A program made the position numbers and the translations under genes. A DNA stretch of 64,000 bases from Exiguobacterium sp. s124. Its GTDB lineage: Bacteria; Bacillota; Bacilli; Exiguobacteriales; Exiguobacteriaceae. The notes under the pieces are model-generated. The model searched no databases. It had not been told where the DNA came from and was given only the letters and a program-made list of their open reading frames with translations. The stretch covers positions 992,001 through 1,056,000 of the forward strand of contig NZ_JACSKH010000001.1 in the NCBI RefSeq assembly GCF_018617485.1. The letters are read 5' to 3'. Below, piece after piece: positions 1 through 64,000 of the stretch (within the stretch, counting starts at the first letter, position 1; every line of letters starts with the position of its first letter).

Positions 1-201
1 GACGTATACATATGTTTTTTCAGTAAGCTTTAAGTAGCCAAGTGCAACGAAGAAAATCGTTTGTGCTAAGAAGACAAGTCCCATAACGATAAAGTCACCA
101 GTATGTTCACTACTACTTTGGTCGCCGCCTAGTGCGCCTACGAAAGCAAGTGCCGCCACTAGCCCAGTCCAGAAGCCTAGGACACGAAACATTCTTGCCA
201 T
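1..201 (-). CDS. DUF2626 family small membrane protein (YqgY-like), 3' end cut by window
   Basis: The protein starts MARMFRVLGFWTG and shows two hydrophobic segments, the second around FIVMGLVFLAQTIFFVALGYL, then KLTEKTYVYV at the window edge. This matches the N-terminal two thirds of the DUF2626 family, about 75 aa and typical of Bacillales. The start ATG (199-201) follows a purine-rich GGGGGGATTAAC. In B. subtilis the same gene (yqgY) lies next to mgsR, as here, which supports the call. Function is unknown; a membrane location is expected. Its C-terminus lies outside the window. Confidence 0.8.
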   Translation of the reverse strand, partial: MARMFRVLGFWTGLVAALAFVGALGGDQSSSEHTGDFIVMGLVFLAQTIFFVALGYLKLTEKTYVYV

Positions 202-331
202 GTTAATCCCCCCATACGTGCATTATTCCATTCTCATTCACTATTTTACCAACACATTCGAAAAAATGCTATGGAAACGTGAGAATTGAGCAAAATAATC
301 GTGAAAAATATGTGAAATCAATATGGAAAAT

Positions 332-399
332 AAAGTTGTACAAAATTTATAAAAAAGTTGTACAAAATATGTACAAACGGGGTATAAGAGATGTATAAT
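332..399 (+). promoter_or_regulatory. mgsR promoter with tandem GTTGTACAAAA repeats
   Basis: The 15-mer AAAGTTGTACAAAAT occurs twice, at 332-346 and 354-368, exactly 22 bp apart, and a third partial copy TGTACAAA lies at 370-377. A sigma-A -10 TATAAT is at 394-399, with the third copy in the -35 position (TGTACA, 18 bp spacer). A GGGTAT at 380-385 resembles a sigma-B -10 but has no well-spaced GTTT -35. The helical phasing of the two full repeats suggests an activator or repressor array. The factor is not identified. Confidence 0.5.
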
Positions 400-451
400 C
401 AACTTATACAAAATGAGCGACTTGAAAAGTTGAAATGAGGAGGAACATAAA

Positions 452-838
452 ATGGCATCAGAATTAATGTTTTACACGTACCCGAGCTGTACTTCTTGCC
501 GGAAGACGAAAGCGTTTTTACAGGAACAAGAGCTTCAGGTGAGTGAACGTCACATTTTCAGAGATGCACCAACTGTTGACGAATTATTAAAACTCCTTGC
601 GATTAGTGAAGAAGGTGTAGATTCTTTACTTGCTACGAGAAGCCAAGCTTTCAAACAACTCGACGTTGATGTGGAAGATTTGAAGTTGAGTGAGCTACTC
701 AAACTAATGAGCGAAAATCCGAAGTTGTTAAAACGTCCGATCTTAACGGATGGAAAAGAAGTGATTGTCGGATATGACAAAGTTTCAATTGAAACATATG
801 CCCGTCGTCATCATGTCGTTTCGACACAAGTTTCATAA
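452..838 (+). CDS. mgsR: Spx/ArsC-family stress regulator MgsR
   Basis: This 128-aa protein has the thioredoxin-like ArsC/Spx fold. A redox CxxC motif (CTSC, residues 13-16) follows the first strand, and a C-terminal RPIL...GKEVIVGYDK segment is typical of Spx paralogues. Spx proteins bind the RNA polymerase alpha C-terminal domain, and MgsR (YqgZ) controls a subset of the sigma-B general stress regulon in B. subtilis. Its place between yqgY and comG matches MgsR rather than Spx itself, which sits elsewhere in Bacillales. The start ATG follows GAGGAGGAACATAAA. A terminator follows directly. Confidence 0.82.
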   Translation: MASELMFYTYPSCTSCRKTKAFLQEQELQVSERHIFRDAPTVDELLKLLAISEEGVDSLLATRSQAFKQLDVDVEDLKLSELLKLMSENPKLLKRPILTDGKEVIVGYDKVSIETYARRHHVVSTQVS

Positions 839-841
839 AAC

Positions 842-875
842 AAGTCCACTTTAAACAAGGTGGGCTTTTTTTTTA
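842..875 (+). terminator. Rho-independent terminator of mgsR
   Basis: The stem AGTCCAC/GTGGGCT (one G-T pair) is followed by a run of T residues. It separates mgsR from comGA. Confidence 0.8.
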
Positions 876-897
876 TGCTTTTCTCGAGGTGAACGAG

Positions 898-1704
898 ATG
901 AAACAACTCATTGAACAACTGATGATTGTGGCTCGAGATGCAGGAGCGAGCGATCTCCATTTTATACCGAGCGCCGATGGAGTGAAGATCCAGATCCGGT
1001 CAGATATGAAGCTGCTTGAACTGCAGTCGATGGATGTAGAGCAATACGATCGTCTCACGCTTCACATGCGATATTGGTGTTCATTGCCGGACACGAACCA
1101 ACGTGTGCCGCAGTCAGGCGTGTACGAACTCGATCAGGAAGTCATCCGAGTTACATTTCTCCCTTCATTCGAACAGACATTGATGTCTTGGAGGATTCCG
1201 AATCAAGCGTTTGAGCTTCAGCGGTTATTACGACCTCGAGATGTTGAGCGGTTCCAAGAAATGACTGCATCGCGCACCGGCTTGTTGTTGATCGGCGGGG
1301 CTACTGGGGCGGGCAAGACGACGATGTTGTACGCCTTATTGAATTATTTAAAGCGGGAGCGGATCGTCACGATTGAAAATCCTCCAGAACAAAAAATTGA
1401 TGGAGTGATCCAACTTGAAGTGAATGCAAAAGCAGGGTTGAACCATCGACAGTTGCTGAAAGAAACGTTACGTGCCGACCCTGACATCATTGTAATCGGG
1501 GAAGTGCGGACGGAAGAAGAGTTGATTGTCGCCTATGATGCTGCTCTCAGTGGGCACTTGACGATCACTACGTTTCACACTGCGACAATTCAAGATGGGG
1601 AGAAGCGGATCGAACAATTGCTTGGGAAAACATCTGTGAAAAGGCATTGGTGTGTACTTACGCGTGATCAGGAGGTGACTTGTGAATGGGCAACGCTTCA
1701 GTAA
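898..1704 (+). CDS. comGA: Competence pseudopilus ATPase ComGA (short form)
   Basis: A GspE/PilB secretion ATPase that powers assembly of the DNA-uptake pseudopilus at the membrane. Walker A GGATGAGKTT lies near residues 133-142. The Asp box ENPPEQKIDGVIQ follows. A Walker B-type segment LRADPDIIVIGEVR lies at about 191-204, and the His box SGHLTITTFHT after it. At 268 aa it is about 90 aa shorter than B. subtilis ComGA as I remember it, because it stops soon after the His box and lacks the cysteine-rich tail. ATG 898 is chosen over GTG 889 because GAGGTG sits 6 nt before it. It overlaps comGB by 19 bp. Confidence 0.9.
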   Translation: MKQLIEQLMIVARDAGASDLHFIPSADGVKIQIRSDMKLLELQSMDVEQYDRLTLHMRYWCSLPDTNQRVPQSGVYELDQEVIRVTFLPSFEQTLMSWRIPNQAFELQRLLRPRDVERFQEMTASRTGLLLIGGATGAGKTTMLYALLNYLKRERIVTIENPPEQKIDGVIQLEVNAKAGLNHRQLLKETLRADPDIIVIGEVRTEEELIVAYDAALSGHLTITTFHTATIQDGEKRIEQLLGKTSVKRHWCVLTRDQEVTCEWATLQ

Positions 1705-2663
1705 ATCCACCAATTCAATTGATTCACCGTTTTCTACGTCTCCAGTCTCGAGGTGTTTCGTTAAAAGCCACTATGGAAACGCTCGAATATCATGAAAAAG
1801 GAAGTAGGAAAGTCGATGTGCAACAGATGAGGGCACGTCTTGAAACGGGCACAAGTTTAGCAGACGTATTCTCGCAAATCATCACGAATCGACAAATGCA
1901 AGAAATATTGATGACAGCCGAACGGAATGGCCGATTTATGGATGGGTTATCTCAAGTCGTTTTAGTTTTGGAAATGCGAATGCGATTGAAGGAGGAATTG
2001 AAGCGACTCATTCGATATCCTTTGATCATTTTCTTTATCCTCCTCGGTCTTGGAATGGTTTATGCGTTGTATATTTTTCCGAAACTGATGGGTATGGTCG
2101 ATGTTTCCACGTATGATGGAGCAGGTTCGCTTTTACTATCGAAGTGGTTCTTTCCAGCGCTATTCTCTATTTTCGTGATCCTAGGTATCATCGTTTACGT
2201 GTTATATCGACAAGGTGTTGAGCTACCGTTTTACATATGGAACCGTGGTAAGACACTCTATTTAACGTATGTATTTGTCAGTGAGTTGTCGTTGCTCCAA
2301 CAAACTGAGACGAACATTAGGCAAATCATCAGTCGGCTCGCCAATGAGAGAGGGGAGATGGCTGAAATGGCAAATCGGATTCACAATCGCTTATCTGACG
2401 GGGAAGGGATTGAAATGGCGGTCAAAAGTGAACGGTTTATCGACCATGAAGTGGTCAGTTTGTTAGGGGTGGGATCGATGAGCGGGGAACTTGGTGAATT
2501 GATGTCGCTCCATCGAGAGCTCGTATTTGAAGAGATGGAGCAGTATAGTCGCCGATTGATTGAAAAGGTAGAACCGGCACTATATGGGGTGCTCAGTGTG
2601 ATGGTCGCCACTTTATTCTATACGCTCTACTTACCGGTAAAACTCATTATGGCTCAATTATGA
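1686..2663 (+). CDS. comGB: Competence type II secretion-like platform protein ComGB
   Basis: A 325-aa inner-membrane platform protein of the GspF/PilC (T2SF) family. Hydrophobic spans lie near residues 115-135 (LIIFFILLGLGMVYALYIF), 155-178 and at the C-terminal end (LYGVLSVMVATLFYTLYLP). Two T2SF cytoplasmic repeats each carry an L..AE..G or GSMSGELGE motif. AGGAGGTGA lies just before the ATG. It is co-translated with comGA through a 19-bp overlap and overlaps the upstream ORF limit of comGC by 4 bp. It should act with ComGA to assemble the ComGC pilin. Confidence 0.9.
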   Translation: MGNASVNPPIQLIHRFLRLQSRGVSLKATMETLEYHEKGSRKVDVQQMRARLETGTSLADVFSQIITNRQMQEILMTAERNGRFMDGLSQVVLVLEMRMRLKEELKRLIRYPLIIFFILLGLGMVYALYIFPKLMGMVDVSTYDGAGSLLLSKWFFPALFSIFVILGIIVYVLYRQGVELPFYIWNRGKTLYLTYVFVSELSLLQQTETNIRQIISRLANERGEMAEMANRIHNRLSDGEGIEMAVKSERFIDHEVVSLLGVGSMSGELGELMSLHRELVFEEMEQYSRRLIEKVEPALYGVLSVMVATLFYTLYLPVKLIMAQL

Positions 2664-2677
2664 AAGGGGACATTTAT

Positions 2678-2980
2678 ATGAAGGAAGAACAAGGATTCAC
2701 TCTCGTTGAGATGGCTGCAGTCTTACTCATTATCTCGATTTTACTATTATTGCTCGTCCCAACGCTGACAGAAGGAAAGTCACGTGCAGACCAGGTGAGT
2801 TGTGAGGGGAGTGTACGCATCGTGGAGTCAGAAATCAATTTACACTATGCCGAACATAAATCGTATCCCGCCACATTAGAAGTGATTGAGCGTGCCTCTT
2901 CATCAGATCCGCTCGTTTATAGTTGCCAATCGTCAGCCTACCTGTATTCTCCACTCGATGGTTCACTTAAAAAACAATGA
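2678..2980 (+). CDS. comGC: Major competence pseudopilin ComGC
   Basis: This is a 100-aa prepilin. Its leader is short, with the peptidase site after QG in EEQGFTLVEMAAV, and a hydrophobic N-terminal helix LLIISILLLLLVPTL follows. Mature ComGC forms the major subunit of the DNA-uptake pilus. Two cysteines (SCEGS and YSCQS) fit the internal disulfide known in ComGC. I prefer ATG 2678, behind GAAAGGGGAC, to the in-frame ATG 2660, which overlaps comGB and has no ribosome site. The gene ends in an ATGA overlap with comGD. Confidence 0.9.
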   Translation: MKEEQGFTLVEMAAVLLIISILLLLLVPTLTEGKSRADQVSCEGSVRIVESEINLHYAEHKSYPATLEVIERASSSDPLVYSCQSSAYLYSPLDGSLKKQ

Positions 2981-3408
2981 AAGGTTATACGTTAGTTGAG
3001 ATGGCGTGGGTCCTTGTGATCATCTCGTTCTTACTACTGATCAGTAGTCCTGTTGTAAAGCCTTTTGAGCGACTAGAACTATATGATTTTACGGATACGT
3101 TAGTGACAAATATTCAAGAAGCGGGGCAATATCCATATGTATCGGAAAATGGAAGTTGTGTGCCGAAATTAATTTGGGTGTCGAAACAACAAAGATACTT
3201 GATCATGTGTGGAATGACTTTAGTGCGGAGGGTGGACGTACCGAAAGGAATCGATGTATATCTTCCGACTAATAATACAATCACCTTCTCTCAGGCCACG
3301 GCTTCCTATGCAGGGCAGTGGAAATTTGTAAGTGGAAAAACATCCGTACTTTTAAAATTTCGGCTCGGAACATATGAACCGGAGGTGATCATCCATGAAG
3401 GTGGATGA
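2977..3408 (+). CDS. comGD: Minor pseudopilin ComGD
   Basis: A 143-aa prepilin-like protein with a three-residue leader MKG ahead of YTLVEMAWVLVIISFLLLIS, which is a prepilin peptidase site plus transmembrane helix. The rest is a beta-rich globular domain with little recognisable sequence, as usual for ComGD. Translation is coupled to comGC through ATGA. It overlaps comGE by 14 bp. Position within comG is the main support for calling it GD rather than another minor pseudopilin. Confidence 0.82.
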   Translation: MKGYTLVEMAWVLVIISFLLLISSPVVKPFERLELYDFTDTLVTNIQEAGQYPYVSENGSCVPKLIWVSKQQRYLIMCGMTLVRRVDVPKGIDVYLPTNNTITFSQATASYAGQWKFVSGKTSVLLKFRLGTYEPEVIIHEGG

Positions 3409-3631
3409 GACAGGATTTTCATTATGGGAGGTGAGTGTGAGCCTAGCGGTCGTGATGGGCTGGGTATTCATTCTGACATCGTTTGTCACAGAAGGGAATA
3501 ATCAAGTCGCAAGGTTGCGTGATACCTTGTTTATCTATGAACGATTACAAGGAGAGGTGCTGCTTGAAGCCACTGAACCAACTGGGCGTGAAGAAGTGTG
3601 TGAAAAGGGTTTTTGCTTACCGACGCTTTGA
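3395..3631 (+). CDS. comGE: Minor pseudopilin ComGE
   Basis: A 78-aa protein with an N-terminal prepilin motif: leader MKVDETG, then FSLWEVSVSLAVVMGWVFIL. The Glu at position +5 of the mature chain is conserved. The body is short and ends in a cysteine-containing tail (CEKGFCLPTL). The start lies inside the end of comGD, with GGAGGTGATC just upstream. Assignment as ComGE rests on order in the operon, because this family is poorly conserved. The gene overlaps the start of comGF. Confidence 0.72.
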   Translation: MKVDETGFSLWEVSVSLAVVMGWVFILTSFVTEGNNQVARLRDTLFIYERLQGEVLLEATEPTGREEVCEKGFCLPTL

Positions 3632-4049
3632 TTCGGGGTTTACTATGATAGAAATGACTGTAGTGTTATTGATTCTCCCCATTTTTTTATTATTGTTAGT
3701 CGAACTGCTTGCGCTCGGTCAACACCTTTACGAACAACCGAAATGGGATCACCATACGACCCCTCAACTCATTGTGCGTCGTTTGCAGAACAGCAAAAAT
3801 TGTCGCGTCGATGCAGGACGATTGAGAGGTGATTTTCTTAAAACTGATGAAGAAATATGGTCATGGACGATTAAACAATTGAATGGAAACCTAGTCATGG
3901 TTGGAGACGAAGGAGGGAACTTGTTATTTTTAAGAGGAATCAATCAGTATCGCGTCGAAACGGTCGGTATAGGGTTTCGTATCTCTTGGACCGATTCGTC
4001 TTTCGAGAGGGAACGGTACGTCATGTGTATGAACGAGGATTCTTTCTAA
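3600..4049 (+). CDS. comGF: Minor pseudopilin ComGF
   Basis: The prepilin motif is SG before FTMIEMTVVLLILPIFLLLLVELL. The open frame runs upstream to 3483, but that part lies inside comGE. The GTG codons at 3588 and 3600 would give leaders of about 17 and 13 residues. I list GTG 3600 as the most compact, though neither has a clear ribosome site, so the start is uncertain. The C-terminal part (LVMVGDEGGNLLFLRG, then IGFRISW) fits the ComGF domain. It is followed by an overlapping comGG. Confidence 0.72.
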   Translation: MKRVFAYRRFDSGFTMIEMTVVLLILPIFLLLLVELLALGQHLYEQPKWDHHTTPQLIVRRLQNSKNCRVDAGRLRGDFLKTDEEIWSWTIKQLNGNLVMVGDEGGNLLFLRGINQYRVETVGIGFRISWTDSSFERERYVMCMNEDSF

Positions 4050-4324
4050 TCACCACTTTGACAATCGTCGTATGGTTACTTGGTGCCGCACTATTTTGGT
4101 ATACTGATGTAGAACGAACGACGAGACGAATCTCGGATGAAATTCTAGCCATACGTTTTGAATCCCATTTGTTATTGGCGAAAGAACGCTGTGGCAATCA
4201 ACCAGTAACACTTAACAAACCGACGGGCACTGTGACGTGTCGTCCGATTGCACCAAATCGAGCGGAAGTGGAGATGGTGTTAAAATCTGGTGAACGTCAT
4301 AGAGAGGTGATTGCTTATGAATAA
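3986..4324 (+). CDS. comGG: Minor pseudopilin ComGG
   Basis: This is the last comG gene. A hydrophobic helix follows an atypical peptidase site (YERG before FFLITTLTIVVWLLGAALFW), with no Glu at mature position +5. The frame opens at TTG 3986. GTG 4025 would give a minimal leader MYERG and is an equal candidate, and neither has a good ribosome site. Two cysteines (RCGNQ and VTCRP) could pair. It overlaps comGF by up to 64 bp and aroK by 8 bp. The call rests mainly on position and the N-terminal helix. Confidence 0.65.
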   Translation: MDRFVFREGTVRHVYERGFFLITTLTIVVWLLGAALFWYTDVERTTRRISDEILAIRFESHLLLAKERCGNQPVTLNKPTGTVTCRPIAPNRAEVEMVLKSGERHREVIAYE

Positions 4325-4805
4325 GAAACCGTTTTATATCGTGGGATTTATGGGTACAGGTAAGTCTACCTTGTTCACTTTTATTAGAGAATTTGGTGAA
4401 GTCGTGGACCTTGATCGGGAAATCGAAACCATAGTTGGAACCGATATCGCTACATATTTTGACCGATATGGGGAGTCGGCGTTCCGTGATGCGGAAACAA
4501 AAGTGCTTCAGGGGATAGATGTTGACTTTGTTCTTACGGGTGGTGGTATTGTCGAGCGCTCTGAAAACATACGTTGGATGCGCGAACATGGCAAAATCAT
4601 TCATTTAGATTTACCATTTGAGGAATGTTGGGCACGGATTAAAGATTCTAATCGACCGCTTGTTAGAAAAGGGGAGTCGGAAGTTCGAGCGCTATACAAT
4701 CGACGGGTCACGCTTTATCAAGAAGCGGATGAGAAGATTGATGCGTCCCAAGCACCTCGTTGTATTGCAGAACAGATTATCCGGATGAAGGAGGGGAAAG
4801 TATGA
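4317..4805 (+). CDS. aroK: Shikimate kinase AroK
   Basis: A 162-aa cytosolic kinase that phosphorylates shikimate with ATP in chorismate synthesis. The P-loop GFMGTGKS is at residues 10-17, the Mg/shikimate-binding DLD follows at about 36-38, GGG is in TGGGIVERS, and the lid Arg lies in NRPLV. The length matches the family. ATG 4317 is preceded by GAGAGGTGA. The gene follows comGG within the same operon, as in other Bacillales, and overlaps the next gene by 4 bp. Confidence 0.92.
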   Translation: MNKKPFYIVGFMGTGKSTLFTFIREFGEVVDLDREIETIVGTDIATYFDRYGESAFRDAETKVLQGIDVDFVLTGGGIVERSENIRWMREHGKIIHLDLPFEECWARIKDSNRPLVRKGESEVRALYNRRVTLYQEADEKIDASQAPRCIAEQIIRMKEGKV

Positions 4806-5140
4806 TTTGGATCAACCTTGCAATTCTTGTACTGTCCATTATCGGACTTGGCGTATATGGCTATTTGTTATTCAAAAAACAGCTGAAGCCGACGTTTGGG
4901 AGATTGAATCGATTAACGGAACGATTCAAGATTCGTGCCGACGTTATCAACCGACAAGTCACTGAAATCAAAGAGCATGTGGATGCGGTCAATCGATCAA
5001 TCACTCAAATCAAAGATTTCGGCATCAAGGCGAAAGATGAATCAATTGAGTTGAAACAGGCTGCAGTTGGGCTGACACATGAAATTAAACGGACAGCGGG
5101 AATCGAACGCTCTGACGTTTCCACAGAGACAAAAATATGA
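4802..5140 (+). CDS. DUF948-like membrane-anchored coiled-coil protein
   Basis: A 112-aa protein with one N-terminal membrane helix (IWINLAILVLSIIGLGVYGYLLF). A long charged helical region with heptad spacing follows (ITQIKDFGIKAKDESIELKQ), typical of DUF948 proteins. It is probably a membrane-tethered cytoplasmic coiled coil of unknown function. It starts by ATGA overlap with aroK and ends the comG-aroK transcription unit just before a terminator. Confidence 0.6.
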   Translation: MIWINLAILVLSIIGLGVYGYLLFKKQLKPTFGRLNRLTERFKIRADVINRQVTEIKEHVDAVNRSITQIKDFGIKAKDESIELKQAAVGLTHEIKRTAGIERSDVSTETKI

Positions 5141-5148
5141 AATAATGA

Positions 5149-5186
5149 GGATGAAAACGTTTTCGTTTTTCATCCTTTTTCTTTTT
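5149..5186 (+). terminator. Terminator of the comG-aroK operon
   Basis: GGATGAAAACG pairs with CGTTTTTCATCC (one bulge) and is followed by TTTTTCTTTTT. Confidence 0.85.
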
Positions 5187-5288
5187 CGCTTTTTTCACTA
5201 TGCAGAAAGAATAAAACTTGTTAAAGTGGAATGGAAAACGAAAGATTTCAAAAACAAAAGCATTTTATGTTCGGGATTGGGGGATATT

Positions 5289-6365
5289 ATGGAAAAGGTT
5301 ACTTTGAAACGTACGCCTTTGTTCGATTTGATTGAACCGAAGGCGAAGATGGTTGATTTTGCGGGATTCGAAATGCCGATTATGTTCTCTTCGATTAAAG
5401 AAGAACATCAGGCTGTACGTCAAAACGTGGGGATGTTTGATGTATCTCACATGGGAGAAATTCGGATTGAAGGCCCGAATGCTTTAGAACAAGTGCAGAA
5501 TCTTGTGACGAATGACGTATCAAAGATTAAAGTTGGTCAAGCTCAGTACAATCTTCTCTGTCTTGAAAATGGTGGCGTAGTGGATGACCTACTCGTCTAT
5601 CGGTTAGATGAAGATGCTTATTGGCTCGTCGTCAATGCCTCGAATATCGAAAAAGATGAGGCGCACATCCGTAAATTTGTCTCTGGTGACGTCACCGTGA
5701 CGAATGAATCTGACGAATACGGTCAAATTGCCATTCAAGGTCCAAATGCGGAAACTGTTCTACAATCCATTACGAATGTGGCGCTTGACGAAATCGGCTT
5801 CTTTAAATTCATGAACGGAGATGTGGCGGGCGTAGCTTCAATCATCTCGCGTAGCGGTTATACAGGAGAAGACGGATTTGAAATCTATGCGCGGGCAGAA
5901 GGCATCTCGGCAATCTGGGAAGCGCTTGAAGCAAAAGGTGTCACACCTTGTGGATTAGGTTCACGAGATACGCTTCGATTTGAAGCTTGCCTCCCGCTTT
6001 ATGGACATGAACTAGATGAAACAGTCACTCCATTCGAAGCGAACCTTAATTTTGCGGTTAAATTAGACACTGACTTTATTGGAAAAGAAGCGCTCGCCCA
6101 ACAAAAAGAAAATATCCCGAACCGGATGGTGGGCTTGAAATTACTTGGTCGTGGAATTGCACGCCAAGGAGCACAAGTTGAAATTGATGGGAATGTAGTT
6201 GGTGTCGTTACTACTGGTACGATGCCTCCGACGGTGAACGAGTCGATTGCATGGGCGCGTGTTGATGGACGCTACAAAGATGAAGAGCAATTTGTCATCG
6301 ACATCCGGGGCAAAAAGATTGAAGCCGAGCGCGTACCGACACCTTTCTATAAACGATCGAAATGA
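5289..6365 (+). CDS. gcvT: Glycine cleavage system T protein (aminomethyltransferase)
   Basis: A 358-aa protein that transfers the aminomethyl carbon of lipoyl-bound intermediate to tetrahydrofolate, releasing ammonia. Typical motifs are FDVSHMGEIRIEG near the N-terminus, TNDVSKIKVGQAQYNLL, RSGYTGEDGFEIY and the C-terminal GCV_T barrel with GTMPPTVNESIAWARV. ATG 5289 lies behind GGGATTGGGGGATATT; the frame upstream of it is not gene-like. It heads a gcvT-gcvPA-gcvPB operon. Only about 100 bp separate it from the previous terminator, with no glycine riboswitch aptamer visible there. Confidence 0.95.
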   Translation: MEKVTLKRTPLFDLIEPKAKMVDFAGFEMPIMFSSIKEEHQAVRQNVGMFDVSHMGEIRIEGPNALEQVQNLVTNDVSKIKVGQAQYNLLCLENGGVVDDLLVYRLDEDAYWLVVNASNIEKDEAHIRKFVSGDVTVTNESDEYGQIAIQGPNAETVLQSITNVALDEIGFFKFMNGDVAGVASIISRSGYTGEDGFEIYARAEGISAIWEALEAKGVTPCGLGSRDTLRFEACLPLYGHELDETVTPFEANLNFAVKLDTDFIGKEALAQQKENIPNRMVGLKLLGRGIARQGAQVEIDGNVVGVVTTGTMPPTVNESIAWARVDGRYKDEEQFVIDIRGKKIEAERVPTPFYKRSK

Positions 6366-6381
6366 AACAGGGGGATTCAGA

Positions 6382-7728
6382 ATGAACAGAATGGAATTTC
6401 GTTATTTACCGATGACCGAACAAGATGAGCGAGACATGCTACAAACGATTGGGGTCGATTCTATCGAAGGTTTGCTTGCGGATATCCCAGAGTCGCTTCG
6501 TGAAAAAGCGTCACTTGCAGCAATCGGCTCGCCACTTCCGGAAGTCGATCTCGTTCGTCATATGACGAAATTAGCGGACAAAAACAAGCACACGAAATCT
6601 TACCCAAGTTTCCTTGGAGCAGGGATGTATGATCATCTCTCACCGACCGTGATGAACCATATGCTTTTACGTTCTGAATTCTATACGGCTTATACGCCAT
6701 ATCAACCTGAAATCTCACAAGGTGAGCTTCAGGCGATGTTCGAGTTCCAAACGATGATTTGTGAGTTGACTGGAATGGACGTCGCAAACTCGTCGATGTA
6801 TGACGGAATCACGGCTCTTGCTGAAGCAACTTATTTAGCGAGTGCACAGACGAAGAAAAAACGTGTTGTCGTTTCCGGGGCGGTGCATCCTGAAGCGAAA
6901 GATGTCATTCGCACGTATGCGGATGGACCTGGACTTTATGTCGAGTATACAAATGTAACAGACGGGGTAACGGATGTGTCGGACCTCGATTTGACAGATG
7001 CATCGTGTCTCGTCGTACAATATCCGAACTTTTATGGTCGCATTGAAGACTTGGAGCAATTGGCGAAGCAAGCACATGATGCAGGTGCGCTCTTCGTTGT
7101 CTCAAGTAACCCGCTTGCGCTAGGCATTTTGGAATCGCCGGGTGCCCTTGGAGCGGACATTACGGTTGGAGATGCTCAACCGTTCGGGATTCCACAAAGT
7201 TTTGGTGGACCGTCTTGTGGATATTTCGCAGTGAAAAAGTCGTTGATGCGTAAACTACCTGGTCGACTTGTTGGACAGACAGTCGATGAGGATGGGAAAC
7301 GTGGGTTCGTTTTAACGCTTCAAGCACGTGAACAACATATCCGTCGTGATAAAGCGACATCAAACATCTGTTCGAACCAAGCACTTAACGCGCTGGCGGC
7401 TTCCATCACGATGTCTGCTTTAGGGAAATATGGAATTCGTGATATGGCCGTTCGAAATATTCAAACTGCCCATTATATGAAAGAGGCCTTAAAGACGGCA
7501 GGATTCAAAATCGTTGATGAAGGTCCGATGTTTAATGAATTCGTTGTCGATTTTGCTCGCGATGCAGAAGAAGTATCACGTCACTTGCTTGAACATGGAA
7601 TGATTGGTGGCCTTCCGCTTGGGGCATATGAAGCGGAGCGTCAGTCACAGATGCTAGTATGTGCGACGGAGTTGCGTACAAAAGAAGAGATTGATCAGTT
7701 TGTTGAAGTGGTCGGGGGGATGAAATGA
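6382..7728 (+). CDS. gcvPA: Glycine dehydrogenase (decarboxylating) subunit 1
   Basis: A 448-aa alpha subunit of the split P protein, which decarboxylates glycine and passes the aminomethyl group to lipoyl GcvH. Characteristic segments are [39 protein letters not shown] and [11 protein letters not shown]. It is a PLP-fold chain without the catalytic lysine, which is in gcvPB. ATG 6382 follows CAGGGGGATTCAG. It overlaps gcvPB by 4 bp, so the two subunits are probably translated in step. GcvH is not encoded in the window. Confidence 0.95.
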
Positions 7729-9203
7729 TGCAACACGAACAAACACTTATTTTTGAAGTATCACGTGAAGGACGAACAGGATATAACTTACCGACGCCAA
7801 CCGTTCCGGAAGTAGACCTCGAGTCATTACTACCAGCGACGATGATTCGGAAAGAAGTGGCTGAACTTCCTGAAGTGTCTGAGCTCGATGTCGTTCGCCA
7901 TTACACGGCGCTCTCTACTCGAAACCATGGGGTAGATTCAGGGTTTTATCCACTCGGTTCTTGTACGATGAAATATAACCCGAAAGTGAACGAGGATATG
8001 GCGCGTCTTCCGGGATTTGCGCATATTCATCCACTGCAACCGGTCGAGACGATTCAAGGTGCACTTGAATTGATGGTCGACTTACAAGAACAACTTGCCG
8101 AAATCACGGGCATGGACGAAGTGACATTGCAACCTGCGGCAGGAGCACATGGGGAATGGACGGGCCTCATGTTGATCAAAGCATTCCACGAACGGAATGG
8201 CGATACGGCTCGTACGAAAGTACTCGTTCCAGACTCGGCACACGGAACGAATCCGGCTTCTGCCGTTGTCGCTGGATTTGAGACGGTAACAGTCAAGTCA
8301 GATGAGCGTGGTCTTGTTGACTTGGATGATTTGAAAACGAAAGTTGGCGCGGATACGGCTGCCCTCATGCTGACGAACCCGAACACACTCGGTTTGTTCG
8401 AGGCGGATATCCTTGAGATTTCTAAAGTGGTTCACGAAGCTGGCGGAAAGCTCTATTATGACGGCGCGAACTCAAACGCGATTCTTGGTATTGCACGTCC
8501 TGGAGACATGGGCTTTGACGTCGTTCACTTGAACCTGCATAAGACGTTCACGGGTCCTCACGGTGGCGGTGGTCCGGGTTCAGGTCCGGTAGGGGTGAAA
8601 CGTGATTTGATTCCGTTCTTGCCGACACCAATCGTCACGAAGACTGATGAAGGATTTGGCTTGGACTACGATCGACCACTCTCGATTGGTCGAATTAAGC
8701 CGTTCTATGGAAACTTTGGGATCAATGTTCGAGCATACAGCTACATTAAGACGATGGGCGCAGAAGGTTTGACACGCGTATCTCGTGAAGCCGTGCTTAA
8801 TGCGAACTATATGTTTGCCCGATTGAAAGATGCTTTCGATGTGCCATACGATACGTATTGCAAACATGAATTTGTCTTGTCCGGCAAACGACAAAAGGCA
8901 CTTGGTGTTCGTACGCTTGATATCGCGAAGCGCTTGCTCGACTTTGGTTACCACCCACCAACAATTTACTTCCCGTTGAATGTGGAAGAATGTATCATGG
9001 TTGAACCGACTGAAACCGAATCGAAAGAAACGCTTGATGCGTTCTGTGATGCGATGCTTCAGATTGCGAAAGAAGCGGAAGAAAATCCAGAAATCGTACA
9101 GACGGCTCCACATACGACGGTCGTTAAACGCATGGATGAGACGCTTGCTGCTCGTAAACCAGTCTTAAAATATGAACGTCGTGAGGCGTCATCAGTGAAA
9201 TAA
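7725..9203 (+). CDS. gcvPB: Glycine dehydrogenase (decarboxylating) subunit 2
   Basis: A 492-aa beta subunit of the split glycine decarboxylase. The PLP lysine is in [18 protein letters not shown], about two fifths into the gene's second half. The glycine-rich loop [13 protein letters not shown] and the substrate region [14 protein letters not shown] are also intact. ATG 7725 overlaps the gcvPA stop (ATGA); a second ATG lies directly after it. The gene ends the gcv operon at a strong bidirectional terminator shared with the convergent rhodanese gene. Confidence 0.95.
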
Positions 9204-9208
9204 AAAGA

Positions 9209-9241
9209 GCGGGTCGATTTGAATCGACCCGCCATTTTTTA
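9209..9241. terminator. Bidirectional terminator between gcvPB and yqhL
   Basis: An 11-bp perfect stem GCGGGTCGATT/AATCGACCCGC with a 2-nt centre has A-rich and T-rich flanks on both sides. It serves both convergent genes. Confidence 0.88.
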
Positions 9242-9619
9242 TGCTTTTTTAATCTTGCCTTTCCAGTTCTTGAATCCGCCATCAAGCATATAGATATTAT
9301 TGTATCCGTTCTTCATGAGAAGTTTTGCAGCCTGGTTAGAGCGTGAACTTCCTTGGCAGTAGATCAAGATTGGTTGGTCTTTACGTAATTCTTTCATGCG
9401 CATCTTCAATTGACCGACCGGGATGTTTCGTGCACCGACGATGTGACCACCCTTATATTCATTCGGTTCACGTACGTCAATCAATTGTCCTTTGCGGAGT
9501 GAAGCGCGGAATTCTTCTTGTTTCATTTTTTTCAACCCGCGAGCTGGCATGAAGCGCCATACGATGTAGGCGATCAAGGCAACCCATAGGAGGATGACGA
9601 GGATTGTTTCAATTCCCAT
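9239..9619 (-). CDS. yqhL: Membrane-anchored rhodanese-like protein YqhL
   Basis: A 126-aa protein with one N-terminal membrane helix (ETILVILLWVALIAYIVW) and a single rhodanese domain. The active-site loop is CQGSSRS, with the persulfide cysteine, and the flanking motifs are IDVREPNEYKGGHIVGARNIP and YMLDGGFKNWKG. Sulfur transfer or persulfide handling at the membrane is inferred from the family; no substrate is known. The start at 9619 follows AAGGGAAGAACATCT. The position next to gcvPB and mntR matches B. subtilis. Confidence 0.85.
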   Translation of the reverse strand: MGIETILVILLWVALIAYIVWRFMPARGLKKMKQEEFRASLRKGQLIDVREPNEYKGGHIVGARNIPVGQLKMRMKELRKDQPILIYCQGSSRSNQAAKLLMKNGYNNIYMLDGGFKNWKGKIKKA

Positions 9620-9782
9620 AGATGTTCTTCCCTTCTCTTTCAAAGTTACCATATCTCATTATAATGAATTTAAGGTCACGAGACAATGATTGACTGACTG
9701 AATCGGAGCTATCTCTTTCGATTTCAGGTTAGTTAGGATAAAATATAAAGTGGAAACCGGAACATTAGGGGAGGTCGTGCCC

Positions 9783-10211
9783 ATGCCGACACCGAGTATG
9801 GAAGATTATTTAGAACGCATTTATTTACTCATGTCAGAAAAAGGATACGCACGTGTTTCTGACATCGCTGAACATTTAGGGGTTCATCCCTCCTCAGTCA
9901 CCAAAATGGTTCAAAAATTGGACCGTGAAGAATATCTCGTGTATGAAAAATATCGAGGTCTCATGCTTACGAAAAAAGGTCAAAAAGTAGGAAAACGATT
10001 AGTCGAGCGCCATGCGATGCTCGAGTCTTTTTTACGTCTGATTGGAGTCGACGAAGCAGATGTATACGAAGATGTCGAAGGGATCGAGCATCATCTCAGT
10101 TCAAACACGCTCGATTGTATGACGCAGTTTGTGGAATTTTTTGAAGACAAGCCAGAACTGATGGATCAATTCAGAGAATTTCGTGAACAAGAGCGAGCTG
10201 CGGAAGAATAA
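9783..10211 (+). CDS. mntR: Manganese-responsive transcriptional regulator MntR
   Basis: A 142-aa DtxR-family repressor of manganese uptake. The winged helix is [23 protein letters not shown] and is very close to B. subtilis MntR. The known metal ligands all appear present: D8 and E11 (SMEDYLE), His in VERHAMLE, and Glu/Glu/His in [10 protein letters not shown]. The keeping of D8, rather than Met, points to Mn rather than Fe sensing. ATG 9783 follows GGGGAGGTCGTGCCC. A half-site AGGTTAG lies in the upstream promoter region and could be autoregulatory, but this is weak. Confidence 0.93.
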
Positions 10212-10222
10212 CATACTAAAAA

Positions 10223-10253
10223 AACGTCAATGTAAACGATTGACGTTTTTTTA
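10223..10253 (+). terminator. Terminator of mntR
   Basis: ACGTCAAT/ATTGACGT is an 8-bp stem with a 7-nt loop, flanked by A7 and T7. Confidence 0.88.
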
Positions 10254-10355
10254 CAGGGTATATCCACCTTAAATACGAACGAAAATAACATTTTATTGTC
10301 TAATGTATAACTTTTTAAAGAAAATATGATAAGATAAATCGTGGATTCAGGAAAT

Positions 10356-10388
10356 AGGGGGTGACGGCGAACATTCGCCGAACTGATG
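10356..10388 (+). promoter_or_regulatory. Unusual HPRT ribosome-binding region with hairpin between SD and AUG
   Basis: The only good Shine-Dalgarno (AGGGGGTGA, 10356-10364) is 21 nt from the AUG at 10386. Exactly in between lies a perfect hairpin CGGCGA-ACAT-TCGCCG (10365-10380). Folding it away brings the GGGGG core to about 8 nt from the AUG. A GTG at 10361 also opens a 13-codon out-of-frame ORF that overlaps the start of the gene. Confidence 0.6.
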
Positions 10389-10913
10389 GATATTCAAATT
10401 AAAGGTAAGCTGTTTGATGAACAGCAAATTCGAGATCGGGTACAAGAATTAGCAGAAGAAATTGAGAAAGATGCAAATGGGACTCCTATTGTCATCGTTG
10501 CAGTTTTAAAAGGGTCAATGGTGTTTGCTGCTGATTTAATGCGTTATATGAAAGGAAGTGTGCAGCTCGACACGGTCGCGACGTCTTCATATGGGAAAAA
10601 GACTGTTTCGAGTGGCAGTGTACAACTTCGCAAAGACCTTGACTTGGATGTGGAAGGGAAATATGTTGTCATCATCGAAGACATCATCGATACAGGGCAG
10701 ACGTTGAAGTTTTTATGCAAGCATATGGAGCTTCATCAACCGAAACAACTAAAAATCTGTACACTCCTCGATAAACCGGCACGCCGTCTCGTACAATTGG
10801 ACGCAGATTATGTCGGCTTTGAAATCCCTGATGAGTTTGTTATCGGGTATGGGATCGACTATGCGGAACAGTATCGTAACTTACCATACATCGGGTATGT
10901 GGAGACAACATAA
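10386..10913 (+). CDS. hpt: Hypoxanthine phosphoribosyltransferase
   Basis: A 175-aa type I phosphoribosyltransferase for purine salvage (hypoxanthine or guanine plus PRPP gives IMP or GMP). The PRPP-binding motif VVIIEDIIDTGQT is at about residues 94-106. Flexible loop SSYGKKTVSSG lies at 67-77, and the purine-contact end FEIPDEFVIGYGIDYAEQYRNLPYIG is typical of HPRT. In most Bacillales hpt lies in tilS-hpt-ftsH; here it is a single gene, so it may be a second copy. An in-frame stop lies 24 nt upstream, so ATG 10386 is the only standard start. Confidence 0.9.
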   Translation: MDIQIKGKLFDEQQIRDRVQELAEEIEKDANGTPIVIVAVLKGSMVFAADLMRYMKGSVQLDTVATSSYGKKTVSSGSVQLRKDLDLDVEGKYVVIIEDIIDTGQTLKFLCKHMELHQPKQLKICTLLDKPARRLVQLDADYVGFEIPDEFVIGYGIDYAEQYRNLPYIGYVETT

Positions 10914-10938
10914 AAGGAGCGCCGCGGCGCTCCTTTTA
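10911..10938. terminator. Perfect 28-nt palindrome containing both stop codons of hpt and yqhP
   Basis: The sequence from TAAAAGGAGCGCCG to its exact reverse complement forms a 28-nt palindrome. The first three bases are the hpt TAA and the last three are the complement of the yqhP TAA. It has an A-tract and T-tract on each arm and can terminate transcription in both directions. Confidence 0.9.
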
Positions 10939-11346
10939 CATGTTTGCTTTCTTTTTCTTCTTCCCTTTTTTCCCCTCGATTACCGTAAGGTGTGGGGGAT
11001 TGCTCCGATGTACGTTCGAGCGTTTCGACAACTTCGTGACGTTCGAACCCGGTTTTCTACTCTTCTTATTCTTTGTGGCCGCGGATGGTTTAACTTGAGG
11101 ACCACGGTTCCCTTGCATCCGTTTTTTAGAGGCTTGTGCGGTTTTACGATAGCGCATGTCCTCTGGGGACATACGACGCCCGATGAAAACGCGATAGATC
11201 ACATAAAAGACTAACCCGAATATCCCGATGAACAATAATTGTCTAAATAAGCGACCAGGATCGGTGGCAAGCATATGCCCGACCCCGATGAAGCCTAGGA
11301 TAAACACGATTGTTGCAGCGATCGAACCTACTCTTTGTCTGATCAT
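10936..11346 (-). CDS. yqhP: SA1362/YqhP family membrane protein
   Basis: A 136-aa protein with two N-terminal membrane helices (IAATIVFILGFIGVG and QLLFIGIFGLVFYVIYRVFI), then a long Lys/Arg-rich cytoplasmic tail ending KKGKKKKKANM. The SA1362/YqhP family sits beside yqhQ in Bacillales, as here, downstream of it in the same direction (14-bp gap). Function is unknown. The basic tail could bind nucleic acid or anionic lipid, which is only a guess. Confidence 0.75.
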   Translation of the reverse strand: MIRQRVGSIAATIVFILGFIGVGHMLATDPGRLFRQLLFIGIFGLVFYVIYRVFIGRRMSPEDMRYRKTAQASKKRMQGNRGPQVKPSAATKNKKSRKPGSNVTKLSKRSNVHRSNPPHLTVIEGKKGKKKKKANM

Positions 11347-11360
11347 GGTGCTTCCTCCTC

Positions 11361-12302
11361 TTATCCCTCTCTATGAATGACCGATTCTCCTAACTCTTTA
11401 CGTTCCCATGTCTCAAATGCTTCGATTGCGACTTGGATCTGTTCATCGCTTGGTTCCCGAGTTGTCAATAACTGGAGAGACAGACCTGGCTTGCCTAGGA
11501 AAGACAGAAAGCGATGTTCACGGAAACGATTGGTGAATTGAAGGACTTCAAATGAGATTCCGATGACGACAGGTAAGAGCGCGATTCGGCTGACGAGTCG
11601 TAGCCAAAGTGGATCGATTGGGACGATCATATACACGCCAATCCCGACAAAGACGGTGAACAAAATAAAGCTCGACCCGCAACGGTAATGAAGACGTGAG
11701 CTTTGACGAACTTGTTCGACCGTGATCGGACGTCCGGACTCATAACAGTTGATGACCTTGTGTTCAGCTCCGTGATATTGGAAGACGCGCTTGATGAGTG
11801 GCGTCAACGAAATCAAATAGAGGTAACTGAGCAACAATACTAATTTTATTCCCCCTTCAAGGAGGTTTTGAACCACGTGTCCAGAAAATAACGGCACATC
11901 TTGAAACATTGCGGCAAGAAGTGCTGGAGTCACGTTGAAAATCAACTTGCCGAAGACGTAAGAGATCACACCGATGATTGCAATGAAGGCGATCATCCAG
12001 ATGCTCTGCTTCTGTTCCTCGTTTGTGCTGACATCTTCACTCGGGTCGACATCATATCGGTCGCTTGCAAAGTTCATATGCGCCGATCCGTTCTTCAGTG
12101 ATTCATAAAGCGCGACAATCCCTCTGAGAAACGGTACTTTTTTTAATGATTGGACCCATGGGACGAGGATTCGCGCTTGTTCGAACGTTTCGATGGAACC
12201 GTCTTTTCGCCGAATGGCGGATGCGCTCTCGGAGCGGCCTTGGAACATGACGCCTTCCACGAGTGCCTGTCCTCCGACAGGAATGGTTGGTTTAGAATTC
12301 AT
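11361..12302 (-). CDS. yqhQ: DUF1385 membrane protein YqhQ
   Basis: A 313-aa protein of the DUF1385 family. The hallmark N-terminus VGGQALVEGVMFQG and the HGAEHKVINCYESG and LHYRCGSSFILF motifs are present. At least four membrane segments lie near residues 110-130, 150-170, 215-232 and 235-255. The conserved His and Cys residues suggest a metal or redox role, but the function is not established. The start at 12302 follows GAGGAAAGTGA on the minus strand. It forms an operon with yqhP. Confidence 0.85.
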   Translation of the reverse strand: MNSKPTIPVGGQALVEGVMFQGRSESASAIRRKDGSIETFEQARILVPWVQSLKKVPFLRGIVALYESLKNGSAHMNFASDRYDVDPSEDVSTNEEQKQSIWMIAFIAIIGVISYVFGKLIFNVTPALLAAMFQDVPLFSGHVVQNLLEGGIKLVLLLSYLYLISLTPLIKRVFQYHGAEHKVINCYESGRPITVEQVRQSSRLHYRCGSSFILFTVFVGIGVYMIVPIDPLWLRLVSRIALLPVVIGISFEVLQFTNRFREHRFLSFLGKPGLSLQLLTTREPSDEQIQVAIEAFETWERKELGESVIHREG

Positions 12303-12443
12303 TCACTTTCCTCGATTCTTACAGAGTTGTACTTGAATTATACCGTGTTTTATCAAAAAAACGAAAGTGCGGAAGGCTCGATTCACGTTCTTTCGAGAAA
12401 TTTGTTACAATAGATAAGACTTGACGAACGAGGGGGAAGAAGA

Positions 12444-12881
12444 TTGCGGATTTTAGTATTGAATGGACCGAATTTAAATTTACTCGGTCGCCGTGAGCCG
12501 GACGTGTATGGGGACGTGTCGTTAAAAGGCTTAGCTGCCGAATTGATGCTCGCTGCACCGGAAGAAGTCGAACTTACGTTCAAACAATCGAATCACGAGG
12601 GAGAATTGATTGACGCGTTACATGATGCCTATGAGTATGAAGGTGTCATTTTAAATGCGGGTGCTTATACGCACACATCGATCGCGATTCGAGATGCCAT
12701 ATCCGCCATCGCTGCCCCGGTCGTTGAAGTACATATCTCGAACGTGCATGCCCGAGAGACGTTTCGCCACGAGTCGAAACTCGCAGGCGTATGTTTAGGT
12801 GTCATTACTGGGTTTGGGCTCACCAGCTACACGTTGGCACTGCATGCACTAATCGAACATTGGAGGAATCGACATGATTGA
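12444..12881 (+). CDS. aroQ: 3-dehydroquinate dehydratase, type II
   Basis: A 145-aa dodecameric type II dehydroquinase that converts 3-dehydroquinate to 3-dehydroshikimate. The N-terminal NGPNLNLLGRREPDVYG carries the catalytic Tyr (residue 22) and lid Arg. The Asn and His of EVHISNVHARE (His about 102) complete the site. It starts at TTG 12444 behind GAGGGGGAAGAAGA; no ATG fits the conserved N-terminus. It overlaps papA by 8 bp. With aroK at 4.3 kb it is the second shikimate-pathway gene in the window. Confidence 0.94.
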   Translation: MRILVLNGPNLNLLGRREPDVYGDVSLKGLAAELMLAAPEEVELTFKQSNHEGELIDALHDAYEYEGVILNAGAYTHTSIAIRDAISAIAAPVVEVHISNVHARETFRHESKLAGVCLGVITGFGLTSYTLALHALIEHWRNRHD

Positions 12882-13944
12882 ACGCGTAAACAAACTGCAA
12901 GCACAGTTAGAGGCAAACGAGATTGACGCATTGCTCGTTACAAAACGTGAGAATATTCGTTATTTATCTGGTTTCACCGGATCAAGCGGTGTCATCGTCA
13001 TCACGGCGAAATCGGCAAGCTTCATCACAGATTTCCGTTACACGGAACAAGCGAACGATCAAGTAAACGGATTCGACATCATCGAACTCGATACATCACT
13101 CATTAAATCGGTGGCAGATGTCGTGACGCGTGAGTCAATCACACGACTTGGGATCGAACAGGACGCGATGACTGTCGGTCAATATCGCACGTATGAAAAA
13201 GAAGTGGATGCAAATCTTGTCGAGACATCTGGAATCGTGGAAAAACTGCGCTTGATTAAGGATGAATCAGAGATTAAGATTATGAAGGAAGCTGCGGCAA
13301 TCGCTGATGCGGCATACGCACATATCCAGACGTTCATCCGTCCTGGTCGCACTGAAAGAGAAGTCGCGAACGAACTTGAAATGTTCATGCGCTCTAAAGG
13401 TGCTGATTCATCATCGTTCGATATGATTGTCGCCTCTGGTCTTCGCTCGGCACTTCCGCACGGAGTTGCGAGTGATAAAGTCATCGAATCAGGTGAACTT
13501 GTCACACTCGATTTTGGTGCATACTACAAAGGGTACTGCTCAGATATTACGCGTACTCTCGCAGTCGGTCCGATTTCGGACGAGTTGCGTCAAATTTATG
13601 ATACAGTCCTTCGTGCCCAACTTGCTGGTGTCGAAGGGACACGCGCTGGCATTACAGGGATTGAAGCTGATGCATTGACGCGAGACATCATCAAAGAAGC
13701 GGGATATGGCGAATACTTCGGTCACTCGACGGGTCATGGTCTCGGTATGGAAGTGCATGAGGCGCCAGGTTTATCTTTCCGCTCGGAAACGGTACTCGAA
13801 CCTGGAATGGTCGTCACGATTGAGCCGGGTATTTACATCAACGGTGTCGGCGGTTGCCGAATTGAGGACGATGTCGTCATTACGGAAGACGGATGCTACC
13901 GTCTGACGCAGTCGCCAAAAGAATTAATTACGATCGAGGCTTGA
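12874..13944 (+). CDS. papA: Xaa-Pro aminopeptidase (M24B)
   Basis: A 356-aa M24B peptidase that removes N-terminal residues before proline. The creatinase-like N-domain includes ITRLGIEQDAMT. The pita-bread C-domain has the metal ligands: Asp in LDFGAYYKGYCSDITRT, His in FGHSTGHGLGMEVHE, and Glu in VTIEPGIY and GGCRIEDDV. Cytoplasmic. The start overlaps aroQ and is behind GGAGGAATCGAC. It precedes efp, which needs proline-rich sequences to be translated, though a functional link is not shown. Confidence 0.93.
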   Translation: MIERVNKLQAQLEANEIDALLVTKRENIRYLSGFTGSSGVIVITAKSASFITDFRYTEQANDQVNGFDIIELDTSLIKSVADVVTRESITRLGIEQDAMTVGQYRTYEKEVDANLVETSGIVEKLRLIKDESEIKIMKEAAAIADAAYAHIQTFIRPGRTEREVANELEMFMRSKGADSSSFDMIVASGLRSALPHGVASDKVIESGELVTLDFGAYYKGYCSDITRTLAVGPISDELRQIYDTVLRAQLAGVEGTRAGITGIEADALTRDIIKEAGYGEYFGHSTGHGLGMEVHEAPGLSFRSETVLEPGMVVTIEPGIYINGVGGCRIEDDVVITEDGCYRLTQSPKELITIEA

Positions 13945-13973
13945 GTCTCGTCTGAATTTAGGAGGAAATCAAC

Positions 13974-14540
13974 ATGGTATCAGTTAACGATTTAAAAACA
14001 GGATTGACAGTCAAAACGTCTGACGGTTCGATTTGGCAAGTCATCGAGTTCCAACACGTAAAACCAGGTAAAGGTGCGGCATTCGTACGTACGAAAATGC
14101 GTAACTTGCGCAACGGAGCGATTCAAGAGACGACGTTCCGTGGTGGAGAGAAAATCGAACGTGCGCATATCGAACGTAAGCGTATGCAATACCTCTATCC
14201 AATGGGTGACACATATGTCTTCATGGATAATGAATCGTACGAGCAACTTGAGTTGACGAGCGAACAAGTGAAAGCAGCGCTTCCTTACTTGCTCGAAAAC
14301 ATGGAAGTTAGCATCGCAGACTACAATGGCGAGATTCTTGGAATCGAGCTTCCGACAAGCGTCGTGTTAACAATTATCGAAGCAGACCCGGGCGTCAAAG
14401 GGGACACAGCATCGAACGTGAAGAAAAACGCGACAGTCGAAACAGGACATGTCATTCAAGTACCACTTTTCATCGAGCCAGGTGAAAAAGTGACAGTCGA
14501 TACACGTACTGGAGAATTCATGGGTCGTTACAACGGTTAA
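13974..14540 (+). CDS. efp: Translation elongation factor P
   Basis: EF-P rescues ribosomes stalled at polyproline. The three domains are complete (KOW-like, OB and C-terminal OB). The modifiable lysine lies in KPGKGAAF (Lys 33). The C-terminal signature [14 protein letters not shown] is intact. Length 188 aa, close to the usual 185. AGGAGGAAATCAAC precedes the ATG. In sporulating Bacillus the spoIIIA operon follows; here accB follows after a terminator. Confidence 0.96.
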
Positions 14541-14547
14541 TCAGGCA

Positions 14548-14583
14548 GAGTGTTCATTCGAATGAATGAGCGCTCTTTTTTTC
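14548..14583 (+). terminator. Terminator of efp
   Basis: The stem GTTCATTC/GAATGAAT, with further GAGTG/CGCTC pairing, is followed by T-rich sequence. Confidence 0.7.
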
Positions 14584-14586
14584 TCG

Positions 14587-14642
14587 TTGCATTCATTGGT
14601 CTGACCAGTTATAGTGAAGAGGAGATTAGTACCAGGTATAAA
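14587..14642 (+). promoter_or_regulatory. accBC promoter with FapR-like operator
   Basis: The -35 TTGCAT (14587-14592), 17-bp spacer and -10 TATAGT (14610-14615) make a strong sigma-A promoter, start near 14622. Immediately downstream lies TTAGTACCAGGTATAAA (14626-14642), which closely resembles the FapR dyad TTAGTACC-N-GGTACTAA (left half exact, right half 6 of 8). Binding there would block early elongation. Confidence 0.6.
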
Positions 14643-14657
14643 CAGGGGGTAAGAAAG

Positions 14658-15107
14658 ATGCAAATCGATCAAATTAAAGAGCTCATTCAACTGTTGGACC
14701 AGTCTTCGGTCCATGAAATGGAGCTTGAAACATCTGATTTCAAACTGTCATTAAAGAAAGAAGCGCAAGCGGTCATGAGCGCGCCAGTGATGCAGACACA
14801 AGCAATCGCACCACCTGCGCCTGCTCCTCAAGTAGAAGAAAACACAGAACAATCGGCGCCAGAAAAAGCGTCTTATCGTACAATCACGTCTCCGATGGTC
14901 GGAACATTTTACTCACGTCCAGCTCCGGATAAGGAAGCCTTCGTCAACGTAGGTGATCGAGTGGAGTCGGGGCAAATCGTCTGTATTTTAGAGGCGATGA
15001 AACTGTTTAACGATGTGGAAGCGGAAATCAGTGGCGAAATCGTCGAAGTGCTCGTCGCCGATGGCGATCTCGTCGAATTCGGTCAACCGCTCTTCAGCGT
15101 GAAGTGA
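14658..15107 (+). CDS. accB: Acetyl-CoA carboxylase biotin carboxyl carrier protein
   Basis: A 149-aa carrier whose biotinylated lysine is in EAMKLFND (about Lys 115). An Ala/Pro-rich linker (residues about 40-70) separates it from the N-terminal segment. The thumb region [14 protein letters not shown] is present. It carries CO2 from AccC to the carboxyltransferase to make malonyl-CoA. ATG 14658 is behind AGGGGGTAAGAAAG; the frame upstream is leader. It is followed after 7 bp by accC. Confidence 0.95.
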
Positions 15108-15114
15108 GGTCGTT

Positions 15115-16458
15115 ATGAAATTATTAATCGCTAACCGCGGAGAAATCGCGGTTCGAATCATACGTGCAGCAAAAGAATTGAATATTCCGACGGTCGCCGT
15201 CTTTTCGGAAGCAGATCGTGAAGCGTTACATGTCCATTTGGCTGATGAGGCGTACTGTATCGGACCAAACCCATCAAAAGACTCGTATTTGAATATTCCA
15301 AACATCTTATCGGTCGCCTGCGCCGTAGACGCGACGATGGTGCATCCGGGATATGGCTTTTTAGCTGAAAACGCAGAATTTGCCGAGATGTGTGAGGCGT
15401 GTGGCATCCAATTCGTCGGTCCAAGTAGCTATGCCATTCGTAAAATGGGAATCAAAGACGAGGCGAAACGAACGATGATTGAGTCAGGTGTCCCGGTCGT
15501 CCCAGGTTCTAGCGGTGTCGTCACAGATGAAGAGGCAGTCGAACTCGCACGCGAGATGGGCTATCCGGTCATCATTAAGGCGACGGCAGGTGGCGGTGGA
15601 CGTGGTATTCGTGTCGCCCGCGACGAAGATGAACTTATTCAAGGTTTGATTGCGACGCGCAAAGAGGCGAAGCAGGCGTTCGGTAACGGAGATGTCTATC
15701 TTGAGAAATTTATCGAGTCGTTCCGTCACGTTGAAGTACAGGTCCTCGCTGACCAATTCGGGAACGTGATTCATCTAGGGGAACGTGACTGCACAATTCA
15801 ACGACGTATGCAAAAACTCGTTGAAGAGGCGCCGTCACCTGCAATTGACGAAACTACTCGTCGATTGATGGGAGATGCGGCCGTCAAGGCAGCGAAAGCG
15901 ATTCAATATTCTGGAGCAGGGACAATCGAGTTCATCTACGTTCCGGAATCGAATGAATTTTATTTCATGGAAATGAACACGCGGATTCAAGTCGAGCACC
16001 CTGTCACGGAGATGATCACCGGCTTTGATCTCGTGCAAGCACAACTCGAGGTGGCGCTCGGACATCCGCTCGCCATCTCACAAGAAGACATCACCTTCTC
16101 CGGGCATTCGATTGAATGCCGAATTAACGCCGAAGATCCATTCATGGATTTCCGTCCGATGGCGGGGAAAATCGATCAGTATATCGTTCCCGGCGGTATG
16201 GGTGTTCGGGTGGATAGCGGTCTCTATGCAGGAGCGATGATTCCTCCGTTTTATGACTCGATGGTCGCCAAGTTGATTGTGCACGCACCGACGCGTGACG
16301 AGGCGATTTTGAAGATGTTGCGCGCTTTGGACGAGTTTACGGTTTCAGGAATCAAAACGACGATTCCGTTCCATCAGCAAGTCATGGCACACGAGCAGTT
16401 CCGAATCGGCAAATTCGACACGAAATTTGTCGAAAAAGAAATGTCATTGGCGAAATAA
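15115..16458 (+). CDS. accC: Acetyl-CoA carboxylase, biotin carboxylase subunit
   Basis: A 447-aa ATP-grasp enzyme that carboxylates biotin on AccB. Features are N-terminal [19 protein letters not shown], the mobile Gly-rich loop [48 protein letters not shown] (Mg and bicarbonate site) and the biotin carboxylase C-terminal domain. It forms an operon with accB. The Asp23-family gene that follows accC in B. subtilis is absent, and nusB comes next after a terminator. Confidence 0.96.
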
Positions 16459-16462
16459 CAAC

Positions 16463-16504
16463 AACCAGGAAGCCCGAACATTATTTCGGCTTCCTGGTTT
16501 TTTG
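16463..16504 (+). terminator. Terminator of accBC
   Basis: A 10-bp stem CCAGGAAGCC/GGCTTCCTGG is followed by T6. Confidence 0.9.
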
Positions 16505-16570
16505 TACTGAATTTATGACTGCTTTATGCTAAACTATCACAATGAAAGCATGTAAAAGGAGAGTAACTGA

Positions 16571-16957
16571 ATGAAACGTCATGAAGCACGAGAGAAAGCG
16601 ATTCAAACGCTTTTTCAAATCGAAGTATCTAAATTAGAGGTAGACGAAGCAATCGAGTTTGCGTTGGACGGTGAAGAGTCGGATCCGTTTTACGAACAAC
16701 TCGTCACAGGAACGCTAGAGCATCAAGAGGATATCGACGCCTTACTCGTCGAGAACTTGAAAAACTGGCGCTTGGATCGTCTAGGAAATGTGGAACGCAC
16801 GATTTTACGAATGGCGACGTTCGAATTGTTGTATGTCGAAACGATTCCGGAGAACGTTACCATCAACGAGGCAGTCGAACTCGCGAAAGCGTTCGGAGAC
16901 GAAGAAGCCGGTAAGCTCGTGAATGGCGTACTCGGCAACATCATTAAAGAAGACTAA
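16571..16957 (+). CDS. nusB: Transcription antitermination factor NusB
   Basis: A 128-aa all-helical NusB protein, which with NusE (S10) binds boxA RNA to promote rRNA antitermination. It starts KRHEAREKAIQTLFQIEV and carries the conserved RLGNVERTILRMATFELLY, VTINEAVELAKAFGDEEAGKLVNGVLG. AAAAGGAGAGTAACTGA precedes the ATG. It heads the run nusB-folD-xseA-xseB-ispA. Confidence 0.95.
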   Translation: MKRHEAREKAIQTLFQIEVSKLEVDEAIEFALDGEESDPFYEQLVTGTLEHQEDIDALLVENLKNWRLDRLGNVERTILRMATFELLYVETIPENVTINEAVELAKAFGDEEAGKLVNGVLGNIIKED

Positions 16958-17020
16958 AAAATAGAGATAAGACACCAGACCAACTACAGAAAAACCTAAA
17001 GACAACGGGGGATGAGAGAG

Positions 17021-17857
17021 ATGGCAGTAGTGATCGACGGGAAACAAGTGGCAGCATCATATCGAGAAACGTTAAAAGAGCGTGTGACAGAACTTCGCGC
17101 ACGCGGCATCGTACCGAAATTGAAAGTAGTATTGATTGGGGATGACCCTGCAAGTCATAGCTATGTACGCGGGAAAGAACGGGCGGCACAGGAAATCGGG
17201 ATTGATTCACAAGTGCTCCGTTTTGATGAAACGATTAGCGAGAAAGAATTACTCGACTTGATTGACTTGATGAATGAGGATGAGGAAGTTCACGGGATTC
17301 TCGTGCAACTCCCACTACCAAAACAGATCGACGAATCACGAGTCATCATGCGCATCTCTCCTGAAAAGGATGTAGACGGGTTCCACCCGGAGAACGTCGG
17401 GAAGATGATGCTCGGTCTGGACACATTGCTGCCATGTACACCTCACGGCATCTTGCATCTCGCAAAGACACAAACTGAGATCGCTGGGAAGCATGTTGTC
17501 GTTGTCGGGCGCAGTCAAATCGTAGGAAAACCAGTTGGCATGCTGTTCTTGAATGAATCCGCTACGGTCACGTATTGTCACTCGAAAACAGATGACCTAG
17601 GAGCCATGACTCGACAAGCTGACATTTTAATTGTCGCGGTTGGACGTGCAGGGCTTGTAACAGCGGACATGGTCAAACCTGGAGCGCTCGTCATCGACGT
17701 CGGCGTCAATCGTGTCGAAGGGCGTCTCGTTGGTGACGTCGATTATGAGGCTGTAAAAGAAAAGGCGAGTGCGATTACGCCGGTTCCTGGCGGTGTCGGT
17801 CCGATGACCATCACGATGCTCATGCATAACACGGTCGAGGTAGCGTCACGTGGCTAA
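17021..17857 (+). CDS. folD: Bifunctional methylene-THF dehydrogenase/cyclohydrolase FolD
   Basis: A 278-aa enzyme that interconverts 5,10-methylene-THF and 10-formyl-THF with NADP. Conserved parts are VGDDPASHSYVRGKERAAQEIG (catalytic Lys region), VQLPLPKQ, DVDGFHPENVG, the Rossmann VVGRSQIVGKPVGMLFL and the C-terminal TPVPGGVGPMTITMLM. ATG 17021 is chosen because GGGG lies 9 nt upstream; ATG 17012 is the alternative. It uses the one-carbon units made by gcvT upstream. It overlaps xseA by 8 bp. Confidence 0.95.
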   Translation: MAVVIDGKQVAASYRETLKERVTELRARGIVPKLKVVLIGDDPASHSYVRGKERAAQEIGIDSQVLRFDETISEKELLDLIDLMNEDEEVHGILVQLPLPKQIDESRVIMRISPEKDVDGFHPENVGKMMLGLDTLLPCTPHGILHLAKTQTEIAGKHVVVVGRSQIVGKPVGMLFLNESATVTYCHSKTDDLGAMTRQADILIVAVGRAGLVTADMVKPGALVIDVGVNRVEGRLVGDVDYEAVKEKASAITPVPGGVGPMTITMLMHNTVEVASRG

Positions 17858-19196
17858 TCCACTTCCGGTCTCCGAAGTTGTCCGATATGTGAAACGGCAA
17901 CTCGATGATGATGTATTGCTTCGACAAGTCGCGGTCATCGGTGAGATTTCAAATTTCAAACGCTATTCCTCCGGACACTGTTATTTCACCTTGAAAGATG
18001 ATGTGTCTCGGATGAAAGCCGTGATGTTTTCTCGAGATGCGAAACAACTTCAGTTCGAACCGAAAGACGGGATGAAGGTCATCGCTGTCTCGAGAGTGAC
18101 GATGTATGAAGCGACCGGGGATGTACAACTGTACGTTGAACTGATGCGCCAAGATGGCATCGGCTTGTTATATGAACGGTATGAAGCTAGAAAACGTGAA
18201 CTTGAGGAAAAAGGTTGGTTTGATGCAGAACAGAAACAACCCCTTCCGACGTTTCCGGAGCGCATTGGAATTGTCACATCTCCAAAAGGTGCAGCGCTAC
18301 ATGATATCGCGACCACGCTTCGGCGTCGGGCGCCCCATGTTGCCATCACATTTGCCCCTGTAGCTGTACAAGGTGAGATGGCTGCCCCGCAAGTGGCTTC
18401 TGCCATTCGCTGGATGAATGAACGGACCGACTGTGATGTGCTGATCGTCGGTCGCGGTGGTGGCTCGATTGAAGAATTGTGGGCGTTTAATGAAGATGTC
18501 GTGATAGATGCCATCTATACATCGACGATTCCAATCATTTCTGCTGTCGGGCACGAGACAGACTATACACTTTCTGATTTTGTCGCAGATGTTCGGGCTG
18601 CTACCCCAACAGCGGCGGCAGAACTCGCTACAGCGATGATCGACGCACAGCGGAAAGATGTAGAACGTTTGGATAATCATCTGCACAAAGCCGTCAGAAT
18701 TCAACTCGATGATTCACGGACTCGTGTAGAACGTATGATTAACAGTTATGGGCTGAAATCACCACGATATACGATTTCTCAGAAACGAGAGCGGTTTGCC
18801 CAGTCAGAAATACGGCTCGAGCAAGGAATGAAACGACACCTCACCGAAGCCACGCATCAACTCCGTCAGTTGTCACAACAGCTTGATGTGAAGCGGTTCT
18901 CAAAAGAATTGTCTAAGCAAGGTGAGCAGGTCAATCAAATGGTCGATCGACTCCGTCGGACAAAACCGATAGAACAGTCAAAGCAACAATTTGCACAACA
19001 GGTTGGAAGATTGCATGCGGTCAGCCCGCTCGTCGTCTTATCACGAGGTTATACGTTTATCGAACAAGACGGGGCATACGTGCAAAATGTGAAAGAATTA
19101 CGCGATGGGAACATCTCGATTCGTTTTCGGGACGGTCATGCTGTCGCTGAAGTGAAGGAGAGGATTGTTGGTGACGAAACAAGAACAGACGTTTGA
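17850..19196 (+). CDS. xseA: Exodeoxyribonuclease VII large subunit
   Basis: A 448-aa nuclease subunit for single-strand DNA degradation. The N-terminal OB-fold carries GEISNFKRYSSGHCYFTLKD. The catalytic domain has RIGIVTSPKGAALHDI, GRGGGSIEELWAFN, ISAVGHETDYTLSDFVADVRAATPTAAAEL. A long coiled coil (residues about 265-390) docks XseB, and the C-terminal beta segment LSRGYTFIEQDG closes it. The start overlaps folD; xseB overlaps its end. Confidence 0.95.
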   Translation: MANPLPVSEVVRYVKRQLDDDVLLRQVAVIGEISNFKRYSSGHCYFTLKDDVSRMKAVMFSRDAKQLQFEPKDGMKVIAVSRVTMYEATGDVQLYVELMRQDGIGLLYERYEARKRELEEKGWFDAEQKQPLPTFPERIGIVTSPKGAALHDIATTLRRRAPHVAITFAPVAVQGEMAAPQVASAIRWMNERTDCDVLIVGRGGGSIEELWAFNEDVVIDAIYTSTIPIISAVGHETDYTLSDFVADVRAATPTAAAELATAMIDAQRKDVERLDNHLHKAVRIQLDDSRTRVERMINSYGLKSPRYTISQKRERFAQSEIRLEQGMKRHLTEATHQLRQLSQQLDVKRFSKELSKQGEQVNQMVDRLRRTKPIEQSKQQFAQQVGRLHAVSPLVVLSRGYTFIEQDGAYVQNVKELRDGNISIRFRDGHAVAEVKERIVGDETRTDV

Positions 19197-19395
19197 AGCA
19201 GCGCTTGAACGACTTGAACAGATTGTCGCGCAACTCGAAACCGGTGATGTGCCGCTAGAAGAAGCGATGACTTTATATGAAGAAGGTGTCCGGTTATCTG
19301 CTTTGTGCCAGACAAAACTCTCGGCCGCTGAAAAGAAGATGGACGAAATTCTAGAGCTAGATGGCACCCTGCGTGAAAAAGGAGGGTCCTCATGA
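19171..19395 (+). CDS. xseB: Exodeoxyribonuclease VII small subunit
   Basis: A 74-aa helical hairpin protein with the family pattern TFEAALERLEQIVAQLETGDVPLEEAMTLYEEG. Several XseB chains wrap the XseA coiled coil. GTG 19171 has AGGAGAGG 7-8 nt upstream, while the TTG codons at 19165 and 19168 are less well placed. It overlaps xseA by 26 bp and ispA by 4 bp, which implies translational coupling. Confidence 0.92.
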   Translation: MTKQEQTFEAALERLEQIVAQLETGDVPLEEAMTLYEEGVRLSALCQTKLSAAEKKMDEILELDGTLREKGGSS

Positions 19396-20270
19396 ACCGA
19401 ACGGATGACTTGAACAAGTGGAAGAGAACTGTCGAAGAATCGATGCGTTTGCTCATTGAGGCGAGTGATATGCCAACGCGGCTTCGCGATGCGATGTCAT
19501 ATTCCTTAGAAGCGGGCGGGAAACGAATTCGTCCTGCACTCGTCTATGCTGTTCTTGAAACATACGGTGTACCACTCGAACGAGGGAATGAGGTTGCGGC
19601 GGCGCTCGAAATGGTCCATACATATTCGCTGATTCATGACGATTTACCGGCGATGGATGATGATGACCTTCGTCGAGGTCGTCCGACGAATCACCGACAG
19701 TTTGATGAGGCGACTGCAATTTTAGCGGGTGACGCGCTTCTGACAGATGCGTTTCGTATTCTCGCACACATGTCGCTCCCTGCCGTAGAAAAAGTTAAAA
19801 TCATCGAGGCTTTCGGTCTAGCAGCCGGTAGCTCAGGTATGGTCGGCGGTCAGCTGGACGATATGCTCGCTGAAAAGCGGAATGACGTCACGTTACAGGA
19901 ACTTCAATCCATTCATGAGCGGAAGACCGGAGCCCTTCTTGTCTATGCACTTGAAGCGGGTGGGATCCTTGCCGGCGTATCGGAAGAAGATCGGTCCCAA
20001 TTAAAACAGTTCGGTCGTCACCTCGGCATTGCGTTTCAGATTCAAGACGATATTTTGGATGTCGTCGGAGATGAACAGACAATCGGGAAACGTGTCGGTT
20101 CGGATGAAGAGAATGAAAAAACGACATATCCGAAATTACTCGGATTGGACGGAGCGAAGCGTGCGCTCGATGCAGAAGTTGAGGCGGCGACCTTTGCAAT
20201 CGAGTCGCTCTCAACTCCAGCTCCCCTGTTATTGGACTTGTTGGCGTTTGTAGTGAAACGAAATCATTGA
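19392..20270 (+). CDS. ispA: Polyprenyl (farnesyl) diphosphate synthase
   Basis: A 292-aa trans-prenyltransferase that condenses IPP with DMAPP or GPP to make FPP. The first Asp-rich motif is DDLPAMDDDDLRRGRPTNH (about residues 83-101) and the second is QIQDDILD (about 217-224). GGKRIRPAL gives the IPP-binding residues. It is adjacent to dxs, so both ends of isoprenoid synthesis are encoded here. GGAGGGTCCTC precedes the ATG. Confidence 0.93.
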   Translation: MNRTDDLNKWKRTVEESMRLLIEASDMPTRLRDAMSYSLEAGGKRIRPALVYAVLETYGVPLERGNEVAAALEMVHTYSLIHDDLPAMDDDDLRRGRPTNHRQFDEATAILAGDALLTDAFRILAHMSLPAVEKVKIIEAFGLAAGSSGMVGGQLDDMLAEKRNDVTLQELQSIHERKTGALLVYALEAGGILAGVSEEDRSQLKQFGRHLGIAFQIQDDILDVVGDEQTIGKRVGSDEENEKTTYPKLLGLDGAKRALDAEVEAATFAIESLSTPAPLLLDLLAFVVKRNH

Positions 20271-20275
20271 CCTCT

Positions 20276-20310
20276 GGTGACACGATGAGCACATCGTGTC
20301 ACCTTTGTTT
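20276..20310 (+). terminator. Hairpin after ispA
   Basis: A 12-bp perfect stem GGTGACACGATG/CATCGTGTCACC with a 4-nt loop is followed by TTTGTTTT. It is a likely terminator. Confidence 0.82.
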
Positions 20311-20385
20311 TGGGGAATGTGTGGCATCTACCGTCACATTCTTGTAAAATGTAAGGTACGAATCAGTAAAATGTGAGGAGAAAGG

Positions 20386-22287
20386 ATGGTCATTATGGAC
20401 TTGACATCCATTCAAGACCCGTCATTCCTGAAAAGGATGTCTGTAACCGAACTCGAATCACTCGGCTCAGACATTAGACGATTCTTGATTGAAAAATTGG
20501 CAGTGACGGGAGGGCATTTGGCGCCAAACTTAGGAGTTGTGGAGTTGACGCTAGCCTTGCACCGTGTATTTGACAGTCCGAAAGACCAACTTGTATGGGA
20601 CGTCGGTCATCAGGCGTATGTTCATAAAATTTTGACAGGACGTACGAGCCAGTTTGATACCCTTCGACAATACAATGGGTTATGTGGCTTCCCAAAACGT
20701 TGTGAGAGTGAACATGATGTGTGGGAAACCGGGCATAGTTCGACTTCGCTTTCAGCAGCTATGGGGATTGCGATCGCGAATGAATTAAAAGGCCGTGCGA
20801 ACGACCGTGCCATCGCAATCATTGGCGATGGGGCATTGACTGGAGGAATGGCGCTCGAGGCATTGAACCATATCGGTGCCGAGAAGCAAAATGTCATTGT
20901 CATCTTGAACGATAATGAGATGTCGATTGCACCGAATGTCGGGGCGATGCATAATATGCTCGGCCGAATCCGTGCTTCGCGTAAATTGAAACACGCGCGT
21001 GAAGAGATGGAATCCATTATTAAACACATTCCACTCGTCGGCAACTCACTCGAACGGAGTGGGGAGCGAGTGAAAGATTTATTAAAATCCGCACTCATTC
21101 CGGGCACGTTCTTTGAAGAACTCGGCTTCACTTATTTCGGACCGACTGACGGCCACGATTTGAAAGACTTACTTGAAACACTTGAGTATGCGAAAAAAAT
21201 CGATGGACCTGTTCTCGTTCACGTCATCACGAAAAAAGGGAAGGGTTATCGTCCCGCTGAGTTAGACGGTGTCGGAACATGGCACGGATTAGGACCTTAT
21301 AAAATCGAGTCAGGTGAAGTGATTAAAGGGAAACCGAAAGGCCCGAGCTACTCGAAAGTCGTTGCAGAGACAATCACGAAAGTGGCAGAAACGGATGAGC
21401 GCGTCACATTGATCACGCCGGCAATGAGTGTCGGGTCAAAACTCGACTGCTTCACGAAAAAATTCCCGGAACGCATGTTTGACGTCGGGATTGCCGAACA
21501 ACATGCGGTAACACTTGCAGGTGGTCAGGCGACACAAGGACTAAAACCGGTCGTCTCGATCTATTCGACGTTCTTCCAACGCGCGTATGACCAACTCGTC
21601 CATGACATTTGTCGTCAAAATCTAAACGTCGTGTTCACAATCGACCGTTCAGGACTTGTTGGAGCAGACGGAGAGACACACCAAGGTGTATTCGATATCG
21701 CTTTCATGCGTCACGTACCGAACATTCGAATCTTGATGGCGAAAGATGAAGAAGAGTTGCAACAACTCGTTTATTCAGCGCTTCGCTATGATGGTGGACC
21801 GATTGCAATCCGTTTCCCGCGTGGGGAAGGGATTGGCGTACCAATGAGTGATACGCTCCAAGAAATCTCTCTTGATGATTGGGAAGTCGAGGCAGAAGGG
21901 ACAGATGTCGCGATCCTGACGTTCGGACCACAAGTTCAAGACGCTTTGGAAGTACGTTCATTGTTAGAAGGCAAGCTCAGTGTACGCGTCATCAATTGTC
22001 GCACGATTAAGCCGCTCGATGATGCAATGCTCGCCTCTTTATATGCAGAAGGTATTCCGCTCGTGACGCTTGAGGAAGCGGCGCTCGCAGGTGGTTTTGG
22101 GAGCAGTGTGCTCGAACATGCGAATGAAGCAGGAGCGTTCCCGCGGATTCAACGTCTCGGGATTCCGGACCGGTATATCGAGCACGGTGGTGTCAATCAA
22201 CTCTTAGAAGAGATTGGTCTCCGACCAAACCAAATGGCAGAATCGATTGAACGGTTCGTCATGGAGACAAATCGACAGAATGTGTGA
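20386..22287 (+). CDS. dxs: 1-deoxy-D-xylulose-5-phosphate synthase
   Basis: A 633-aa thiamine-diphosphate enzyme that condenses pyruvate and glyceraldehyde 3-phosphate, the first step of the MEP isoprenoid pathway. Features are [13 protein letters not shown], the ThDP motif [15 protein letters not shown]...ILNDNEMSI, the middle domain [15 protein letters not shown] with catalytic Glu, and the C-terminal transketolase domain. AGGAGAAAGG precedes ATG 20386; ATG 20395 is also possible. It forms a unit with tlyA 6 bp downstream. Confidence 0.96.
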
Positions 22288-22293
22288 GGGATT

Positions 22294-23109
22294 ATGGAAA
22301 AAAGAACGAAAACAAGATTAGATGTACTACTCGTCGAACGCGGACTCGCTGAAACACGAGAGAAGGCGAAACGTTCTGTCATGGCCGGTCTCGTCTACAG
22401 TGGGACCGAGCGCCTAGACAAGGCGGGCGATAAAGTGTTTGACGATATCCCTCTTGAAGTGAAAGGTCAAGTGCTTCCGTATGTCGGACGAGGAGGGCTG
22501 AAACTCGAGAAAGCACTACAAGTGTTCCCGCTCGACGTCGAAGGACGTGTTGGGATTGATATCGGCTCCTCTACCGGAGGATTTACAGACTGTGCACTTC
22601 AAAACGGTGCGACGCAAATGTATGCGGTCGATGTCGGATACAATCAGCTAGCCTGGAAGCTTCGGAGCGATGATCGAGTCGTTGTCATGGAGCGGATGAA
22701 CTTCCGTCATGCGACAGCCGATCAATTCCCAACCAAGCCAGATTTTGCGACGATTGATGTTTCTTTCATCTCACTTCGTCTCATGTTGCCACCTCTTAAA
22801 GAAATTCTAAAGCAGGACGGTGTCGTCATGGCCCTCGTAAAACCTCAATTCGAAGCCGGTAAAGCCGACGTTGGGAAAAAGGGGATTGTGCGAGATCGTG
22901 ATGTTCATGAGCGGGTGGCGAGCGATATGGTTCGCTATTTCGCATCGGAAGGGTTCTTTGTCGAAGGACTGGATTACTCCCCGATTACGGGTGGAGATGG
23001 AAACATTGAGTTCCTGTTATTCGCCCGTTATACGGGAGTAGGGGGCGTCACGCCATCACTCCGAGTCGAAGATGTTGTGGATGCGGCCCACACCAAATTA
23101 AAAGGGTAA
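22294..23109 (+). CDS. yqxC: TlyA-family rRNA methyltransferase (YqxC)
   Basis: A 271-aa protein with an N-terminal S4 RNA-binding domain (RLDVLLVERGLAETREKAKRSVMAGLVY) and an FtsJ-like SAM methyltransferase domain. The SAM motif is DIGSSTGGFTDCALQNGA. Further conserved parts are LVKPQFEAG and GGDGNIEFL. TlyA proteins 2'-O-methylate rRNA in mycobacteria, and some are reported as haemolysins. I would expect rRNA methylation here, but the site is unknown. It is co-transcribed with dxs and followed by a terminator. Confidence 0.88.
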   Translation: MEKRTKTRLDVLLVERGLAETREKAKRSVMAGLVYSGTERLDKAGDKVFDDIPLEVKGQVLPYVGRGGLKLEKALQVFPLDVEGRVGIDIGSSTGGFTDCALQNGATQMYAVDVGYNQLAWKLRSDDRVVVMERMNFRHATADQFPTKPDFATIDVSFISLRLMLPPLKEILKQDGVVMALVKPQFEAGKADVGKKGIVRDRDVHERVASDMVRYFASEGFFVEGLDYSPITGGDGNIEFLLFARYTGVGGVTPSLRVEDVVDAAHTKLKG

Positions 23110-23115
23110 GCGATG

Positions 23116-23146
23116 GCTACAGACAGATTTGTCTGTAGCTTTTTAT
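23116..23146 (+). terminator. Terminator of dxs-yqxC
   Basis: A 10-bp stem GCTACAGACA/TGTCTGTAGC is followed by TTTTT. Confidence 0.87.
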
Positions 23147-23201
23147 GATTGTAGAAGAAGAGATGGAGAATGGTGGAAATCACCTCTGGAATGCTAGACC
23201 T

Positions 23202-23229
23202 TTTTTCGACAATACTTTAGAATGATAAT
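23202..23229 (+). promoter_or_regulatory. Candidate Spo0A box before argR-recN-spo0A
   Basis: TTTTTCGACAAT (23202-23213) is the reverse of ATTGTCGAAAAA, one mismatch from the 0A box TTTGTCGAAAAA. A -10-like GATAAT lies at 23224-23229, with the box covering the region upstream, including a poor -35 (TTTTTT). This fits a Spo0A-controlled promoter for the operon that carries spo0A. Confidence 0.45.
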
Positions 23230-23264
23230 GTGTATGTGAAACGAAGAATGAGGTGTCAGCGCTT

Positions 23265-23714
23265 ATGAATAAAGGACAGCGATTGATTAAAATTCGAGAC
23301 ATCGTGACGAATCGTGAAATCGAAACGCAAGATGAACTAGTAGACGAGCTTCGTCGTTTAGGGTATCCCGTCACACAGGCTACTGTATCTCGGGATATTA
23401 AAGAGTTACATTTGGTCAAAGTACCTTTGAACGATGGGCGATACAAATACAGCTTGCCTGCGGATCAGCGCTTTAACCCATACGGTAAAATGAAGCGCAT
23501 CCTCAGTGACAGTTTCGTCTCAGTCGATTCAGCTCAAAACTTGGTCGTCATGAAAGTGTTACCTGGTAATGCGGATGCGATTGGTGTCTTGATTGATCAT
23601 CTATCATGGGATGAATTGATTGGAACGGTTTGTGGAGATGACACGATTCTCATGATTGCTCGCGATGAGGACAAAGCGAAGCAGATCATTGATCGACTAC
23701 TCGGAATGTTATGA
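23265..23714 (+). CDS. argR: Arginine repressor ArgR/AhrC
   Basis: A 149-aa regulator of arginine synthesis and catabolism. The winged-helix N-domain has [26 protein letters not shown] and [16 protein letters not shown]. The hexamer/arginine-binding C-domain has [14 protein letters not shown] and [16 protein letters not shown] with paired Asp. ATG 23265 fits the family length and is behind AGGTG, with a 9-nt spacer. It is upstream of recN and spo0A with short gaps. The artPQR-like transporter at 40.7 kb is a possible target. Confidence 0.94.
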
Positions 23715-23727
23715 GGTGAAAGTACGT

Positions 23728-25425
23728 ATGTTAGCAGAACTATCAATCAAACAGTTTGCGATTATCGACGAATTAAACATTCCGTTTAATCGGGGCATGA
23801 CCGTTCTTACAGGTGAGACGGGTGCAGGTAAATCGATTTTGTTAGATGCGATTGGGTTGCTTGTTGGAGGACGTGGGTCGAGTGAGTTCGTTCGTTATGG
23901 TCAGGATAAGGCCGAAATCGAAGGGATGTTCATGGTGGAATCGGATCATCCGGTGATTGAGGCGGCTGAACAATACGGCATCGAAATCGAAGATGGGACA
24001 GTCATTTTGCGCCGAGACTTACATAGTAGCGGGAAAAGTGTCTGTCGTGTGAATGGGAAGATGATGCCACTCTCGACGTTGAGAGAATTCGGACGACTTC
24101 TCGTGGATATTCATGGACAGCATGAACACCAACACTTGATGGACTCAGAATTTCACTTAGGCATTCTCGACCATTTTGCCGAAAAAGAAGTCGGGCCACT
24201 ATTAGAGGAGTATCAGACAGCTTATGCAGCCTGGAAACAAGTCGCAGATGAACTGAAACGACTCAGTCAAAGTGAACAAGAGCTCGCGCAACGAATGGAT
24301 TTGTTATCGTTCCAAACGAAAGAAATTGAGGCGGCTGAGTTAAAAGCAGGGGAAGAACAGGCGCTGACAGAAGAACGTGATGAACTGGCTAACTTCGAAC
24401 GGATTCATCAACATATTCGTCTGTCTTATGAGGCAGTCGCGGAAGAGTCGAATGGGCTTGACCATATCGGGGTCGCGATGCGTGAAATGGAAGAAGCATC
24501 TCAATTATCCTCATCCCTCGCATCTGTATCAGAAACGATTTCAAATGCTTATTATTTACTCGAAGATGCGAAGTTTCAGTTGCGTGATCAACTAGACTCA
24601 CTCGAGTTCGATCCAATTCGTTTAGATGAAATCGAGTCGCGTCTGGCATTGTTCCAACAGTTAAAACGAAAATATGGAACGACAATTGAAGAAGTCATCG
24701 CTTATGGAGAGCAAGTATCTGACGAGTTGAAGTCGATGACGAATCGAGAGGAACTTCTTCAAACTTTGTCAGAGGATCTCGTCCGATTAGAAAAAGTTGC
24801 AAAAGAGGCGGGTACAAGACTGTCCGCGGCTCGTAAAGAGGCGGCCGAGTCTCTTCAACATGCCATCCACCGAGAGCTAAAAGAACTGTATATGGAAAAA
24901 ACGGCGTTTGAAGTTCGATTCCGAACGACGACACTAAAACAAGACGGTCTTGACGACGTCGAATTTTATATGATGACGAACGTCGGAGAACCTTTCAAAC
25001 CACTGGCGAAAGTGGCTTCAGGTGGAGAACTTTCCCGGGTCATGTTAGCCCTTAAGTCAATTTTTTCCCGAACGGTTGGTGTCGCATCGATTATCTTTGA
25101 TGAGGTTGATACAGGAGTATCTGGACGCGTCGCCCAAGCGATGGGAGAAAAAATCTTCCGTTTGTCTGTCGGTTCACAAGTACTGTGTATCACGCATTTG
25201 GCACAAGTCGCTGCGATGGCGGATCAACATCTTTACATCACCAAGACGGAGACGAATGATCGGACGAAGACGAATGTTGCCACTCTCGACCGAGAGAGCC
25301 GAATTGACGAGCTCGGCCGAATGATCGCAGGTATACAAATGACCGACTTGACGAAGCAACATGTGGAAGAGTTGCTCGAAATGTCACAGCAAGTAAAACA
25401 GAAGTTCATCAAAGGAGTGTCATAA
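23728..25425 (+). CDS. recN: DNA repair ATPase RecN
   Basis: A 565-aa SMC-like protein of double-strand break repair. Walker A TGETGAGKSILLDAI is near the N-terminus (about residues 30-42). Long coiled-coil arms (about 165-345) follow, and the C-terminal signature ASGGELSRVMLALK and Walker B IIFDEVDTGVSGRVAQAMG with CITHLAQVAA complete the ATPase head. GAGGTGAAAGTACGT precedes ATG 23728. In spore formers spoIVB lies between recN and spo0A; here spo0A starts at the base after the recN stop. Confidence 0.95.
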   Translation: MLAELSIKQFAIIDELNIPFNRGMTVLTGETGAGKSILLDAIGLLVGGRGSSEFVRYGQDKAEIEGMFMVESDHPVIEAAEQYGIEIEDGTVILRRDLHSSGKSVCRVNGKMMPLSTLREFGRLLVDIHGQHEHQHLMDSEFHLGILDHFAEKEVGPLLEEYQTAYAAWKQVADELKRLSQSEQELAQRMDLLSFQTKEIEAAELKAGEEQALTEERDELANFERIHQHIRLSYEAVAEESNGLDHIGVAMREMEEASQLSSSLASVSETISNAYYLLEDAKFQLRDQLDSLEFDPIRLDEIESRLALFQQLKRKYGTTIEEVIAYGEQVSDELKSMTNREELLQTLSEDLVRLEKVAKEAGTRLSAARKEAAESLQHAIHRELKELYMEKTAFEVRFRTTTLKQDGLDDVEFYMMTNVGEPFKPLAKVASGGELSRVMLALKSIFSRTVGVASIIFDEVDTGVSGRVAQAMGEKIFRLSVGSQVLCITHLAQVAAMADQHLYITKTETNDRTKTNVATLDRESRIDELGRMIAGIQMTDLTKQHVEELLEMSQQVKQKFIKGVS

Positions 25426-26157
25426 GTGATTACATTATGTATTGCGGACGACAATCGAGAAATCGTCGATTTGTTGAGCCGACAACTAGAATCTGAGCCT
25501 GATCTCCGTGTCGTTGGAACAGCGCACGATGGTGAAGCATGCTTGGATGTCGTCAAGGCACACCAACCGGATGTACTCTTACTCGACATAATCATGCCTC
25601 ATTTGGATGGAATCGGAGTCTTGCAACGTCTACATGAAGAACTCGGTGATGATAAGCCGGAAGTGATCATGTTGAGTGCATTTGGAAAAGATGAAGTGAC
25701 GAAACAAGCGGTTCAATTAGGTGCCTCTTACTTTCTCGTCAAACCATTCAATATTCAACAATTGTTAACGAAAATTCGTGAACTGTCGGACGGTGCTAAT
25801 CGCGAGTTTGAAGGAATGTCTCCAGATGAAATTGAAATTTCGCTCTTGCTCCAACAACTTGGGATCTCTCCTCGAATCAAAGGATTCAAATATATCCGCC
25901 AAGCCGTCATCTATGTGCGCGAGCGTCAAGATTTGCTTGGATTGATCACCAAGGAATTATATCCGATGGTGGCAAAAGAGCATGATACGACTTCATCACG
26001 TGTGGAACGGGCGATGCGTCACGCGATCAAGACAGCATGGGAGAATGGAATGCGCGACCATGAGATGTTTGAAGGGCGACCTGAGCGTGAACGTAGTCCA
26101 AAGAACTCGGAGTTCATTTCATATTTCGTCACGTACTTGTCGTTTAAAAGTAATTGA
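25426..26157 (+). CDS. spo0A: Response regulator Spo0A
   Basis: A 243-aa receiver plus Spo0A C-terminal DNA-binding domain. The acidic pocket (ADDN) and phospho-Asp 54 (LLLDIIMPHLDG), plus Lys 106 (LVKPF), are intact. The DNA-binding part keeps GFKYIRQAVIYV, LYPMVAKEHDTTSSRVERAMRHAIKTAW, almost the same recognition helix as B. subtilis, so 0A-box specificity should be kept. It is about 24 aa shorter than the B. subtilis protein. It starts at GTG 25426 behind AAAGGAGTGTCATAA. An intact Spo0A beside missing spoIVB suggests a non-sporulation role such as biofilm or competence control. Confidence 0.93.
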   Translation: MITLCIADDNREIVDLLSRQLESEPDLRVVGTAHDGEACLDVVKAHQPDVLLLDIIMPHLDGIGVLQRLHEELGDDKPEVIMLSAFGKDEVTKQAVQLGASYFLVKPFNIQQLLTKIRELSDGANREFEGMSPDEIEISLLLQQLGISPRIKGFKYIRQAVIYVRERQDLLGLITKELYPMVAKEHDTTSSRVERAMRHAIKTAWENGMRDHEMFEGRPERERSPKNSEFISYFVTYLSFKSN

Positions 26158-26169
26158 ATCTTTAAAGGT

Positions 26170-26205
26170 GGACTAAGTCATCAAATGACTTAGTCCTTTT
26201 TTTAA
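26170..26205 (+). terminator. Terminator of argR-recN-spo0A
   Basis: A 12-bp perfect stem GGACTAAGTCAT/ATGACTTAGTCC with a 3-nt loop is followed by T7. Confidence 0.95.
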
Positions 26206-26238
26206 AATAATCAATAAAAAATTTTATTTACTTTATGA

Positions 26239-26276
26239 AAGAAAGCGCTTGCAAAACCGTCGTACTTTGTTATAAT
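26239..26276 (+). promoter_or_regulatory. Sigma-A promoter of the large RNA, overlapped by a cre-like site
   Basis: The -35 TTGCAA (26249-26254), 16-bp spacer and -10 TATAAT (26271-26276) predict a start near 26283. AAGAAAGCGCTTGCAAA (26239-26255) matches the CcpA cre consensus WTGNNANCGNNNNCAWW with one mismatch and covers the -35, so catabolite repression is plausible. Confidence 0.7.
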
Positions 26277-26282
26277 AAAGGT

Positions 26283-26809
26283 GTACCAAGTTACTTGGAC
26301 AAGCGTCAGATGAACGCTTTTCAAACTTGTTCCGGAGCAATGTTTGAAGAAACAAAATCATCTCGGTTCGCTATCCGACAATAGCTCAGAGGTGGGAACG
26401 ACATCTCAAGTCGTCAATGTCCCGACGTGAGGTCGCGACAGTCGCTCATTTGCGAGACGATTCTATCATCAACTCGAAGCTAGGGGTTGATATAGGAAAA
26501 ACAAATCGTTCAGTTAACCAAAAGGAGTGTTGTCAACCGTTGAACAGTTTATGGCAAGCGTTCGACTTCACGATGGATGGTTGGACATGATCCGATAATA
26601 AAAAATGTTAGTAACTCGAATGGAAATGTTCCGTTCACGCAAGACGGCAGTTACTAAAGTTCTTTCATACTTCTTCATTAAGAAGACATTGGATATCGTG
26701 TCAAAGGAAGTAAAGCAGTTGGAAAGGAGATCATCCGTAGTGATCACAATTCAATACGAATAAAAGGTTCCGCACTTGAAATGAAGTCAAGTTAGGGAAC
26801 CTTTTTTTT
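26283..26809 (+). ncRNA. Large structured noncoding RNA (about 527 nt); possibly OLE-class
   Basis: No long ORF occupies this gap between spo0A and the DUF2627 gene, yet it has its own strong promoter and terminator. Many local stems are visible: CCAAG/CTTGG (26286-26298), AAGCGT/ACGCTT (26301-26319), CAAACTTG with CAA-T-GTTTG (26322-26346), GGGAACGAC with GTCGT...TCCC (26394-26423), ATCAAC/GTTGAT (26467-26490 region), a 9-bp TTAGTAACT/AGTTACTAA (26608-26616 with 26649-26657), CTTCTT/AAGAAG and GATCA/TGATC. Size, density of structure and the ispA-dxs-recN neighbourhood recall OLE RNA, but no oapA partner is seen nearby and I could not run a covariance search. It may instead be a new class. 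Two tiny ORFs with SD-like sequences lie inside. Confidence 0.72.
26763..26809 (+). terminator. Terminator of the large RNA
   Basis: The stem AAAGGTTCC/GGAACCTTT encloses a second stem ACTTGA/TCAAGT and is followed by T8. The reverse strand also has GGAACCTTTTATT, so it may serve the convergent DUF2627 gene as well. Confidence 0.92.
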
Positions 26810-26815
26810 GTGTGC

Positions 26816-27064
26816 TTATGAGTCGAGTCGTTGAACTTTTCCTGTTTTTTTGTCGCGGTTAAATATATAGCCAGCTACAAATCCGATCCCGCCCATGGCG
26901 AGCAGAAGTCCGAAAGTCCCCTGCAACATGGAGGCGGCAGCGAGTGAATCGATCCATGTGAACGGTGCGCTCGTCTTCAAAAAGAAGCTGTCGCGAAGCA
27001 ATTTGATTCCGTAAACACCTAATAAACCAGGGACGATTAAGATTAGAAGCGCGATGAAACGCAT
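26816..27064 (-). CDS. DUF2627 small membrane protein (YqzF-like)
   Basis: An 82-aa protein with two membrane helices (FIALLILIVPGLLGVYGIKLL and LQGTFGLLLAMGGIGFVAGYIF) and a basic C-terminus FNRDKKTGKVQRLDS. This matches the DUF2627/YqzF family found after spo0A in Bacillales. Function unknown. The start at 27064 is chosen because GGTAAAGGAGGAGATTGC lies just before it; the longer frame to 27118 has no ribosome site. It converges on the large RNA. Confidence 0.78.
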   Translation of the reverse strand: MRFIALLILIVPGLLGVYGIKLLRDSFFLKTSAPFTWIDSLAAASMLQGTFGLLLAMGGIGFVAGYIFNRDKKTGKVQRLDS

Positions 27065-27199
27065 GCAATCTCCTCCTTTACCATACATTATTTTAACAGA
27101 AATCTGTTCATTCCACACTGTCTATTTTTAGGCGGCTTGCGCATCATGGTGGGATTCAGTAGCATGAAGAAGAGAAGAGTGAAAGATGGGGGAATTCGT

Positions 27200-28837
27200 A
27201 TGAATAAACGATTGATGATTGTCGGTGCGGGCAAAGGAGGGACGGAAGTCTTGAACATGTTGATGGACTCCCCGCTCGCGACGATCGTTGCGGTCGTCGA
27301 CTCCGATGCATCGGCTGAAGGGATTGCCCTCGCCAAAAGTTATGGCATCGCCGTGACGGACGATTGGACGAAATATGCAGAGGTAGCATTAGACTTTGTT
27401 ATTGAGACGACAGGGCAGCATCAAACGTTCGAAGAGTTGAAAGATCATTACAAAGATGCGGTTGTGTTGCCGGGAGAATTTATTCGAATCGTTGTCGAGC
27501 GATTGAAACAAAATCAACAGATGCTTGAAGCAATCATCGAATGTACGAGTGAGGCGATCTCGGTAGCCGATCATCACGGCAATACGATATTGATCAATCC
27601 GTCATATACCCGGTTGACGGGATTTAAAAAAGAGGACGTCGTTGATAAGCCTGCCACGGCCGATATCGGTATGCAGGAGAGTGTGCATCTGAAAGTTCTA
27701 TCGACGGGTCAAGGTGTCCGAGATATTCGGATGCAAATCGGGGCGACGCGACGTGACATACTTGTGAATGCAGAACCGATCATCGTAGAGGGGAAATTGA
27801 GAGGTTCGGTCGGCGTCATCCGTGATGTGTCTCAAATCCGTGCACTTCGTGATGAATTGCAAGAAGCGAAAACACGTATTCGAAATTTAGAAGCTAAATA
27901 TCAATTTGCTGATATTATCGCAACGAGTGATACGATGCGATTTGTCATCGATCAAGCAAAATTGGCAGCGGTGACACCAGTTACGGTATTGATTCGTGGA
28001 GAATCGGGAACAGGAAAAGAACTGTTTGCCCACGCTATCCACGGAGAATCTCCACGAAAATTTAAAAAGTTCATCCGAGTAAATTGTGCGGCCATCTCGC
28101 CTACGCTTCTCGAAAGTGAATTGTTCGGTTATGAAGATGGTGCATTTAGTGGTGCAAAGCGTGGTGGGAAGACAGGTTACTTCGAGGAGGCGGATGGTGG
28201 ATCGCTCTTTTTGGACGAAATCGGAGAATTGCCACTCGATGTCCAAGTAAAACTCCTTCGTGTCCTTCAAGAAAATGAGATTGTGCGAGTCGGGGGGACG
28301 ACGGCGATTCCAATTGATGTCCGCATCATAGCCGCAACGAATGCGGATCTTGAACAAAAAGTGGCGGACGGAACATTTCGTGAAGATTTATACTATCGAA
28401 TCAACCGGATGCCCATCCATATCCCGCCACTTCGAGAACGGTTGAATGAACTCGAAGCACTCTGTGACCGCATCGTTCGAAAGTTGAATCAAGAGTATGG
28501 CCGAAGTGTACAAGGGGTAGATGAAGATGCGTTGACTCTGTTGAAAAGTCAGCATTGGAAGGGGAATGTCCGCGAACTTGAAAATGTGATTGGTCGCGCA
28601 ATGATTTATATGGCGAACACGGAACAACAGATTGCTCCACATCACTTACAATTATCACCTCGTACGCCGAGCCAGAAAGTCGTCGAGTCTGGAACACTTC
28701 ATGAAGCCGTGGCGAAATATGAACGTGATTTGATTGAACGGACGATTGAAGAAGCCGGTGGGAATAAGTCAGAAGCTGCCCGGCGGTTAAAAATTTCAAT
28801 CCGGACTTTATATAATAAATTAGACACCATGCAATAA
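27200..28837 (+). CDS. bkdR: BkdR-type enhancer-binding regulator of branched-chain amino acid catabolism
   Basis: A 545-aa activator. The N-terminal Rossmann-like segment (LMIVGAGKGGTEVL, about 5-18) is followed by PAS (about 105-215), AAA+ (about 235-470; Walker A GESGTGKE at 267-274, Walker B GGSLFLDEIGEL) and a Fis-type HTH (GGNKSEAARRLKISIRTLYNKL) at the C-terminus. The sigma-54 contact loop reads GAFSGA (314-319) rather than GAFTGA. ATG 27200 is behind GATGGGGGAATTC. The gene precedes ptb-bcd-buk-lpdV-bkdAA-bkdAB-bkdB, its expected target. No clear -12/-24 promoter lies before ptb. Confidence 0.9.
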   Translation: MNKRLMIVGAGKGGTEVLNMLMDSPLATIVAVVDSDASAEGIALAKSYGIAVTDDWTKYAEVALDFVIETTGQHQTFEELKDHYKDAVVLPGEFIRIVVERLKQNQQMLEAIIECTSEAISVADHHGNTILINPSYTRLTGFKKEDVVDKPATADIGMQESVHLKVLSTGQGVRDIRMQIGATRRDILVNAEPIIVEGKLRGSVGVIRDVSQIRALRDELQEAKTRIRNLEAKYQFADIIATSDTMRFVIDQAKLAAVTPVTVLIRGESGTGKELFAHAIHGESPRKFKKFIRVNCAAISPTLLESELFGYEDGAFSGAKRGGKTGYFEEADGGSLFLDEIGELPLDVQVKLLRVLQENEIVRVGGTTAIPIDVRIIAATNADLEQKVADGTFREDLYYRINRMPIHIPPLRERLNELEALCDRIVRKLNQEYGRSVQGVDEDALTLLKSQHWKGNVRELENVIGRAMIYMANTEQQIAPHHLQLSPRTPSQKVVESGTLHEAVAKYERDLIERTIEEAGGNKSEAARRLKISIRTLYNKLDTMQ

Positions 28838-28877
28838 AGTGCATGCAATTATATGCACACTAAGCAATTATGTGCAT
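28831..28877 (+). repeat. Three direct repeats GCAATWAWRTGCAY upstream of ptb
   Basis: GCAATAAAGTGCAT (28831-28844), GCAATTATATGCAC (28845-28858) and GCAATTATGTGCAT (28864-28877) follow each other at 14- and 19-bp steps. The first overlaps the bkdR stop. They are candidate activator-binding sites for BkdR, 80-130 bp upstream of the ptb start. Confidence 0.7.
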
Positions 28878-28889
28878 GGCTTCCTGCTT

Positions 28890-28935
28890 TATAAAGCGCT
28901 TACAATTTAGGAAACAAACTTGCTTATGGTATAGT
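28890..28935 (+). promoter_or_regulatory. ptb operon promoter region with cre-like element
   Basis: TATAAAGCGCTTACAAT (28890-28906) shares AAAGCGCTTRCAA with the cre-like site of the large RNA and has two mismatches to the cre consensus. A sigma-A-type -10 TATAGT (28930-28935) has a weak -35 TTTAGG 18 bp before it. I found no TGGCAC-N5-TTGCA element. Confidence 0.42.
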
Positions 28936-28958
28936 GTAGAGTGCAAGGGGGGACAACG

Positions 28959-29855
28959 ATGAATTTTGAACGGATGCTGACAAACGCAAAACAACTTGAG
29001 GGTTGTACAGTATCCATTGCGGGGGCAGCGGACGAAGAGGTCATTCGAGCCGTAAAACTCGCTACGGATCATGGATTGTCACGATTCATTTTATTTGGTG
29101 AAGCTCGGGAAATCCGAAAGTTATGTGAACAGTATGGAATCGACGAGGCAGCCGTCGATATTTTACATGCAAAAGGTGACGTTGAGATTGCGAGACGTGC
29201 CACACTAGCCGTGAAAAACAAAGAGGCAGATGTGCTCATGAAGGGGATGGTGTCGACATCGACATTCATGAAAGCCGTCCTTAATCGGGAGGCAGGACTT
29301 CGTACGAAACGAACGCTCAGTCATATCGCGCTATTTCAAATTCCGAATCGGGAAAAATTAATCGGTGTGACCGACGCCGCAATCCATATCGCGCCGACGC
29401 TCGAAGAAAAAGTAGAAATCATTCATAATGCGGTAGAAGCGATGCATGACATCGGTTACGTATCGCCCAAAGTCGCAGCAATCGGAGCTGTTGAAGTTGT
29501 CAATCCACAGATGAATGCGACGCTCGATGCCGCATTGCTCAGTCAAATGAATCGTAGAGGACAAATCAAAGGCTGTATCGTAGATGGACCGCTCGCCCTT
29601 GATAATGCAGTCGACATGGTCGCAGCGAAACAAAAAGGAATCAATAGTGAAGTAGCAGGGCAAGCTGATTTATTAGTCGTGCCATACATAGAGGTCGGTA
29701 ACGTCCTTTATAAATCAATCATGTATTTCGCAGAGGCGAGCGTAGCGGCGATTGTCGTTGGCGCGTCTGCCCCTGTCGTATTGACGAGTCGTGCCGATAC
29801 AGCGGAGGCGAAACTTTATTCTCTCGCATTCGCATTGTTACATGCTAAAAACTAA
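28959..29855 (+). CDS. ptb: Phosphate butyryltransferase
   Basis: A 298-aa phosphotransacylase-family enzyme that converts (iso)butyryl-CoA or other branched acyl-CoA plus phosphate to acyl phosphate. Signature stretches are DVLMKGMVSTSTFMKAVLN, LSHIALFQIP, VIGVTDAAIHIAP-like LIGVTDAAIHIAP and VPYIEVGNVLYKSIMYF. With buk it lets the operon recover ATP from acyl-CoA. ATG 28959 is behind AGGGGGGACAAC; the frame start at 28941 lacks a site. Confidence 0.93.
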   Translation: MNFERMLTNAKQLEGCTVSIAGAADEEVIRAVKLATDHGLSRFILFGEAREIRKLCEQYGIDEAAVDILHAKGDVEIARRATLAVKNKEADVLMKGMVSTSTFMKAVLNREAGLRTKRTLSHIALFQIPNREKLIGVTDAAIHIAPTLEEKVEIIHNAVEAMHDIGYVSPKVAAIGAVEVVNPQMNATLDAALLSQMNRRGQIKGCIVDGPLALDNAVDMVAAKQKGINSEVAGQADLLVVPYIEVGNVLYKSIMYFAEASVAAIVVGASAPVVLTSRADTAEAKLYSLAFALLHAKN

Positions 29856-29880
29856 TCGTACTTAACAGGAGGAACTGATC

Positions 29881-31002
29881 ATGATGGAAACAAACACAGA
29901 ACCACGCTTCCGTATTTTTGACGTCTTACAATCTGAGGATTACGAACAAATCGTATTTTGCCAAGACCAAGCGTCTGGACTAAAAGCAATCATTGCGATT
30001 CACGATACAACTCTTGGTCCTGCACTCGGTGGGCTTCGCATGTGGAACTATGAGTCAGAGCAAGAGGCACTCACAGATGTCTTACGTCTCGCTAAAGGAA
30101 TGACGTATAAAAATGCGGCCGCCGGTCTCAACCTCGGTGGTGGGAAGGCTGTCATCATCGGAAATGCCAAGACGGATAAATCGGAAGCCCTCTTCCGTGC
30201 ATTCGGTCGATACGTACAATCACTCAGCGGACGTTACATTACAGCTGAAGATGTGAACACGACGGTCGCTGATATGGACTTCATCCATATGGAGACAGAC
30301 TATGTAACGGGTGTGAGCCCAGCGTTCGGTTCAAGCGGGAACCCTTCACCGGTGACAGCTTATGGTGTCTATCGCGGTATGAAGGCTGCTGCGAAATGGA
30401 AGTTTGGGACAGACTCTCTCGCTGGGAAGACGGTTGCAGTGCAAGGTGTCGGAAACGTAGCCTACAACTTATGCCGCCACCTTCATGAAGAGGGTGCACA
30501 TTTGATCGTGACGGACATCAACGAAGAAGCGCTCAAACGTGCAGAAGCAGATTTTGGTGCGACGGTTGTTAAACCAGATGAGATTTATGGGGTCGAGTGT
30601 GACATTTTCGCTCCATGTGCACTCGGTGCAGTCATCAATGACAAAACGATTCCACAGTTGAAAGCGCAAATCGTCGCTGGTGCCGCGAATAACCAATTGG
30701 CTGAAGATCGTCACGGGGATGTGCTTGACGAGAACGGCATCCTCTACGCACCAGATTTCGTCATCAACGCTGGTGGTGTCATCAACGTCGCGGACGAACT
30801 CGAAGGATACAATCGCGAACGCGCAATGAAAAAGGTCGAACTCATCTATGACAACATGATGCGTGTCTTTGAAATCGCAGAGCGTGACGGCGTACCGACG
30901 CATGTGGCGGCTGACAAGATGGCAGAAGAACGTATTCATATGATGTCTCGTTCACGTAGTCAGTTCCTCAAAGTCGAAAAAAGCATTCTAGGGAGACGCT
31001 AA
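29881..31002 (+). CDS. bcd: Leucine (branched-chain amino acid) dehydrogenase
   Basis: A 373-aa NAD-dependent oxidative deaminase of Leu/Ile/Val. Substrate-binding [12 protein letters not shown], the catalytic Lys motif [31 protein letters not shown] and the Rossmann [17 protein letters not shown] are present. It produces the 2-oxo acids used by the downstream Bkd complex. AGGAGGAACTGATC precedes two consecutive ATGs. Confidence 0.95.
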
Positions 31003-31003
31003 G

Positions 31004-32095
31004 ATGACAAAACGGCTAATTCTTGCGATCAACCCAGGGTCGACCTCGACGAAAGTTGGATTGTTTGATGGGAAGGAAGAAGTGCTGACACGTACGGTCC
31101 GTCACGAGATGGACGTGACCGGTCTCAGCCTTCCTGAGCAGTTACCTCATCGTGAGCAAGAAGTACGTGCCTTGTTAGAAGAGACTGGCATCGCGGTCAA
31201 TGACTTGACCGCGATCGTCGGTCGTGGTGGATTGCTCGCACCGATGACGTCAGGGACATATACCGTTAACGAGCTGATGCAAGAAGACTTGACGAGCGGT
31301 CGCTTCGGAATGCATGCTTCGAACCTCGGGGGATTGATTGCATCAAAAATTGGTGAGAACGAAGGAATCCCGAGCTTTATCGTTGACCCGGTCGTCGTCG
31401 ATGAGATGCATGAATTGGCAAGGAAAACTGGGATGGCTGAGATCAATCGCCGTAGTATTTTCCATGCCTTAAATCAAAAAGCAGTCGCTAAACGTTTTGC
31501 GGCCGAAAATGGAAGCGATTACAATGAGCTGAATTTGATTGTCGCTCACCTCGGCGGCGGGATCACAGTCGGCGCCCATTCACTTGGTCGCGTCATTGAT
31601 GTAAATAACGGACTTGATGGTGACGGACCGCTTGCGCCAGAACGAGCGGGCTCAATTCCTGTTGGACAGGTAGTAGAACTATGTTATAGTACCAGGTATA
31701 AAGAATCGGAAATGAAAAAGAAAATTGTCGGTCAAGGTGGTTTGTTCGCGCATCTTGGTACGTTTGATGCGATTGAGATTGAGCAACGGATGGAATCAGG
31801 AGACGATGAGGCGAGACTCCTTTATGAAACGATGGCTTATCGTGTCGCACAAGAGATTTCAAAACATGGTGCGACACTCAGTGGTCAGGTGGATGCCATT
31901 TTATTGACAGGTGGAATTGCCTATTCAGAATGGCTAACAGACAAGATTAAAGAGCGTGTCTCTTACCTTGCGCCGGTTCACGTCTATCCGGGCGAAGATG
32001 AATTGAAAGCCTTGGCAGAAGGTGCGCTTCGCGTCATCGAGAAGGAAGAGGCCGCAAAAGAATATGAGGGGGATACACATGGCACGAGAATTTGA
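31004..32095 (+). CDS. buk: Butyrate kinase
   Basis: A 363-aa member of the acetate kinase family that makes ATP from acyl phosphate. The N-terminus LILAINPGSTSTKVGLFDG is the first ATPase-fold phosphate loop. IVAHLGGGITVGAHSLGRVIDVNNGLDGDGP and the C-terminal LLTGGIAYSEWLTDKI complete the domain. It begins 1 bp after the bcd stop and overlaps lpdV by 17 bp. Confidence 0.94.
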   Translation: MTKRLILAINPGSTSTKVGLFDGKEEVLTRTVRHEMDVTGLSLPEQLPHREQEVRALLEETGIAVNDLTAIVGRGGLLAPMTSGTYTVNELMQEDLTSGRFGMHASNLGGLIASKIGENEGIPSFIVDPVVVDEMHELARKTGMAEINRRSIFHALNQKAVAKRFAAENGSDYNELNLIVAHLGGGITVGAHSLGRVIDVNNGLDGDGPLAPERAGSIPVGQVVELCYSTRYKESEMKKKIVGQGGLFAHLGTFDAIEIEQRMESGDDEARLLYETMAYRVAQEISKHGATLSGQVDAILLTGGIAYSEWLTDKIKERVSYLAPVHVYPGEDELKALAEGALRVIEKEEAAKEYEGDTHGTRI

Positions 32096-33488
32096 TGTTG
32101 TCGTCATCGGCGGAGGACCAGGAGGATATGTGGCTGCAATCAAAGCGGCGCAGGCTGGTAAAACTGTCGCAATCGTTGAGGCGAGAAAATTAGGCGGCAC
32201 CTGCTTACATAGAGGATGCATCCCGACGAAAGCTCTTTTAAAAGCTGCCCATGTCTATCAAACGGCGAAACAAGGTGCAACGTACGGCGTAGAAACGGGA
32301 GATGTGACGTTCAACATGGAACGGGCACAAACGTATAAGCGCGATCTCGTGGCCGGCCTTGAAAAAGGAATTGAGCATTTGATGAAACAAGGAAAGATTG
32401 AAGTGTTTCGCGGGAAAGCTTCGATTCTCGGACCAAGTATCTTCTCGCCACAACCAGGGACCGTTTCTGTTGAAGACGAAAACGGAGAGTCAGAACTTAT
32501 CTTGCCGAACCAATTGATTATCGCAACAGGTTCGATTCCACGTGAACTTCCTGGGTTGCCATTCGATCATGAGCGGATTTTGAACTCGGACGATCTCCTC
32601 AATTTTGAAACGCTTCCTGAATCGATTGCGATTGTCGGCGGCGGTGTCATCGGAGTCGAATGGGCGTCCATGCTCGTCGATTTAGATGTGAATGTAACGT
32701 TGATCGAGGTAGGAGATCGTTTACTCCCACTTGAGGACAAGGCGGTCTCTCGAGAAGTGGAACGCTTATTGAAGAAGCGCGGCGTCCGTGTGAAGAAAAG
32801 CGTGACAGTCGATGCCGAACGAACGTTAGTTCATGAAGATGCAGTGGAGCTTGCTGTAGGTGAAGAAACGTTGAAGGTAGACTGTGTCCTCGTTTCGGTT
32901 GGCCGAGTCGCGAATACGGAAGACTTAGGACTTCAAAACACGTCCATCGTCGTGGAAAACGGAATTATTCAAGTCGATAGCCAGTATCGTACGAAAGAAC
33001 GTCATATTTTCGCGATCGGGGACTGCATCGGGAAGTTACAACTTGCCCACGTCGCGTCTGCCGAAGGAGTGAAGGCGGTTGAGACGATTCTTGGGCTTGA
33101 GCCGACACCACTCGATTACATGCTCATCCCGCGTTGCGTATATAGCGTCCCAGAAGTTGCATCGGTTGGCTTGACAGAGGAAGCGGCAAAAGATGCCGGA
33201 CATGATGTGAAGACAGGGACTTATCGTTTCAACGGTCTCGGGAAAGCACGAATTGAAGGACAAGCCGACGGGTTCGTCAAACTTGTTTCGGATAAAGAAA
33301 CAGACGACCTTCTCGGTGTTCATATCGTCGGTCCAAAAGCGACTGAACTGATCACTGAAGGTGGACTGGCACTCGTCTTGAATGCGACTGCTTGGGAGAT
33401 GGGGCAACTTGTACACCCACACCCTGCATTGAGCGAAGCCTTCCAGGAAGCAGCACTCGCTGTGGATGGATTACCGATTCACGCCTAA
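32079..33488 (+). CDS. lpdV: Dihydrolipoyl dehydrogenase of the Bkd complex (E3)
   Basis: A 469-aa flavoprotein that reoxidises dihydrolipoamide with NAD. The FAD motif VIGGGPGGYVAAI is at residues 9-21. The redox pair is Cys42 and Cys47 in GGTCLHRGCIPTK. NAD motif IVGGGVIGVEWASM and the C-terminal catalytic VHPHPALSEAFQEAAL follow. ATG 32079 is behind GAGGGGGATACAC within the end of buk. It serves the branched-chain 2-oxo acid dehydrogenase next door. Confidence 0.94.
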   Translation: MAREFDVVVIGGGPGGYVAAIKAAQAGKTVAIVEARKLGGTCLHRGCIPTKALLKAAHVYQTAKQGATYGVETGDVTFNMERAQTYKRDLVAGLEKGIEHLMKQGKIEVFRGKASILGPSIFSPQPGTVSVEDENGESELILPNQLIIATGSIPRELPGLPFDHERILNSDDLLNFETLPESIAIVGGGVIGVEWASMLVDLDVNVTLIEVGDRLLPLEDKAVSREVERLLKKRGVRVKKSVTVDAERTLVHEDAVELAVGEETLKVDCVLVSVGRVANTEDLGLQNTSIVVENGIIQVDSQYRTKERHIFAIGDCIGKLQLAHVASAEGVKAVETILGLEPTPLDYMLIPRCVYSVPEVASVGLTEEAAKDAGHDVKTGTYRFNGLGKARIEGQADGFVKLVSDKETDDLLGVHIVGPKATELITEGGLALVLNATAWEMGQLVHPHPALSEAFQEAALAVDGLPIHA

Positions 33489-33500
33489 GGAGGAACAAGG

Positions 33501-34508
33501 ATGGAACAGATGACTGTAAACTCATATGAAGAGCTTGGATTAACTAAACAAGATTTATTGGCGATGTACGAAACGATGGTGCGTGCGCGTAAAATCGATG
33601 AACGCATGTGGAAGTTGAATCGTGCCGGGAAAATCCCGTTCGTCGTCTCGTGTCAAGGACAAGAGGCAGCGCAGGTCGGTGCAGCGTTCGCCTTAGAGAA
33701 AGGAATTGACTACGTCTTGCCTTATTATCGTGACGTGGCGGTCGTCCTTCACTTCGGCCAAACATCAAGAGACTTGATGCTGTCGGCATTTGCGAAAGCG
33801 GAAGACCCAAACTCAGGCGGTCGTCAGATGCCGGGTCACTTCGGCTCGAAAGAGCATCGGATCGTGACAGGTTCATCTCCGGTCACGACCCAAGTCCCTC
33901 ATGCGGTTGGAATCGCACTTGCTGCGAAGATGAAAAAGGAAGAACTCGTCACGTTTGTTTCGTTCGGGGAAGGTTCTTCTAACCAAGGTGATTTCCATGA
34001 AGGCGCAAACTTTGCAGGTGTCCATAAGTTGCCGGTCATCTTGTTCTGTGAGAACAACAAATATGCGATCTCCGTTCCACTTTCAAAACAGTTGGCGTGT
34101 GAACGCGTATCAGACCGTGCAAAAGGTTACGGGATGCCAGGCGTGACAGTCGACGGGACAGATCCGATTGCCGTATACGCGGTCGTGAAGGAAGCGCGTG
34201 AACGTGCCCTTCGTGGAGAAGGACCGACACTGATTGAAGCAGAAGTCGAACGTCTCGTGCCTCACTCATCAGATGATGACGATAAAGCATACCGTTCAGC
34301 CGAAGAATTGGCAGGATTAAAAGAACGGGACGGCATTCAAATGTTCCGTCAACGACTTGTGAATGATGGAATCGCAACAGCGGATATTCTCTCTGAAATC
34401 GATGCGAAAATCGATCTTGAAGTAAATGAAGCGACGACTTATGCGGACAAAGCACCATACGCATCGCCTGAATCTGCATTGGATTACGTCTACGAGGAGG
34501 AAAAATGA
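33501..34508 (+). CDS. bkdAA: Branched-chain 2-oxo acid dehydrogenase E1 alpha
   Basis: A 335-aa thiamine-diphosphate subunit. It carries SCQGQEAAQVGAAFAL, the region PNSGGRQMPGHFGSKEHRIVTGSSPV characteristic of branched-chain E1 and the ThDP/Mg motif GEGSSNQGDFHEGANFAGVHKLPVILFCENN. It decarboxylates branched-chain 2-oxo acids together with BkdAB. AGGAGGAACAAGG precedes the ATG. It overlaps bkdAB by 4 bp. Confidence 0.94.
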   Translation: MEQMTVNSYEELGLTKQDLLAMYETMVRARKIDERMWKLNRAGKIPFVVSCQGQEAAQVGAAFALEKGIDYVLPYYRDVAVVLHFGQTSRDLMLSAFAKAEDPNSGGRQMPGHFGSKEHRIVTGSSPVTTQVPHAVGIALAAKMKKEELVTFVSFGEGSSNQGDFHEGANFAGVHKLPVILFCENNKYAISVPLSKQLACERVSDRAKGYGMPGVTVDGTDPIAVYAVVKEARERALRGEGPTLIEAEVERLVPHSSDDDDKAYRSAEELAGLKERDGIQMFRQRLVNDGIATADILSEIDAKIDLEVNEATTYADKAPYASPESALDYVYEEEK

Positions 34509-35485
34509 TGAAAACGTTTATCGAAGCGATCAATGAAGCGATTCATGAAGAAATGGAGCGCGACGAGAACGTCTTCGTCGTCGGAGAAGACGTCGGCGTA
34601 CGTGGTGGTGTATTCCGTGCCACACAAGGACTGATTGAAAAGTATGGAGAAGACCGTGTCATCGACGCACCGCTCGCTGAGAGCGCAATCGCAGGTGTTG
34701 GGGTCGGGGCTGCTATGTACGGGATGCGACCGATTGCAGAAATGCAATTCGCAGACTTTATCATGCCGGCAGTGAACCAAATCGTATCAGAAGCTGCTAA
34801 AATTCGATATCGTTCCAACAACGACTGGACTTGTCCGATGGTCATCCGTGCGCCTTTCGGTGGTGGTATTCACGGTGCACTCTATCACTCACAGTCTGTC
34901 GAGGCGATGTTCAGTTCGACGCCTGGTCTTAAAGTCGTCATTCCATCAGACCCAGTTGATGCAAAAGGTTTGTTGAAGGCAGCAATCCGTTCGAACGACC
35001 CTGTCCTCTTCTTTGAACATAAGCGCGCCTATCGTCTTTTAAAAGCAGACTTGCCGACGGACGAATACACGGTTGAAATCGGCAAAGCAGCTGTCAAACG
35101 TGAAGGTGACGATATCACAATCATCACATACGGTCTTTGCGTCCATATGGCTCAAGAAGCCGCGAAAACACTTGAAGAAGAAGGAATCAGCACGCACATC
35201 CTTGACCTTCGTACAGTTTATCCGCTTGATCAGGACGCAATCATCGAGTCGGTCAAGAAAACAGGTAAGGTGTTACTCGTGACAGAGGACAACAAAGAAG
35301 GAAGTATCATCGGAGAAGTTGCGGCGATTATTGCAGAGAAAGCGCTCTTTGAGCTCGATGCACCGATTGAACGCTTAGCAGGTCCTGATGTGCCGGCTAT
35401 GCCTTATGCACCACCGATGGAAAAATTCTTTATCGTATCCCCAGAAAAAATTGCCGAGCGGGCCCGTCAGCTCGCCGCGTTTTAA
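34505..35485 (+). CDS. bkdAB: Branched-chain 2-oxo acid dehydrogenase E1 beta
   Basis: A 326-aa transketolase-like beta subunit. Key segments are VGEDVGVRGGVFRATQGL, DAPLAESAIAGVGVGAAMYG, EMQFADFIMPAVNQIVSEAAK and the C-terminal LLVTEDNKEGSIIGEVAAII. It forms an alpha2beta2 E1 with BkdAA. Two ATGs follow each other at 34505; AGGAGGAAAA lies directly upstream. Confidence 0.94.
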   Translation: MMKTFIEAINEAIHEEMERDENVFVVGEDVGVRGGVFRATQGLIEKYGEDRVIDAPLAESAIAGVGVGAAMYGMRPIAEMQFADFIMPAVNQIVSEAAKIRYRSNNDWTCPMVIRAPFGGGIHGALYHSQSVEAMFSSTPGLKVVIPSDPVDAKGLLKAAIRSNDPVLFFEHKRAYRLLKADLPTDEYTVEIGKAAVKREGDDITIITYGLCVHMAQEAAKTLEEEGISTHILDLRTVYPLDQDAIIESVKKTGKVLLVTEDNKEGSIIGEVAAIIAEKALFELDAPIERLAGPDVPAMPYAPPMEKFFIVSPEKIAERARQLAAF

Positions 35486-35497
35486 GGAGGCGTCTCC

Positions 35498-36814
35498 ATG
35501 GAACAAACGATTACAATGCCCCAACTCGGTGAGAGTGTAACGGAAGGCACGATTACGACCTATCTCGTCAAGCCGGGCGACCGTGTGGAAGAATATGAAC
35601 CACTCGCCGAAGTCATGACGGACAAAGTCACTGCAGAAATTCCAGCAACGAGCGCTGGTGTCGTGAAAGAATTCCTCATTCCAGAAGGTGAGACGGTCAG
35701 TGTCGGGACGCCTGTACTGACGATGGAAGTCGAGAGCGCAGAGGAAGCTGCGGCTGAGACGAAGACGGAGCCGGTCGCCGAAACTGCACCACCAGAGCCG
35801 GTCGCAGCGAAGCAAGCTGTCGCGACCGTTCCGAAAAAACAGAATGGAAACGGTCGTTACTCGCCTGCCGTTATCCGACTCGCCAATGAAAACAATATCG
35901 ATTTGAATGAACTGAACGGTAGCGGTCTAGGCGGACGCATCACGCGGAAAGATATTCTTCGTTACTTATCAGAAGGACGCCCGGCATCGACTCCTGAGCA
36001 AGCGACACAAGCACCTGTCCAGGAGACGATGGTACAAACGAAAATGGACATTCCGACTGAAGCGCCACGTCCTGCCGTCGAGCCTTCACAACCAGTTGCT
36101 TCGACTTCTACAGGTCGATACGAAACAATTCCGACAGCTGGTGTGCGTCAAGCGATTGCGAACAATATGGTTCGCTCGAAGCATGAGGCGCCACACGCAT
36201 GGCTCATGATTGAGGTGGATGTGACGAACCTCGTCGAGGCCCGTGCGAAACTGAAAGATGAGTTCATGAAACGGGAAGGTGTCAAGTTGACGTTCATGCC
36301 GTTCTTCATGAAAGCGGCCATCGAGGCATTGAAGAAGTATCCGATGATGAACTCGGAATGGGCAGGCGATCACATTAAAGTGCACCAAGACATTCACCTT
36401 TCTGTGGCTGTCGCGGCAAACGATGCACTCTATGTACCGGTCATTCGTCAAGCGGATGAGAAGAACATCAAAGGCCTTGCCGTGGCCCTTCAAGATGTGG
36501 CGTCACGTGCGCGTGAGAACCGTTTGAAGGCTGAAGAGATGCGTGGCGGGACGTTCACCATCAACAACACGGGTGCGTTCGGTTCAATCCAATCGGCACC
36601 GATCTTGAACTACCCGCAAGCGGCAATCTTATCGGTCGAATCAATCGTGAAACGTCCGGTCTGGATGAATGGCATGTTTGCGGCACGCGACATGGTCAAC
36701 CTTTGTATGTCGGTCGACCATCGTGTCCTCGACGGTCTCGTCGCAGGTCAGTTCTTGCAAGCGATCAAGCAGTCACTCGAGTCAATCGACCCGAACACGT
36801 ATACAGTCTATTGA
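35498..36814 (+). CDS. bkdB: Branched-chain 2-oxo acid dehydrogenase E2 (lipoamide acyltransferase)
   Basis: A 438-aa core subunit. The lipoyl domain (residues 1-80) carries Lys43 in VMTDKVTAEI. An Ala/Pro-rich linker follows, then the E3-binding domain (SPAVIRLANENNIDLNELNGSGLGGRITRKDI) and a second long linker. The catalytic domain ends with CMSVDHRVLDG, containing the active His. The products, branched acyl-CoAs, prime iso and anteiso fatty acid synthesis. It is the last gene of the operon. Confidence 0.95.
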   Translation: MEQTITMPQLGESVTEGTITTYLVKPGDRVEEYEPLAEVMTDKVTAEIPATSAGVVKEFLIPEGETVSVGTPVLTMEVESAEEAAAETKTEPVAETAPPEPVAAKQAVATVPKKQNGNGRYSPAVIRLANENNIDLNELNGSGLGGRITRKDILRYLSEGRPASTPEQATQAPVQETMVQTKMDIPTEAPRPAVEPSQPVASTSTGRYETIPTAGVRQAIANNMVRSKHEAPHAWLMIEVDVTNLVEARAKLKDEFMKREGVKLTFMPFFMKAAIEALKKYPMMNSEWAGDHIKVHQDIHLSVAVAANDALYVPVIRQADEKNIKGLAVALQDVASRARENRLKAEEMRGGTFTINNTGAFGSIQSAPILNYPQAAILSVESIVKRPVWMNGMFAARDMVNLCMSVDHRVLDGLVAGQFLQAIKQSLESIDPNTYTVY

Positions 36815-36819
36815 TGTAT

Positions 36820-36858
36820 AAAAAATGGAGACGCTCCTAGCGGGGCGCCTCCATTTTT
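36820..36858. terminator. Terminator of the bkd operon
   Basis: AAAATGGAG-A-CGC pairs with GCG-C-CTCCATTTTT around a 10-nt loop. It also ends the convergent small membrane-protein operon. Confidence 0.85.
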
Positions 36859-37073
36859 CATGAGTTATATCCAATGAATAGCGTGAAGAAGAAACTTGCA
36901 GCTGAGATAAGTAAGAGAAGGAACGACATGGACATGCCCATGATGACGAGTCCTTTGGAGAATCGTTGTTTGGTTTTGTAGAGCGCATACGCAAACATGA
37001 GACTGAATATGCCGAGCGTCGTGAATAGCGTGAGCGGGATTGCTCGGTCGTAAAGAAGGTGAAGTATATCCAA
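36858..37073 (-). CDS. Hypothetical small membrane protein (71 aa)
   Basis: I do not recognise the family. Two or three hydrophobic helices (IPLTLFTTLGIFSLMFAYALY and LVIMGMSMSFLLLLISAASFFFTLFIGY) flank a short basic loop KTKQRFSKG, so it should be an integral membrane protein. The start is TTG 37073, with AAAGGACG 10 nt before it. It lies 16 bp downstream of another small membrane gene and the two probably form an operon. Confidence 0.6.
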   Translation of the reverse strand: MDILHLLYDRAIPLTLFTTLGIFSLMFAYALYKTKQRFSKGLVIMGMSMSFLLLLISAASFFFTLFIGYNS

Positions 37074-37089
37074 TGGTAAGTCGTCCTTT

Positions 37090-37473
37090 CTAATCTTGCA
37101 CCTTCTCGAATTGTCGTTGATGGACGCGATCCATCGATTTGATGGTCACAACAAACACGAGAAGGAACATCCAGTATACGAAGGTATAGTCTAAGGCAAA
37201 TTCGGGAACCCCATCATGTCTGACCGAAGAAATCCAGAGAAGAACGAGTGAGGCTGGAAAATGAAACAGTAAAACAAAATATGGAACGAACTTTATGAAT
37301 GATCGGGCATTCGCAGACGGATTGCGTATGATGAAGATCGCAATCATACCGATGAAAAATCCGATGCCACCAAGCGTGAAGAAAGCGAGCGAATCAGACG
37401 TGCTAGTCTCTAAAATGGGCAAAGCAAACATCGTAAGACCGATACTCCCGATTAAGATACAGACGAATAAAAT
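37090..37473 (-). CDS. Hypothetical four-helix membrane protein, probable ATT start
   Basis: No family is recognised. The first in-frame ATG (37431) has no ribosome site, but the frame stays open upstream to an ATT at 37473 that sits 7 nt after GGAGG. Starting there adds 14 residues (MLFVCILIGSIGLT) and completes a first membrane helix. Further helices are LAFFTLGGIGFFIGMIAIFII, FVPYFVLLFHFPASLVLLWIS and YTFVYWMFLLVFVVTI. The total is 127 aa. The conventional ATG start would give 113 aa. Confidence 0.55.
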   Translation of the reverse strand: MLFVCILIGSIGLTMFALPILETSTSDSLAFFTLGGIGFFIGMIAIFIIRNPSANARSFIKFVPYFVLLFHFPASLVLLWISSVRHDGVPEFALDYTFVYWMFLLVFVVTIKSMDRVHQRQFEKVQD

Positions 37474-37543
37474 GACGTCACCTCCCGAAAGTTTTTGACT
37501 CCCTATAATAATTGTAAGATATTGGATTTAAGAGTTCAACGTC

Positions 37544-37577
37544 TAAAAAAACACGCCATTTCGATGAATGACGTGTC
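37544..37577 (-). terminator. Terminator of spo0M
   Basis: On the minus strand, ACACGTCATT and AATGGCGTGT form a stem with one mismatch and are followed by T7. Confidence 0.72.
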
Positions 37578-37587
37578 AGTAAGTTCC

Positions 37588-38361
37588 TTAAATCGATTGT
37601 TCAATCATCGATTCGATGTCTCGACGAACTTCAGCTGCCGACAAGCGCGCAGCATCATAGCGTACACGATGTGTCGATTCGTCCGTCCCCGTCAAGTCCG
37701 CAAACAGACTACCGAGATTATGGACGCTGCGATCGACTTGGATGAGCAATTCGATCGCGTCCTCGTCTTGTAAGATGACGACTTCGACCTCATCTAACTG
37801 ACGACCGAAACGCGAACCGTTCGCAGAATACTCGAGTTCTTGTGCAATCGGAAGACGACCTGAACGATGACGTGCCGGGAGCATCTCTGTATCAGCCTTC
37901 TTCAGACGGAAACCGAGCTCGTCCATCGCATCTAAAATGACTTGTTGTGCCGCGTTCGGTTGAACGGTAATCGCATCTTCATCTTTCGGATCTACGGCTT
38001 GGGCGATATCGAGTCCTGTCTCAATCCATGATTTCGATTGGCTCACAGAGAGTGGCGTATTGAATGGAACGTTGACTGTGAATGGGATTTCTTTCACTTC
38101 TCCGGGACCAATCATGAACGGTGCTTCATTCAACAAGATTTTTTCAATCGTGAACGTCGAGTATGTCGACTTGTCGTTGACTTCGTGTTTATACAGCGTG
38201 TTGAAGAAAAGATAGATGCTGTCGACTGATTGTTCGACCGAACCACCTTCGATATGGACGACCCCATTGAGTTCTCCACCAGGCGTACAGTGGCTCTCAT
38301 TCAGGCGTGTATCCACTTTTGCGGCACCAATTCCGATTGATGATAAAATCTTTTTAAACAT
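37588..38361 (-). CDS. spo0M: Spo0M family protein
   Basis: A 257-aa protein of the Spo0M family, with an arrestin-like N-terminal domain (VDTRLNESHCTPGGELNGVVHIEGG) and a C-terminal acidic/SH3-like portion (FGRQLDEVEVVILQDEDAIELLIQVDR). Spo0M was named for a sporulation effect in Bacillus but also occurs in non-sporulating bacteria, where it affects cell-envelope or division processes. It is a single gene with its own terminator, and GGAGGATACACAT precedes the start. It does not imply sporulation here. Confidence 0.9.
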   Translation of the reverse strand: MFKKILSSIGIGAAKVDTRLNESHCTPGGELNGVVHIEGGSVEQSVDSIYLFFNTLYKHEVNDKSTYSTFTIEKILLNEAPFMIGPGEVKEIPFTVNVPFNTPLSVSQSKSWIETGLDIAQAVDPKDEDAITVQPNAAQQVILDAMDELGFRLKKADTEMLPARHRSGRLPIAQELEYSANGSRFGRQLDEVEVVILQDEDAIELLIQVDRSVHNLGSLFADLTGTDESTHRVRYDAARLSAAEVRRDIESMIEQSI

Positions 38362-38460
38362 ATGTGTATCCTCCTTTGACGTAACGTCGTCTTCGTGTAA
38401 TAGTATGTACGGACAGGTGAAACAATATGTTTCAAAATTTCTAAAAAAGGATTGAATCCA

Positions 38461-39645
38461 TTGGAATATAAAGCGTTACAAGAGCGTCTAGAAGACGTGA
38501 TCCAATCAAATCATCTCGTGTCGGCGACAATCAGTCAACCCCGTCAAAAATCAAGTGATCTCAAACGGGTCAAATTGAAACCGGTCATGCTTCGGAATGC
38601 GTATCATATCCAGTTCGAGTACCAGTATGAACGGGTCATGAATCATAAAAATCTGACACCGCATGAAGCCGTGACAGAATTGTTCAAACTTCTCGAAACG
38701 TTTAGACAAGGACAGTTCCAACTAAAGGAATCTGACCTCCAATTCCAGTTATCGAAAAAGTTCAAAGTGACATTGAAAGAAAAGCAGACGGCACAAAAAG
38801 AAATCCAGTTGAGCCATAATCGGGAGAAGCAATATGTACTCCCGCTCGATGAGCCGGTCCCGTTCTTGATTCGACTTGGCATCCAATCGAGTGACGGCAA
38901 AGTGAAGCGACAAAAGTACGACAAATTCAAACAAATTAATCGTTTCCTTGAATTCATTGAGGATTCGCTCAAACATTTACCGACAGACCGGACCGTTAGA
39001 ATTTTGGACTTCGGTTCAGGGAAGTCGTACCTGACGTTTGCGCTCTATCACTTCCTTCATGAGATGAAAGGGTATGACGTGCATATCACTGGACTCGATT
39101 TGAAGAAAGAAGTTATCGAAGAGTGCGCGTCAATCGCAAAAGATTTGGGATATGAACGGCTTGAGTTTTTAGTCGGGGACATCAATGAGTATGAAGGAGA
39201 GACGGCTGTCGATATGGTCGTGACCCTTCATGCTTGTGATGTGGCGACAGACATGGCGTTAGCACGTGCCGTCCGCTGGGGGGCGAAAGTCATTTTGAGC
39301 GTCCCTTGCTGTCAAAAGGAATTGAATCGCCAACTGCAAGCACCTAATTTAGACGTGATGCTTCAACATGGGTTGATCAAAGAGCGGTTCGCTTCGCTCG
39401 CGACCGATTCGATTCGGGCTGAACTCCTCGGACTTGTCGGGTATGATGCCCAGCTGCTCGAATTCATCGATCTTGAGCATACGCCAAAGAATATTATGAT
39501 TCGTGCATATTTGACGAATCGTAAGGCGAGTGTCGAGACGAAAGCACGTTACCTCGCCTTTAAACAAATGTTACAGGCAGATCCATTCTTAGAACGGGAA
39601 TTGAGCGATAGACTTGTCCTCGGGGTAGAACAAGACGTAAAATAA
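38461..39645 (+). CDS. Class I SAM-dependent methyltransferase (Methyltransf_32 type)
   Basis: A 394-aa protein. The N-terminal half is basic and unrecognised. The C-terminal Rossmann domain has SAM motif [15 protein letters not shown], acidic [11 protein letters not shown] and [11 protein letters not shown]-like [21 protein letters not shown] has a Cys pair. These fit the PF13679 group, which in some organisms acts on RNA. The substrate is unknown. The start is probably TTG 38461 (AAAAAAGG 10 nt upstream); TTG 38452 is too close to that site. Confidence 0.7.
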
Positions 39646-39680
39646 GAGAGTACAGACGAAATGTCGAAAGGGGAAACAAC

Positions 39681-40109
39681 ATGGATTTTCAATTATATTT
39701 TCAAGATGTAGTCGAACAAGCGCGTAACGAAGTACGTGCTGCAGGATACACAGAGCTCACGACACCGGAAGAAGTAGACGGAGCACTGAAAAAAGAAGGA
39801 AAGACACTTGTACTCGTTAACTCGGTATGTGGTTGTGCAGGCGGAATCGCTCGTCCGGCAGCTGCTTACGTAAACAAGATGGAAGGCACCAAGCCTGATC
39901 ATTTCGTAACCGTGTTTGCAGGTCAAGACCGTGAAGCGACAGATCGTGCACGCGAATATTTCGAAGGATACGCACCTTCTTCACCTTCGATTGCCCTCCT
40001 CGAGGATGGAAACATCGTGACGATGGTAGAGCGCAGTGAAATCGAGTCCTCAACGGCTGAAGAACTCGTCGACCAATTGCAAACATTGTTCGATATTTAT
40101 TTCGCATAA
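39681..40109 (+). CDS. brxB: Bacilliredoxin BrxB (YqiW)
   Basis: A 142-aa thioredoxin-fold protein of the BrxA/BrxB (YphP/YqiW) family that removes bacillithiol from S-bacillithiolated proteins. The active-site is CGC in [16 protein letters not shown]. Conserved [14 protein letters not shown] and [12 protein letters not shown] support the call. GAAAGGGGAAACAAC precedes the ATG. The location after bkd matches yqiW. Presence suggests a bacillithiol-producing organism. Confidence 0.93.
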
Positions 40110-40119
40110 TCAAGCATCG

Positions 40120-40147
40120 GCGCAAAGGCACTGCCTTTGCGCTTTTG
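40120..40147 (+). terminator. Terminator of brxB
   Basis: An 11-bp stem GCGCAAAGGCA/TGCCTTTGCGC with a 1-nt centre is followed by TTTT. Confidence 0.8.
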
Positions 40148-40165
40148 TGAAAAGGGGCAGTGTAT

Positions 40166-40507
40166 ATGGAACCAGTCATCAAAATTATGACGGAGGCAGA
40201 GTATATGATTGCCCTGTCACGCGGTGAAATCAATGAGCCGTCACTTCAATCGGAAGGGACAATCAAATGTTGCACACCGCAGCAAATCGGTAAGGTCGTC
40301 AAATCGTCCTATCCAGGTGAGTCGGTCGTCCTCGTCTCCCTTCACGTCAATCGACTAGGACAGTTGTTACATTATGAGTTAGATGAGGACGGGGAACGTT
40401 ATCCGCATGTGTATAGCGCCATCCCGATGTCTTCTGTCAAACAGGTCCAACCTTACGGGTCTCGCGACAACGGAACGGTCACATATTTCGCTTTCGAGCG
40501 AATGTGA
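40166..40507 (+). CDS. DUF952-like protein
   Basis: A 113-aa protein with the DUF952 pattern: an EAEYMIALSRGEIN opening, SLQSEGTIKCCTPQQIGKVV, then VVLVSLHVNRLGQLLHYELDEDGERYPHVYSAIPMSSVKQVQPY. DUF952 resembles ADP-ribosyltransferase-like folds, but its activity is unknown. The second position of the usual IHCS motif is IKCC here. ATG 40166 follows AAAAGGGGCAGTGTAT. It lies between brxB and the art transporter. Confidence 0.7.
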   Translation: MEPVIKIMTEAEYMIALSRGEINEPSLQSEGTIKCCTPQQIGKVVKSSYPGESVVLVSLHVNRLGQLLHYELDEDGERYPHVYSAIPMSSVKQVQPYGSRDNGTVTYFAFERM

Positions 40508-40540
40508 CCTTCTTTTTTTGAATAAATTGCATGAATATAC

Positions 40541-40569
40541 TTTACAAGTAATAATTATGTGTATATAGT
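40541..40569 (+). promoter_or_regulatory. Promoter of artPQR
   Basis: TTTACA (40541-40546), 17-bp spacer, TATAGT (40564-40569) predicts a start near 40576 and a leader of about 115 nt. CATGAATATACTTTACAAG overlapping the -35 resembles an ArgR box (CATGAATAAAAATKCAAK) with a 1-bp insertion. Confidence 0.6.
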
Positions 40570-40689
40570 GGTTGAAGACACAAGTCGGACAACTGATGTG
40601 TCATAGAACAGTTGAGCTACGTTCACACATATGTCATAATTTTGTTAAAGTTCTGATAATTATCATTCAACTACGAAAGGGAGATGAAG

Positions 40690-41481
40690 ATGAAAAAAGG
40701 TTTTCTAGCATTATGTTTAGCAGGACTTGCCGCGTTCTCAGTCGCATGTGGGGCAGACGTGAACGAAGGAGGATCGACATCGACCGATGGTGAGGATGAC
40801 AAAGTCATCGTCATGGGTACGAGTGCCGATTACTTCCCGTATGAATTCGTCGACACAGCGAACGGCGACGAAATCGTCGGATTTGATATCGACATCGCCA
40901 AAAAAGTGGCGGAAAACATGGGATATGAATTGAAAATTGAAGATATGGACTTCGGAAGCTTGCTCGGAGCACTCAACGCGGGTCGTGTCGACTTCGTCAT
41001 GGCTGGTATGACACCGACGGAAGAGCGTAAAGAGAATGCCGATTTCTCGGATATCTATTTCACAGCGGTGAACTTGATCTTGTCGAAAGATGATTCTCTC
41101 CAATCACTTGAAGACTTGAAAGGCAAAAAGATTGGTGTTCAGCTCGGTTCAATCCAAGAAGGAATCGCACAGGACCAAATCACTGACGCTGAAATCGTCT
41201 CATTGAACAAGATTCCTGAGATCATCCAAGAAATCAAGACGGGACGTATTGACGCAATGGTCATCGAAGATACGGTCGCGAAGAAATACCTCGAGCAAGA
41301 CAGCGAATTGACAACGTTCGAAATCGTAGACGAAGAAGAAGCAGGATCTGCTGCTGCCTTCCGTAAAGACGATGAGCTCCGTGATCAATTCAACGAAGAG
41401 TTGAAAAAGATGATCGACAGTGGAGAAATCGAAGAGTTAGCACAAAAATGGTTTGAAGAAGAGGCTGCACCAGCCGAATAA
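40690..41481 (+). CDS. artP: Amino acid (probably arginine) ABC transporter substrate-binding lipoprotein
   Basis: A 263-aa lipoprotein: signal peptide with lipobox SVAC, modified Cys20. It has a family 3 periplasmic-binding fold with FPYEFVDTANGDEIVGFDIDIAKKVAENMGY, MDFGSLLGALNAGRVDFVMAGMTPTEERK and GVQLGSIQEGIA. Synteny with yqiXYZ (ArtPQR, high-affinity arginine uptake) after brxB favours arginine, but the ligand cannot be read from sequence. ATG 40690 is 6 nt after AAAGGGAG; ATG 40684 abuts it. A hairpin terminator lies between it and artQ. Confidence 0.85.
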   Translation: MKKGFLALCLAGLAAFSVACGADVNEGGSTSTDGEDDKVIVMGTSADYFPYEFVDTANGDEIVGFDIDIAKKVAENMGYELKIEDMDFGSLLGALNAGRVDFVMAGMTPTEERKENADFSDIYFTAVNLILSKDDSLQSLEDLKGKKIGVQLGSIQEGIAQDQITDAEIVSLNKIPEIIQEIKTGRIDAMVIEDTVAKKYLEQDSELTTFEIVDEEEAGSAAAFRKDDELRDQFNEELKKMIDSGEIEELAQKWFEEEAAPAE

Positions 41482-41493
41482 TGAATCGTACGA

Positions 41494-41527
41494 GGCTGAC
41501 TGAAGATGAATCGGTCAGCCCTTTTTT
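41494..41527 (+). terminator. Intra-operon terminator between artP and artQ
   Basis: GGCTGAC/GTCAGCC with an 13-nt loop is followed by CTTTTTT. It probably lowers expression of artQR relative to the binding protein, as is common for ABC operons. Confidence 0.78.
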
Positions 41528-41541
41528 AGGAGGAACTTACA

Positions 41542-42201
41542 ATGGATTTTAGCCGGATTTATGATTCTATCCCTTACATACTTGAAGGGATTCCAGTCAT
41601 GTTCCAAGTGGTCATCGTCTCGGCATTGATCGGGATCTCACTTGGGATTGTCGTGGCAACACTAAAGATTGTCCCAAATCGTTTCATCAACTTTATTGGG
41701 CATGCGTATACGGCAGTGTTCCGTGGGACACCGCTCATCTTACAACTCGCCATTATTCACTTCGGATTACCGCAATTGACCGGCTATATCACGACACCGT
41801 ATCAATCAGCGGTCATCGCTTTCTCATTAAACTCAGGAGCGTATATTTCTGAGATTATCCGGGCCGGTATTCAAGCGGTCGATAAAGGGCAATGGGAAGC
41901 CTCTGATGCTTTAGGTGTTCCATATGTAAAACAATTACGTTCAATCATCTTGCCACAGGCGTTCAAGAATATCTTGCCTGCCCTCGTCAACGAGATGATT
42001 ACATTGACGAAAGAGTCGGCCCTCGTTTCGACGGTCGGGGTACTCGACATCATGCGCCGTGCACAGATTGTCGGTGGGCAGAAGGCGATCTACTTCGAAC
42101 CGCTTCTATTCGCCGGTGTGATATACTTTACGATAGTGATGATCTTGACGTATCTTGGACAACGTCTAGAAAAACGGTTAAGAAAGAGTGATGGAAGATG
42201 A
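41542..42201 (+). CDS. artQ: Amino acid ABC transporter permease
   Basis: A 219-aa HisM/ArtQ-type permease with about five membrane helices. The conserved polar amino acid permease motifs [18 protein letters not shown] and [25 protein letters not shown] (EAA loop, contacts the ATPase) are intact. [27 protein letters not shown] follows. AGGAGGAACTTACA precedes the ATG. It overlaps artR by 4 bp. Confidence 0.92.
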
Positions 42202-42920
42202 TCGAAGTAAAAGACCTACACAAACAATTTGGTGACTTAGAAGTATTGAAGGGGATCACGACGACGATTGAACGTGGTGAAGTGGTCGCCGTCATCGGAC
42301 CGTCTGGGTCTGGTAAATCGACATTTCTGCGTTGCTTGAACATGCTAGAAATCCCGACAAGCGGGACGGTCAGTGTGGATGGGTTCGAACTCACGAAAAA
42401 AGGGGCGAACGTTGCGAAGGCGCGCCAAAATATCGGGATGGTATTCCAACAGTTTAATCTGTTCCCGCACATGAGCGTATTGGACAATTTGACGTACGCA
42501 CCAGTCAACGTTTTGAAAGTAAGCAAGACTGAAGCACTCGAGCGCGCAAAAAAATTGCTCGAACGTGTTGGGCTCTCTGAGAAAATCGACGCCTATCCGA
42601 GCCAACTCTCGGGTGGACAAAAACAACGTGTCGCCATCGCGCGTGCGTTAGCGATGGAACCGAACGTCATGTTGTTCGATGAGCCGACTTCGGCACTTGA
42701 CCCAGAGATGGTCAACGAAGTACTTGATGTCATGAAAGGGTTGGCTGAGACCGGAATGACGATGGTTGTCGTCACACACGAAATGGGGTTTGCTCGTGAA
42801 GTGGCAGACCGCGTTCTCTTCCTTGATGAAGGAATTTTGATGGAAGAAGGAAAACCGGCCGATTTGTTGTTAAATCCCCAGACCGATCGTGCGAAACGTT
42901 TCTTAGAAAAAGTGTTGTAA
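42198..42920 (+). CDS. artR: Amino acid ABC transporter ATP-binding protein
   Basis: A 240-aa ABC ATPase of the polar amino acid group. Walker [10 protein letters not shown] (about residues 34-42), Q-loop region [13 protein letters not shown], signature [15 protein letters not shown], Walker [17 protein letters not shown] and H-loop VVVTHEM are all standard. It overlaps artQ by 4 bp and ends the operon. Confidence 0.94.
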
Positions 42921-42950
42921 TCTGAACTTACGAAGGAAGGATGAATACAC

Positions 42951-43625
42951 GTGAAAATCACCTATTATGGACATGCGACTGTTGGATTTGAGATTGATGG
43001 CGTAAACGTGTTGATCGATCCATTTTTGACGAGTAACCCTCATACGGAAGTAGACCCTTCTACACTGCGACCAGACTATTTGTTGCTCACCCACGCTCAT
43101 TTTGATCATATCGAAGATGTCGAGTTGATTGCGAAAGAGACAGGGGCAACGATTGTGGCGACGCATGAGCTCGCGACCTATTATGAGAAGAAAGGCTTTT
43201 CTGTACATGGAATGAATATCGGTGGTGGACACGCCTTCCCATTCGGGCGCGTCACGATGACGCAAGCCTTCCATAGTTCGAGTTTTGACATGGGGGACAC
43301 ACCGATCTATATGGGAATGCCGGCCGGATTCATCATCGAGACGAATGAGTTGACGCTCTATCACGCAGGAGACACGAGTCTTTTCTCCGATATGAAGATG
43401 TACGGAGAACGTTTTGAAATCGATGTCGCCTTCCTTCCAATCGGTGATAACTTCACGATGGGACCTGCAGACGCGTTAGATGCGGCCCAGTGGCTACAAG
43501 CAAAACGAGTCGTCCCAATCCACTTCGATACGTTCCCGCCGATTAAGCAGGATGCTCAGGCGTTTTGTGACCAGTTACATCGTCGCGGTCTTCTAATTGA
43601 ACCGAACACGACAATCGAGATTTAA
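42951..43625 (+). CDS. UPF0173 metal-dependent hydrolase
   Basis: A 224-aa metallo-beta-lactamase-fold protein of the UPF0173 family (YtkL-like). It has ITYYGHATVGFEI, the metal motif LLTHAHFDHIEDV (HxHxDH), HAFPFGRVTMTQAFHSS, YHAGDTSLFSDM and VVPIHFDTFPP. The physiological substrate is unknown. The start is GTG 42951 behind GAAGGAAGGATG. A two-base gap separates it from the HD gene, and the two are likely co-translated. Confidence 0.88.
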   Translation: MKITYYGHATVGFEIDGVNVLIDPFLTSNPHTEVDPSTLRPDYLLLTHAHFDHIEDVELIAKETGATIVATHELATYYEKKGFSVHGMNIGGGHAFPFGRVTMTQAFHSSSFDMGDTPIYMGMPAGFIIETNELTLYHAGDTSLFSDMKMYGERFEIDVAFLPIGDNFTMGPADALDAAQWLQAKRVVPIHFDTFPPIKQDAQAFCDQLHRRGLLIEPNTTIEI

Positions 43626-43627
43626 AT

Positions 43628-44203
43628 ATGGAGATGATTCAGACGACGAAGCAGTTCGTCGAACAGATTCATGAAAACGACCATTCAGGGCATGACAGCG
43701 CTCATATTGAGCGTGTCGTTCGACTGGTGGAGCGCTTGATGGAGGATGAGCCTGTCGACAAGACAGTGCTCATCCTTGCTGCGTATCTACATGACGTGGA
43801 AGACCATAAGCTTGGTCGACCGAAAGGGCTCGTCAAACAACATCTGAATGCTATCGACATCACTGATGAGCAAGCAAACTTGGTGCTGACCTTAATCGAT
43901 GAAGTCTCTTTCTCAAAAGGAAGAGAGCCTACGACCCGCGAAAGTGAAATTTTACAAGATGCCGACCGATTAGACGCAATCGGAGCAATCGGTATTGCTC
44001 GCACGTTCCAATTCGCCGGTTCTCGCGGAACACCGCTCGATTTGTCGGAAGAGAGTGCCATTCAACATTTTCATGATAAATTGTTGAAGTTGGCGTCGAT
44101 GATGCATACTGCAAAAGCGAAACAGTTAGCGATGTCACGTCATGCGTTCATGGAACGTTTTTTGATGCAGTTTCACGAAGAGTGGGATGGCGGGGATAAT
44201 TGA
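43628..44203 (+). CDS. HD domain phosphohydrolase
   Basis: A 191-aa HD-superfamily protein. Metal ligands lie in GHDSAHIERVV and AAYLHDVEDHK (the HD pair), with a later Asp in LQDADRLDAIGAIGIARTF. This resembles YedJ/YpgQ-type nucleotide phosphohydrolases; the substrate is not known. The start is ATG 43628 or ATG 43634, and the ribosome site is poor, so coupling to the gene before it is probable. Confidence 0.85.
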   Translation: MEMIQTTKQFVEQIHENDHSGHDSAHIERVVRLVERLMEDEPVDKTVLILAAYLHDVEDHKLGRPKGLVKQHLNAIDITDEQANLVLTLIDEVSFSKGREPTTRESEILQDADRLDAIGAIGIARTFQFAGSRGTPLDLSEESAIQHFHDKLLKLASMMHTAKAKQLAMSRHAFMERFLMQFHEEWDGGDN

Positions 44204-44240
44204 AAGGACGACCGAGATACATGTCTCGGTCGTCCTTTTG
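44203..44240. terminator. Bidirectional terminator between HD gene and fadH
   Basis: AAAGGACGACCGAGA/TCTCGGTCGTCCTTT is a 15-bp perfect stem with a 6-nt loop, flanked by A and T tracts on both sides. Confidence 0.93.
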
Positions 44241-44241
44241 A

Positions 44242-45006
44242 TTAGAATGGATGTTTATTCAGCCAATGACCGCCATCAAGAGAGATACAATCTCCATTTA
44301 AATAGCGCATCTCGTCAGAAGCAATCCAGTAAGCCAAGTCAGCGATTTCTTCCGGTGTCCCGAAGCGTCCGAGTGGAACGTTCCGACGAATCCGCTCTAC
44401 TTCTTTCACGTGAGACACGAGTTTTTCCGCACCGCCTGTCCGTTCAATCGGTCCTGGACTGATGGCGTTGACTCGAGCCCCAAATTGATAGCCCCATTCA
44501 ACAGCGAGCGTTCTCGTTAAATTGAGGACGCCTGCTTTCGCTGCCGCACTTGGTGCGACACCAGGTCCTGCCTGCCATGCATACGAGGCGACCATATTAA
44601 TGATTGAGCCGCCACGTAGTTCTTCTGCCTCCCAATGTTTCCCGAGTACATGGGTGCAGTTGAATGTTCCGTTCAAGACGATGTCAATGACACTTGACCA
44701 ACCGTTCGGTGACAAATCGAGTGTCGGACAGACGAAGTTACCTGCCGCGTTATTAACGAGCGCGTGGACTGGACCGTAAGCGGATACGATGTCAGCGAGT
44801 GCTTGAGCGCATCCTTCATAGTCACGAACATCATGTTGCACACTCATCGCCTGACCTGCTTCGATTGCGTTCAGTTCGTTCATCGCTTCTAGTAGTCGTT
44901 CCTCGTTTCGACCACTGATGGCCACATTCCATCCTTCTTGCTTAAATTTTAAGGCCATCGCTTTCCCCATACCAGACGATCCTCCGGTAATCCAAATCGT
45001 TTTCAT
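44242..45006 (-). CDS. fadH: 2,4-dienoyl-CoA reductase (SDR family)
   Basis: A 254-aa short-chain dehydrogenase. The NADP motif is TGGSSGMGKAMALKF. NNAAGNF and VASYAWQAGPGVAPSAAAKAGVLNLTR match the dienoyl-CoA reductase subgroup, where Tyr sits in the SYAW segment and Ser/Lys in SAAAK rather than the usual YxxxK. SPGPIERTGGAEKL is also typical. It should help beta-oxidation of unsaturated fatty acids. GAGGGGGAATCAAT precedes the start. A FadR-like operator lies just upstream. Confidence 0.87.
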   Translation of the reverse strand: MKTIWITGGSSGMGKAMALKFKQEGWNVAISGRNEERLLEAMNELNAIEAGQAMSVQHDVRDYEGCAQALADIVSAYGPVHALVNNAAGNFVCPTLDLSPNGWSSVIDIVLNGTFNCTHVLGKHWEAEELRGGSIINMVASYAWQAGPGVAPSAAAKAGVLNLTRTLAVEWGYQFGARVNAISPGPIERTGGAEKLVSHVKEVERIRRNVPLGRFGTPEEIADLAYWIASDEMRYLNGDCISLDGGHWLNKHPF

Positions 45007-45023
45007 ATTGATTCCCCCTCAAA

Positions 45024-45041
45024 AATGAATAGTCGTTCATT
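45024..45041 (-). promoter_or_regulatory. FadR-like operator upstream of fadH
   Basis: AATGAATAGTCGTTCATT is an inverted repeat (AATGAA/TTCATT) that closely resembles the B. subtilis FadR (YsiA) site TGAATGAMTANTCATTCA. It lies 18 bp before the fadH start codon and would repress it until long-chain acyl-CoA is present. Confidence 0.6.
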
Positions 45042-45104
45042 TACTTATTCGTCTTCTAATTTAAAATTCCTTCAATGAGATATCGTTTGATGTTGAATCA
45101 TTTC

Positions 45105-45133
45105 TTCGACAAGAAGCGTATATAGAATATGAT
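45105..45133 (+). promoter_or_regulatory. Promoter of the frameshifted gene, with a Spo0A-box-like -35
   Basis: TTCGAC (45105-45110), 17-bp spacer, TATGAT (45128-45133). The -35 lies inside TTTCTTCGACAAG, which is two mismatches from the reverse 0A box TTTTTCGACAAA. Confidence 0.45.
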
Positions 45134-45185
45134 ACGATTGAAGTGAGTGAGATGACGTCAATCCAATGGAAGGTGTAGATGAGAC

Positions 45186-45816
45186 ATGAAGCGAATGTTA
45201 GGGATAACTATTTTCAGTCTTATAATTGTGATGGCGCTTATCTTTACGAATATGAAAGATGCTGATGATTCGTCCGCACCGTTTGAAAAGGTGACGAATT
45301 CTCAAGTCGAAACTAAGACCGTTCCTGAAATGACTGTGGGAGATTTGAAAGATATCTTATCTGATTTCCAACGAGATGTGGCCCCCCCAAATTAATAACG
45401 ATTTCGAACGGAAATTGGCAGAACGTTTGTACGTGGAGATGAAAATGTTTGATGAAAGTATTGATGTGAACAAATTGATAACACGCGCTGCAGAGCAAGC
45501 GGATTTCGAGCGTGCTTGGTTGGCGTATGCGCAAGATCGGTATGGAATCGTAGTAACAGATGAAGAAGTCGATGTTTGGATTGAAAATGGACCGGATGCG
45601 GAGACAGTCGAGTTACAGAGACGGTATGCCGAGGCAAAAGAAATGAGTGTGTATGAGCTGAATCATGGTTATGATCGCGATCAATACATGAAATGGGTCG
45701 TATGGGAAAAATTGATTCCAATCATCACGGAACGGTATGGAGAGTCAAGTGAGCAAGTGCTCGACAACAATCGACTCATCGAGCTTTACGAGGATGAAGT
45801 CAAGGGCACTCTATAA
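45186..45816 (+). pseudogene. Membrane-anchored protein gene split by a C7-tract frameshift
   Basis: The first frame (45186-45395, 69 aa) encodes a membrane anchor (MLGITIFSLIIVMALIFT) and linker ending QRDVAPPN. The second frame (45376-45816) encodes a 130-aa helical, acidic domain starting QINNDFERKLAERLYVEMKM. They meet at a run of seven C residues (45382-45388). With six Cs the reading would be continuous at about 209 aa. The second frame has no ribosome site. The domain recalls SurA_N/foldase-type helical proteins, but I do not assign it. This may be a true mutation, a phase-variable tract or a sequencing error. Confidence 0.7.
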
Positions 45817-45833
45817 ATAAATAATACGTGAAT

Positions 45834-45857
45834 CAGCCCGACTCATTTGAGCCGGGC
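45834..45857. other. Hairpin between convergent genes
   Basis: AGCCCG-A-CTC pairs with GAG-C-CGGGCT around ATTT. Neither side has a clear T run, so it may be a weak terminator. Confidence 0.45.
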
Positions 45858-45863
45858 TACTGT

Positions 45864-46934
45864 TCATTGGATTTGTTTTAACTGTTTCAAGCCGAGTTCA
45901 CGATCGATTGAATACATCGTACCGGCGACTTTCTCGCCCCAGTATGGGTCTGACGCGTAAAAGATATTGATCCCTTCTTGCTTGTTCCCAGGGTAGTCTC
46001 CGCGTGCGTATGGACCTTTTACATATTTCGTGGCGAACAATTCGGCAGCCGCATCAACGCTCGCTTCAATCGTTTCAAACGATGTTGCGTTTCCGCTCGG
46101 GTCGTCATCGGTCGCTCGAAATCCAAATAAGTTACGTTTTTCTCGAGCAATGTCGGACGTTCCAAATTTCGACTCATGACCGGCTACGGCGAGTAAGAAT
46201 AACGCATTGATGCCATACGTTTCTTCTGCCTGTTTGAAAGCATCCCCCTCTCCGGCGAGTGGGGAGTCGATGGATTGTAAATACTGATCAAATGCTTTGG
46301 CGGAATACGGTGTTGTTGATTGAATCGAAGCGAATTGATAGGGAGAGTCGAAGACGTCCCGGACGCGTTCCGTGTAGAAACGCTCTTCTGAACGCTTCTC
46401 TGTCGGTCCAACGAGGAACGTGCCGGCGAGATTTGCATTCGCCTCGACCGAGTGATACACATCCCCATCCCGAATCTCATAATAGCCGCGTCTCTCTACG
46501 ACAGCTTCTGGGAACAATGCCATCTGATCTGGCTTTACATAGACGTCTGCGCCTGAGATGCGTACTTTCAAGTGGTCATCGCCTCGCTCGAGCAGTTGTA
46601 GTCTCGTACCGCCAGCGACATAGGACTGACGTTTTTTGAACGATTGATCTTCATATAGGTTCGTGATCGCATCGCTCGGTGTCACGACTACACCAGTTCC
46701 TGTGAAGTCGAGGACTTCTCCTGAAGGAGAGAATAAGGTGCGGTTGTTTCCAGCCGCCATGTATCGTTTTGCTTCAGTAAGGGATTCGAACGATCTCGTG
46801 ACACGGTCTCCGTTCGTGACGGTTTCGACGGTGTACGAGTCAGGACGTTCGGACTGGATCCATAAAAATGCGGCGATGGCAATACTGAGTGTCGCGACCA
46901 TCGGCCAAAGTGTACGTTTTTTCTTTCGTTTCAA
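45864..46934 (-). CDS. Membrane-anchored glucosaminidase-domain cell-wall hydrolase
   Basis: A 356-aa protein with one N-terminal membrane helix (MVATLSIAIAAFLWI) after MKRKKKR. The middle part looks SH3-like (residues about 75-150). The C-terminal glucosaminidase domain (about 195-350) has the likely catalytic Glu in AVAGHESKFGTSDIAREKRNLFGF. It should cleave N-acetylglucosamine linkages in peptidoglycan outside the cell. It starts at TTG 46934 behind GGAAGTGATCTGA. It diverges from yqjA. Confidence 0.85.
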   Translation of the reverse strand: MKRKKKRTLWPMVATLSIAIAAFLWIQSERPDSYTVETVTNGDRVTRSFESLTEAKRYMAAGNNRTLFSPSGEVLDFTGTGVVVTPSDAITNLYEDQSFKKRQSYVAGGTRLQLLERGDDHLKVRISGADVYVKPDQMALFPEAVVERRGYYEIRDGDVYHSVEANANLAGTFLVGPTEKRSEERFYTERVRDVFDSPYQFASIQSTTPYSAKAFDQYLQSIDSPLAGEGDAFKQAEETYGINALFLLAVAGHESKFGTSDIAREKRNLFGFRATDDDPSGNATSFETIEASVDAAAELFATKYVKGPYARGDYPGNKQEGINIFYASDPYWGEKVAGTMYSIDRELGLKQLKQIQ

Positions 46935-47011
46935 TCAGATCACTTCCAAACTTTTGAATTGCCAAACGAGTTGATTTAGTCAACAATTTGATGGAGAAGG
47001 GGGAAATCAGT

Positions 47012-48010
47012 ATGAAAATTGGAACGCGGACGTTAAAGACCGCGGTCGCAGCGGGTATCGCAATGCTCATTTCCGAGACGATTCATCTTGATTATTTTGT
47101 ATTTGCAGCCATTATCGCTATTTTGAGTATTCAAGAGACTCGGAAAAAATCCATTCGCGCTTCGTATGAGCGTGTCATGGCGAGTCTTCTCGCCATTGGG
47201 ATGGGTGCCGCGATGTTTACGTTACTCGGTTATTCACCGGTGACGCTCACACTTTATTTTGTCATCTTCATTCCACTCGTACAACAATTGAAACTGCAAG
47301 ATGGGCTCATTACAAGTGTCGTCATCTTGACGCACCTTTATACTGAGGCGCAATTTTCGCTCGAATTGTTCATCAATGAGTTATTACTCATCGCTATCGG
47401 TGTCGGTGTCGGACTTGTCGTCAACATGTATATGCCGACGCTCGACCGTGAAATCGAACGAATCAAAGACAATATCGACCGTTCGCTCGCCGTACTCTTT
47501 TACGATGTGGCAGCATGTGTAGAGACAGGTGTGTATAATAACCATTCGATGATGCTGATCAAGACGAGGGACTATTTGAAAGAAGGGAAAGATTTGGCCC
47601 TTCGGCGTATGGGTAACTCGATCGGAAAACGGAATGAAGATATGGACTATCTCTACTTCCGAATGCGAGAGCGACAATACGATATTTTGAAACGCGTCGC
47701 TGACAACGCCAAAGAGATTACGATGGTCGTCAATGAAGCAAAGCCTGTTGCCACATTTTTGCGTCGCGTCGGGGACCATGTGAATGAACAAGCGGATGCT
47801 TCGGTCTTTCTGCAAGAACTTGAAGAGATGATTGAGCACTATCGAAAAAACGTACCTCTCCCCACGACACGTGAAGAATTTGAGGTACGCTCATCCTTGT
47901 TGAATATTTTGTCGGATGTGAAAAGTTATTTGATCTTGAAAGAGCGTTATATTTTGCTCTTAAAAGAACATGGTCATGCTCGAGAGAAACGTGCTGATCA
48001 AAAAGATTGA
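47012..48010 (+). CDS. yqjA: YqjA-like FUSC/DUF939 membrane protein
   Basis: A 332-aa protein with an N-terminal membrane domain of about six helices (TAVAAGIAMLIS, YFVFAAIIAILSIQETRKKS, ASLLAIGMGAAMFTLLGY and following) and a C-terminal cytoplasmic helical domain (DUF939_C). The family relates to FUSC/aromatic-acid exporters; transport is inferred only. ATG 47012 is behind GAGAAGGGGGAAATCAGT. Its 3' end is overlapped antisense by a miniprotein gene. Confidence 0.87.
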   Translation: MKIGTRTLKTAVAAGIAMLISETIHLDYFVFAAIIAILSIQETRKKSIRASYERVMASLLAIGMGAAMFTLLGYSPVTLTLYFVIFIPLVQQLKLQDGLITSVVILTHLYTEAQFSLELFINELLLIAIGVGVGLVVNMYMPTLDREIERIKDNIDRSLAVLFYDVAACVETGVYNNHSMMLIKTRDYLKEGKDLALRRMGNSIGKRNEDMDYLYFRMRERQYDILKRVADNAKEITMVVNEAKPVATFLRRVGDHVNEQADASVFLQELEEMIEHYRKNVPLPTTREEFEVRSSLLNILSDVKSYLILKERYILLLKEHGHAREKRADQKD

Positions 48011-48070
48011 GACGATGACGATGACGCCGATTTGAATGATGCGTTGTCGTCTTTTTTGCTTTTTCTTCAT
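47960..48070 (-). CDS. Prli42-like single-pass membrane miniprotein (36 aa)
   Basis: This gene has 36 codons: a basic N-terminus MKKKQKRRQR, one helix IIQIGVIVIVSIFLISTFL, and a short tail SSMTMFF. GGAGG lies 6 nt before the ATG. Size, topology and tail resemble Prli42, the miniprotein that tethers the stressosome to the membrane in Listeria and is conserved in Firmicutes. I recall it lying near yqjA-type genes, as here. The last 51 bp run antisense to the end of yqjA. It is a good but unproven match. Confidence 0.65.
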   Translation of the reverse strand: MKKKQKRRQRIIQIGVIVIVSIFLISTFLSSMTMFF

Positions 48071-48183
48071 AACTTGCCTCCATGTACGTGTTTGCCATCA
48101 TTGTACAGAATGGAAAAGATTCGTGCAATCTAAGGGAGTTTGTTATAATGGTCAAGAAATGTTTGGATGGAGGGATGTTGTTT

Positions 48184-49311
48184 ATGGTAAACGAGACACG
48201 AGTGCTCGACACATTTTTAGGATTGGTCGGCATCGATTCAGAAACGAAAGAAGAGGCTGTCATCTGTGAACATTTGAAAGCCGTGTTCACAGAGCTTGGT
48301 TGCGACGTCTATGAGGACGATGCATCAACAAAGACAGCGCACTCTGGTAATAACTTGATCATCACGTTGCCTGCAACGAAAGAGAATGTCGATCCGATTT
48401 ACTTCACGGCTCACATGGACACGGTGACTCCTGGTAAGGGAATCAAAACGAGCATCAAAGACGGATACGTCGTGACAGACGGGACGACAATTCTCGGAGC
48501 GGATGACAAGACTGGCCTCACGGCGATGATCGAACTCGTTCGCGTGTTGAACGAAAAACAGATTCCACACGGACAAATCCAATTCGTCATCACGGTAGGG
48601 GAAGAATCAGGACTCGTCGGGGCGAAAGTCTTGGATTTATCAAAAATCGATGCGAAGTTTGGTTTTGCACTTGACTCGGACGGCCCGGTCGGTGACATCA
48701 TCGTCGCAGCACCGACACAAGCAAAAGTAAATGCGAAAATTTACGGGAAGACGGCCCATGCAGGTGTCGCTCCAGAGAAGGGTATTTCAGCGATTCAAAT
48801 CGCAGCGAAAGCCATCGCGAAGATGCCACTCGGTCGAATCGATGAAGAGACAACGGCAAATATCGGTCGCTTCGAAGGGGGACGTGCCACAAACATCGTG
48901 TGTGACTACGTCGAAGTACTCGCTGAGGCCCGTTCGCTCATTCACGAGAAGATGGAAAAGCAGGCGGAAACGATGAAACAAGCCTATATCGAAGTGGCGG
49001 AGTCGTTTGGTGGTCGTGCTGAAGTCGACATCGACATCATGTATCCAGGATTCAAGTTTGAAGAAGGTGACGAAGTCGTCGAGGTCGCGAAACGTGCGGC
49101 GGCGACAATCGGACGTCCGACACGAATCTTACACTCAGGCGGCGGTTCGGATGCGAACGTGATCGCCGGTGGTGGGATCCCGACGGTCAACTTGGCGGTT
49201 GGTTATGAAGAAATTCACACGACGAACGAACGCATGCCTCTTGAAGAGTTATACAAACTCGTCGAGTATGTCGTCACAATCGTTGAAGAAGTTGCATCAC
49301 CTAAGAAATAA
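48184..49311 (+). CDS. pepT: Tripeptidase T-like M20 peptidase
   Basis: A 375-aa zinc peptidase. Metal-binding parts are YFTAHMDTVTPG, GADDKTGLTAMIELV, ITVGEESGLVGAKVLD (catalytic Glu) and the C-terminal LHSGGGSDANVIAGGGIPTVNLAVGYEEIHTTNE. The dimerisation domain (AKVNAKIYGKTAHAGVAPEKG) lies between them. It probably releases N-terminal residues from tripeptides in the cytosol. ATG 48184 is 10 nt after GGAGGG. B. subtilis YqjE has the same place. Confidence 0.88.
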   Translation: MVNETRVLDTFLGLVGIDSETKEEAVICEHLKAVFTELGCDVYEDDASTKTAHSGNNLIITLPATKENVDPIYFTAHMDTVTPGKGIKTSIKDGYVVTDGTTILGADDKTGLTAMIELVRVLNEKQIPHGQIQFVITVGEESGLVGAKVLDLSKIDAKFGFALDSDGPVGDIIVAAPTQAKVNAKIYGKTAHAGVAPEKGISAIQIAAKAIAKMPLGRIDEETTANIGRFEGGRATNIVCDYVEVLAEARSLIHEKMEKQAETMKQAYIEVAESFGGRAEVDIDIMYPGFKFEEGDEVVEVAKRAAATIGRPTRILHSGGGSDANVIAGGGIPTVNLAVGYEEIHTTNERMPLEELYKLVEYVVTIVEEVASPKK

Positions 49312-49312
49312 A

Positions 49313-49341
49313 AAAAGAGCCGACCATTCGTCGGCTCTTCG
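49313..49341. terminator. Terminator of pepT
   Basis: AAGAGCCGAC/GTCGGCTCTT-type stem around CATTC, with A7 upstream. It could serve the convergent small gene too. Confidence 0.8.
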
Positions 49342-49357
49342 TATGTGTTCGTACTCG

Positions 49358-49531
49358 TTATGCTGCGAACTCCAGAGACTCTAAAATCAACTCGTCTGTG
49401 CAATGAAGTTCGATCGCTATGTCGTGAATGCGGATAGAGGTGCCTTGTTCCTGTTGGTGCAAGCGATTCATCAAAGCTGCGCGATCTCGAATCGTCTCGT
49501 AAATTGATTCGGGTTGTTCTGCCTTGGTCAT
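49358..49531 (-). CDS. Hypothetical 57-aa protein
   Basis: An open frame of 57 codons from ATG 49531 reads MTKAEQPESIYETIRDRAAL, then a middle rich in charged residues, and ends LHCTDELILESLEFAA. It is soluble in appearance. No family is recognised. It fills the gap between two genes, with AAAAGGATG 12 nt before the ATG as a poor ribosome site. It converges on the pepT terminator. Moderately likely to be real. Confidence 0.5.
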   Translation of the reverse strand: MTKAEQPESIYETIRDRAALMNRLHQQEQGTSIRIHDIAIELHCTDELILESLEFAA

Positions 49532-49605
49532 CACAAATCACATCCTTTTCAGCGATTACCACAAGTATAGCATGGAACGGACTTGAAGAAAGGACTAAAT
49601 TATTT

Positions 49606-50511
49606 ATGAAGTTACAGTTTTTAGGAACTGGATCAGGTATGCCATCAAAGCAGCGAAACGTGTCAGGTCTCGCACTCGTCTTACCTAAAGTCACCTGGTT
49701 GATTGACTGTGGAGAAGGGACGCAACATCAGATGCTCTACACGAAAGTCAAACCACGAAAAGTGACGGCGGTATGGGTGACGCATTTGCACGGCGACCAT
49801 GTTTTCGGATTACCTGGATTTTTATCGACACGTTCAGCACTGGATGGAACGGAACCCCTCACGGTTTATGGACCGAAAGGATTGAAAAAGTGGCTTGAAG
49901 CGACGCTTCGTGTCACGGGTTCTCATCTCGGTTATGAGCTGAATGTCATCGAGTTCACGGATGGAGACACATTTGAACAAGACGGTCACATCATCACTGT
50001 GCGAAAATTAGAGCACCGTTTCCCATCTTACGGTTTTCGAATTCAAGGACCTGAAAAGCCAGGGACTCTTTGCGTTGATCGAGTGAGAGCGCTCGGGATT
50101 CCGAGTGGACCGATCTATAAAACAATCAAAGAAGAAGAACGGTTTGAATATGAAGGAAAATGGTATGACTCTAAAGAATACGTCACTGAACCGACTCCGG
50201 GTAAAGTCGTCGCCATTCTCGGAGATACGACCCCTTGTGAAAACGCTCGGATTTTGGCAGAAGGTGCGGACCTTCTCATTCATGAAGCAACATTTATGGA
50301 AAGTGAACAGCCGCTCGCGCGGAAATATGGTCACTCGACGACGCGTGAGGCGACAACGCTTGCGAAGGCGTCTGCTGTCAATCAATTGATTGTCACACAT
50401 ATTTCAGCTCGTTATGTCGGGCGAGAGGAAGAGTTTGAGCAAGAGGTCGTATCGGACTTTCCGTCGAGTATAGTTGCGACCGACTTTTTAGAATATACAG
50501 TGGGGGATTGA
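49606..50511 (+). CDS. rnz: Ribonuclease Z
   Basis: A 301-aa metallo-beta-lactamase nuclease that cleaves the 3' trailer of tRNA precursors. MKLQFLGTGSGMPSKQRNVSGLAL opens the protein, with HLHGDHVFGLPGFL as the zinc motif. RFPSYGFRIQGPEKPGTL, the exosite region, GDTTPCENA and HSTTREA with TH at VTHISARY complete it. ATG 49606 fits the conserved N-terminus, though AAAGGA lies 13 nt upstream. The downstream gene starts 1 bp after its stop. Confidence 0.94.
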   Translation: MKLQFLGTGSGMPSKQRNVSGLALVLPKVTWLIDCGEGTQHQMLYTKVKPRKVTAVWVTHLHGDHVFGLPGFLSTRSALDGTEPLTVYGPKGLKKWLEATLRVTGSHLGYELNVIEFTDGDTFEQDGHIITVRKLEHRFPSYGFRIQGPEKPGTLCVDRVRALGIPSGPIYKTIKEEERFEYEGKWYDSKEYVTEPTPGKVVAILGDTTPCENARILAEGADLLIHEATFMESEQPLARKYGHSTTREATTLAKASAVNQLIVTHISARYVGREEEFEQEVVSDFPSSIVATDFLEYTVGD

Positions 50512-50512
50512 T

Positions 50513-51400
50513 GTGACCATTCAACTCTATGTGTGGGCAGCGTTCTTAGTAATCAGCATCTTGTTAGGTGTTCGATTGAACCAGTTAAAAGAGCCGGAAG
50601 CCAATTTCTTTCCGAAGTTCTTATTCTATTCACTGCTTGGGATCGTTTCGTTTCCAATCGGCGGTTTTCATATCCCAATTGGGTTTTTATTGTCTTTTTT
50701 ATTCTTCCCGAAACAGAATAGTCGCTATAAATGGTATGGAGCACTTTTAGGATTCTTCTTCTTTATCGTCTTATTATTCGTACCGTTATTTGACCAATCT
50801 GGATTTCGTACAGAATCCCAGCAAATCGGTGCTGTTTCCGTCACGGATGAGTCATTCGATGAGATGACGGAGAAGGTATTGCAACGAATCAATAGTGATT
50901 CAATCAAGCTAGACCGAGGTAAGCTTCAAATTGATCGGGAAGGGAACGTCCAAACGATTGAGTATTTACTGATGGTCGAGCGAGCCGAATCGTTCCAGCA
51001 AATTCGCGTGACATATGGAGAGGGACAACTTTCCTATGAACAAGTCGATGAACTACGAATAGAATCGGGACAGGCGTTTTTTGAAAAGCTCGTCGAATTC
51101 GATCATATGTTATCGACATTGAGAGGACCGTCATGGGAAGAGTACACAGATGTCGTCGCCGCGCCGATTTTACAACTCTCTTATGATGGGCTTTACGACA
51201 TGTATACGTTCGAAAACGAGTCGATGCTTATGATCAACCGAGACGATGAACTCGTTAAGTTTTGGCTGCAGCGAGAACCGGTCCTTGCTAACAGTATCCA
51301 GCTCGTCGGACTGACGCAGGAGGGCCGTAGTACAGGTGAGCGCTATGCGATTCTATATAATTATTCGATACACCAACGAGAGGATTTGACAGATCAATGA
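50513..51400 (+). CDS. Hypothetical membrane protein with extracytoplasmic domain (295 aa)
   Basis: No family is recognised. The N-terminal 100 residues hold three or four membrane helices (LYVWAAFLVISILLGV, FLFYSLLGIVSFPIGGF, FLLSFLFFP, GALLGFFFFIVLLFVPLF). A domain of about 190 residues follows, rich in acidic and beta-type segments. GTG 50513 lies behind GTGGGGGATTGAT. It overlaps the next lipoprotein gene by 4 bp, so it is probably the first gene of the DUF4430-ECF module or co-expressed with it. Confidence 0.65.
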   Translation: MTIQLYVWAAFLVISILLGVRLNQLKEPEANFFPKFLFYSLLGIVSFPIGGFHIPIGFLLSFLFFPKQNSRYKWYGALLGFFFFIVLLFVPLFDQSGFRTESQQIGAVSVTDESFDEMTEKVLQRINSDSIKLDRGKLQIDREGNVQTIEYLLMVERAESFQQIRVTYGEGQLSYEQVDELRIESGQAFFEKLVEFDHMLSTLRGPSWEEYTDVVAAPILQLSYDGLYDMYTFENESMLMINRDDELVKFWLQREPVLANSIQLVGLTQEGRSTGERYAILYNYSIHQREDLTDQ

Positions 51401-51804
51401 AACCGTATGTAACCATTACTCTATTAGCTACGGCGTTACTTGCCGGATGTGGCGGGGAAGAAGCGCAGCAAGAATCGTGTGGTGTAAGTCCGACCATCTC
51501 GGTCTATAACGCAGCGACCGAAGAAACACTTTATCAAGAGAAAAGTGTTTGCTTAGAAGAAGATGCGACCGTGCTCGATGCGTTGAAAGCGACAGGACTC
51601 GACCTTGAAGTGACAGGGAATGGTGACATGTCTTACGTAACGGCAATTGAAGGAATTGAAGAAAAATCAGAAGGACAATCGTCAGGATGGGTATTTGCTT
51701 TTAACGGTGCTCCGGGAGATGAGGGAGCGGGCGCTAAAGAAGTAGAGTCGACGGATGTCATTCAATGGCGGTTCGAAGAAGATGCAGTGGCTTTCTTCGA
51801 ATGA
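51397..51804 (+). CDS. DUF4430 (transcobalamin C-terminal-like) lipoprotein
   Basis: A 135-aa lipoprotein with lipobox LLAGC. The beta-grasp-like domain has the DUF4430 pattern: TVLDALKATGLDLEV, YVTAIEGIEEKSEGQSSGWVFAFNG, STDVIQWRFEED. DUF4430 is related to the C-terminal domain of transcobalamin and intrinsic factor and is often linked to ECF transporters. Here it precedes EcfT, EcfA and an S component with overlaps. It may capture a cobamide or similar ligand at the surface, which is an inference. Confidence 0.78.
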   Translation: MKPYVTITLLATALLAGCGGEEAQQESCGVSPTISVYNAATEETLYQEKSVCLEEDATVLDALKATGLDLEVTGNGDMSYVTAIEGIEEKSEGQSSGWVFAFNGAPGDEGAGAKEVESTDVIQWRFEEDAVAFFE

Positions 51805-52441
51805 GGCAGATTGGGAGCGGAGACATCCTGTCACGCTCCTTTTCTATCTACTCTGTCATTTATATGTGCTGATGAATGTTGAAACAACCACGTTTTTCGT
51901 GATAGGGCTTTTTCTTCTGCTCCTCATCGAGCGTCGTTTCCCTTGGCCGATGTTATCTGTACTTGTTGCTTTCGGAATCATTTCGATTTTACCCATACTC
52001 ATTGGTTGGGAGATTTCTTTTACGTACATATGGCGTCAGATTTTAAAATTAGCCGCTTTTCTACTCGGCATGTTATGGATTTCTCGAATCATTCGTCTCG
52101 AACGATTGCTCCCACTCTTATCGAACTTCCCCCGCTCGTCCTCACTCTTATACGGTGCATGGGCACTCATCCCGGCATTGGAGCAGGCGGTACGTCAGGC
52201 AATCAGAAGTCATCCGAAAGCGTCTTGGCGAGACGCGGTCCAAATCGGTATTGAGCGACAGCAAGATGAGCCGAAGTTCGCGGTCGAACCAATGCGACGC
52301 TTTCGTATAGAGGATTTTTTCCAAATCGTGCTCATTGGAGCCATTTGTTCGCTTTCCCTTCATCTGTTTATCGGACTTTGGCTCATCTATCCATATCTCA
52401 CGAAAGGAGGGGTGCGTGATGCAATGGTTATCTTACGTTGA
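51782..52441 (+). CDS. Reduced ECF transporter T component (EcfT-like)
   Basis: A 219-aa membrane protein with hydrophobic segments near residues 20-60, 65-90, 95-115 and at the C-terminus (IVLIGAICSLSLHLFIGLWLIYP). It is shorter than the usual 250-270 aa EcfT. The central amphipathic region (PALEQAVRQAIRSHPKASWRDAVQIGIERQQ) could be the coupling helices. The call depends on its place between DUF4430 and an ECF-type ATPase. ATG 51782 lies after GTTCGAAGAAG and overlaps the lipoprotein gene by 23 bp. Confidence 0.65.
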   Translation: MQWLSSNEADWERRHPVTLLFYLLCHLYVLMNVETTTFFVIGLFLLLLIERRFPWPMLSVLVAFGIISILPILIGWEISFTYIWRQILKLAAFLLGMLWISRIIRLERLLPLLSNFPRSSSLLYGAWALIPALEQAVRQAIRSHPKASWRDAVQIGIERQQDEPKFAVEPMRRFRIEDFFQIVLIGAICSLSLHLFIGLWLIYPYLTKGGVRDAMVILR

Positions 52442-53375
52442 CGGTTCGTTCGAACGATTCGTAGAACGATATCGCCCCCGCGTGATCGAGATGAATCAAT
52501 CTTTCTCAGGAAAGGTTGGACACTTATTATCAAGTGTTGATCCATTTCGTGGGGCGGAAATTGCGACGCTTTTACAAATCGATGCGCTTTATCCGAAGCG
52601 ATTTGATGCGTGTTCAAGCGGGGAACAGCAAATTGTGCGGGTCGCCTATGCCTTGTTAGATCGACCAGATTCAATCGTCCTCATCGAACCGTTTCGACAT
52701 TTAGATTCATTTCGAAGAGAACATTTAGAGATGTTGCTCCGTCGGATCTCCGGAATCGGTGTACAAATCGGTTTTACCGAGCGGGCAAAAGAATCTTCGG
52801 GCGAGATGACGTTCACCTTCAATGAATCGACGACGCTACCTTCCATCGATGCAACCGACGTGTCTTATCGACATCCTCTTCAAGCGACGTATGCGATTGA
52901 TCATGTGACGGTCCAGATGAATGAGCCTGGACTCACGGTCATTGTCGGGACGAACGGGAGTGGAAAGTCGACATTGCTCGAACTGTTGGCCAGAAGCAGA
53001 CGACCGCTCCAAGGACGGATCAAGCGCGGGGAGCGGGCGGTCTACCTTCCTGCCGACCCAGAAGTTGGACCGTTCCCGAAAGCAGAGAAGCGACGGGGCG
53101 CTCAACTTCAATCTGTCCTACACGATCCATCGGGCGTTCTTCTACTCGATGAACCTACTGTCGATTTGACAAGTGGAGAGCGTGACGCGTTTCTCGAAGC
53201 ATTGCAACAGAAGGCGAAGTCAGCCCTTGTGGTCTGTGCGACACATGATATGGAGCTGATTCAGACTGCGACAGATGTGATTTATCTAGCGAACGGTCAA
53301 ATCGTCTTTCAAGGAGATCGGATCCTTTTCCAAGATCGGAGCACGCTATGGTCACATACGTCCTCGCCATCCTGA
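52419..53375 (+). CDS. Fused, reduced ECF ATPase with two complementary half-domains
   Basis: A 318-aa protein. The N-half has an ABC signature SSGEQQIVRVAYALL (from residue 66), a Walker B-like IVLIEPFRHLDS (86-97) but no Walker A. The C-half has Walker A GTNGSGKST (177-185), Walker B VLLLDEPTVDLT (240-251) and H-loop CATHD, but only about 55 residues separate A from B, so Q-loop and signature are missing. A usual EcfA1+EcfA2 pair totals about 560 aa. One composite ATP site between the halves can be predicted. AAAGGAGGGGTGCGTG precedes the ATG. Confidence 0.82.
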   Translation: MQWLSYVDGSFERFVERYRPRVIEMNQSFSGKVGHLLSSVDPFRGAEIATLLQIDALYPKRFDACSSGEQQIVRVAYALLDRPDSIVLIEPFRHLDSFRREHLEMLLRRISGIGVQIGFTERAKESSGEMTFTFNESTTLPSIDATDVSYRHPLQATYAIDHVTVQMNEPGLTVIVGTNGSGKSTLLELLARSRRPLQGRIKRGERAVYLPADPEVGPFPKAEKRRGAQLQSVLHDPSGVLLLDEPTVDLTSGERDAFLEALQQKAKSALVVCATHDMELIQTATDVIYLANGQIVFQGDRILFQDRSTLWSHTSSPS

Positions 53376-53893
53376 TTGCAATCGTCGTTCTGTATCGGTT
53401 CGAAAAATCTTCCACCCCGATTCAACCGCTCGTTCAACTATTAGCACTTGCGGTCATCGGTCGCTGGCTCTTCATGACGATTCCAAATGTCCAGCCGACG
53501 ACGTCCATCATCATGTTGACCGCTTTACTGATCGGCTTGAACGGGGCAGCCATCCTTTCGCTCTTTGTCCCGATTCTGTCAGGACTTTTGCTCGGGATTG
53601 GTCCGTTCGTGTTCTATCAATTTTTAGGATGGCTTCTCGTCGTAGTTCTCGTTCGTTTATTTCGTCCGCTTCTATTGAAGTCAACAGTCCTCTTCTTGAT
53701 CCTCGGTTTGCTATCTGGATTCCTGTATGGATGGACCACAAATTTGGCATTCATTGAAGTGGTCGGCATGGATGTCGTGAAGTTGTTGTTGCTAAGCTTT
53801 CCATTTGATTTTGCTCATGGGATTTCTAACGTCGTCTTTTTAATCATGATTCGTCCATTATTTGAGCGCATATTCCTTCATCAACTCGGGTAA
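53348..53893 (+). CDS. ECF transporter substrate-binding (S) component
   Basis: A 181-aa membrane protein with about six helices. The stretch IGRWLFMTIPNVQPTTSIIMLTALLIG, then GLLLGIGPFVFYQFLGW, follows the pattern R-x-F-x-x-x-P-N-x-x-P-x-T of ECF S components that I associate with predicted cobalamin or related transport. The conserved S-T contact motif near the N-terminus is not clear. It overlaps the ATPase gene by 28 bp. The substrate is predicted only from the DUF4430 neighbour and this pattern. Confidence 0.72.
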   Translation: MVTYVLAILIAIVVLYRFEKSSTPIQPLVQLLALAVIGRWLFMTIPNVQPTTSIIMLTALLIGLNGAAILSLFVPILSGLLLGIGPFVFYQFLGWLLVVVLVRLFRPLLLKSTVLFLILGLLSGFLYGWTTNLAFIEVVGMDVVKLLLLSFPFDFAHGISNVVFLIMIRPLFERIFLHQLG

Positions 53894-53934
53894 ATATACA
53901 ATATTCCTATCATGTTGAGTGAGGTGAACGACGG

Positions 53935-54267
53935 ATGAGTGCCTATGTCAATATCACTGAAGTCGGTATGTTTCTACTCGTAGGGTTGTTGTTTATCCTG
54001 TTAAACCTTGTTTTGTTAGTAAAGCGTTATACGAGAGCCCGTTTTGCGATGCTGAGCATCCTTGCGGCGAGCGTTTGGCCGGCATTGATGATTGTTCTAT
54101 CCGTAGAGCAATTGAGTGTGATCGATCAATTGACCTCTGGTGAATGGACGCTAGATGCTGCCCTCGCGTGGGGAGTCGTCCTCTCGACAACGCTCATGAC
54201 GATCATTCCGGCAGGTGTCTTTTTATATCGGCTCGTGACCATTTCACGATTACATTCTGAACATTAA
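53935..54267 (+). CDS. Hypothetical three-helix membrane protein (110 aa)
   Basis: I do not recognise the family. Helices lie at GMFLLVGLLFILLNLVLLV, FAMLSILAASVWPALMIVLSV and AWGVVLSTTLMTIIPAGVFLYRLV. GTGAGGTGAACGACGG precedes the ATG. It is 41 bp after the S component in the same direction and ends at a strong terminator, so it is likely transcribed with the ECF module. Confidence 0.6.
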   Translation: MSAYVNITEVGMFLLVGLLFILLNLVLLVKRYTRARFAMLSILAASVWPALMIVLSVEQLSVIDQLTSGEWTLDAALAWGVVLSTTLMTIIPAGVFLYRLVTISRLHSEH

Positions 54268-54301
54268 AAGGAGCGACCGTCGCCGGGCGCTCCTTTTTTT
54301 A
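54265..54301. terminator. Terminator after the ECF module
   Basis: AAAAGGAGCG/CGCTCCTTTT with an internal CCG/CGG and T7. It also faces the convergent SDR gene. Confidence 0.9.
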
Positions 54302-55090
54302 TGTCGTTGATTCAGCGGCATTGCCGTCTGTTGGTTTTTGAACGCGGCGCAAGACTTCAAGACTGAGAGCGCGTGGCATCAGCTTGGCGAACCCGACTAA
54401 TAACTGGTTCGAGAGACCTGGTACGATGACGCGCTTATTATTCATGACCCCTTTATAGCCAAAGAAGGCGACGAGGTGTGAAGGCATTTTCGAGAAGGAT
54501 AATTCACTCCCAGCACGATCAAAGAAGTTCGTATCTGTCGGCCCAGGGCAAAGGACACTGACGTGGACACCGCTTCCTTTCACTTCTGCATGTAACGCCT
54601 CGGTAAGTGAGAGTACATAAGCCTTCGTCGCATAGTATACAGCCATATACGGACCAGGTTGGAATGCGGCGACGGATGCGACATTCAATACATAACCATG
54701 GTCTCGTTCAAGCATACCGGGAAGATAGGCTTTCGTCAGTTCGGTCAACGTATTGACGTTCAATCGGACCTCGTCCGCCTCTGTCTCAGCATCAAGGTCG
54801 GCAAATGCTCCTGCCGTGCCGAACCCTGCATTGTTGATCAAAAAGTCGACGGTCAGTCCAGCCTCATCAATCATTTTGGTCAAGCGGGATGCTGCGTCAT
54901 GCTTTGCCAAATCAAGCGCGAAGACGTGGACGTTGATTCGATATCTCGTTTCAAGTACTTTTTTTAGTTCGTGTAAGCGTGGCTCGTTTCGCGATACGAG
55001 AATACAGTCGTATCCGTCTCGAGCGGCGAGTACGGCCAAGTCTAAACCGATTCCCATCGAGGCACCGGTGATTAAAGCTGTCTTTGACAA
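54299..55090 (-). CDS. yqjQ: SDR-family oxidoreductase YqjQ
   Basis: A 263-aa short-chain dehydrogenase. The cofactor motif is TGASMGIGLDLAVLAA. NNAGFGTAGAF, catalytic Ser (NVASVAAFQPGPYM) and YYATKAY (YxxxK) are all present, as is LCPGPTDTNFF. The substrate is unknown. It starts at TTG 55090, with AAAAGGAGTGGATCACG directly before. It holds the same relative place as yqjQ in B. subtilis. Confidence 0.87.
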   Translation of the reverse strand: MSKTALITGASMGIGLDLAVLAARDGYDCILVSRNEPRLHELKKVLETRYRINVHVFALDLAKHDAASRLTKMIDEAGLTVDFLINNAGFGTAGAFADLDAETEADEVRLNVNTLTELTKAYLPGMLERDHGYVLNVASVAAFQPGPYMAVYYATKAYVLSLTEALHAEVKGSGVHVSVLCPGPTDTNFFDRAGSELSFSKMPSHLVAFFGYKGVMNNKRVIVPGLSNQLLVGFAKLMPRALSLEVLRRVQKPTDGNAAESTT

Positions 55091-55235
55091 CGTGATCCAC
55101 TCCTTTTAAGAAAAGTCATACATTGTTACTGAATTCTTCACGAGTTGTTAAAATCCTGCTCCGTTTGCACATTCAATCCTATGCTAAAGTATAGCAAGAA
55201 AATGTGATTAGACTCACAAAGTAGGGAGAAGAATA

Positions 55236-56141
55236 ATGATGATGATTCAGCTCGTCACTACGGCGCAAAGCGTCGAACAAGCAGAAGCGTTAATTAAAGC
55301 GGGTACGGACCGATTATATATTGGGAGTTCACGGTTCGGATTACGTCAAAAAGGAGACTGGACGATTGATGCTGTGAGAGAAGTCACACAACTTGCCCAT
55401 CGGTATGGAAAAGAAGTGACGGTGGCCGTCAACAACTTGATGCATAACGAACACATTCAGGAATTGCCTGACTATTTACAAGCGTTGAAAGCGATTGGAG
55501 TCGATGATGTGACAGCTGGAGATCCCGGGGCTATCCGTCTGATTCGTCAAGCGAAAATCCCATACTGGTACGATGCTCAAACACTCGTCACGTCATCCAA
55601 ACAGATTCAGTTCTGGGCAAAGCGTGAGGCAATCGGGGCGGTTGTCGCGCGAGAAGTCACGCTTGAGGAGTTGGTTTTGATTCAACAACAAATCGGACTC
55701 CCGGTAGAAGTACAAGTATACGGTCCGACATGTATCCATCATTCGAAGCGACCGCTCGTGACGAACTATTTCAATGAGCTCGGGCGTCCCTCTGAAGAGG
55801 CAAAACAACGTGAGTTTTATATGAGTGAACCGGCAGATGCGTCGAGTCGTTATCCCATCTATGAGGACGAGAATGGTACACATATTTTCTCAGAAGATTT
55901 GACGCTCATGGCGCAGCTGCCGACATTAGTCAAACATGGCCTTCACACATGGAAACTCGACGGGTGGCACGCGGGAGAACAGTTCGTTGAGATTGTGCAG
56001 TTGTTTACCATCGCACGGGCGAATCTGTTGAACGGTCAATTCGATCGAATCGAGATGGAGCATCGCCTTAGAGAATTACAACCGGAAGCGTTTCGACTCG
56101 GTACGGGATTATTGTTACGCAAACCAGAAGAGATCAAGTGA
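55236..56141 (+). CDS. yrrN: U32 family protein, TrhP1/YrrN-like
   Basis: A 301-aa U32 peptidase-family protein with a TIM-barrel-like pattern: AEALIKAGTDRLYIGSSRFGLR, HRYGKEVTVAVNNLMHN, VREVTLEELVLIQQQIG and YGPTCIHHSKRPLVTNYFN. In B. subtilis YrrN and YrrO (TrhP1/TrhP2) are needed for prephenate-dependent tRNA wobble uridine hydroxylation (5-hydroxyuridine). It starts at three consecutive ATGs after AGGGAGAAGAATA. It lies 9 bp upstream of its paralogue. Confidence 0.85.
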   Translation: MMMIQLVTTAQSVEQAEALIKAGTDRLYIGSSRFGLRQKGDWTIDAVREVTQLAHRYGKEVTVAVNNLMHNEHIQELPDYLQALKAIGVDDVTAGDPGAIRLIRQAKIPYWYDAQTLVTSSKQIQFWAKREAIGAVVAREVTLEELVLIQQQIGLPVEVQVYGPTCIHHSKRPLVTNYFNELGRPSEEAKQREFYMSEPADASSRYPIYEDENGTHIFSEDLTLMAQLPTLVKHGLHTWKLDGWHAGEQFVEIVQLFTIARANLLNGQFDRIEMEHRLRELQPEAFRLGTGLLLRKPEEIK

Positions 56142-56150
56142 GGGATCAAG

Positions 56151-57392
56151 ATGAAACAACGTCCAGAATTATTAGCGCCAGCAGGAAACTTAGAGAAATT
56201 GAAGATGGCAATCCATTATGGTGCCGATGCGGTTTATATCGGCGGGCAACAGTTCGGGTTACGTTCGCGTGCCGGTAACTTTAGTTATGACGAGATGCGT
56301 GAAGGTGTGGCTTTTGCACATGCTCGCAGTGCAAAAGTATATGTCGCCGCAAACATGGTGACGCATGAAGGGGATATCGAGGGAGCGGGTGATTTCTTCC
56401 GCACGCTCCGTGACATCGGGATTGATGCGGTCATCGTCTCTGACCCTGCAATGATTGAGACATGTCTATCTGAGGCGGAAGGGTTGCCGGTTCACCTATC
56501 GACACAAGCTTCCGCGACGAACTATGAGACGCTTCGCTTTTGGAAAGAAGAAGGGCTCGAACGAGTTGTGTTGGCCCGTGAAGTATCGATGGATGAAATT
56601 GTGCAGATGAAACAAGAAGTCGATGTCGAGATCGAGACGTTTGTCCATGGGGCAATGTGTATCTCATACTCAGGACGTTGTACGCTGTCGAATCATATGA
56701 CGTTGCGTGATGCCAATCGAGGTGGGTGTGCCCAGTCGTGCCGTTGGAAATATGGTTTCTTCGAAGAGGGAGATCTCTTGACGGAAGAGATGGAGGCTCG
56801 GGATGAAGAACCGTTCTCCATGAGTTCTGTCGATTTATCGATGGTCCGACATATTCCTGACTTGGTCGACGCGGGAGTCGACAGCTTGAAAGTCGAGGGA
56901 CGGATGAAATCGATCCATTACGTCGCAACCGTCTGTAACGTCTATCGTCAGGTGATTGACGCATATTGTGAAGACCCTGAGAACTTCGAGTTTGACCCGG
57001 CGTGGGAAGAAGAGATTTGGAAAGCGGCACAGCGAGAACTGGCGAGTGGCTTCTATTACGGGATCCCGACCGAAAAGGAGCAATTGTTCGGAAAACCCCG
57101 TTCGATTCCTCAATACGCTTTTGCAGCTCGTGTGATCTCATACGATGAGGCGAGCGGGATGGCGACACTCGAGCAACGTAACCTCTTCTCCATCGGCGAA
57201 GAAGTTGAATTTTTTGGACCAGGATTCGTCCGTTTCTCCCAAGTCATCGAGACGATTGAAGATGTAGACGGTCAGCCGCTTCAGTCTGCCAACCAAGCGA
57301 TGATGACCATTCGAGTTAAAGTGGACGAGCCCGTCGCGACCGATTTCATCATGCGCAAGCGAAAAGGCGTCCCGGCACGCATTCTCGTCTGA
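56151..57392 (+). CDS. yrrO: U32 family protein, TrhP2/YrrO-like
   Basis: A 413-aa member with full U32 signature: ELLAPAGNLEKLKMAIHYGADAVYIGG, then FVHGAMCISYSGRCTLSNHM and GGCAQSCRWKYGF, whose Cys residues form the predicted iron-sulfur or metal site. VDSLKVEGRMKSIHYVATVCNVYR follows, and a C-terminal beta domain ends the chain. It is expected to work with the gene before it in tRNA uridine 34 hydroxylation. AGGGATCAAG precedes the ATG. Confidence 0.88.
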   Translation: MKQRPELLAPAGNLEKLKMAIHYGADAVYIGGQQFGLRSRAGNFSYDEMREGVAFAHARSAKVYVAANMVTHEGDIEGAGDFFRTLRDIGIDAVIVSDPAMIETCLSEAEGLPVHLSTQASATNYETLRFWKEEGLERVVLAREVSMDEIVQMKQEVDVEIETFVHGAMCISYSGRCTLSNHMTLRDANRGGCAQSCRWKYGFFEEGDLLTEEMEARDEEPFSMSSVDLSMVRHIPDLVDAGVDSLKVEGRMKSIHYVATVCNVYRQVIDAYCEDPENFEFDPAWEEEIWKAAQRELASGFYYGIPTEKEQLFGKPRSIPQYAFAARVISYDEASGMATLEQRNLFSIGEEVEFFGPGFVRFSQVIETIEDVDGQPLQSANQAMMTIRVKVDEPVATDFIMRKRKGVPARILV

Positions 57393-57470
57393 CACATCCA
57401 TCGAGCCAACATAGTCGCCCGAACCATTCAATCCTGCTACCCTAGAAGGTAGAGACGGAGGGATGGAAGG

Positions 57471-58868
57471 ATGAACCAAAATACGGAGCAATTGCGGACA
57501 GAGCCCATCGGCCGACTCCTATTCAAATTATCGCTACCTGCGATGATCGGGATGCTCGTGACGGCGCTCTACAACATCATTGATACGATTTTTGTCGCCC
57601 GAGGCATTGGCGCTTCGGCCGTCGCGGCAATCGGGATTGCGTTTCCTATACAGATGATCTTAATGGCCGTGTCGAGTGCCGTCGGTCTCGGTGGCGCCTC
57701 CATCAGTTCTAGAAAGTTAGGAAGAGGAGACGATGCCGGGGCGGCTGTCACGTTTTTGAATGTGCTCGTCCTCGTCGGTCTGTTCGCGGCGCTCGCGGTC
57801 AGTTCCGCCTTCTTTATGCTAGATGAGATTTTAATGGTGTTCGGAGCGACGTCCGAGATTATGGAGCTCAGTCGACAGTACTTATCGGTTGTATTGATTA
57901 GTTCACCGTTCTTTATGTTCACACTTGCTTCAAGTGCGATGGTTCGTGCTGAAGGACAGGCGCCTTATCAAATGAAGGTCATGTTGACGACCGTCCTCGT
58001 CAATCTCGTGACGACGCCCCTGTTCATTTTTACGTTCGACTGGGGAATGTACGGGGCAGCTACTTCGACGGCACTCGCCCAAGTCGTCGGTTCCGTATTG
58101 ATGCTTCGATTCTTCTTCGCACGAAAACCAAAAACGGAACTGCGCTTCAAATGGCGACAGTTCCGGATACGATTTGATGAGATGAAAGAGATCATGGCAA
58201 TCGGCTCCTCTTCGTTCATCATGATGGTGTCTCAATCGATTTTATTCGTCGGCGTCAACGTGATGCTCGGAACGTACGGTGGGACGGAGGAGCTGGCGAT
58301 TTTCGCCATCATCAATAAATTTATGGCGCTCGTCGGTATGCCAATCATGGGGATTGTCCAAGGGATGCAACCGATTGTTGGATATAACTATGGTGCCGAG
58401 CGATTTGACCGCATGCGTGAAACCATTTGGACGGCGATGCGAGCAGGAATTGCGATTGCTGTGATCATTTGGCTCATCTTGCAGTTGTTCCCGAATACGT
58501 TGATGGGGTGGTTCTCGACAGATGAGGCATTAATCGCAGGAGGTGTAACGGCGATTCACATTTTGTTCGCGGTCTCGTTTTTACCGAGTGTTCAAATGCT
58601 CGTCAACGGGATATATCAATCTCTTGGGAAAGCACGGGTCGCCATGTTCTTGTCCCTTTCGCGTCAGACGCTCTATACGATTCCGCTCGTCTTCATTCTC
58701 CCATCGTTCTTCGGGGTATTTGGGGTATGGCTGGCGTTTCCGATTGCTGATGCGATGACGTTTTTGACAGCGGTCGCGTTGGCGTTCTGGGATCGTAAAT
58801 TGTTGTTCCGTCCTTCAGAAGAGGATGCGGAGGCGCATGAAGCTAATCCGAAAGCGACAAACCTATAA
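57471..58868 (+). CDS. MATE family multidrug/cation exporter
   Basis: A 465-aa protein with about twelve membrane helices in two homologous halves. Typical MATE parts are LLFKLSLPAMIGMLVTALYNIIDTIFVARGIG, AIGIAFPIQMILMAVSSAVGLGGASISSR, VRAEGQAPYQMKVMLTTVLVNL and GIVQGMQPIVGYNYGAERFDRMR. It exports drugs or other cations using Na or H gradients; the substrate is unknown. GGAGGGATGGAAGG precedes the ATG. A small CTACC/GGTAG hairpin lies upstream. Confidence 0.9.
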   Translation: MNQNTEQLRTEPIGRLLFKLSLPAMIGMLVTALYNIIDTIFVARGIGASAVAAIGIAFPIQMILMAVSSAVGLGGASISSRKLGRGDDAGAAVTFLNVLVLVGLFAALAVSSAFFMLDEILMVFGATSEIMELSRQYLSVVLISSPFFMFTLASSAMVRAEGQAPYQMKVMLTTVLVNLVTTPLFIFTFDWGMYGAATSTALAQVVGSVLMLRFFFARKPKTELRFKWRQFRIRFDEMKEIMAIGSSSFIMMVSQSILFVGVNVMLGTYGGTEELAIFAIINKFMALVGMPIMGIVQGMQPIVGYNYGAERFDRMRETIWTAMRAGIAIAVIIWLILQLFPNTLMGWFSTDEALIAGGVTAIHILFAVSFLPSVQMLVNGIYQSLGKARVAMFLSLSRQTLYTIPLVFILPSFFGVFGVWLAFPIADAMTFLTAVALAFWDRKLLFRPSEEDAEAHEANPKATNL

Positions 58869-58876
58869 TCAAATCA

Positions 58877-59740
58877 TCAAACGTCCGCTCGTGTCGAGCG
58901 GGCGTCTTCTTTTAGGAACAAATAAATCCCTCCAAGTAAGACGATGGCCCCAAGCCATTGAAATGGACCGAGACGCTCACCAAAGAAGACGTACCCGAAT
59001 AGCATTCCCCACAATGCCTCCCCGAGAATCGTGATACTGACGACAGTGGCACTGACTCGGGCTAAAGCGTAATTGAATAGATTGTGCCCCAAAATCGTCG
59101 GGAAGAAGGCGAGGGCAAGGAAATACCACCAGTTGACCGTTTCAAAGTCGGTGAATGTCGTCCCGCGAACGAGGAGCATGAAGCAAAGGACGACCGTCGC
59201 GACGAGATAGACGCTAAAGGAATATGTATTCGTATTCATCGATGTCCGCACATGTTGGCCGACAAGCCAGTATCCCGCGATCAGGAGTGCGGCGATCAGC
59301 GCGAGCAGATCTCCGAACAGTGCTTCCCGTCCAAGTTGAATATCACCAGCAGCGACAAGCATACCACCGAGGACGGCAACGAGCGCGTATGCCAATCCTT
59401 TTCGAGTCGGGTTCTTTTTAAAGATCAACGCATTTCCAATCAAGACGAAAATCGGACTTGAGGTGACGAAGAGTGTTGAACTGGCGACCGTCGTATAATC
59501 GAGAGATAAAAACCAAAGCCAAAAGTGAAACGCGAGCAATGTTCCACTCAGTAACAAGGCATATCGTGTCATGAGTCGAGTGGTGATAAGTGATTTGAAA
59601 TCGACGAACGGGAGTAGCATAAGACACGTGATCAGCATGCGGTAAAACGCAGCCGTCTCGGCTGGAGCGGACGTCCATTTGACGAACAAAACGCTCGTCG
59701 ACAAGAAAAAGACAGCGGCGAATAAAATGAGATAAGACAT
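58877..59740 (-). CDS. EamA/DMT family transporter
   Basis: A 287-aa protein with ten predicted helices forming two EamA repeats (residues about 3-135 and 145-280). Features are FYRMLITCLMLLPF, LFVTSSPIFVLIGNALIFKKNPTRKG in the first repeat and ALARVSATVVSITILGEALWGMLFGYVFFGERL in the second. It is a metabolite exporter of unknown substrate. The start is preceded by GGAGTGTCGTC. It converges on the MATE gene. Confidence 0.88.
   Translation of the reverse strand: MSYLILFAAVFFLSTSVLFVKWTSAPAETAAFYRMLITCLMLLPFVDFKSLITTRLMTRYALLLSGTLLAFHFWLWFLSLDYTTVASSTLFVTSSPIFVLIGNALIFKKNPTRKGLAYALVAVLGGMLVAAGDIQLGREALFGDLLALIAALLIAGYWLVGQHVRTSMNTNTYSFSVYLVATVVLCFMLLVRGTTFTDFETVNWWYFLALAFFPTILGHNLFNYALARVSATVVSITILGEALWGMLFGYVFFGERLGPFQWLGAIVLLGGIYLFLKEDARSTRADV
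58880..58914 (+). terminator. Terminator of the MATE gene, inside the 3' end of the EamA gene
   Basis: ACGTCCGCTCG/CGAGCGGGCGT (one mismatch) with a 3-nt loop is followed by CTTCTTTT. The hairpin encodes the last residues (RSTRADV) of the convergent EamA protein. Confidence 0.75.
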
Positions 59741-59941
59741 GACGACACTCCTTCACATATGTATATTCTCTGTTAATCATATCGGAAAACAGCTGTGAGG
59801 CAAGACATGATTCATGAATCACAAACAAATGCTCCCCTTTCGCGGTGTCCATCCTCGACTTGGTATAGTAAAATACATAAGAAGAAGCAATCTAACCACG
59901 TACGTCTTGCCATAAAACTTAAGGCGAAGTAAGGAGTTCTT

Positions 59942-62068
59942 ATGAGACTAATCATCGCGGAGAAGCCATCACAAGCTCAGAAGTTGGCGGCTCCCTACCC
60001 ATCTAAAAAAAGAAAAGATGAGATTGAAATCTCACCTTGCTCACGTTTCCCAGAAGGGGCGATTGTCGTCTGGGCGGTCGGCCACCTGTGCGAACTACAG
60101 GAACCTTCACACTATCGTCCAGAATGGAAGTCATGGAAATATGAGGCACTTCCGATTGTTCCGGAGCGTTTTGATTATCGAATCTCAAAAGGAAAATCAA
60201 AACCGTTTTATGCCATAAAAAAATGGTTACACGACCGTTCCATCACAGACGTGATTATCGCTTCGGATGCTGAAAGGGAAGGAGAAGCGATTGTTCGCTT
60301 AATTCTTCGACTCGCAGGCAACAAAAAACCGTTAGCACGGCTATGGATCTCGAGTCTGACGGAGCAAGCGGTCGATCGTGGATTCTCTCAACTGTTGCCG
60401 GGTGAGCAAACCGTCCCTTACTATCATGAAGCGATGAGCAGAGCATGTGCCGACTGGCTCGTCGGAATGAACGCCTCGCGTGCGTACACGACCTTGTTGA
60501 AAACGATTGGGATTGAGGACGTGTTCTCGCTTGGTCGTGTTCAGACTCCGACACTCGCCTTGATCGTCAATCGCGAACGCGAGATCAAACAGTTCGTACC
60601 AGAACCGTACTTTGAAGTCGAGGCGACTCTCGTAAAAGGTCGAGGCACATTCAAAGCGAAATATACAGTCGGAAAGACGACGAAGTTAAAAACACGTGAG
60701 GAAGCAGATGCGGTCGTCAAACGCGCTTCTGGAAACGCAATCGTGAAAACGATTGATAAAGAAGAAAAAGTGGAGCAACCCCCATTTTGGTTCAGTTTAT
60801 CCGGGCTTCAAGCCGAAGCGGGGAAACGTTTCGGTTTCGGGGCGAAAAAGACGCTTGATATCGCTCAAAAGCTCTATACGAAAGGTTGGATCAGCTACCC
60901 GCGGACGGATTCAGGTTTCGTCACTCCAGATGAAGCGACTCTATTCCCTCAGACGAAGGCGAGACTACTGAAGTCTGCTGCCTATGCTGGACTTCGCGAT
61001 GTCTTAACCGAAGACCCGTCTAAGAATCGTCGGTACGTCAATGCGAAAAAGGTCAGTGACCACTACGCCATCATTCCGACTGAAGCATGTGGTGACGTCG
61101 CCCGACTCGGTGGAGACGAGGCAAAACTGTACGATTTGATCAACCGACGTTTCCTTGCCGCATTTGCACCTGCGGCAATGCTTGAGAAGACGACAGTTGA
61201 TTTGATTGATGGGAACGACATGTATCGGGCAAAAGGGACGGTCGTCGTGAGTCCCGGCTATCGTCAAGTCGTTGAGATGAAATCAAAAGATGTCGAACTT
61301 CCTGCGTTGACCCTCGGTGAAGAGGTAAAAGAAAAGAAAATCGAAGTGTTGTCGAAACAGACAGAGCCACCGAAACGGTATACCGAAGGGGCGCTCATTA
61401 TGGCGATGAAGGTCGCCGGAAAACAGCTCGATGATGAAGAGTTGATTCATATCATGAAAGAAGTAGAAGGTCTAGGCACTGAGGCGACACGTGCTAACAT
61501 TATCGATGGATTGAAGAAACGGGGCTATGTCCAACTTCAGAAAAAAGAGCTCGTCCCAACAGACAAAGGTCGTCTACTGATTGACGTGCTTGGGGACAGT
61601 ATTTTAGCATCGCCCGTTATGACAGCGAAATGGGAGAAACGACTTCACGAAATCGGACAGGCATCTGCATCTGCTGCTGAATTTATTGAACAGGCCAAGA
61701 AGATGTCGATTCATTTGGTCGAAGAAGCAAAGTCACGGGTCGAAGCGGCAAACCCAGAAGGCTATACGATTGAGGCGAAGCGTTACGGCAAGAAGGGGAC
61801 GACTCGACCGAAGGCGTCGTTCGGGGTTTGTCCGAATTGTGGTAAAGGCCTTGTTGAACATCCGAAGTTCATCGGCTGCAGCGGTTACCGGGAAGGCTGT
61901 CGTTTCACGGTCTCGAAACAGGTGCTCGGCGTAGGCCTCGTCAAAGATGAGTTGAAGCAAATGATCAATGGCGGTCAATCGAACGTGCATACGTTTAAAA
62001 AAGGCGAGAAGACGTTCAATGCTTCTCTATATCTTGAAAAAGGTACGTTACGATTCGAGTTCAAATAA
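59942..62068 (+). CDS. topB: DNA topoisomerase III (TopB)
   Basis: A 708-aa type IA topoisomerase. The Toprim domain opens with MRLIIAEKPSQAQKLA and has SDAEREGEAIVRLIL. The catalytic Tyr is in WISYPRTDSG (about residue 318). FSLGRVQTPTLALIVNRE and LGTEATRANIIDGLKKRGYV are conserved. A C-terminal zinc-ribbon-like CPNCGKGL...GCSGYREGC follows. It relaxes and decatenates DNA. TAAGGAGTTCTT precedes the ATG. Confidence 0.94.
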   Translation: MRLIIAEKPSQAQKLAAPYPSKKRKDEIEISPCSRFPEGAIVVWAVGHLCELQEPSHYRPEWKSWKYEALPIVPERFDYRISKGKSKPFYAIKKWLHDRSITDVIIASDAEREGEAIVRLILRLAGNKKPLARLWISSLTEQAVDRGFSQLLPGEQTVPYYHEAMSRACADWLVGMNASRAYTTLLKTIGIEDVFSLGRVQTPTLALIVNREREIKQFVPEPYFEVEATLVKGRGTFKAKYTVGKTTKLKTREEADAVVKRASGNAIVKTIDKEEKVEQPPFWFSLSGLQAEAGKRFGFGAKKTLDIAQKLYTKGWISYPRTDSGFVTPDEATLFPQTKARLLKSAAYAGLRDVLTEDPSKNRRYVNAKKVSDHYAIIPTEACGDVARLGGDEAKLYDLINRRFLAAFAPAAMLEKTTVDLIDGNDMYRAKGTVVVSPGYRQVVEMKSKDVELPALTLGEEVKEKKIEVLSKQTEPPKRYTEGALIMAMKVAGKQLDDEELIHIMKEVEGLGTEATRANIIDGLKKRGYVQLQKKELVPTDKGRLLIDVLGDSILASPVMTAKWEKRLHEIGQASASAAEFIEQAKKMSIHLVEEAKSRVEAANPEGYTIEAKRYGKKGTTRPKASFGVCPNCGKGLVEHPKFIGCSGYREGCRFTVSKQVLGVGLVKDELKQMINGGQSNVHTFKKGEKTFNASLYLEKGTLRFEFK

Positions 62069-62104
62069 AAGAAGGGTCGCGAATTAGAGCGGCCCTTCTG
62101 TTTT
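62068..62104. terminator. Terminator between topB and the YtzI-like gene
   Basis: AGAAGGG-T-CGC pairs with GCG-G-CCCTTCT around an 8-nt loop, with A and T tracts on the two sides. Confidence 0.82.
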
Positions 62105-62275
62105 GTCAGTCGTTTCTTTTTTCTGGTCGTCCTCGATGCGACGATTGATTTCGTCATAGTCGAGAACGATATCGTCTTTGTTATCTTTATAGGCATATCC
62201 TTTTTGGATGACGACGATGGACGCGATGAGGACGAGTAAAATAATCAAGCCGCTGACGGCAAATATCCAGGCCAT
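62084..62275 (-). CDS. YtzI-like small membrane protein (63 aa)
   Basis: One N-terminal helix (WIFAVSGLIILLVLIASIVVI) is followed by QKGYAYKDNKDD and a strongly charged tail ending DDQKKETTDKTEGPL. The helix plus KGYxYK motif resembles YtzI of Bacillus. Function unknown. GTGAGGGGTTCTT precedes the start codon. Its C-terminus is encoded within the terminator shared with topB. Confidence 0.65.
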   Translation of the reverse strand: MAWIFAVSGLIILLVLIASIVVIQKGYAYKDNKDDIVLDYDEINRRIEDDQKKETTDKTEGPL

Positions 62276-62420
62276 AAGAACCCCTCACTTTCTCTCTTCA
62301 GTATGCCAAATAGTAAGCCAGTTCTTCAACTAGAATGAACAAACGGCAATTTCGTCTGATAAATGAAAAGATATGGTACAATACGATGTAGAACATTATG
62401 TAGAGAAGGAAGGGATAGAC

Positions 62421-63533
62421 ATGGCGATTTTGATTGTGGATGACGAACCGGTCAATACACTCGTTCTCGAGCAATTGCTTCACCAACACGACTATGAGAC
62501 GGTCTCGGTCTCGAGCGGGGAAGAGGCACTCGACTTATTGATGGCCCCACAAGCCGCATCGCTGTATGATCTCGTCCTGTTGGATGTCGAGATGCCTGGA
62601 ATTTCTGGGATTGAGACATGTAAACGAATTCGTCAGATGGCTGATTATGAAGAAATGCCAGTCATCATGGTTTCGGGTCGTACAGATGAAAAGCAGATTG
62701 CAGAAGGACTAGATGCAGGAGCGTCAGATTATACGACGAAACCAATCAAAGTGACGGAGCTACTCGCGCGAATCCGCTCTGCTCTCCGCTATAAAGCGGC
62801 CGTCGATGAGCGGAAAATTTATGAAGCCCGTCTTCAATACGATTTGGATCTTGCGCAAAAAATTCAACAAAGTGCACTTACACCACCGATCAGTAATGAA
62901 GAAATTGACGTGCGTGCCCTCTATTTGCCATCAAAAAAATTGGCAGGGGATATGTATGCATGGTTCCAGGTCGCACCGGACCGATATGGCGTCATCATCT
63001 TTGATGTCATGGGACATGGGGTCTCTTCTGCACTCATCACGATGGGAATTCGTTCGATCTTACCGGGACTTGTCGGAAATGTGCAATATCCGGTGGACGT
63101 CATGACGGAGTTAAATCGTCAGATGACGTTCTTGTTCTCAGGTGATGATATGCATAGTTATTTTACAGCGGTGTATTGCTATATCGATACAACGAAGCGT
63201 CGAATCGAATATGTGAATGCGGGCCATCCGCCAGTCATTGTGTCGTCAAAAGAAGGAAACTGTCGTCTTGAGACGACCGGCGTACCAGTCGGCATGTTTG
63301 AAGAACCGAACTATGAGTCGAAAGAGATTGATATTACGACGGATATGACACTTCACATGTACACGGACGGGCTGATGGAATGTTACAGCAAAGATATCGA
63401 TGATGGGATTCGATGGCTTGAGAAGGATGTTGGCACGTACGGTCTCGACTATAGCCGTCACGTCGCAGAGCAACTCGTACCGAAAATTGAAATTGAGGAT
63501 GACCTTTGTCTCGTCACGGTCAAAATCACATAA
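62421..63533 (+). CDS. Receiver-PP2C (SpoIIE/RsbU-type) phosphatase
   Basis: A 370-aa protein with an N-terminal receiver domain (residues 1-120; DDE pocket, phospho-Asp 55 in LLDVEMPG, Lys in TTKPIKV) and a C-terminal PP2C-type SpoIIE/RsbU domain (about 145-370; Asp ligands in LAGDMYAWF and FDVMGHGVSSALI, TDGLMEC). A coiled linker joins them. Such proteins dephosphorylate anti-anti-sigma factors of the RsbV type and so can act on the sigma-B pathway. No rsb genes lie nearby. ATG 62421 is behind GAAGGAAGGGATAGAC. Confidence 0.88.
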   Translation: MAILIVDDEPVNTLVLEQLLHQHDYETVSVSSGEEALDLLMAPQAASLYDLVLLDVEMPGISGIETCKRIRQMADYEEMPVIMVSGRTDEKQIAEGLDAGASDYTTKPIKVTELLARIRSALRYKAAVDERKIYEARLQYDLDLAQKIQQSALTPPISNEEIDVRALYLPSKKLAGDMYAWFQVAPDRYGVIIFDVMGHGVSSALITMGIRSILPGLVGNVQYPVDVMTELNRQMTFLFSGDDMHSYFTAVYCYIDTTKRRIEYVNAGHPPVIVSSKEGNCRLETTGVPVGMFEEPNYESKEIDITTDMTLHMYTDGLMECYSKDIDDGIRWLEKDVGTYGLDYSRHVAEQLVPKIEIEDDLCLVTVKIT

Positions 63534-63573
63534 GAAAGAGCCTGACGTATGATGATGCGTCAGGCTCTTGTTC
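63534..63573. terminator. Bidirectional terminator between the PP2C gene and corA
   Basis: AAGAGCCTGACG/CGTCAGGCTCTT is a 12-bp perfect stem with a 10-nt loop, and T-rich flanks follow. Confidence 0.88.
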
Positions 63574-63574
63574 G

Positions 63575-64000
63575 TTAGAAATATCGCTTTCGCCATAGGA
63601 TGTAAAAGGCGAGGCCAGAAAATCCGATCATCATTGCAATCGCCATGATGAAACCGAACGGCTGTCCTTCCCACGGGACTTGCACGTTCATTCCGAAGAT
63701 TCCAGAAATCATCGTCGGAATACTTAGGACGATGGTGATTGACGCCAAGAACTTCATGACGAAGTTGACGTTGTTCGAGATAATTGACCCGAATGCTTCC
63801 ATCTTAATGCTAATGATGTCGTTATAGATCGACGCCATTTCCATAGCCTGGCGGTGTTCGACGAAGACGTCTTCTAACAGTTCTTCATCTTCTTCATGTT
63901 TCTCCAAACTTGGTGTCTTGACGATTCGGTCTAAGACGCTATCGTTTGCTTTCAAAGATGTCATGAAGTAGACGAGGGATTTCTGAAGATTCATCAATTG
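63575..64000 (-). CDS. corA: CorA-type magnesium/divalent cation transporter, C-terminal part
   Basis: The visible 142 residues are the C-terminal part of CorA. A long stalk helix (EHRQAMEMASIYNDIISIKMEAFGSIISNNVNFVMKFLASITIVLS) leads to the first membrane helix, the selectivity motif GMN in GIFGMNVQVPWEG, and a second helix before the basic end WRKRYF. The frame is open to the window edge (CAA at 63998-64000), so the N-terminal domain lies outside. Mg, Co or Ni transport is expected. Confidence 0.9.
   Translation of the reverse strand, partial: QLMNLQKSLVYFMTSLKANDSVLDRIVKTPSLEKHEEDEELLEDVFVEHRQAMEMASIYNDIISIKMEAFGSIISNNVNFVMKFLASITIVLSIPTMISGIFGMNVQVPWEGQPFGFIMAIAMMIGFSGLAFYILWRKRYF

Follow-up and report, generated by a model that had tools for sequence, protein, structure and literature searches.

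The spo0A locus of Exiguobacterium raises the question why the master regulator of sporulation should survive in a lineage that does not sporulate. We addressed it with a stretch of 64,000 nucleotides from Exiguobacterium sp. s124, here called the window, which lies on contig C1 of a 2.8-Mb genome, and compared it across 37 genomes of the family, 19 of them in one genus (g1) and 18 in a second (g2), as well as with other members of the class. The nearest named relatives of its Spo0A are those of E. aestuarii (98% identity) and E. profundum (95%).

A tight junction between recN and spo0A

The genes of the window that matter here are the following:

13974..14540, + strand: 188-aa open reading frame immediately 5′ of accB, which from its sequence we take to be efp
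14658..15107, + strand: accB (TIGR00531, 162.9 bits over residues 37-185 of the open reading frame 14550-15107; start near 14658)
23253..23714, + strand: 153-aa open reading frame, going by its sequence presumably argR; orthologue in the same order in 37 family stretches
23728..25425, + strand: recN (TIGR00634, 604.9 bits), its stop codon abutting the spo0A start
25426..26157, + strand: spo0A, GTG start, 243 aa, matched over its full length by TIGR02875 (257.6 bits, cut-off 200); PF08769
26170..26203, + strand: terminator-like hairpin and T-run 3′ of spo0A, read from the sequence
27197..28837, + strand: next gene on this strand, a sigma-54-dependent regulator, by synteny presumably bkdR; flanking marker only

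The initial annotation had pointed out that efp is followed directly by accB and recN directly by spo0A, and the window as well as the family stretches bear this out. No spoIIIAA-AH genes lie between efp and accB in the window, and the distance from the end of efp to the start of accC is 567-651 nt in all family stretches that could be read here (34/37). At the second junction, recN ends at position 25425, the gap to spo0A is 0 nt and spoIVB is missing from between them. The gene has its orthologous place after recN in all 37 family stretches (one of them, that of G032, with an insertion element in spo0A), and the gap measures 0 nt throughout g1 (19/19 genomes). In g2 it is 3 nt for 17 of the 18 genomes, the exception being G032 with its insertion. 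For the 19 comparator stretches that carry both genes, the corresponding values are 1388-2022 nt (17 stretches), 7734 nt (one) and 341 nt (G038). The tight junction, which recurs across g1 and g2 genomes, is neither due to chance nor a local assembly artefact.

Two other junctions that are otherwise tight hold an extra 1.6-1.8 kb, probably insertions: accC-nusB in L054 (G006) and tlyA-argR in L055 (G007). Searches of the window for Rfam families and for tRNAs gave no match. The spo0A terminator is separated from a small membrane gene on the minus strand by about 0.6 kb of sequence (26204-26815), likewise without an Rfam match, that contains the promoter-like TTGTTATAAT and what we take to be a cre-like motif.

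SpoIVB and SpoIIIAE are missing throughout the family

The absence of SpoIVB and SpoIIIAE is genome-wide and family-wide. The profiles for SpoIVB (PF05580) and SpoIIIAE (PF09546) each found a match in 0/37 family genomes, nor in particular in the genome of the window, as opposed to 21/24 other genomes of the class, and the three of these that lack the one also lack the other (G038, G040 and G045). Nine Sigma70_r2 matches are present in the window's genome; the best six are SigA, SigW, SigB, one ECF factor, SigH and a SigD-type factor, and SigE, SigF, SigG and SigK were not recognised among these six. The sequence data support a loss of sporulation in the Exiguobacterium lineage with both insertions cleanly missing, in line with the clean deletion that the initial annotation had proposed, and SpoIVB and SpoIIIAE did not turn up elsewhere in the genome.

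That Exiguobacterium has Spo0A without these sporulation genes was already published in 2008 and 2012. The earlier study found spo0A "unexpected" in E. sibiricum, also noted kinA, kinB, spo0B and a Spo0F-like protein, and concluded from the missing spoIIA and spoIIG that the organism is most likely non-sporulating (PMC2615787). Table 5 of the later one lists two Exiguobacterium strains as Spo0A-positive and lacking, among others, sigE, sigF, sigG, sigK, spoIIE, the spoIIIA operon and spoIVB, and the same table has Bacillus selenitireducens and Macrococcus caseolyticus beside them as Spo0A-positive (PMC3533761).

One might argue that Exiguobacterium does sporulate, using diverged genes that the profiles miss, and the persistence of SigH, AbrB and the relay would fit this. 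However, we regard it as scarcely credible, given that both profiles recognise their targets in most of the same class but nowhere in the family, that the four sporulation sigma factors are missing from the six best matches, and that the genus is described as non-spore-forming (PMC8706201, PMC9781867).

Spo0A is under strong selection

Three parts of the protein have to be distinguished:

25426..25788, + strand: receiver domain, 31/34 class-invariant positions retained
25993..26043, + strand: recognition helix, its base-contacting residues E213, R214, R217 and H218 (B. subtilis numbering) retained in 36/36 proteins read
26044..26154, + strand: rewritten C-terminal segment, corresponding to B. 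subtilis residues ~226-262; shortened by three residues, without GYT and with V in place of A257

The Spo0A_C domain was found by profile search in 37/37 family genomes, and the reading frame is complete in 36 of them. The phosphorylatable D54, which corresponds to D56 of the B. subtilis protein, is retained together with the acidic pair and the conserved Lys in 36/36 proteins read. The initial annotation had called Spo0A intact, with its phospho-Asp, Lys and recognition helix kept. These residues were indeed confirmed, and the word holds for the receiver, the recognition helix and 36 of the 37 genomes, but it fails for the rest of the C-terminal domain, which is heavily altered, and for G032, where the gene is broken.

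Spo0A is at present under strong selection, without relaxation. Its dN/dS (median pairwise, NG86, from sequences of regular length and pairs whose dS lies within 0.05-1.5) is 0.029 for the 19 g1 genomes; the 17 g2 genomes give 0.028. Only efp, argR and accC have lower values among the 13 genes tested in g1, while in g2 the rank of Spo0A is intermediate. Three groups of spore-formers gave 0.022, 0.024 and 0.028, values that rest on few unsaturated pairs (2-16), such that the rate comparison called for by the initial annotation gives no sign of relaxed selection. The C-terminal domain taken separately has a dN/dS of 0.016 in g1, compared with 0.008-0.016 in the three spore-former groups.

Of the 37 family genomes, only G032 (L082, G032:C1:512346-528639) has its spo0A interrupted by an insertion element. 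The element, called IS3-type by eye, sits after about residue 83, between recN and the remainder of the gene, and the strain retains its spo0B-like and spo0E-like genes. Because its spo0A is broken in this way, at least one strain can do without the gene. G032 was left out of the Spo0A residue counts and, by length, of the selection test.

The C-terminal domain has diverged on the stem branch

When the distance between Exiguobacterium and the comparators is divided by that among the comparators, the ratio is 1.83 for Spo0A as a whole, 1.33 for the receiver and 3.64 for the C-terminal domain, whereas eight neighbouring control genes give 0.94-1.23. The recognition helix region, too, is more diverged than in the comparators (ratio 2.68). 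We defined positions as class-invariant if they are the same in at least 19 of 20 comparators, and used the 267-aa G050 protein as the source of B. subtilis numbering. Of these positions, 31/34 in the receiver, 26/48 in residues 150-223, 3/9 in 224-246 and 6/13 in 247-266 are retained by all 36 family proteins that could be read. This pattern would be expected of a shift in function, in which the C-terminal domain underwent a burst of change on the long stem branch and then came under renewed constraint.

The FGYT motif and the residues around it have given way to a charged stretch that is shorter by three residues. FGYT is altered in 36/36 family proteins read and present in 19/20 comparators. 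A257 is altered in 35 of the 36: the residue is V in 19/19 g1 proteins, while 16 g2 proteins have S and one has A, as against A in 20/20 comparators. Among 59 named loci, from which the unreadable L384 and L386 were dropped, FGYT and A257 occur together in 57/57 from outside Exiguobacterium, mostly from spore-former genera; the segment is altered in all 14 named Exiguobacterium sequences. The family thus lacks the FGYT/A257 segment that is typical of spore-formers and by which a sporulation-activating Spo0A would be recognised. Positions 162 and 174 are also altered in Exiguobacterium. Residues 227-240 of B. subtilis Spo0A have reportedly been the subject of classic papers.

G038, a member of the class without SpoIVB and SpoIIIAE, retains both FGYT and A257. 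Hence, loss of sporulation alone is not enough to make the C-terminal domain change.

There is a B. subtilis precedent for such a change, in that replacement of A257 by V or E renders the cells sporulation-deficient but leaves abrB repression unimpaired, and L174F and H162R suppress A257V; Paenibacillus polymyxa with A257V could still sporulate (PMC9195935). The parallel is suggestive but loose, because V is found only in g1 and the suppressor sites 162 and 174 are altered as well.

The models indicate that the Spo0A-type C-terminal fold is kept. The C-terminal domain was modelled separately, as the structure matches of the full-length model were filled by receiver domains; it matched 1fc3_A (Z 18.8, rmsd 2.2, 114 residues aligned) and 1lq1_C (Z 18.4, rmsd 1.8, 108 aligned), and the receiver matched 1qmp_A (Z 22.8, rmsd 1.4, 123 aligned). 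These matches are to be expected, since both models drew on Spo0A relatives.

The phosphorelay components are retained

A search of the window's genome for spo0F and spo0B, as had been suggested, found both at their usual places. Spo0B lies between rpmA and obg and carries an RHEWMN motif. The candidate for Spo0F is a lone receiver of 119 aa that has a DDQ-GIR motif and precedes fbaA, transaldolase and murA, a motif and a gene order that we take to be those of B. subtilis spo0F; no NCBIfam Spo0F model matched it. One SPOB_a protein (PF14689) is present in 37/37 family genomes, the match in G022 (G022:C7:957891-958010) containing one in-frame TAA and scoring below the cut-off. A single SpoOE-like protein is likewise found in 37/37, and none in the class genomes G040 and G045, which lack Spo0A. 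The window's genome furthermore encodes 18 HisKA kinases and 23 receivers, and at least five of the kinases lie distant from any receiver gene (their specificity was judged by eye). By their sequences the components of the phosphorelay are retained, and phosphate would presumably flow through them from such kinases. One orphan histidine kinase gene (L173:10125-12299, minus strand), a candidate for control by Spo0A, has a TTCGACA motif 52 nt upstream (L173:12351, G000 C2).

A slowly decaying Spo0A that persists as a passenger, only through its place in the argR-recN operon, would account for the fusion to recN, the disrupted gene of G032 and the strong divergence of the C-terminal domain on the stem. 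We nevertheless consider this very improbable. It is contradicted by the selection test, in which dN/dS (also that of the C-terminal domain) is near the values of spore-formers, and it sits badly with 36 of 37 complete reading frames, with Spo0B-like and Spo0E-like proteins kept at unlinked loci in every family genome, and with the invariant abrB operator described below.

abrB and the search for other targets

AbrB was searched for in 23 of the 37 family genomes and found in 18/19 g1 and 4/4 g2 genomes. The tandem 0A-box TGTCGAATTTTGACGA is invariant in all 16 columns in the 22 abrB leaders (18 g1, 4 g2), with flanks that vary, and sits just downstream of a TTGACT/TAT promoter. Similar tandem boxes are found upstream of AbrB in G038, G047 and G050. 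For the abrB promoter of B. subtilis a TGTCGAA core has been described (PMC3485338), and a roadblock mechanism for abrB has been mentioned (PMC12090719). abrB is the only direct target for which we find strong evidence in the sequence; it is an ancestral, non-sporulation target, which Spo0A would bind and repress. G002, a 99%-complete genome, gave no AbrB match, although Spo0A, Spo0B-like and Spo0E-like proteins are present.

It is possible, if rather doubtful, that Spo0A is still a full activator, now of a new set of genes, which would be the other programme of the initial annotation, and that its C-terminal change reflects a re-tuned contact with RNA polymerase or a second Spo0A. The strong purifying selection on the domain today would agree with this, as would the excess of TTTGTCGAAA over a reversed control in three g1 genomes (19 versus 9 in G000, 21 versus 4 in G010 and 27 versus 3 in G014). 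However, two g2 genomes show no enrichment (8 versus 9 in G036, 19 versus 15 in G025), and many sites in the window's genome fall within coding sequence. We read 17 of the 19 sites of this genome in context and set them against 26 of the 27 sites of G014, the omitted one appearing to lie within accC. Some sites do recur in the two species, and one of these overlaps a -35-like element that precedes a LytR-type gene. Judged by eye, readings of the recurrent sites include a terminator hairpin, what we take to be a LexA-like box before rarA, and this presumed -35-like element; no conserved new target could be established, and we rejected a new 0A-box regulon.

We also discarded comK as a direct target. 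The family has two ComK genes in 36/37 genomes and three in G009, while ComK is present in only 6/24 other class genomes searched. The leaders of comK in 16 g2 genomes contain no 0A box within 140 nt of the start, and TGTCGAA occurs at -243 in four of them. Exiguobacterium sp. Helios has been reported to carry spo0A, abrB and sigH along with two comK genes and a set of genes for competence (PMC8706201), and in B. subtilis the effect of spo0A on comK is not via AbrB (PMC3297582).

Presumed expression from the argR promoter

B. subtilis has two promoters and four 0A boxes before spo0A (PMC12090719). There is no space for promoters of this type between recN and spo0A in Exiguobacterium. A look for a promoter inside recN gave a synonymous variability of 0.27 in its last 30-codon window, as compared with 0.25-0.47 elsewhere. 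Expression would instead start upstream of argR:

23195..23223, + strand: predicted operon promoter for argR-recN-spo0A (TAGACC-17-TAGAAT), whose spacer holds the 0A box TTCGACA (23205-23211)

A 0A box occurs at the same place in 19/19 g1 genomes (TTCGACA in 18, TTCGTCA in one, a variant that still fits TGNCGAA) versus 1/18 in g2, and any 0A box within 160 nt was found in 2/17 comparators. Since the entire argR promoter is conserved in g1, conservation does not single out the box. It is a candidate for a relocated Spo0A feedback site, limited to one genus, through which Spo0A may regulate its own expression.

What Spo0A may do without sporulation

The reading that we favour, and hold to be reasonably probable, is that sporulation was lost, that Spo0A and its relay were kept, and that Spo0A runs the remaining, AbrB-repressing half of the old programme. 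Complete deletions would have removed the sporulation machinery from the Exiguobacterium lineage and left the decision circuit above it in place. Orphan kinases may pass phosphate via Spo0F and Spo0B to Spo0A, with Spo0E as phosphatase; Spo0A~P would bind the tandem 0A boxes downstream of the abrB promoter and switch abrB off, which in turn would release stationary-phase functions that AbrB presumably represses. Spo0A is thus probably kept to switch off abrB when growth slows. The initial annotation had Spo0A running another programme, which as worded finds no support, as the only strong target is ancestral and the relay above it has been retained.

Because no spoIIA, spoIIE and spoIIG promoters are left, the part of the C-terminal domain that serves activation in B. 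subtilis would have been free to change on the stem branch before it became fixed, and the resulting Spo0A may be mostly or only a repressor. Loss of spoIVB together with the B. subtilis-type spo0A promoter region would have fused spo0A to recN and placed it under the argR-recN operon. We infer from the sequence that activation by Spo0A may have been lost, and more tentatively entertain, as a possibility short of probable, a natural separation of function, in which many changes (A257V in one genus) removed the activating half and kept the abrB-repressing half, and autoregulation moved to the argR-recN-spo0A promoter. In the part of the literature surveyed here we found no account of the C-terminal change or of the abrB operator in Exiguobacterium, though other papers may have one. 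Both details, the altered activating half and the abrB control site that has been preserved, appear to be new.

If correct, the favoured reading explains how a sporulation master regulator survives in a non-sporulating lineage: the ancient job that it kept would be that of the AbrB transition-state switch. Should the activating surface truly be lost, the Spo0A proteins of Exiguobacterium would furthermore offer a natural set for separating repression from activation, and would allow one to ask which functions of Spo0A came first. Exiguobacterium is now reported to be transformable (PMC8706201), such that this reading is open to experimental testing.

Comparison with known systems

Among the closest cases is Spo0A of E. 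sibiricum 255-15 (Exig_0912), from the same genus and in the same situation; the part of that study drawn on here gives no operator, selection or C-domain analysis (PMC2615787). Bacillus selenitireducens and Macrococcus caseolyticus (PMC3533761), as well as G038, likewise retain Spo0A with core sporulation genes gone; unlike Exiguobacterium, G038 has kept the canonical C-terminal segment.

With Spo0A of B. subtilis, that of Exiguobacterium shares the receiver, the recognition helix, the fold, the place after recN, the relay partners and the tandem 0A boxes at abrB. It differs in that spoIVB and the room for spo0A-specific promoters are missing, that the segment ~226-262 is rewritten, and that there are no sporulation promoters to activate. 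The A257V mutant of B. subtilis, which does not sporulate but still represses abrB, resembles Exiguobacterium in combining absence of sporulation with abrB control, and V257 is found throughout g1. Exiguobacterium, however, carries many changes, including those at the suppressor sites 162 and 174, and g2 has S or A at position 257.

Follow-up and report, generated by a model that had tools for sequence, protein, structure and literature searches.

Only a handful of large structured RNAs with unknown function have been described in bacteria, namely OLE, GOLLD, ROOL, HEARO and raiA, and several of them have given unexpected biology. Features that mark OLE are a kink turn to which OapC binds, a dimeric state and association with the membrane; ROOL and GOLLD are marked by homo-oligomeric cages made of RNA only. 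Staphylococcal RNAIII is a structured RNA of ~500 nt that has its own promoter and terminator and carries motifs connected with Shine-Dalgarno pairing. Exiguobacterium, the subject of the present analysis, is known for its tolerance of cold, salt and extremes of pH.

The gene oapA is almost always found in tandem with OLE and is exclusive to OLE organisms (PMC9723947). In ROOL, a non-conserved, disordered linker is located inside the cage of the RNA (PMC12286853). The raiA motif RNA (ModT), a conserved structured ncRNA of Bacillota, is described as playing a part in growth (PMC11706538).

The Locus and Its Transcription Signals

Positions 26283-26809 on the + strand of the window (the whole 64,000-nucleotide stretch analyzed) almost certainly constitute the gene for a standalone, highly structured noncoding RNA of ~527 nt that is specific to the Exiguobacterium lineage and universal within it. 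This prediction is based on the positions of a promoter and a terminator, the presence of the RNA in 38/38 genomes of the family, and an alignment folding z score of -10. Unless otherwise noted, the features below are on the + strand.

The predicted sigma-A promoter, TTGCAA-16-TATAAT with an extended -10 TG, is found at 26249-26276, where the first-pass annotation had placed it. It is the sole sigma-A-like site on either strand of 25800-27400, a region for which 2.5 such sites are expected in shuffled sequences. Both boxes are kept in the source genus (g1, 19 genomes) and in its sister genus (g2, 19 genomes), which are GTDB-level genera within Exiguobacterium. As the boxes are fixed across all 38 genomes while the spacer between them is free to vary in sequence in g1, we give this promoter considerable weight.

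The strong terminator claimed in the same annotation was likewise recovered by an inverted-repeat search. It consists of a clear inverted repeat, the two-part stem P12 (arms 26762-26771 and 26796-26805), followed by a T run to 26809 (whole element 26762-26809), and is compensated between the genera (GGUUCC/GGAACC versus GGUCCC/GGGACC). A simple terminator scanner overlooked it because of the long loop region. The terminator is likely shared with the convergent DUF2627 gene.

A cre-like palindrome, AGAAAGCGCTTGCA, overlaps the -35 box at 26240-26253. The match is weak, with two mismatches to the consensus, and did not rise above chance in a scan of the window. It is conserved in g1, and in g2 it is only partly kept, absent or displaced. 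Carbon control of the RNA through this palindrome is a possibility raised by the sequence.

The upstream neighbor is spo0A (25426-26157), which has its own terminator at 26170-26196. Downstream lies the gene for a small DUF2627 (YqzF-like) protein on the - strand (26816-27064), a family name carried over from the earlier annotation. The order spo0A, RNA, reversed DUF2627 gene and sigma-54 activator gene is the same in g2, where spo0A fell outside the fetched stretch in 1/19 genomes. Several g2 genomes have ~700 bp between spo0A and the RNA promoter. The dxs gene ends at 22287, which places the RNA ~4 kb after dxs and corrects the earlier estimate of about 6 kb.

Distribution and Conservation

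All 38 Exiguobacterium species genomes examined carry the RNA between spo0A and the convergent DUF2627 gene, and the source genome has a single copy. The carriers include E. aurantiacum, E. profundum, E. aestuarii, E. sibiricum, E. antarcticum, E. undae and E. flavidum. In blastn searches the other 18 g1 genomes matched over the whole 596 bases with 84-96% identity, and the match in g2 covered only 47-64 nt at the 5′ end and 90-150 nt at the 3′ end of the RNA (19/19 genomes). Across the 19 g1 species the RNA contains blocks with a mean pairwise identity of 0.95-0.98, compared to ~0.8 for the spo0A coding DNA. These blocks alternate with fast-changing segments, and in the spacer immediately before the promoter identity is as low as 0.07-0.47.

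Two covariance models, R1 for the 3′ domain and R2 for the 5′ domain, each recover 38/38 family genomes. Under Infernal's stricter filters, which very distant relatives could escape, R1 matched none of 361 further Bacilli genomes and, in a sample of 398 genomes from across the phylum, none outside the family. R2 gave three weak matches outside the family, the best in genome G251 (E = 1.8e-4) and the weaker two in G398 and G265. The G251 match lies inside a protein-coding ORF and was rejected as chance. The exact pattern of the conserved AAAAGGAGUGUUGUC block is present in 24 Exiguobacterium records. It also occurs in Lysinibacillus, Alicyclobacillus and a Bdellovibrionales MAG, where R1 with filters off found nothing convincing; the Lysinibacillus match is a Shine-Dalgarno sequence directly before an ORF.

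The syntenic regions downstream of spo0A in 21 other Bacilli yielded no convincing R1 or R2 match, and in 12 of them an Rfam scan found no family. Two other Bacilli (G148 and G062) have more than 1 kb downstream of spo0A without a complete ORF of at least 70 aa and without an Rfam match. These stretches could represent other unannotated RNAs, or an ORF that runs off the fetched stretch. Neither blastn nor the exact pattern found similar sequences in phages, plasmids or viral contigs (IMG/VR).

At curated thresholds no Rfam 15 family matches anywhere in the window. With relaxed thresholds for the stretch holding the RNA, the best hit has E = 0.42; it is to a Tetrahymena snoRNA model and lies before the promoter. 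An Rfam scan of four homologous loci was also negative. In the main texts of open-licence papers we found none linking Exiguobacterium with such an RNA. Exiguobacterium is absent from the main text of a 50-genome ncRNA survey. An RNA-seq study of E. antarcticum B7 filtered out ncRNA reads, and the word "intergenic" is absent from its main text (PMC4247613). The RNA may have been detected earlier as an anonymous transcript.

Fold and Covariation

The single sequence folds well in either orientation (z = -5.1 for the + strand and z = -4.0 for the - strand). Alignment folding of ten representatives gave -181.5 kcal/mol, compared to -120.6 ± 6.0 kcal/mol for 60 shuffled alignments (z about -10). 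When the homologous spo0A-downstream gaps were gathered and analyzed for covariation, as the first-pass annotation had proposed, compensatory changes were seen both between and within the genera: 10 pairs between genera, 6 within g1 and 13 within g2. Most of the ten pairs, which come from the two end domains, changed along the one branch that divides the genera and count once each. The independent evidence for covariation is that found within genera.

The 5′ domain is predicted to contain three hairpins that covary. P1 (26286-26298; CCAAG/CUUGG, in g2 CCAAA/UUUGG) has one compensatory pair, P2 (26302-26318; AGCGU-CAGAUGA-ACGCU) has two and an almost invariant 7-nt loop, and P4 (26370-26385; GCUAU/AUAGC) shows compensatory changes between and within genera. 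In these helices five pairs are exchanged on both sides, versus 0-1 when the partners are slid. A further hairpin from the helix list, P5 (26389-26407; GAGGUG/CAUCUC, in g2 AGRAUG/CAUYCU), covaries in g2. It is followed by the composite stem P6 (26463-26495), which is capped by the conserved GAAGCUAGG and has six compensated pairs within g1 (39 cells; slid controls 1-2) and others in g2. The 5′ half of the g2 RNAs has 13 compensated pairs, more than in any of 500 shuffles and compared to 0-5 when slid. Because the helices of P6 and of the g2 domain were picked by visual inspection of the very sequences tested, the percentage of paired positions stands out more strongly against the slid controls than it should, and the number of compensated pairs is more reliable.

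The 3′ domain contains P8 (26608-26657), a stem of UUAGUAACU and AGUUACUAA (g2 CAGAU/AUCUG) with three compensatory pairs. This is the 9-bp stem 26608-26616/26649-26657 reported in the first-pass annotation; it is located exactly there and is among the best covarying helices. P10 (26670-26685; CUUCUU-CAUU-AAGAAG, loop invariant) and P11 (26729-26745; GAUCA-UCCGUAG-UGAUC) have one compensatory pair each. Together P8, P10 and P11 have five compensated pairs, versus 0-1 with partners slid. P10 is enclosed by P9 (26660-26728; UUCUUUC/GARAGGA), whose pairing is kept in both genera; as P9 is mostly invariant, we regard it as suggestive only. Helix scans of the end domains found 3 compensated helices in one and 2 in the other, counts that none of the 60 column shuffles of either domain reached.

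The central block (26500-26600) showed no significant covariation and no compensated helix in the helix scan, in sequence-based alignments that may misalign this domain and on which a home-made structural alignment did no better. The hairpin P7 (26539-26566; GUUGAAC/GUUCGAC, in g2 GCAGU/ACUGC with uncertain alignment) lies in this block. Three long-range contacts are candidates. P9 is one (UUCUUUC/GARAGGA), the P5 loop ACGACA may contact UGUUGU, and the P11 loop UCCGU could pair with the upstream RYGGA at about 26573-26577, forming a candidate pseudoknot. Comparison of the homologs shows a multi-helix structure that is maintained by compensatory change.

The RNA also has two near-invariant blocks that resemble Shine-Dalgarno sequences, AAAAGGAG (26520-26534) and GARAGGAG (26722-26729), in a noncoding context. 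The first, the AAAAGGAGUGUUGUC block, is identical in every alignment row.

A Hypervariable Linker

Between P6 and the AAAAGGAGUGUUGUC block lies a hypervariable linker (26496-26511). The segment measured from P6 to AAAAGGAGUGUUGUC spans 27-29 nt in g1. In g2 it is mostly 37-41 nt but longer in seven genomes, with 71 nt in one and 152-235 nt in six others. The long linkers consist of the 10-nt unit AAGCAAGACC repeated in tandem, up to about 19 copies, and are poor in U (3-5%). The expansion is seen only in the E. sibiricum/antarcticum group (loci L064, L065, L069, L073, L074 and L075; e.g., L065:1889-2079). As the repeat period is 10, coding by the linker is excluded, and from its sequence the repeat-rich linker is unlikely to fold.

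Proposed Function and Alternatives

A standalone structured RNA gene of Exiguobacterium, proposed to act as a scaffold in trans, is the best overall explanation of these observations, and we hold it with good confidence. The specific mechanism, modeled on other large RNAs, is more tentative, plausible rather than probable. Sigma-A RNA polymerase would transcribe the RNA from its own promoter, and the RNA would fold into a multi-branched body. It would then act in trans as a scaffold, assembling with proteins, additional copies of itself or both, as has been suggested for the OLE, ROOL, GOLLD and raiA RNAs. In this model the hypervariable, U-poor linker would be tolerated as a flexible tether or loop. 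As the RNA has not been lost from any of the 38 genomes, it probably supports adaptation to stress or growth.

Scaffolding is the most likely function, and its main rival is regulation by base pairing as in RNAIII. In that case the structured body of the long RNA would present the invariant AUCAUCUC, UUUCUUUC and AAAAGGAGUGUUGUC to mRNAs or to the anti-Shine-Dalgarno sequence of 16S rRNA. The near invariance of the two Shine-Dalgarno-like blocks and of pyrimidine-rich blocks in both genera is consistent with such a role. However, UUUCUUUC and GARAGGAG are able to pair with each other, and structure is conserved over the whole body to a degree beyond what an antisense RNA needs. We therefore consider a base-pairing regulator unlikely, while taking it seriously.

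It is improbable that the RNA is a dual-function or small-peptide mRNA in which the Shine-Dalgarno-like blocks drive tiny ORFs. The first-pass annotation had noted the lack of a long ORF, and a protein-coding pattern, looked for across the interval, was not found: of the longest forward ORFs, one is uninterrupted in 6/19 g1 genomes and another in 2/19, the variable sites of the longer one are spread 17/17/17 over the codon positions, and gaps are mostly of 1-2 nt. One 7-codon frame (26740-26763; GTG..TAA, VITIQYE or VKPILYE) is open in all sequences examined and has synonymous TAC/TAT changes in g1 and TAC/TAT and GAA/GAG changes in g2. We doubt this frame because it is short, has a long Shine-Dalgarno spacing (10-11 nt) and overlaps P11; several of its seven codons also change the amino acid between or within genera.

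Still less probable is a purely cis-acting element, either a 3′ UTR of spo0A or an antisense or terminator element controlling the convergent DUF2627 gene. The RNA does lie directly between these two genes in the genomes examined. However, spo0A and the RNA each have a signal of their own, a terminator and a conserved promoter respectively, the two are ~700 bp apart in some g2 genomes, and a conserved fold of 500 nt is far beyond what a terminator needs. The terminator and the convergent neighbor also argue against a leader.

That the RNA is a divergent OLE RNA is scarcely credible. The first-pass annotation had offered two readings, an unnamed large RNA or an OLE relative separated from its partner, and only the former stands. 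An OLE relative would fit the size and the shared xseA-ispA-dxs-recN-spo0A chromosomal region. However, the search against RF01071 proposed there matched neither OLE nor any other Rfam family. A scan of 25 Exiguobacterium genomes with RF01071 was negative, whereas OLE was recovered by this search in four other Bacilli (E < 1e-146). With a query from an OLE locus, OapA was found in 0/10 Exiguobacterium genomes versus 4/4 OLE genomes, leaving the idea of a separated partner unsupported. Nor do the R1 and R2 models recognize OLE loci. In the OLE locus examined, OLE lies between ispA and dxs, and the present RNA lies elsewhere; in the window ispA ends at 20270 and dxs starts at 20386, and this 115-bp gap has no room for oapA, in agreement with the earlier remark that the window has none.

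A CsrB-like GGA sponge was rejected, as none of the 13 GGA in 527 nt lies in a supported hairpin loop, and so was the genome's only RNase P or 6S RNA, since RNase P type b and 6S are encoded elsewhere in the source genome and its relatives; the window contains no tRNA or tmRNA.

Comparison With Known Large RNAs

The conserved promoter, terminator and covarying helices and the absence of a coding signal make this locus a standalone structured ncRNA gene, and the same evidence strongly supports the first reading of an unnamed large structured RNA. By homology it is a new, family-restricted class, and in kind it belongs with the large structured ncRNAs already known from bacteria.

RNAIII resembles it in size, in having its own promoter and terminator, and in motifs related to Shine-Dalgarno pairing, whereas the Exiguobacterium RNA has no Rfam match and no conserved peptide of comparable size. 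The raiA motif RNA is also a conserved structured ncRNA in Bacillota; unlike it, the present RNA matches no Rfam family and is found only in Exiguobacterium. ROOL and GOLLD are large structured RNAs too, and the disordered linker inside the ordered ROOL RNA (PMC12286853) recalls the Exiguobacterium linker, a likeness that we regard as analogy with no claim of homology. Neither family is among the Rfam matches for the RNA, and the phage or prophage association that marks them was not seen: the Exiguobacterium RNA is chromosomal, vertically kept at a fixed locus, and without a phage, plasmid or viral match. By this analogy it could be a new, Exiguobacterium-only class of large ornate RNA. Such an RNA, by itself or together with proteins, would like ROOL build an ordered particle whose linker is disordered and can expand by repeats, yet it would be kept as a universal single-copy chromosomal gene; we consider this proposal rather doubtful as a whole.

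OLE shares with it the length of ~600 nt, the nature of a standalone structured ncRNA in Bacilli and the xse-ispA-dxs-recN-spo0A neighborhood, and differs in its Rfam family, its OapA gene, its exact position and the lack of cross-recognition by covariance models; the two may be analogous at the level of the fold. The Exiguobacterium RNA would add a further, independent class to the large structured bacterial RNAs. It is small enough for cryo-EM and, being single copy, can be deleted in one step. As every Exiguobacterium genome tested lacks OLE and OapA, the genus offers a natural comparison for a convergent role of such RNAs.
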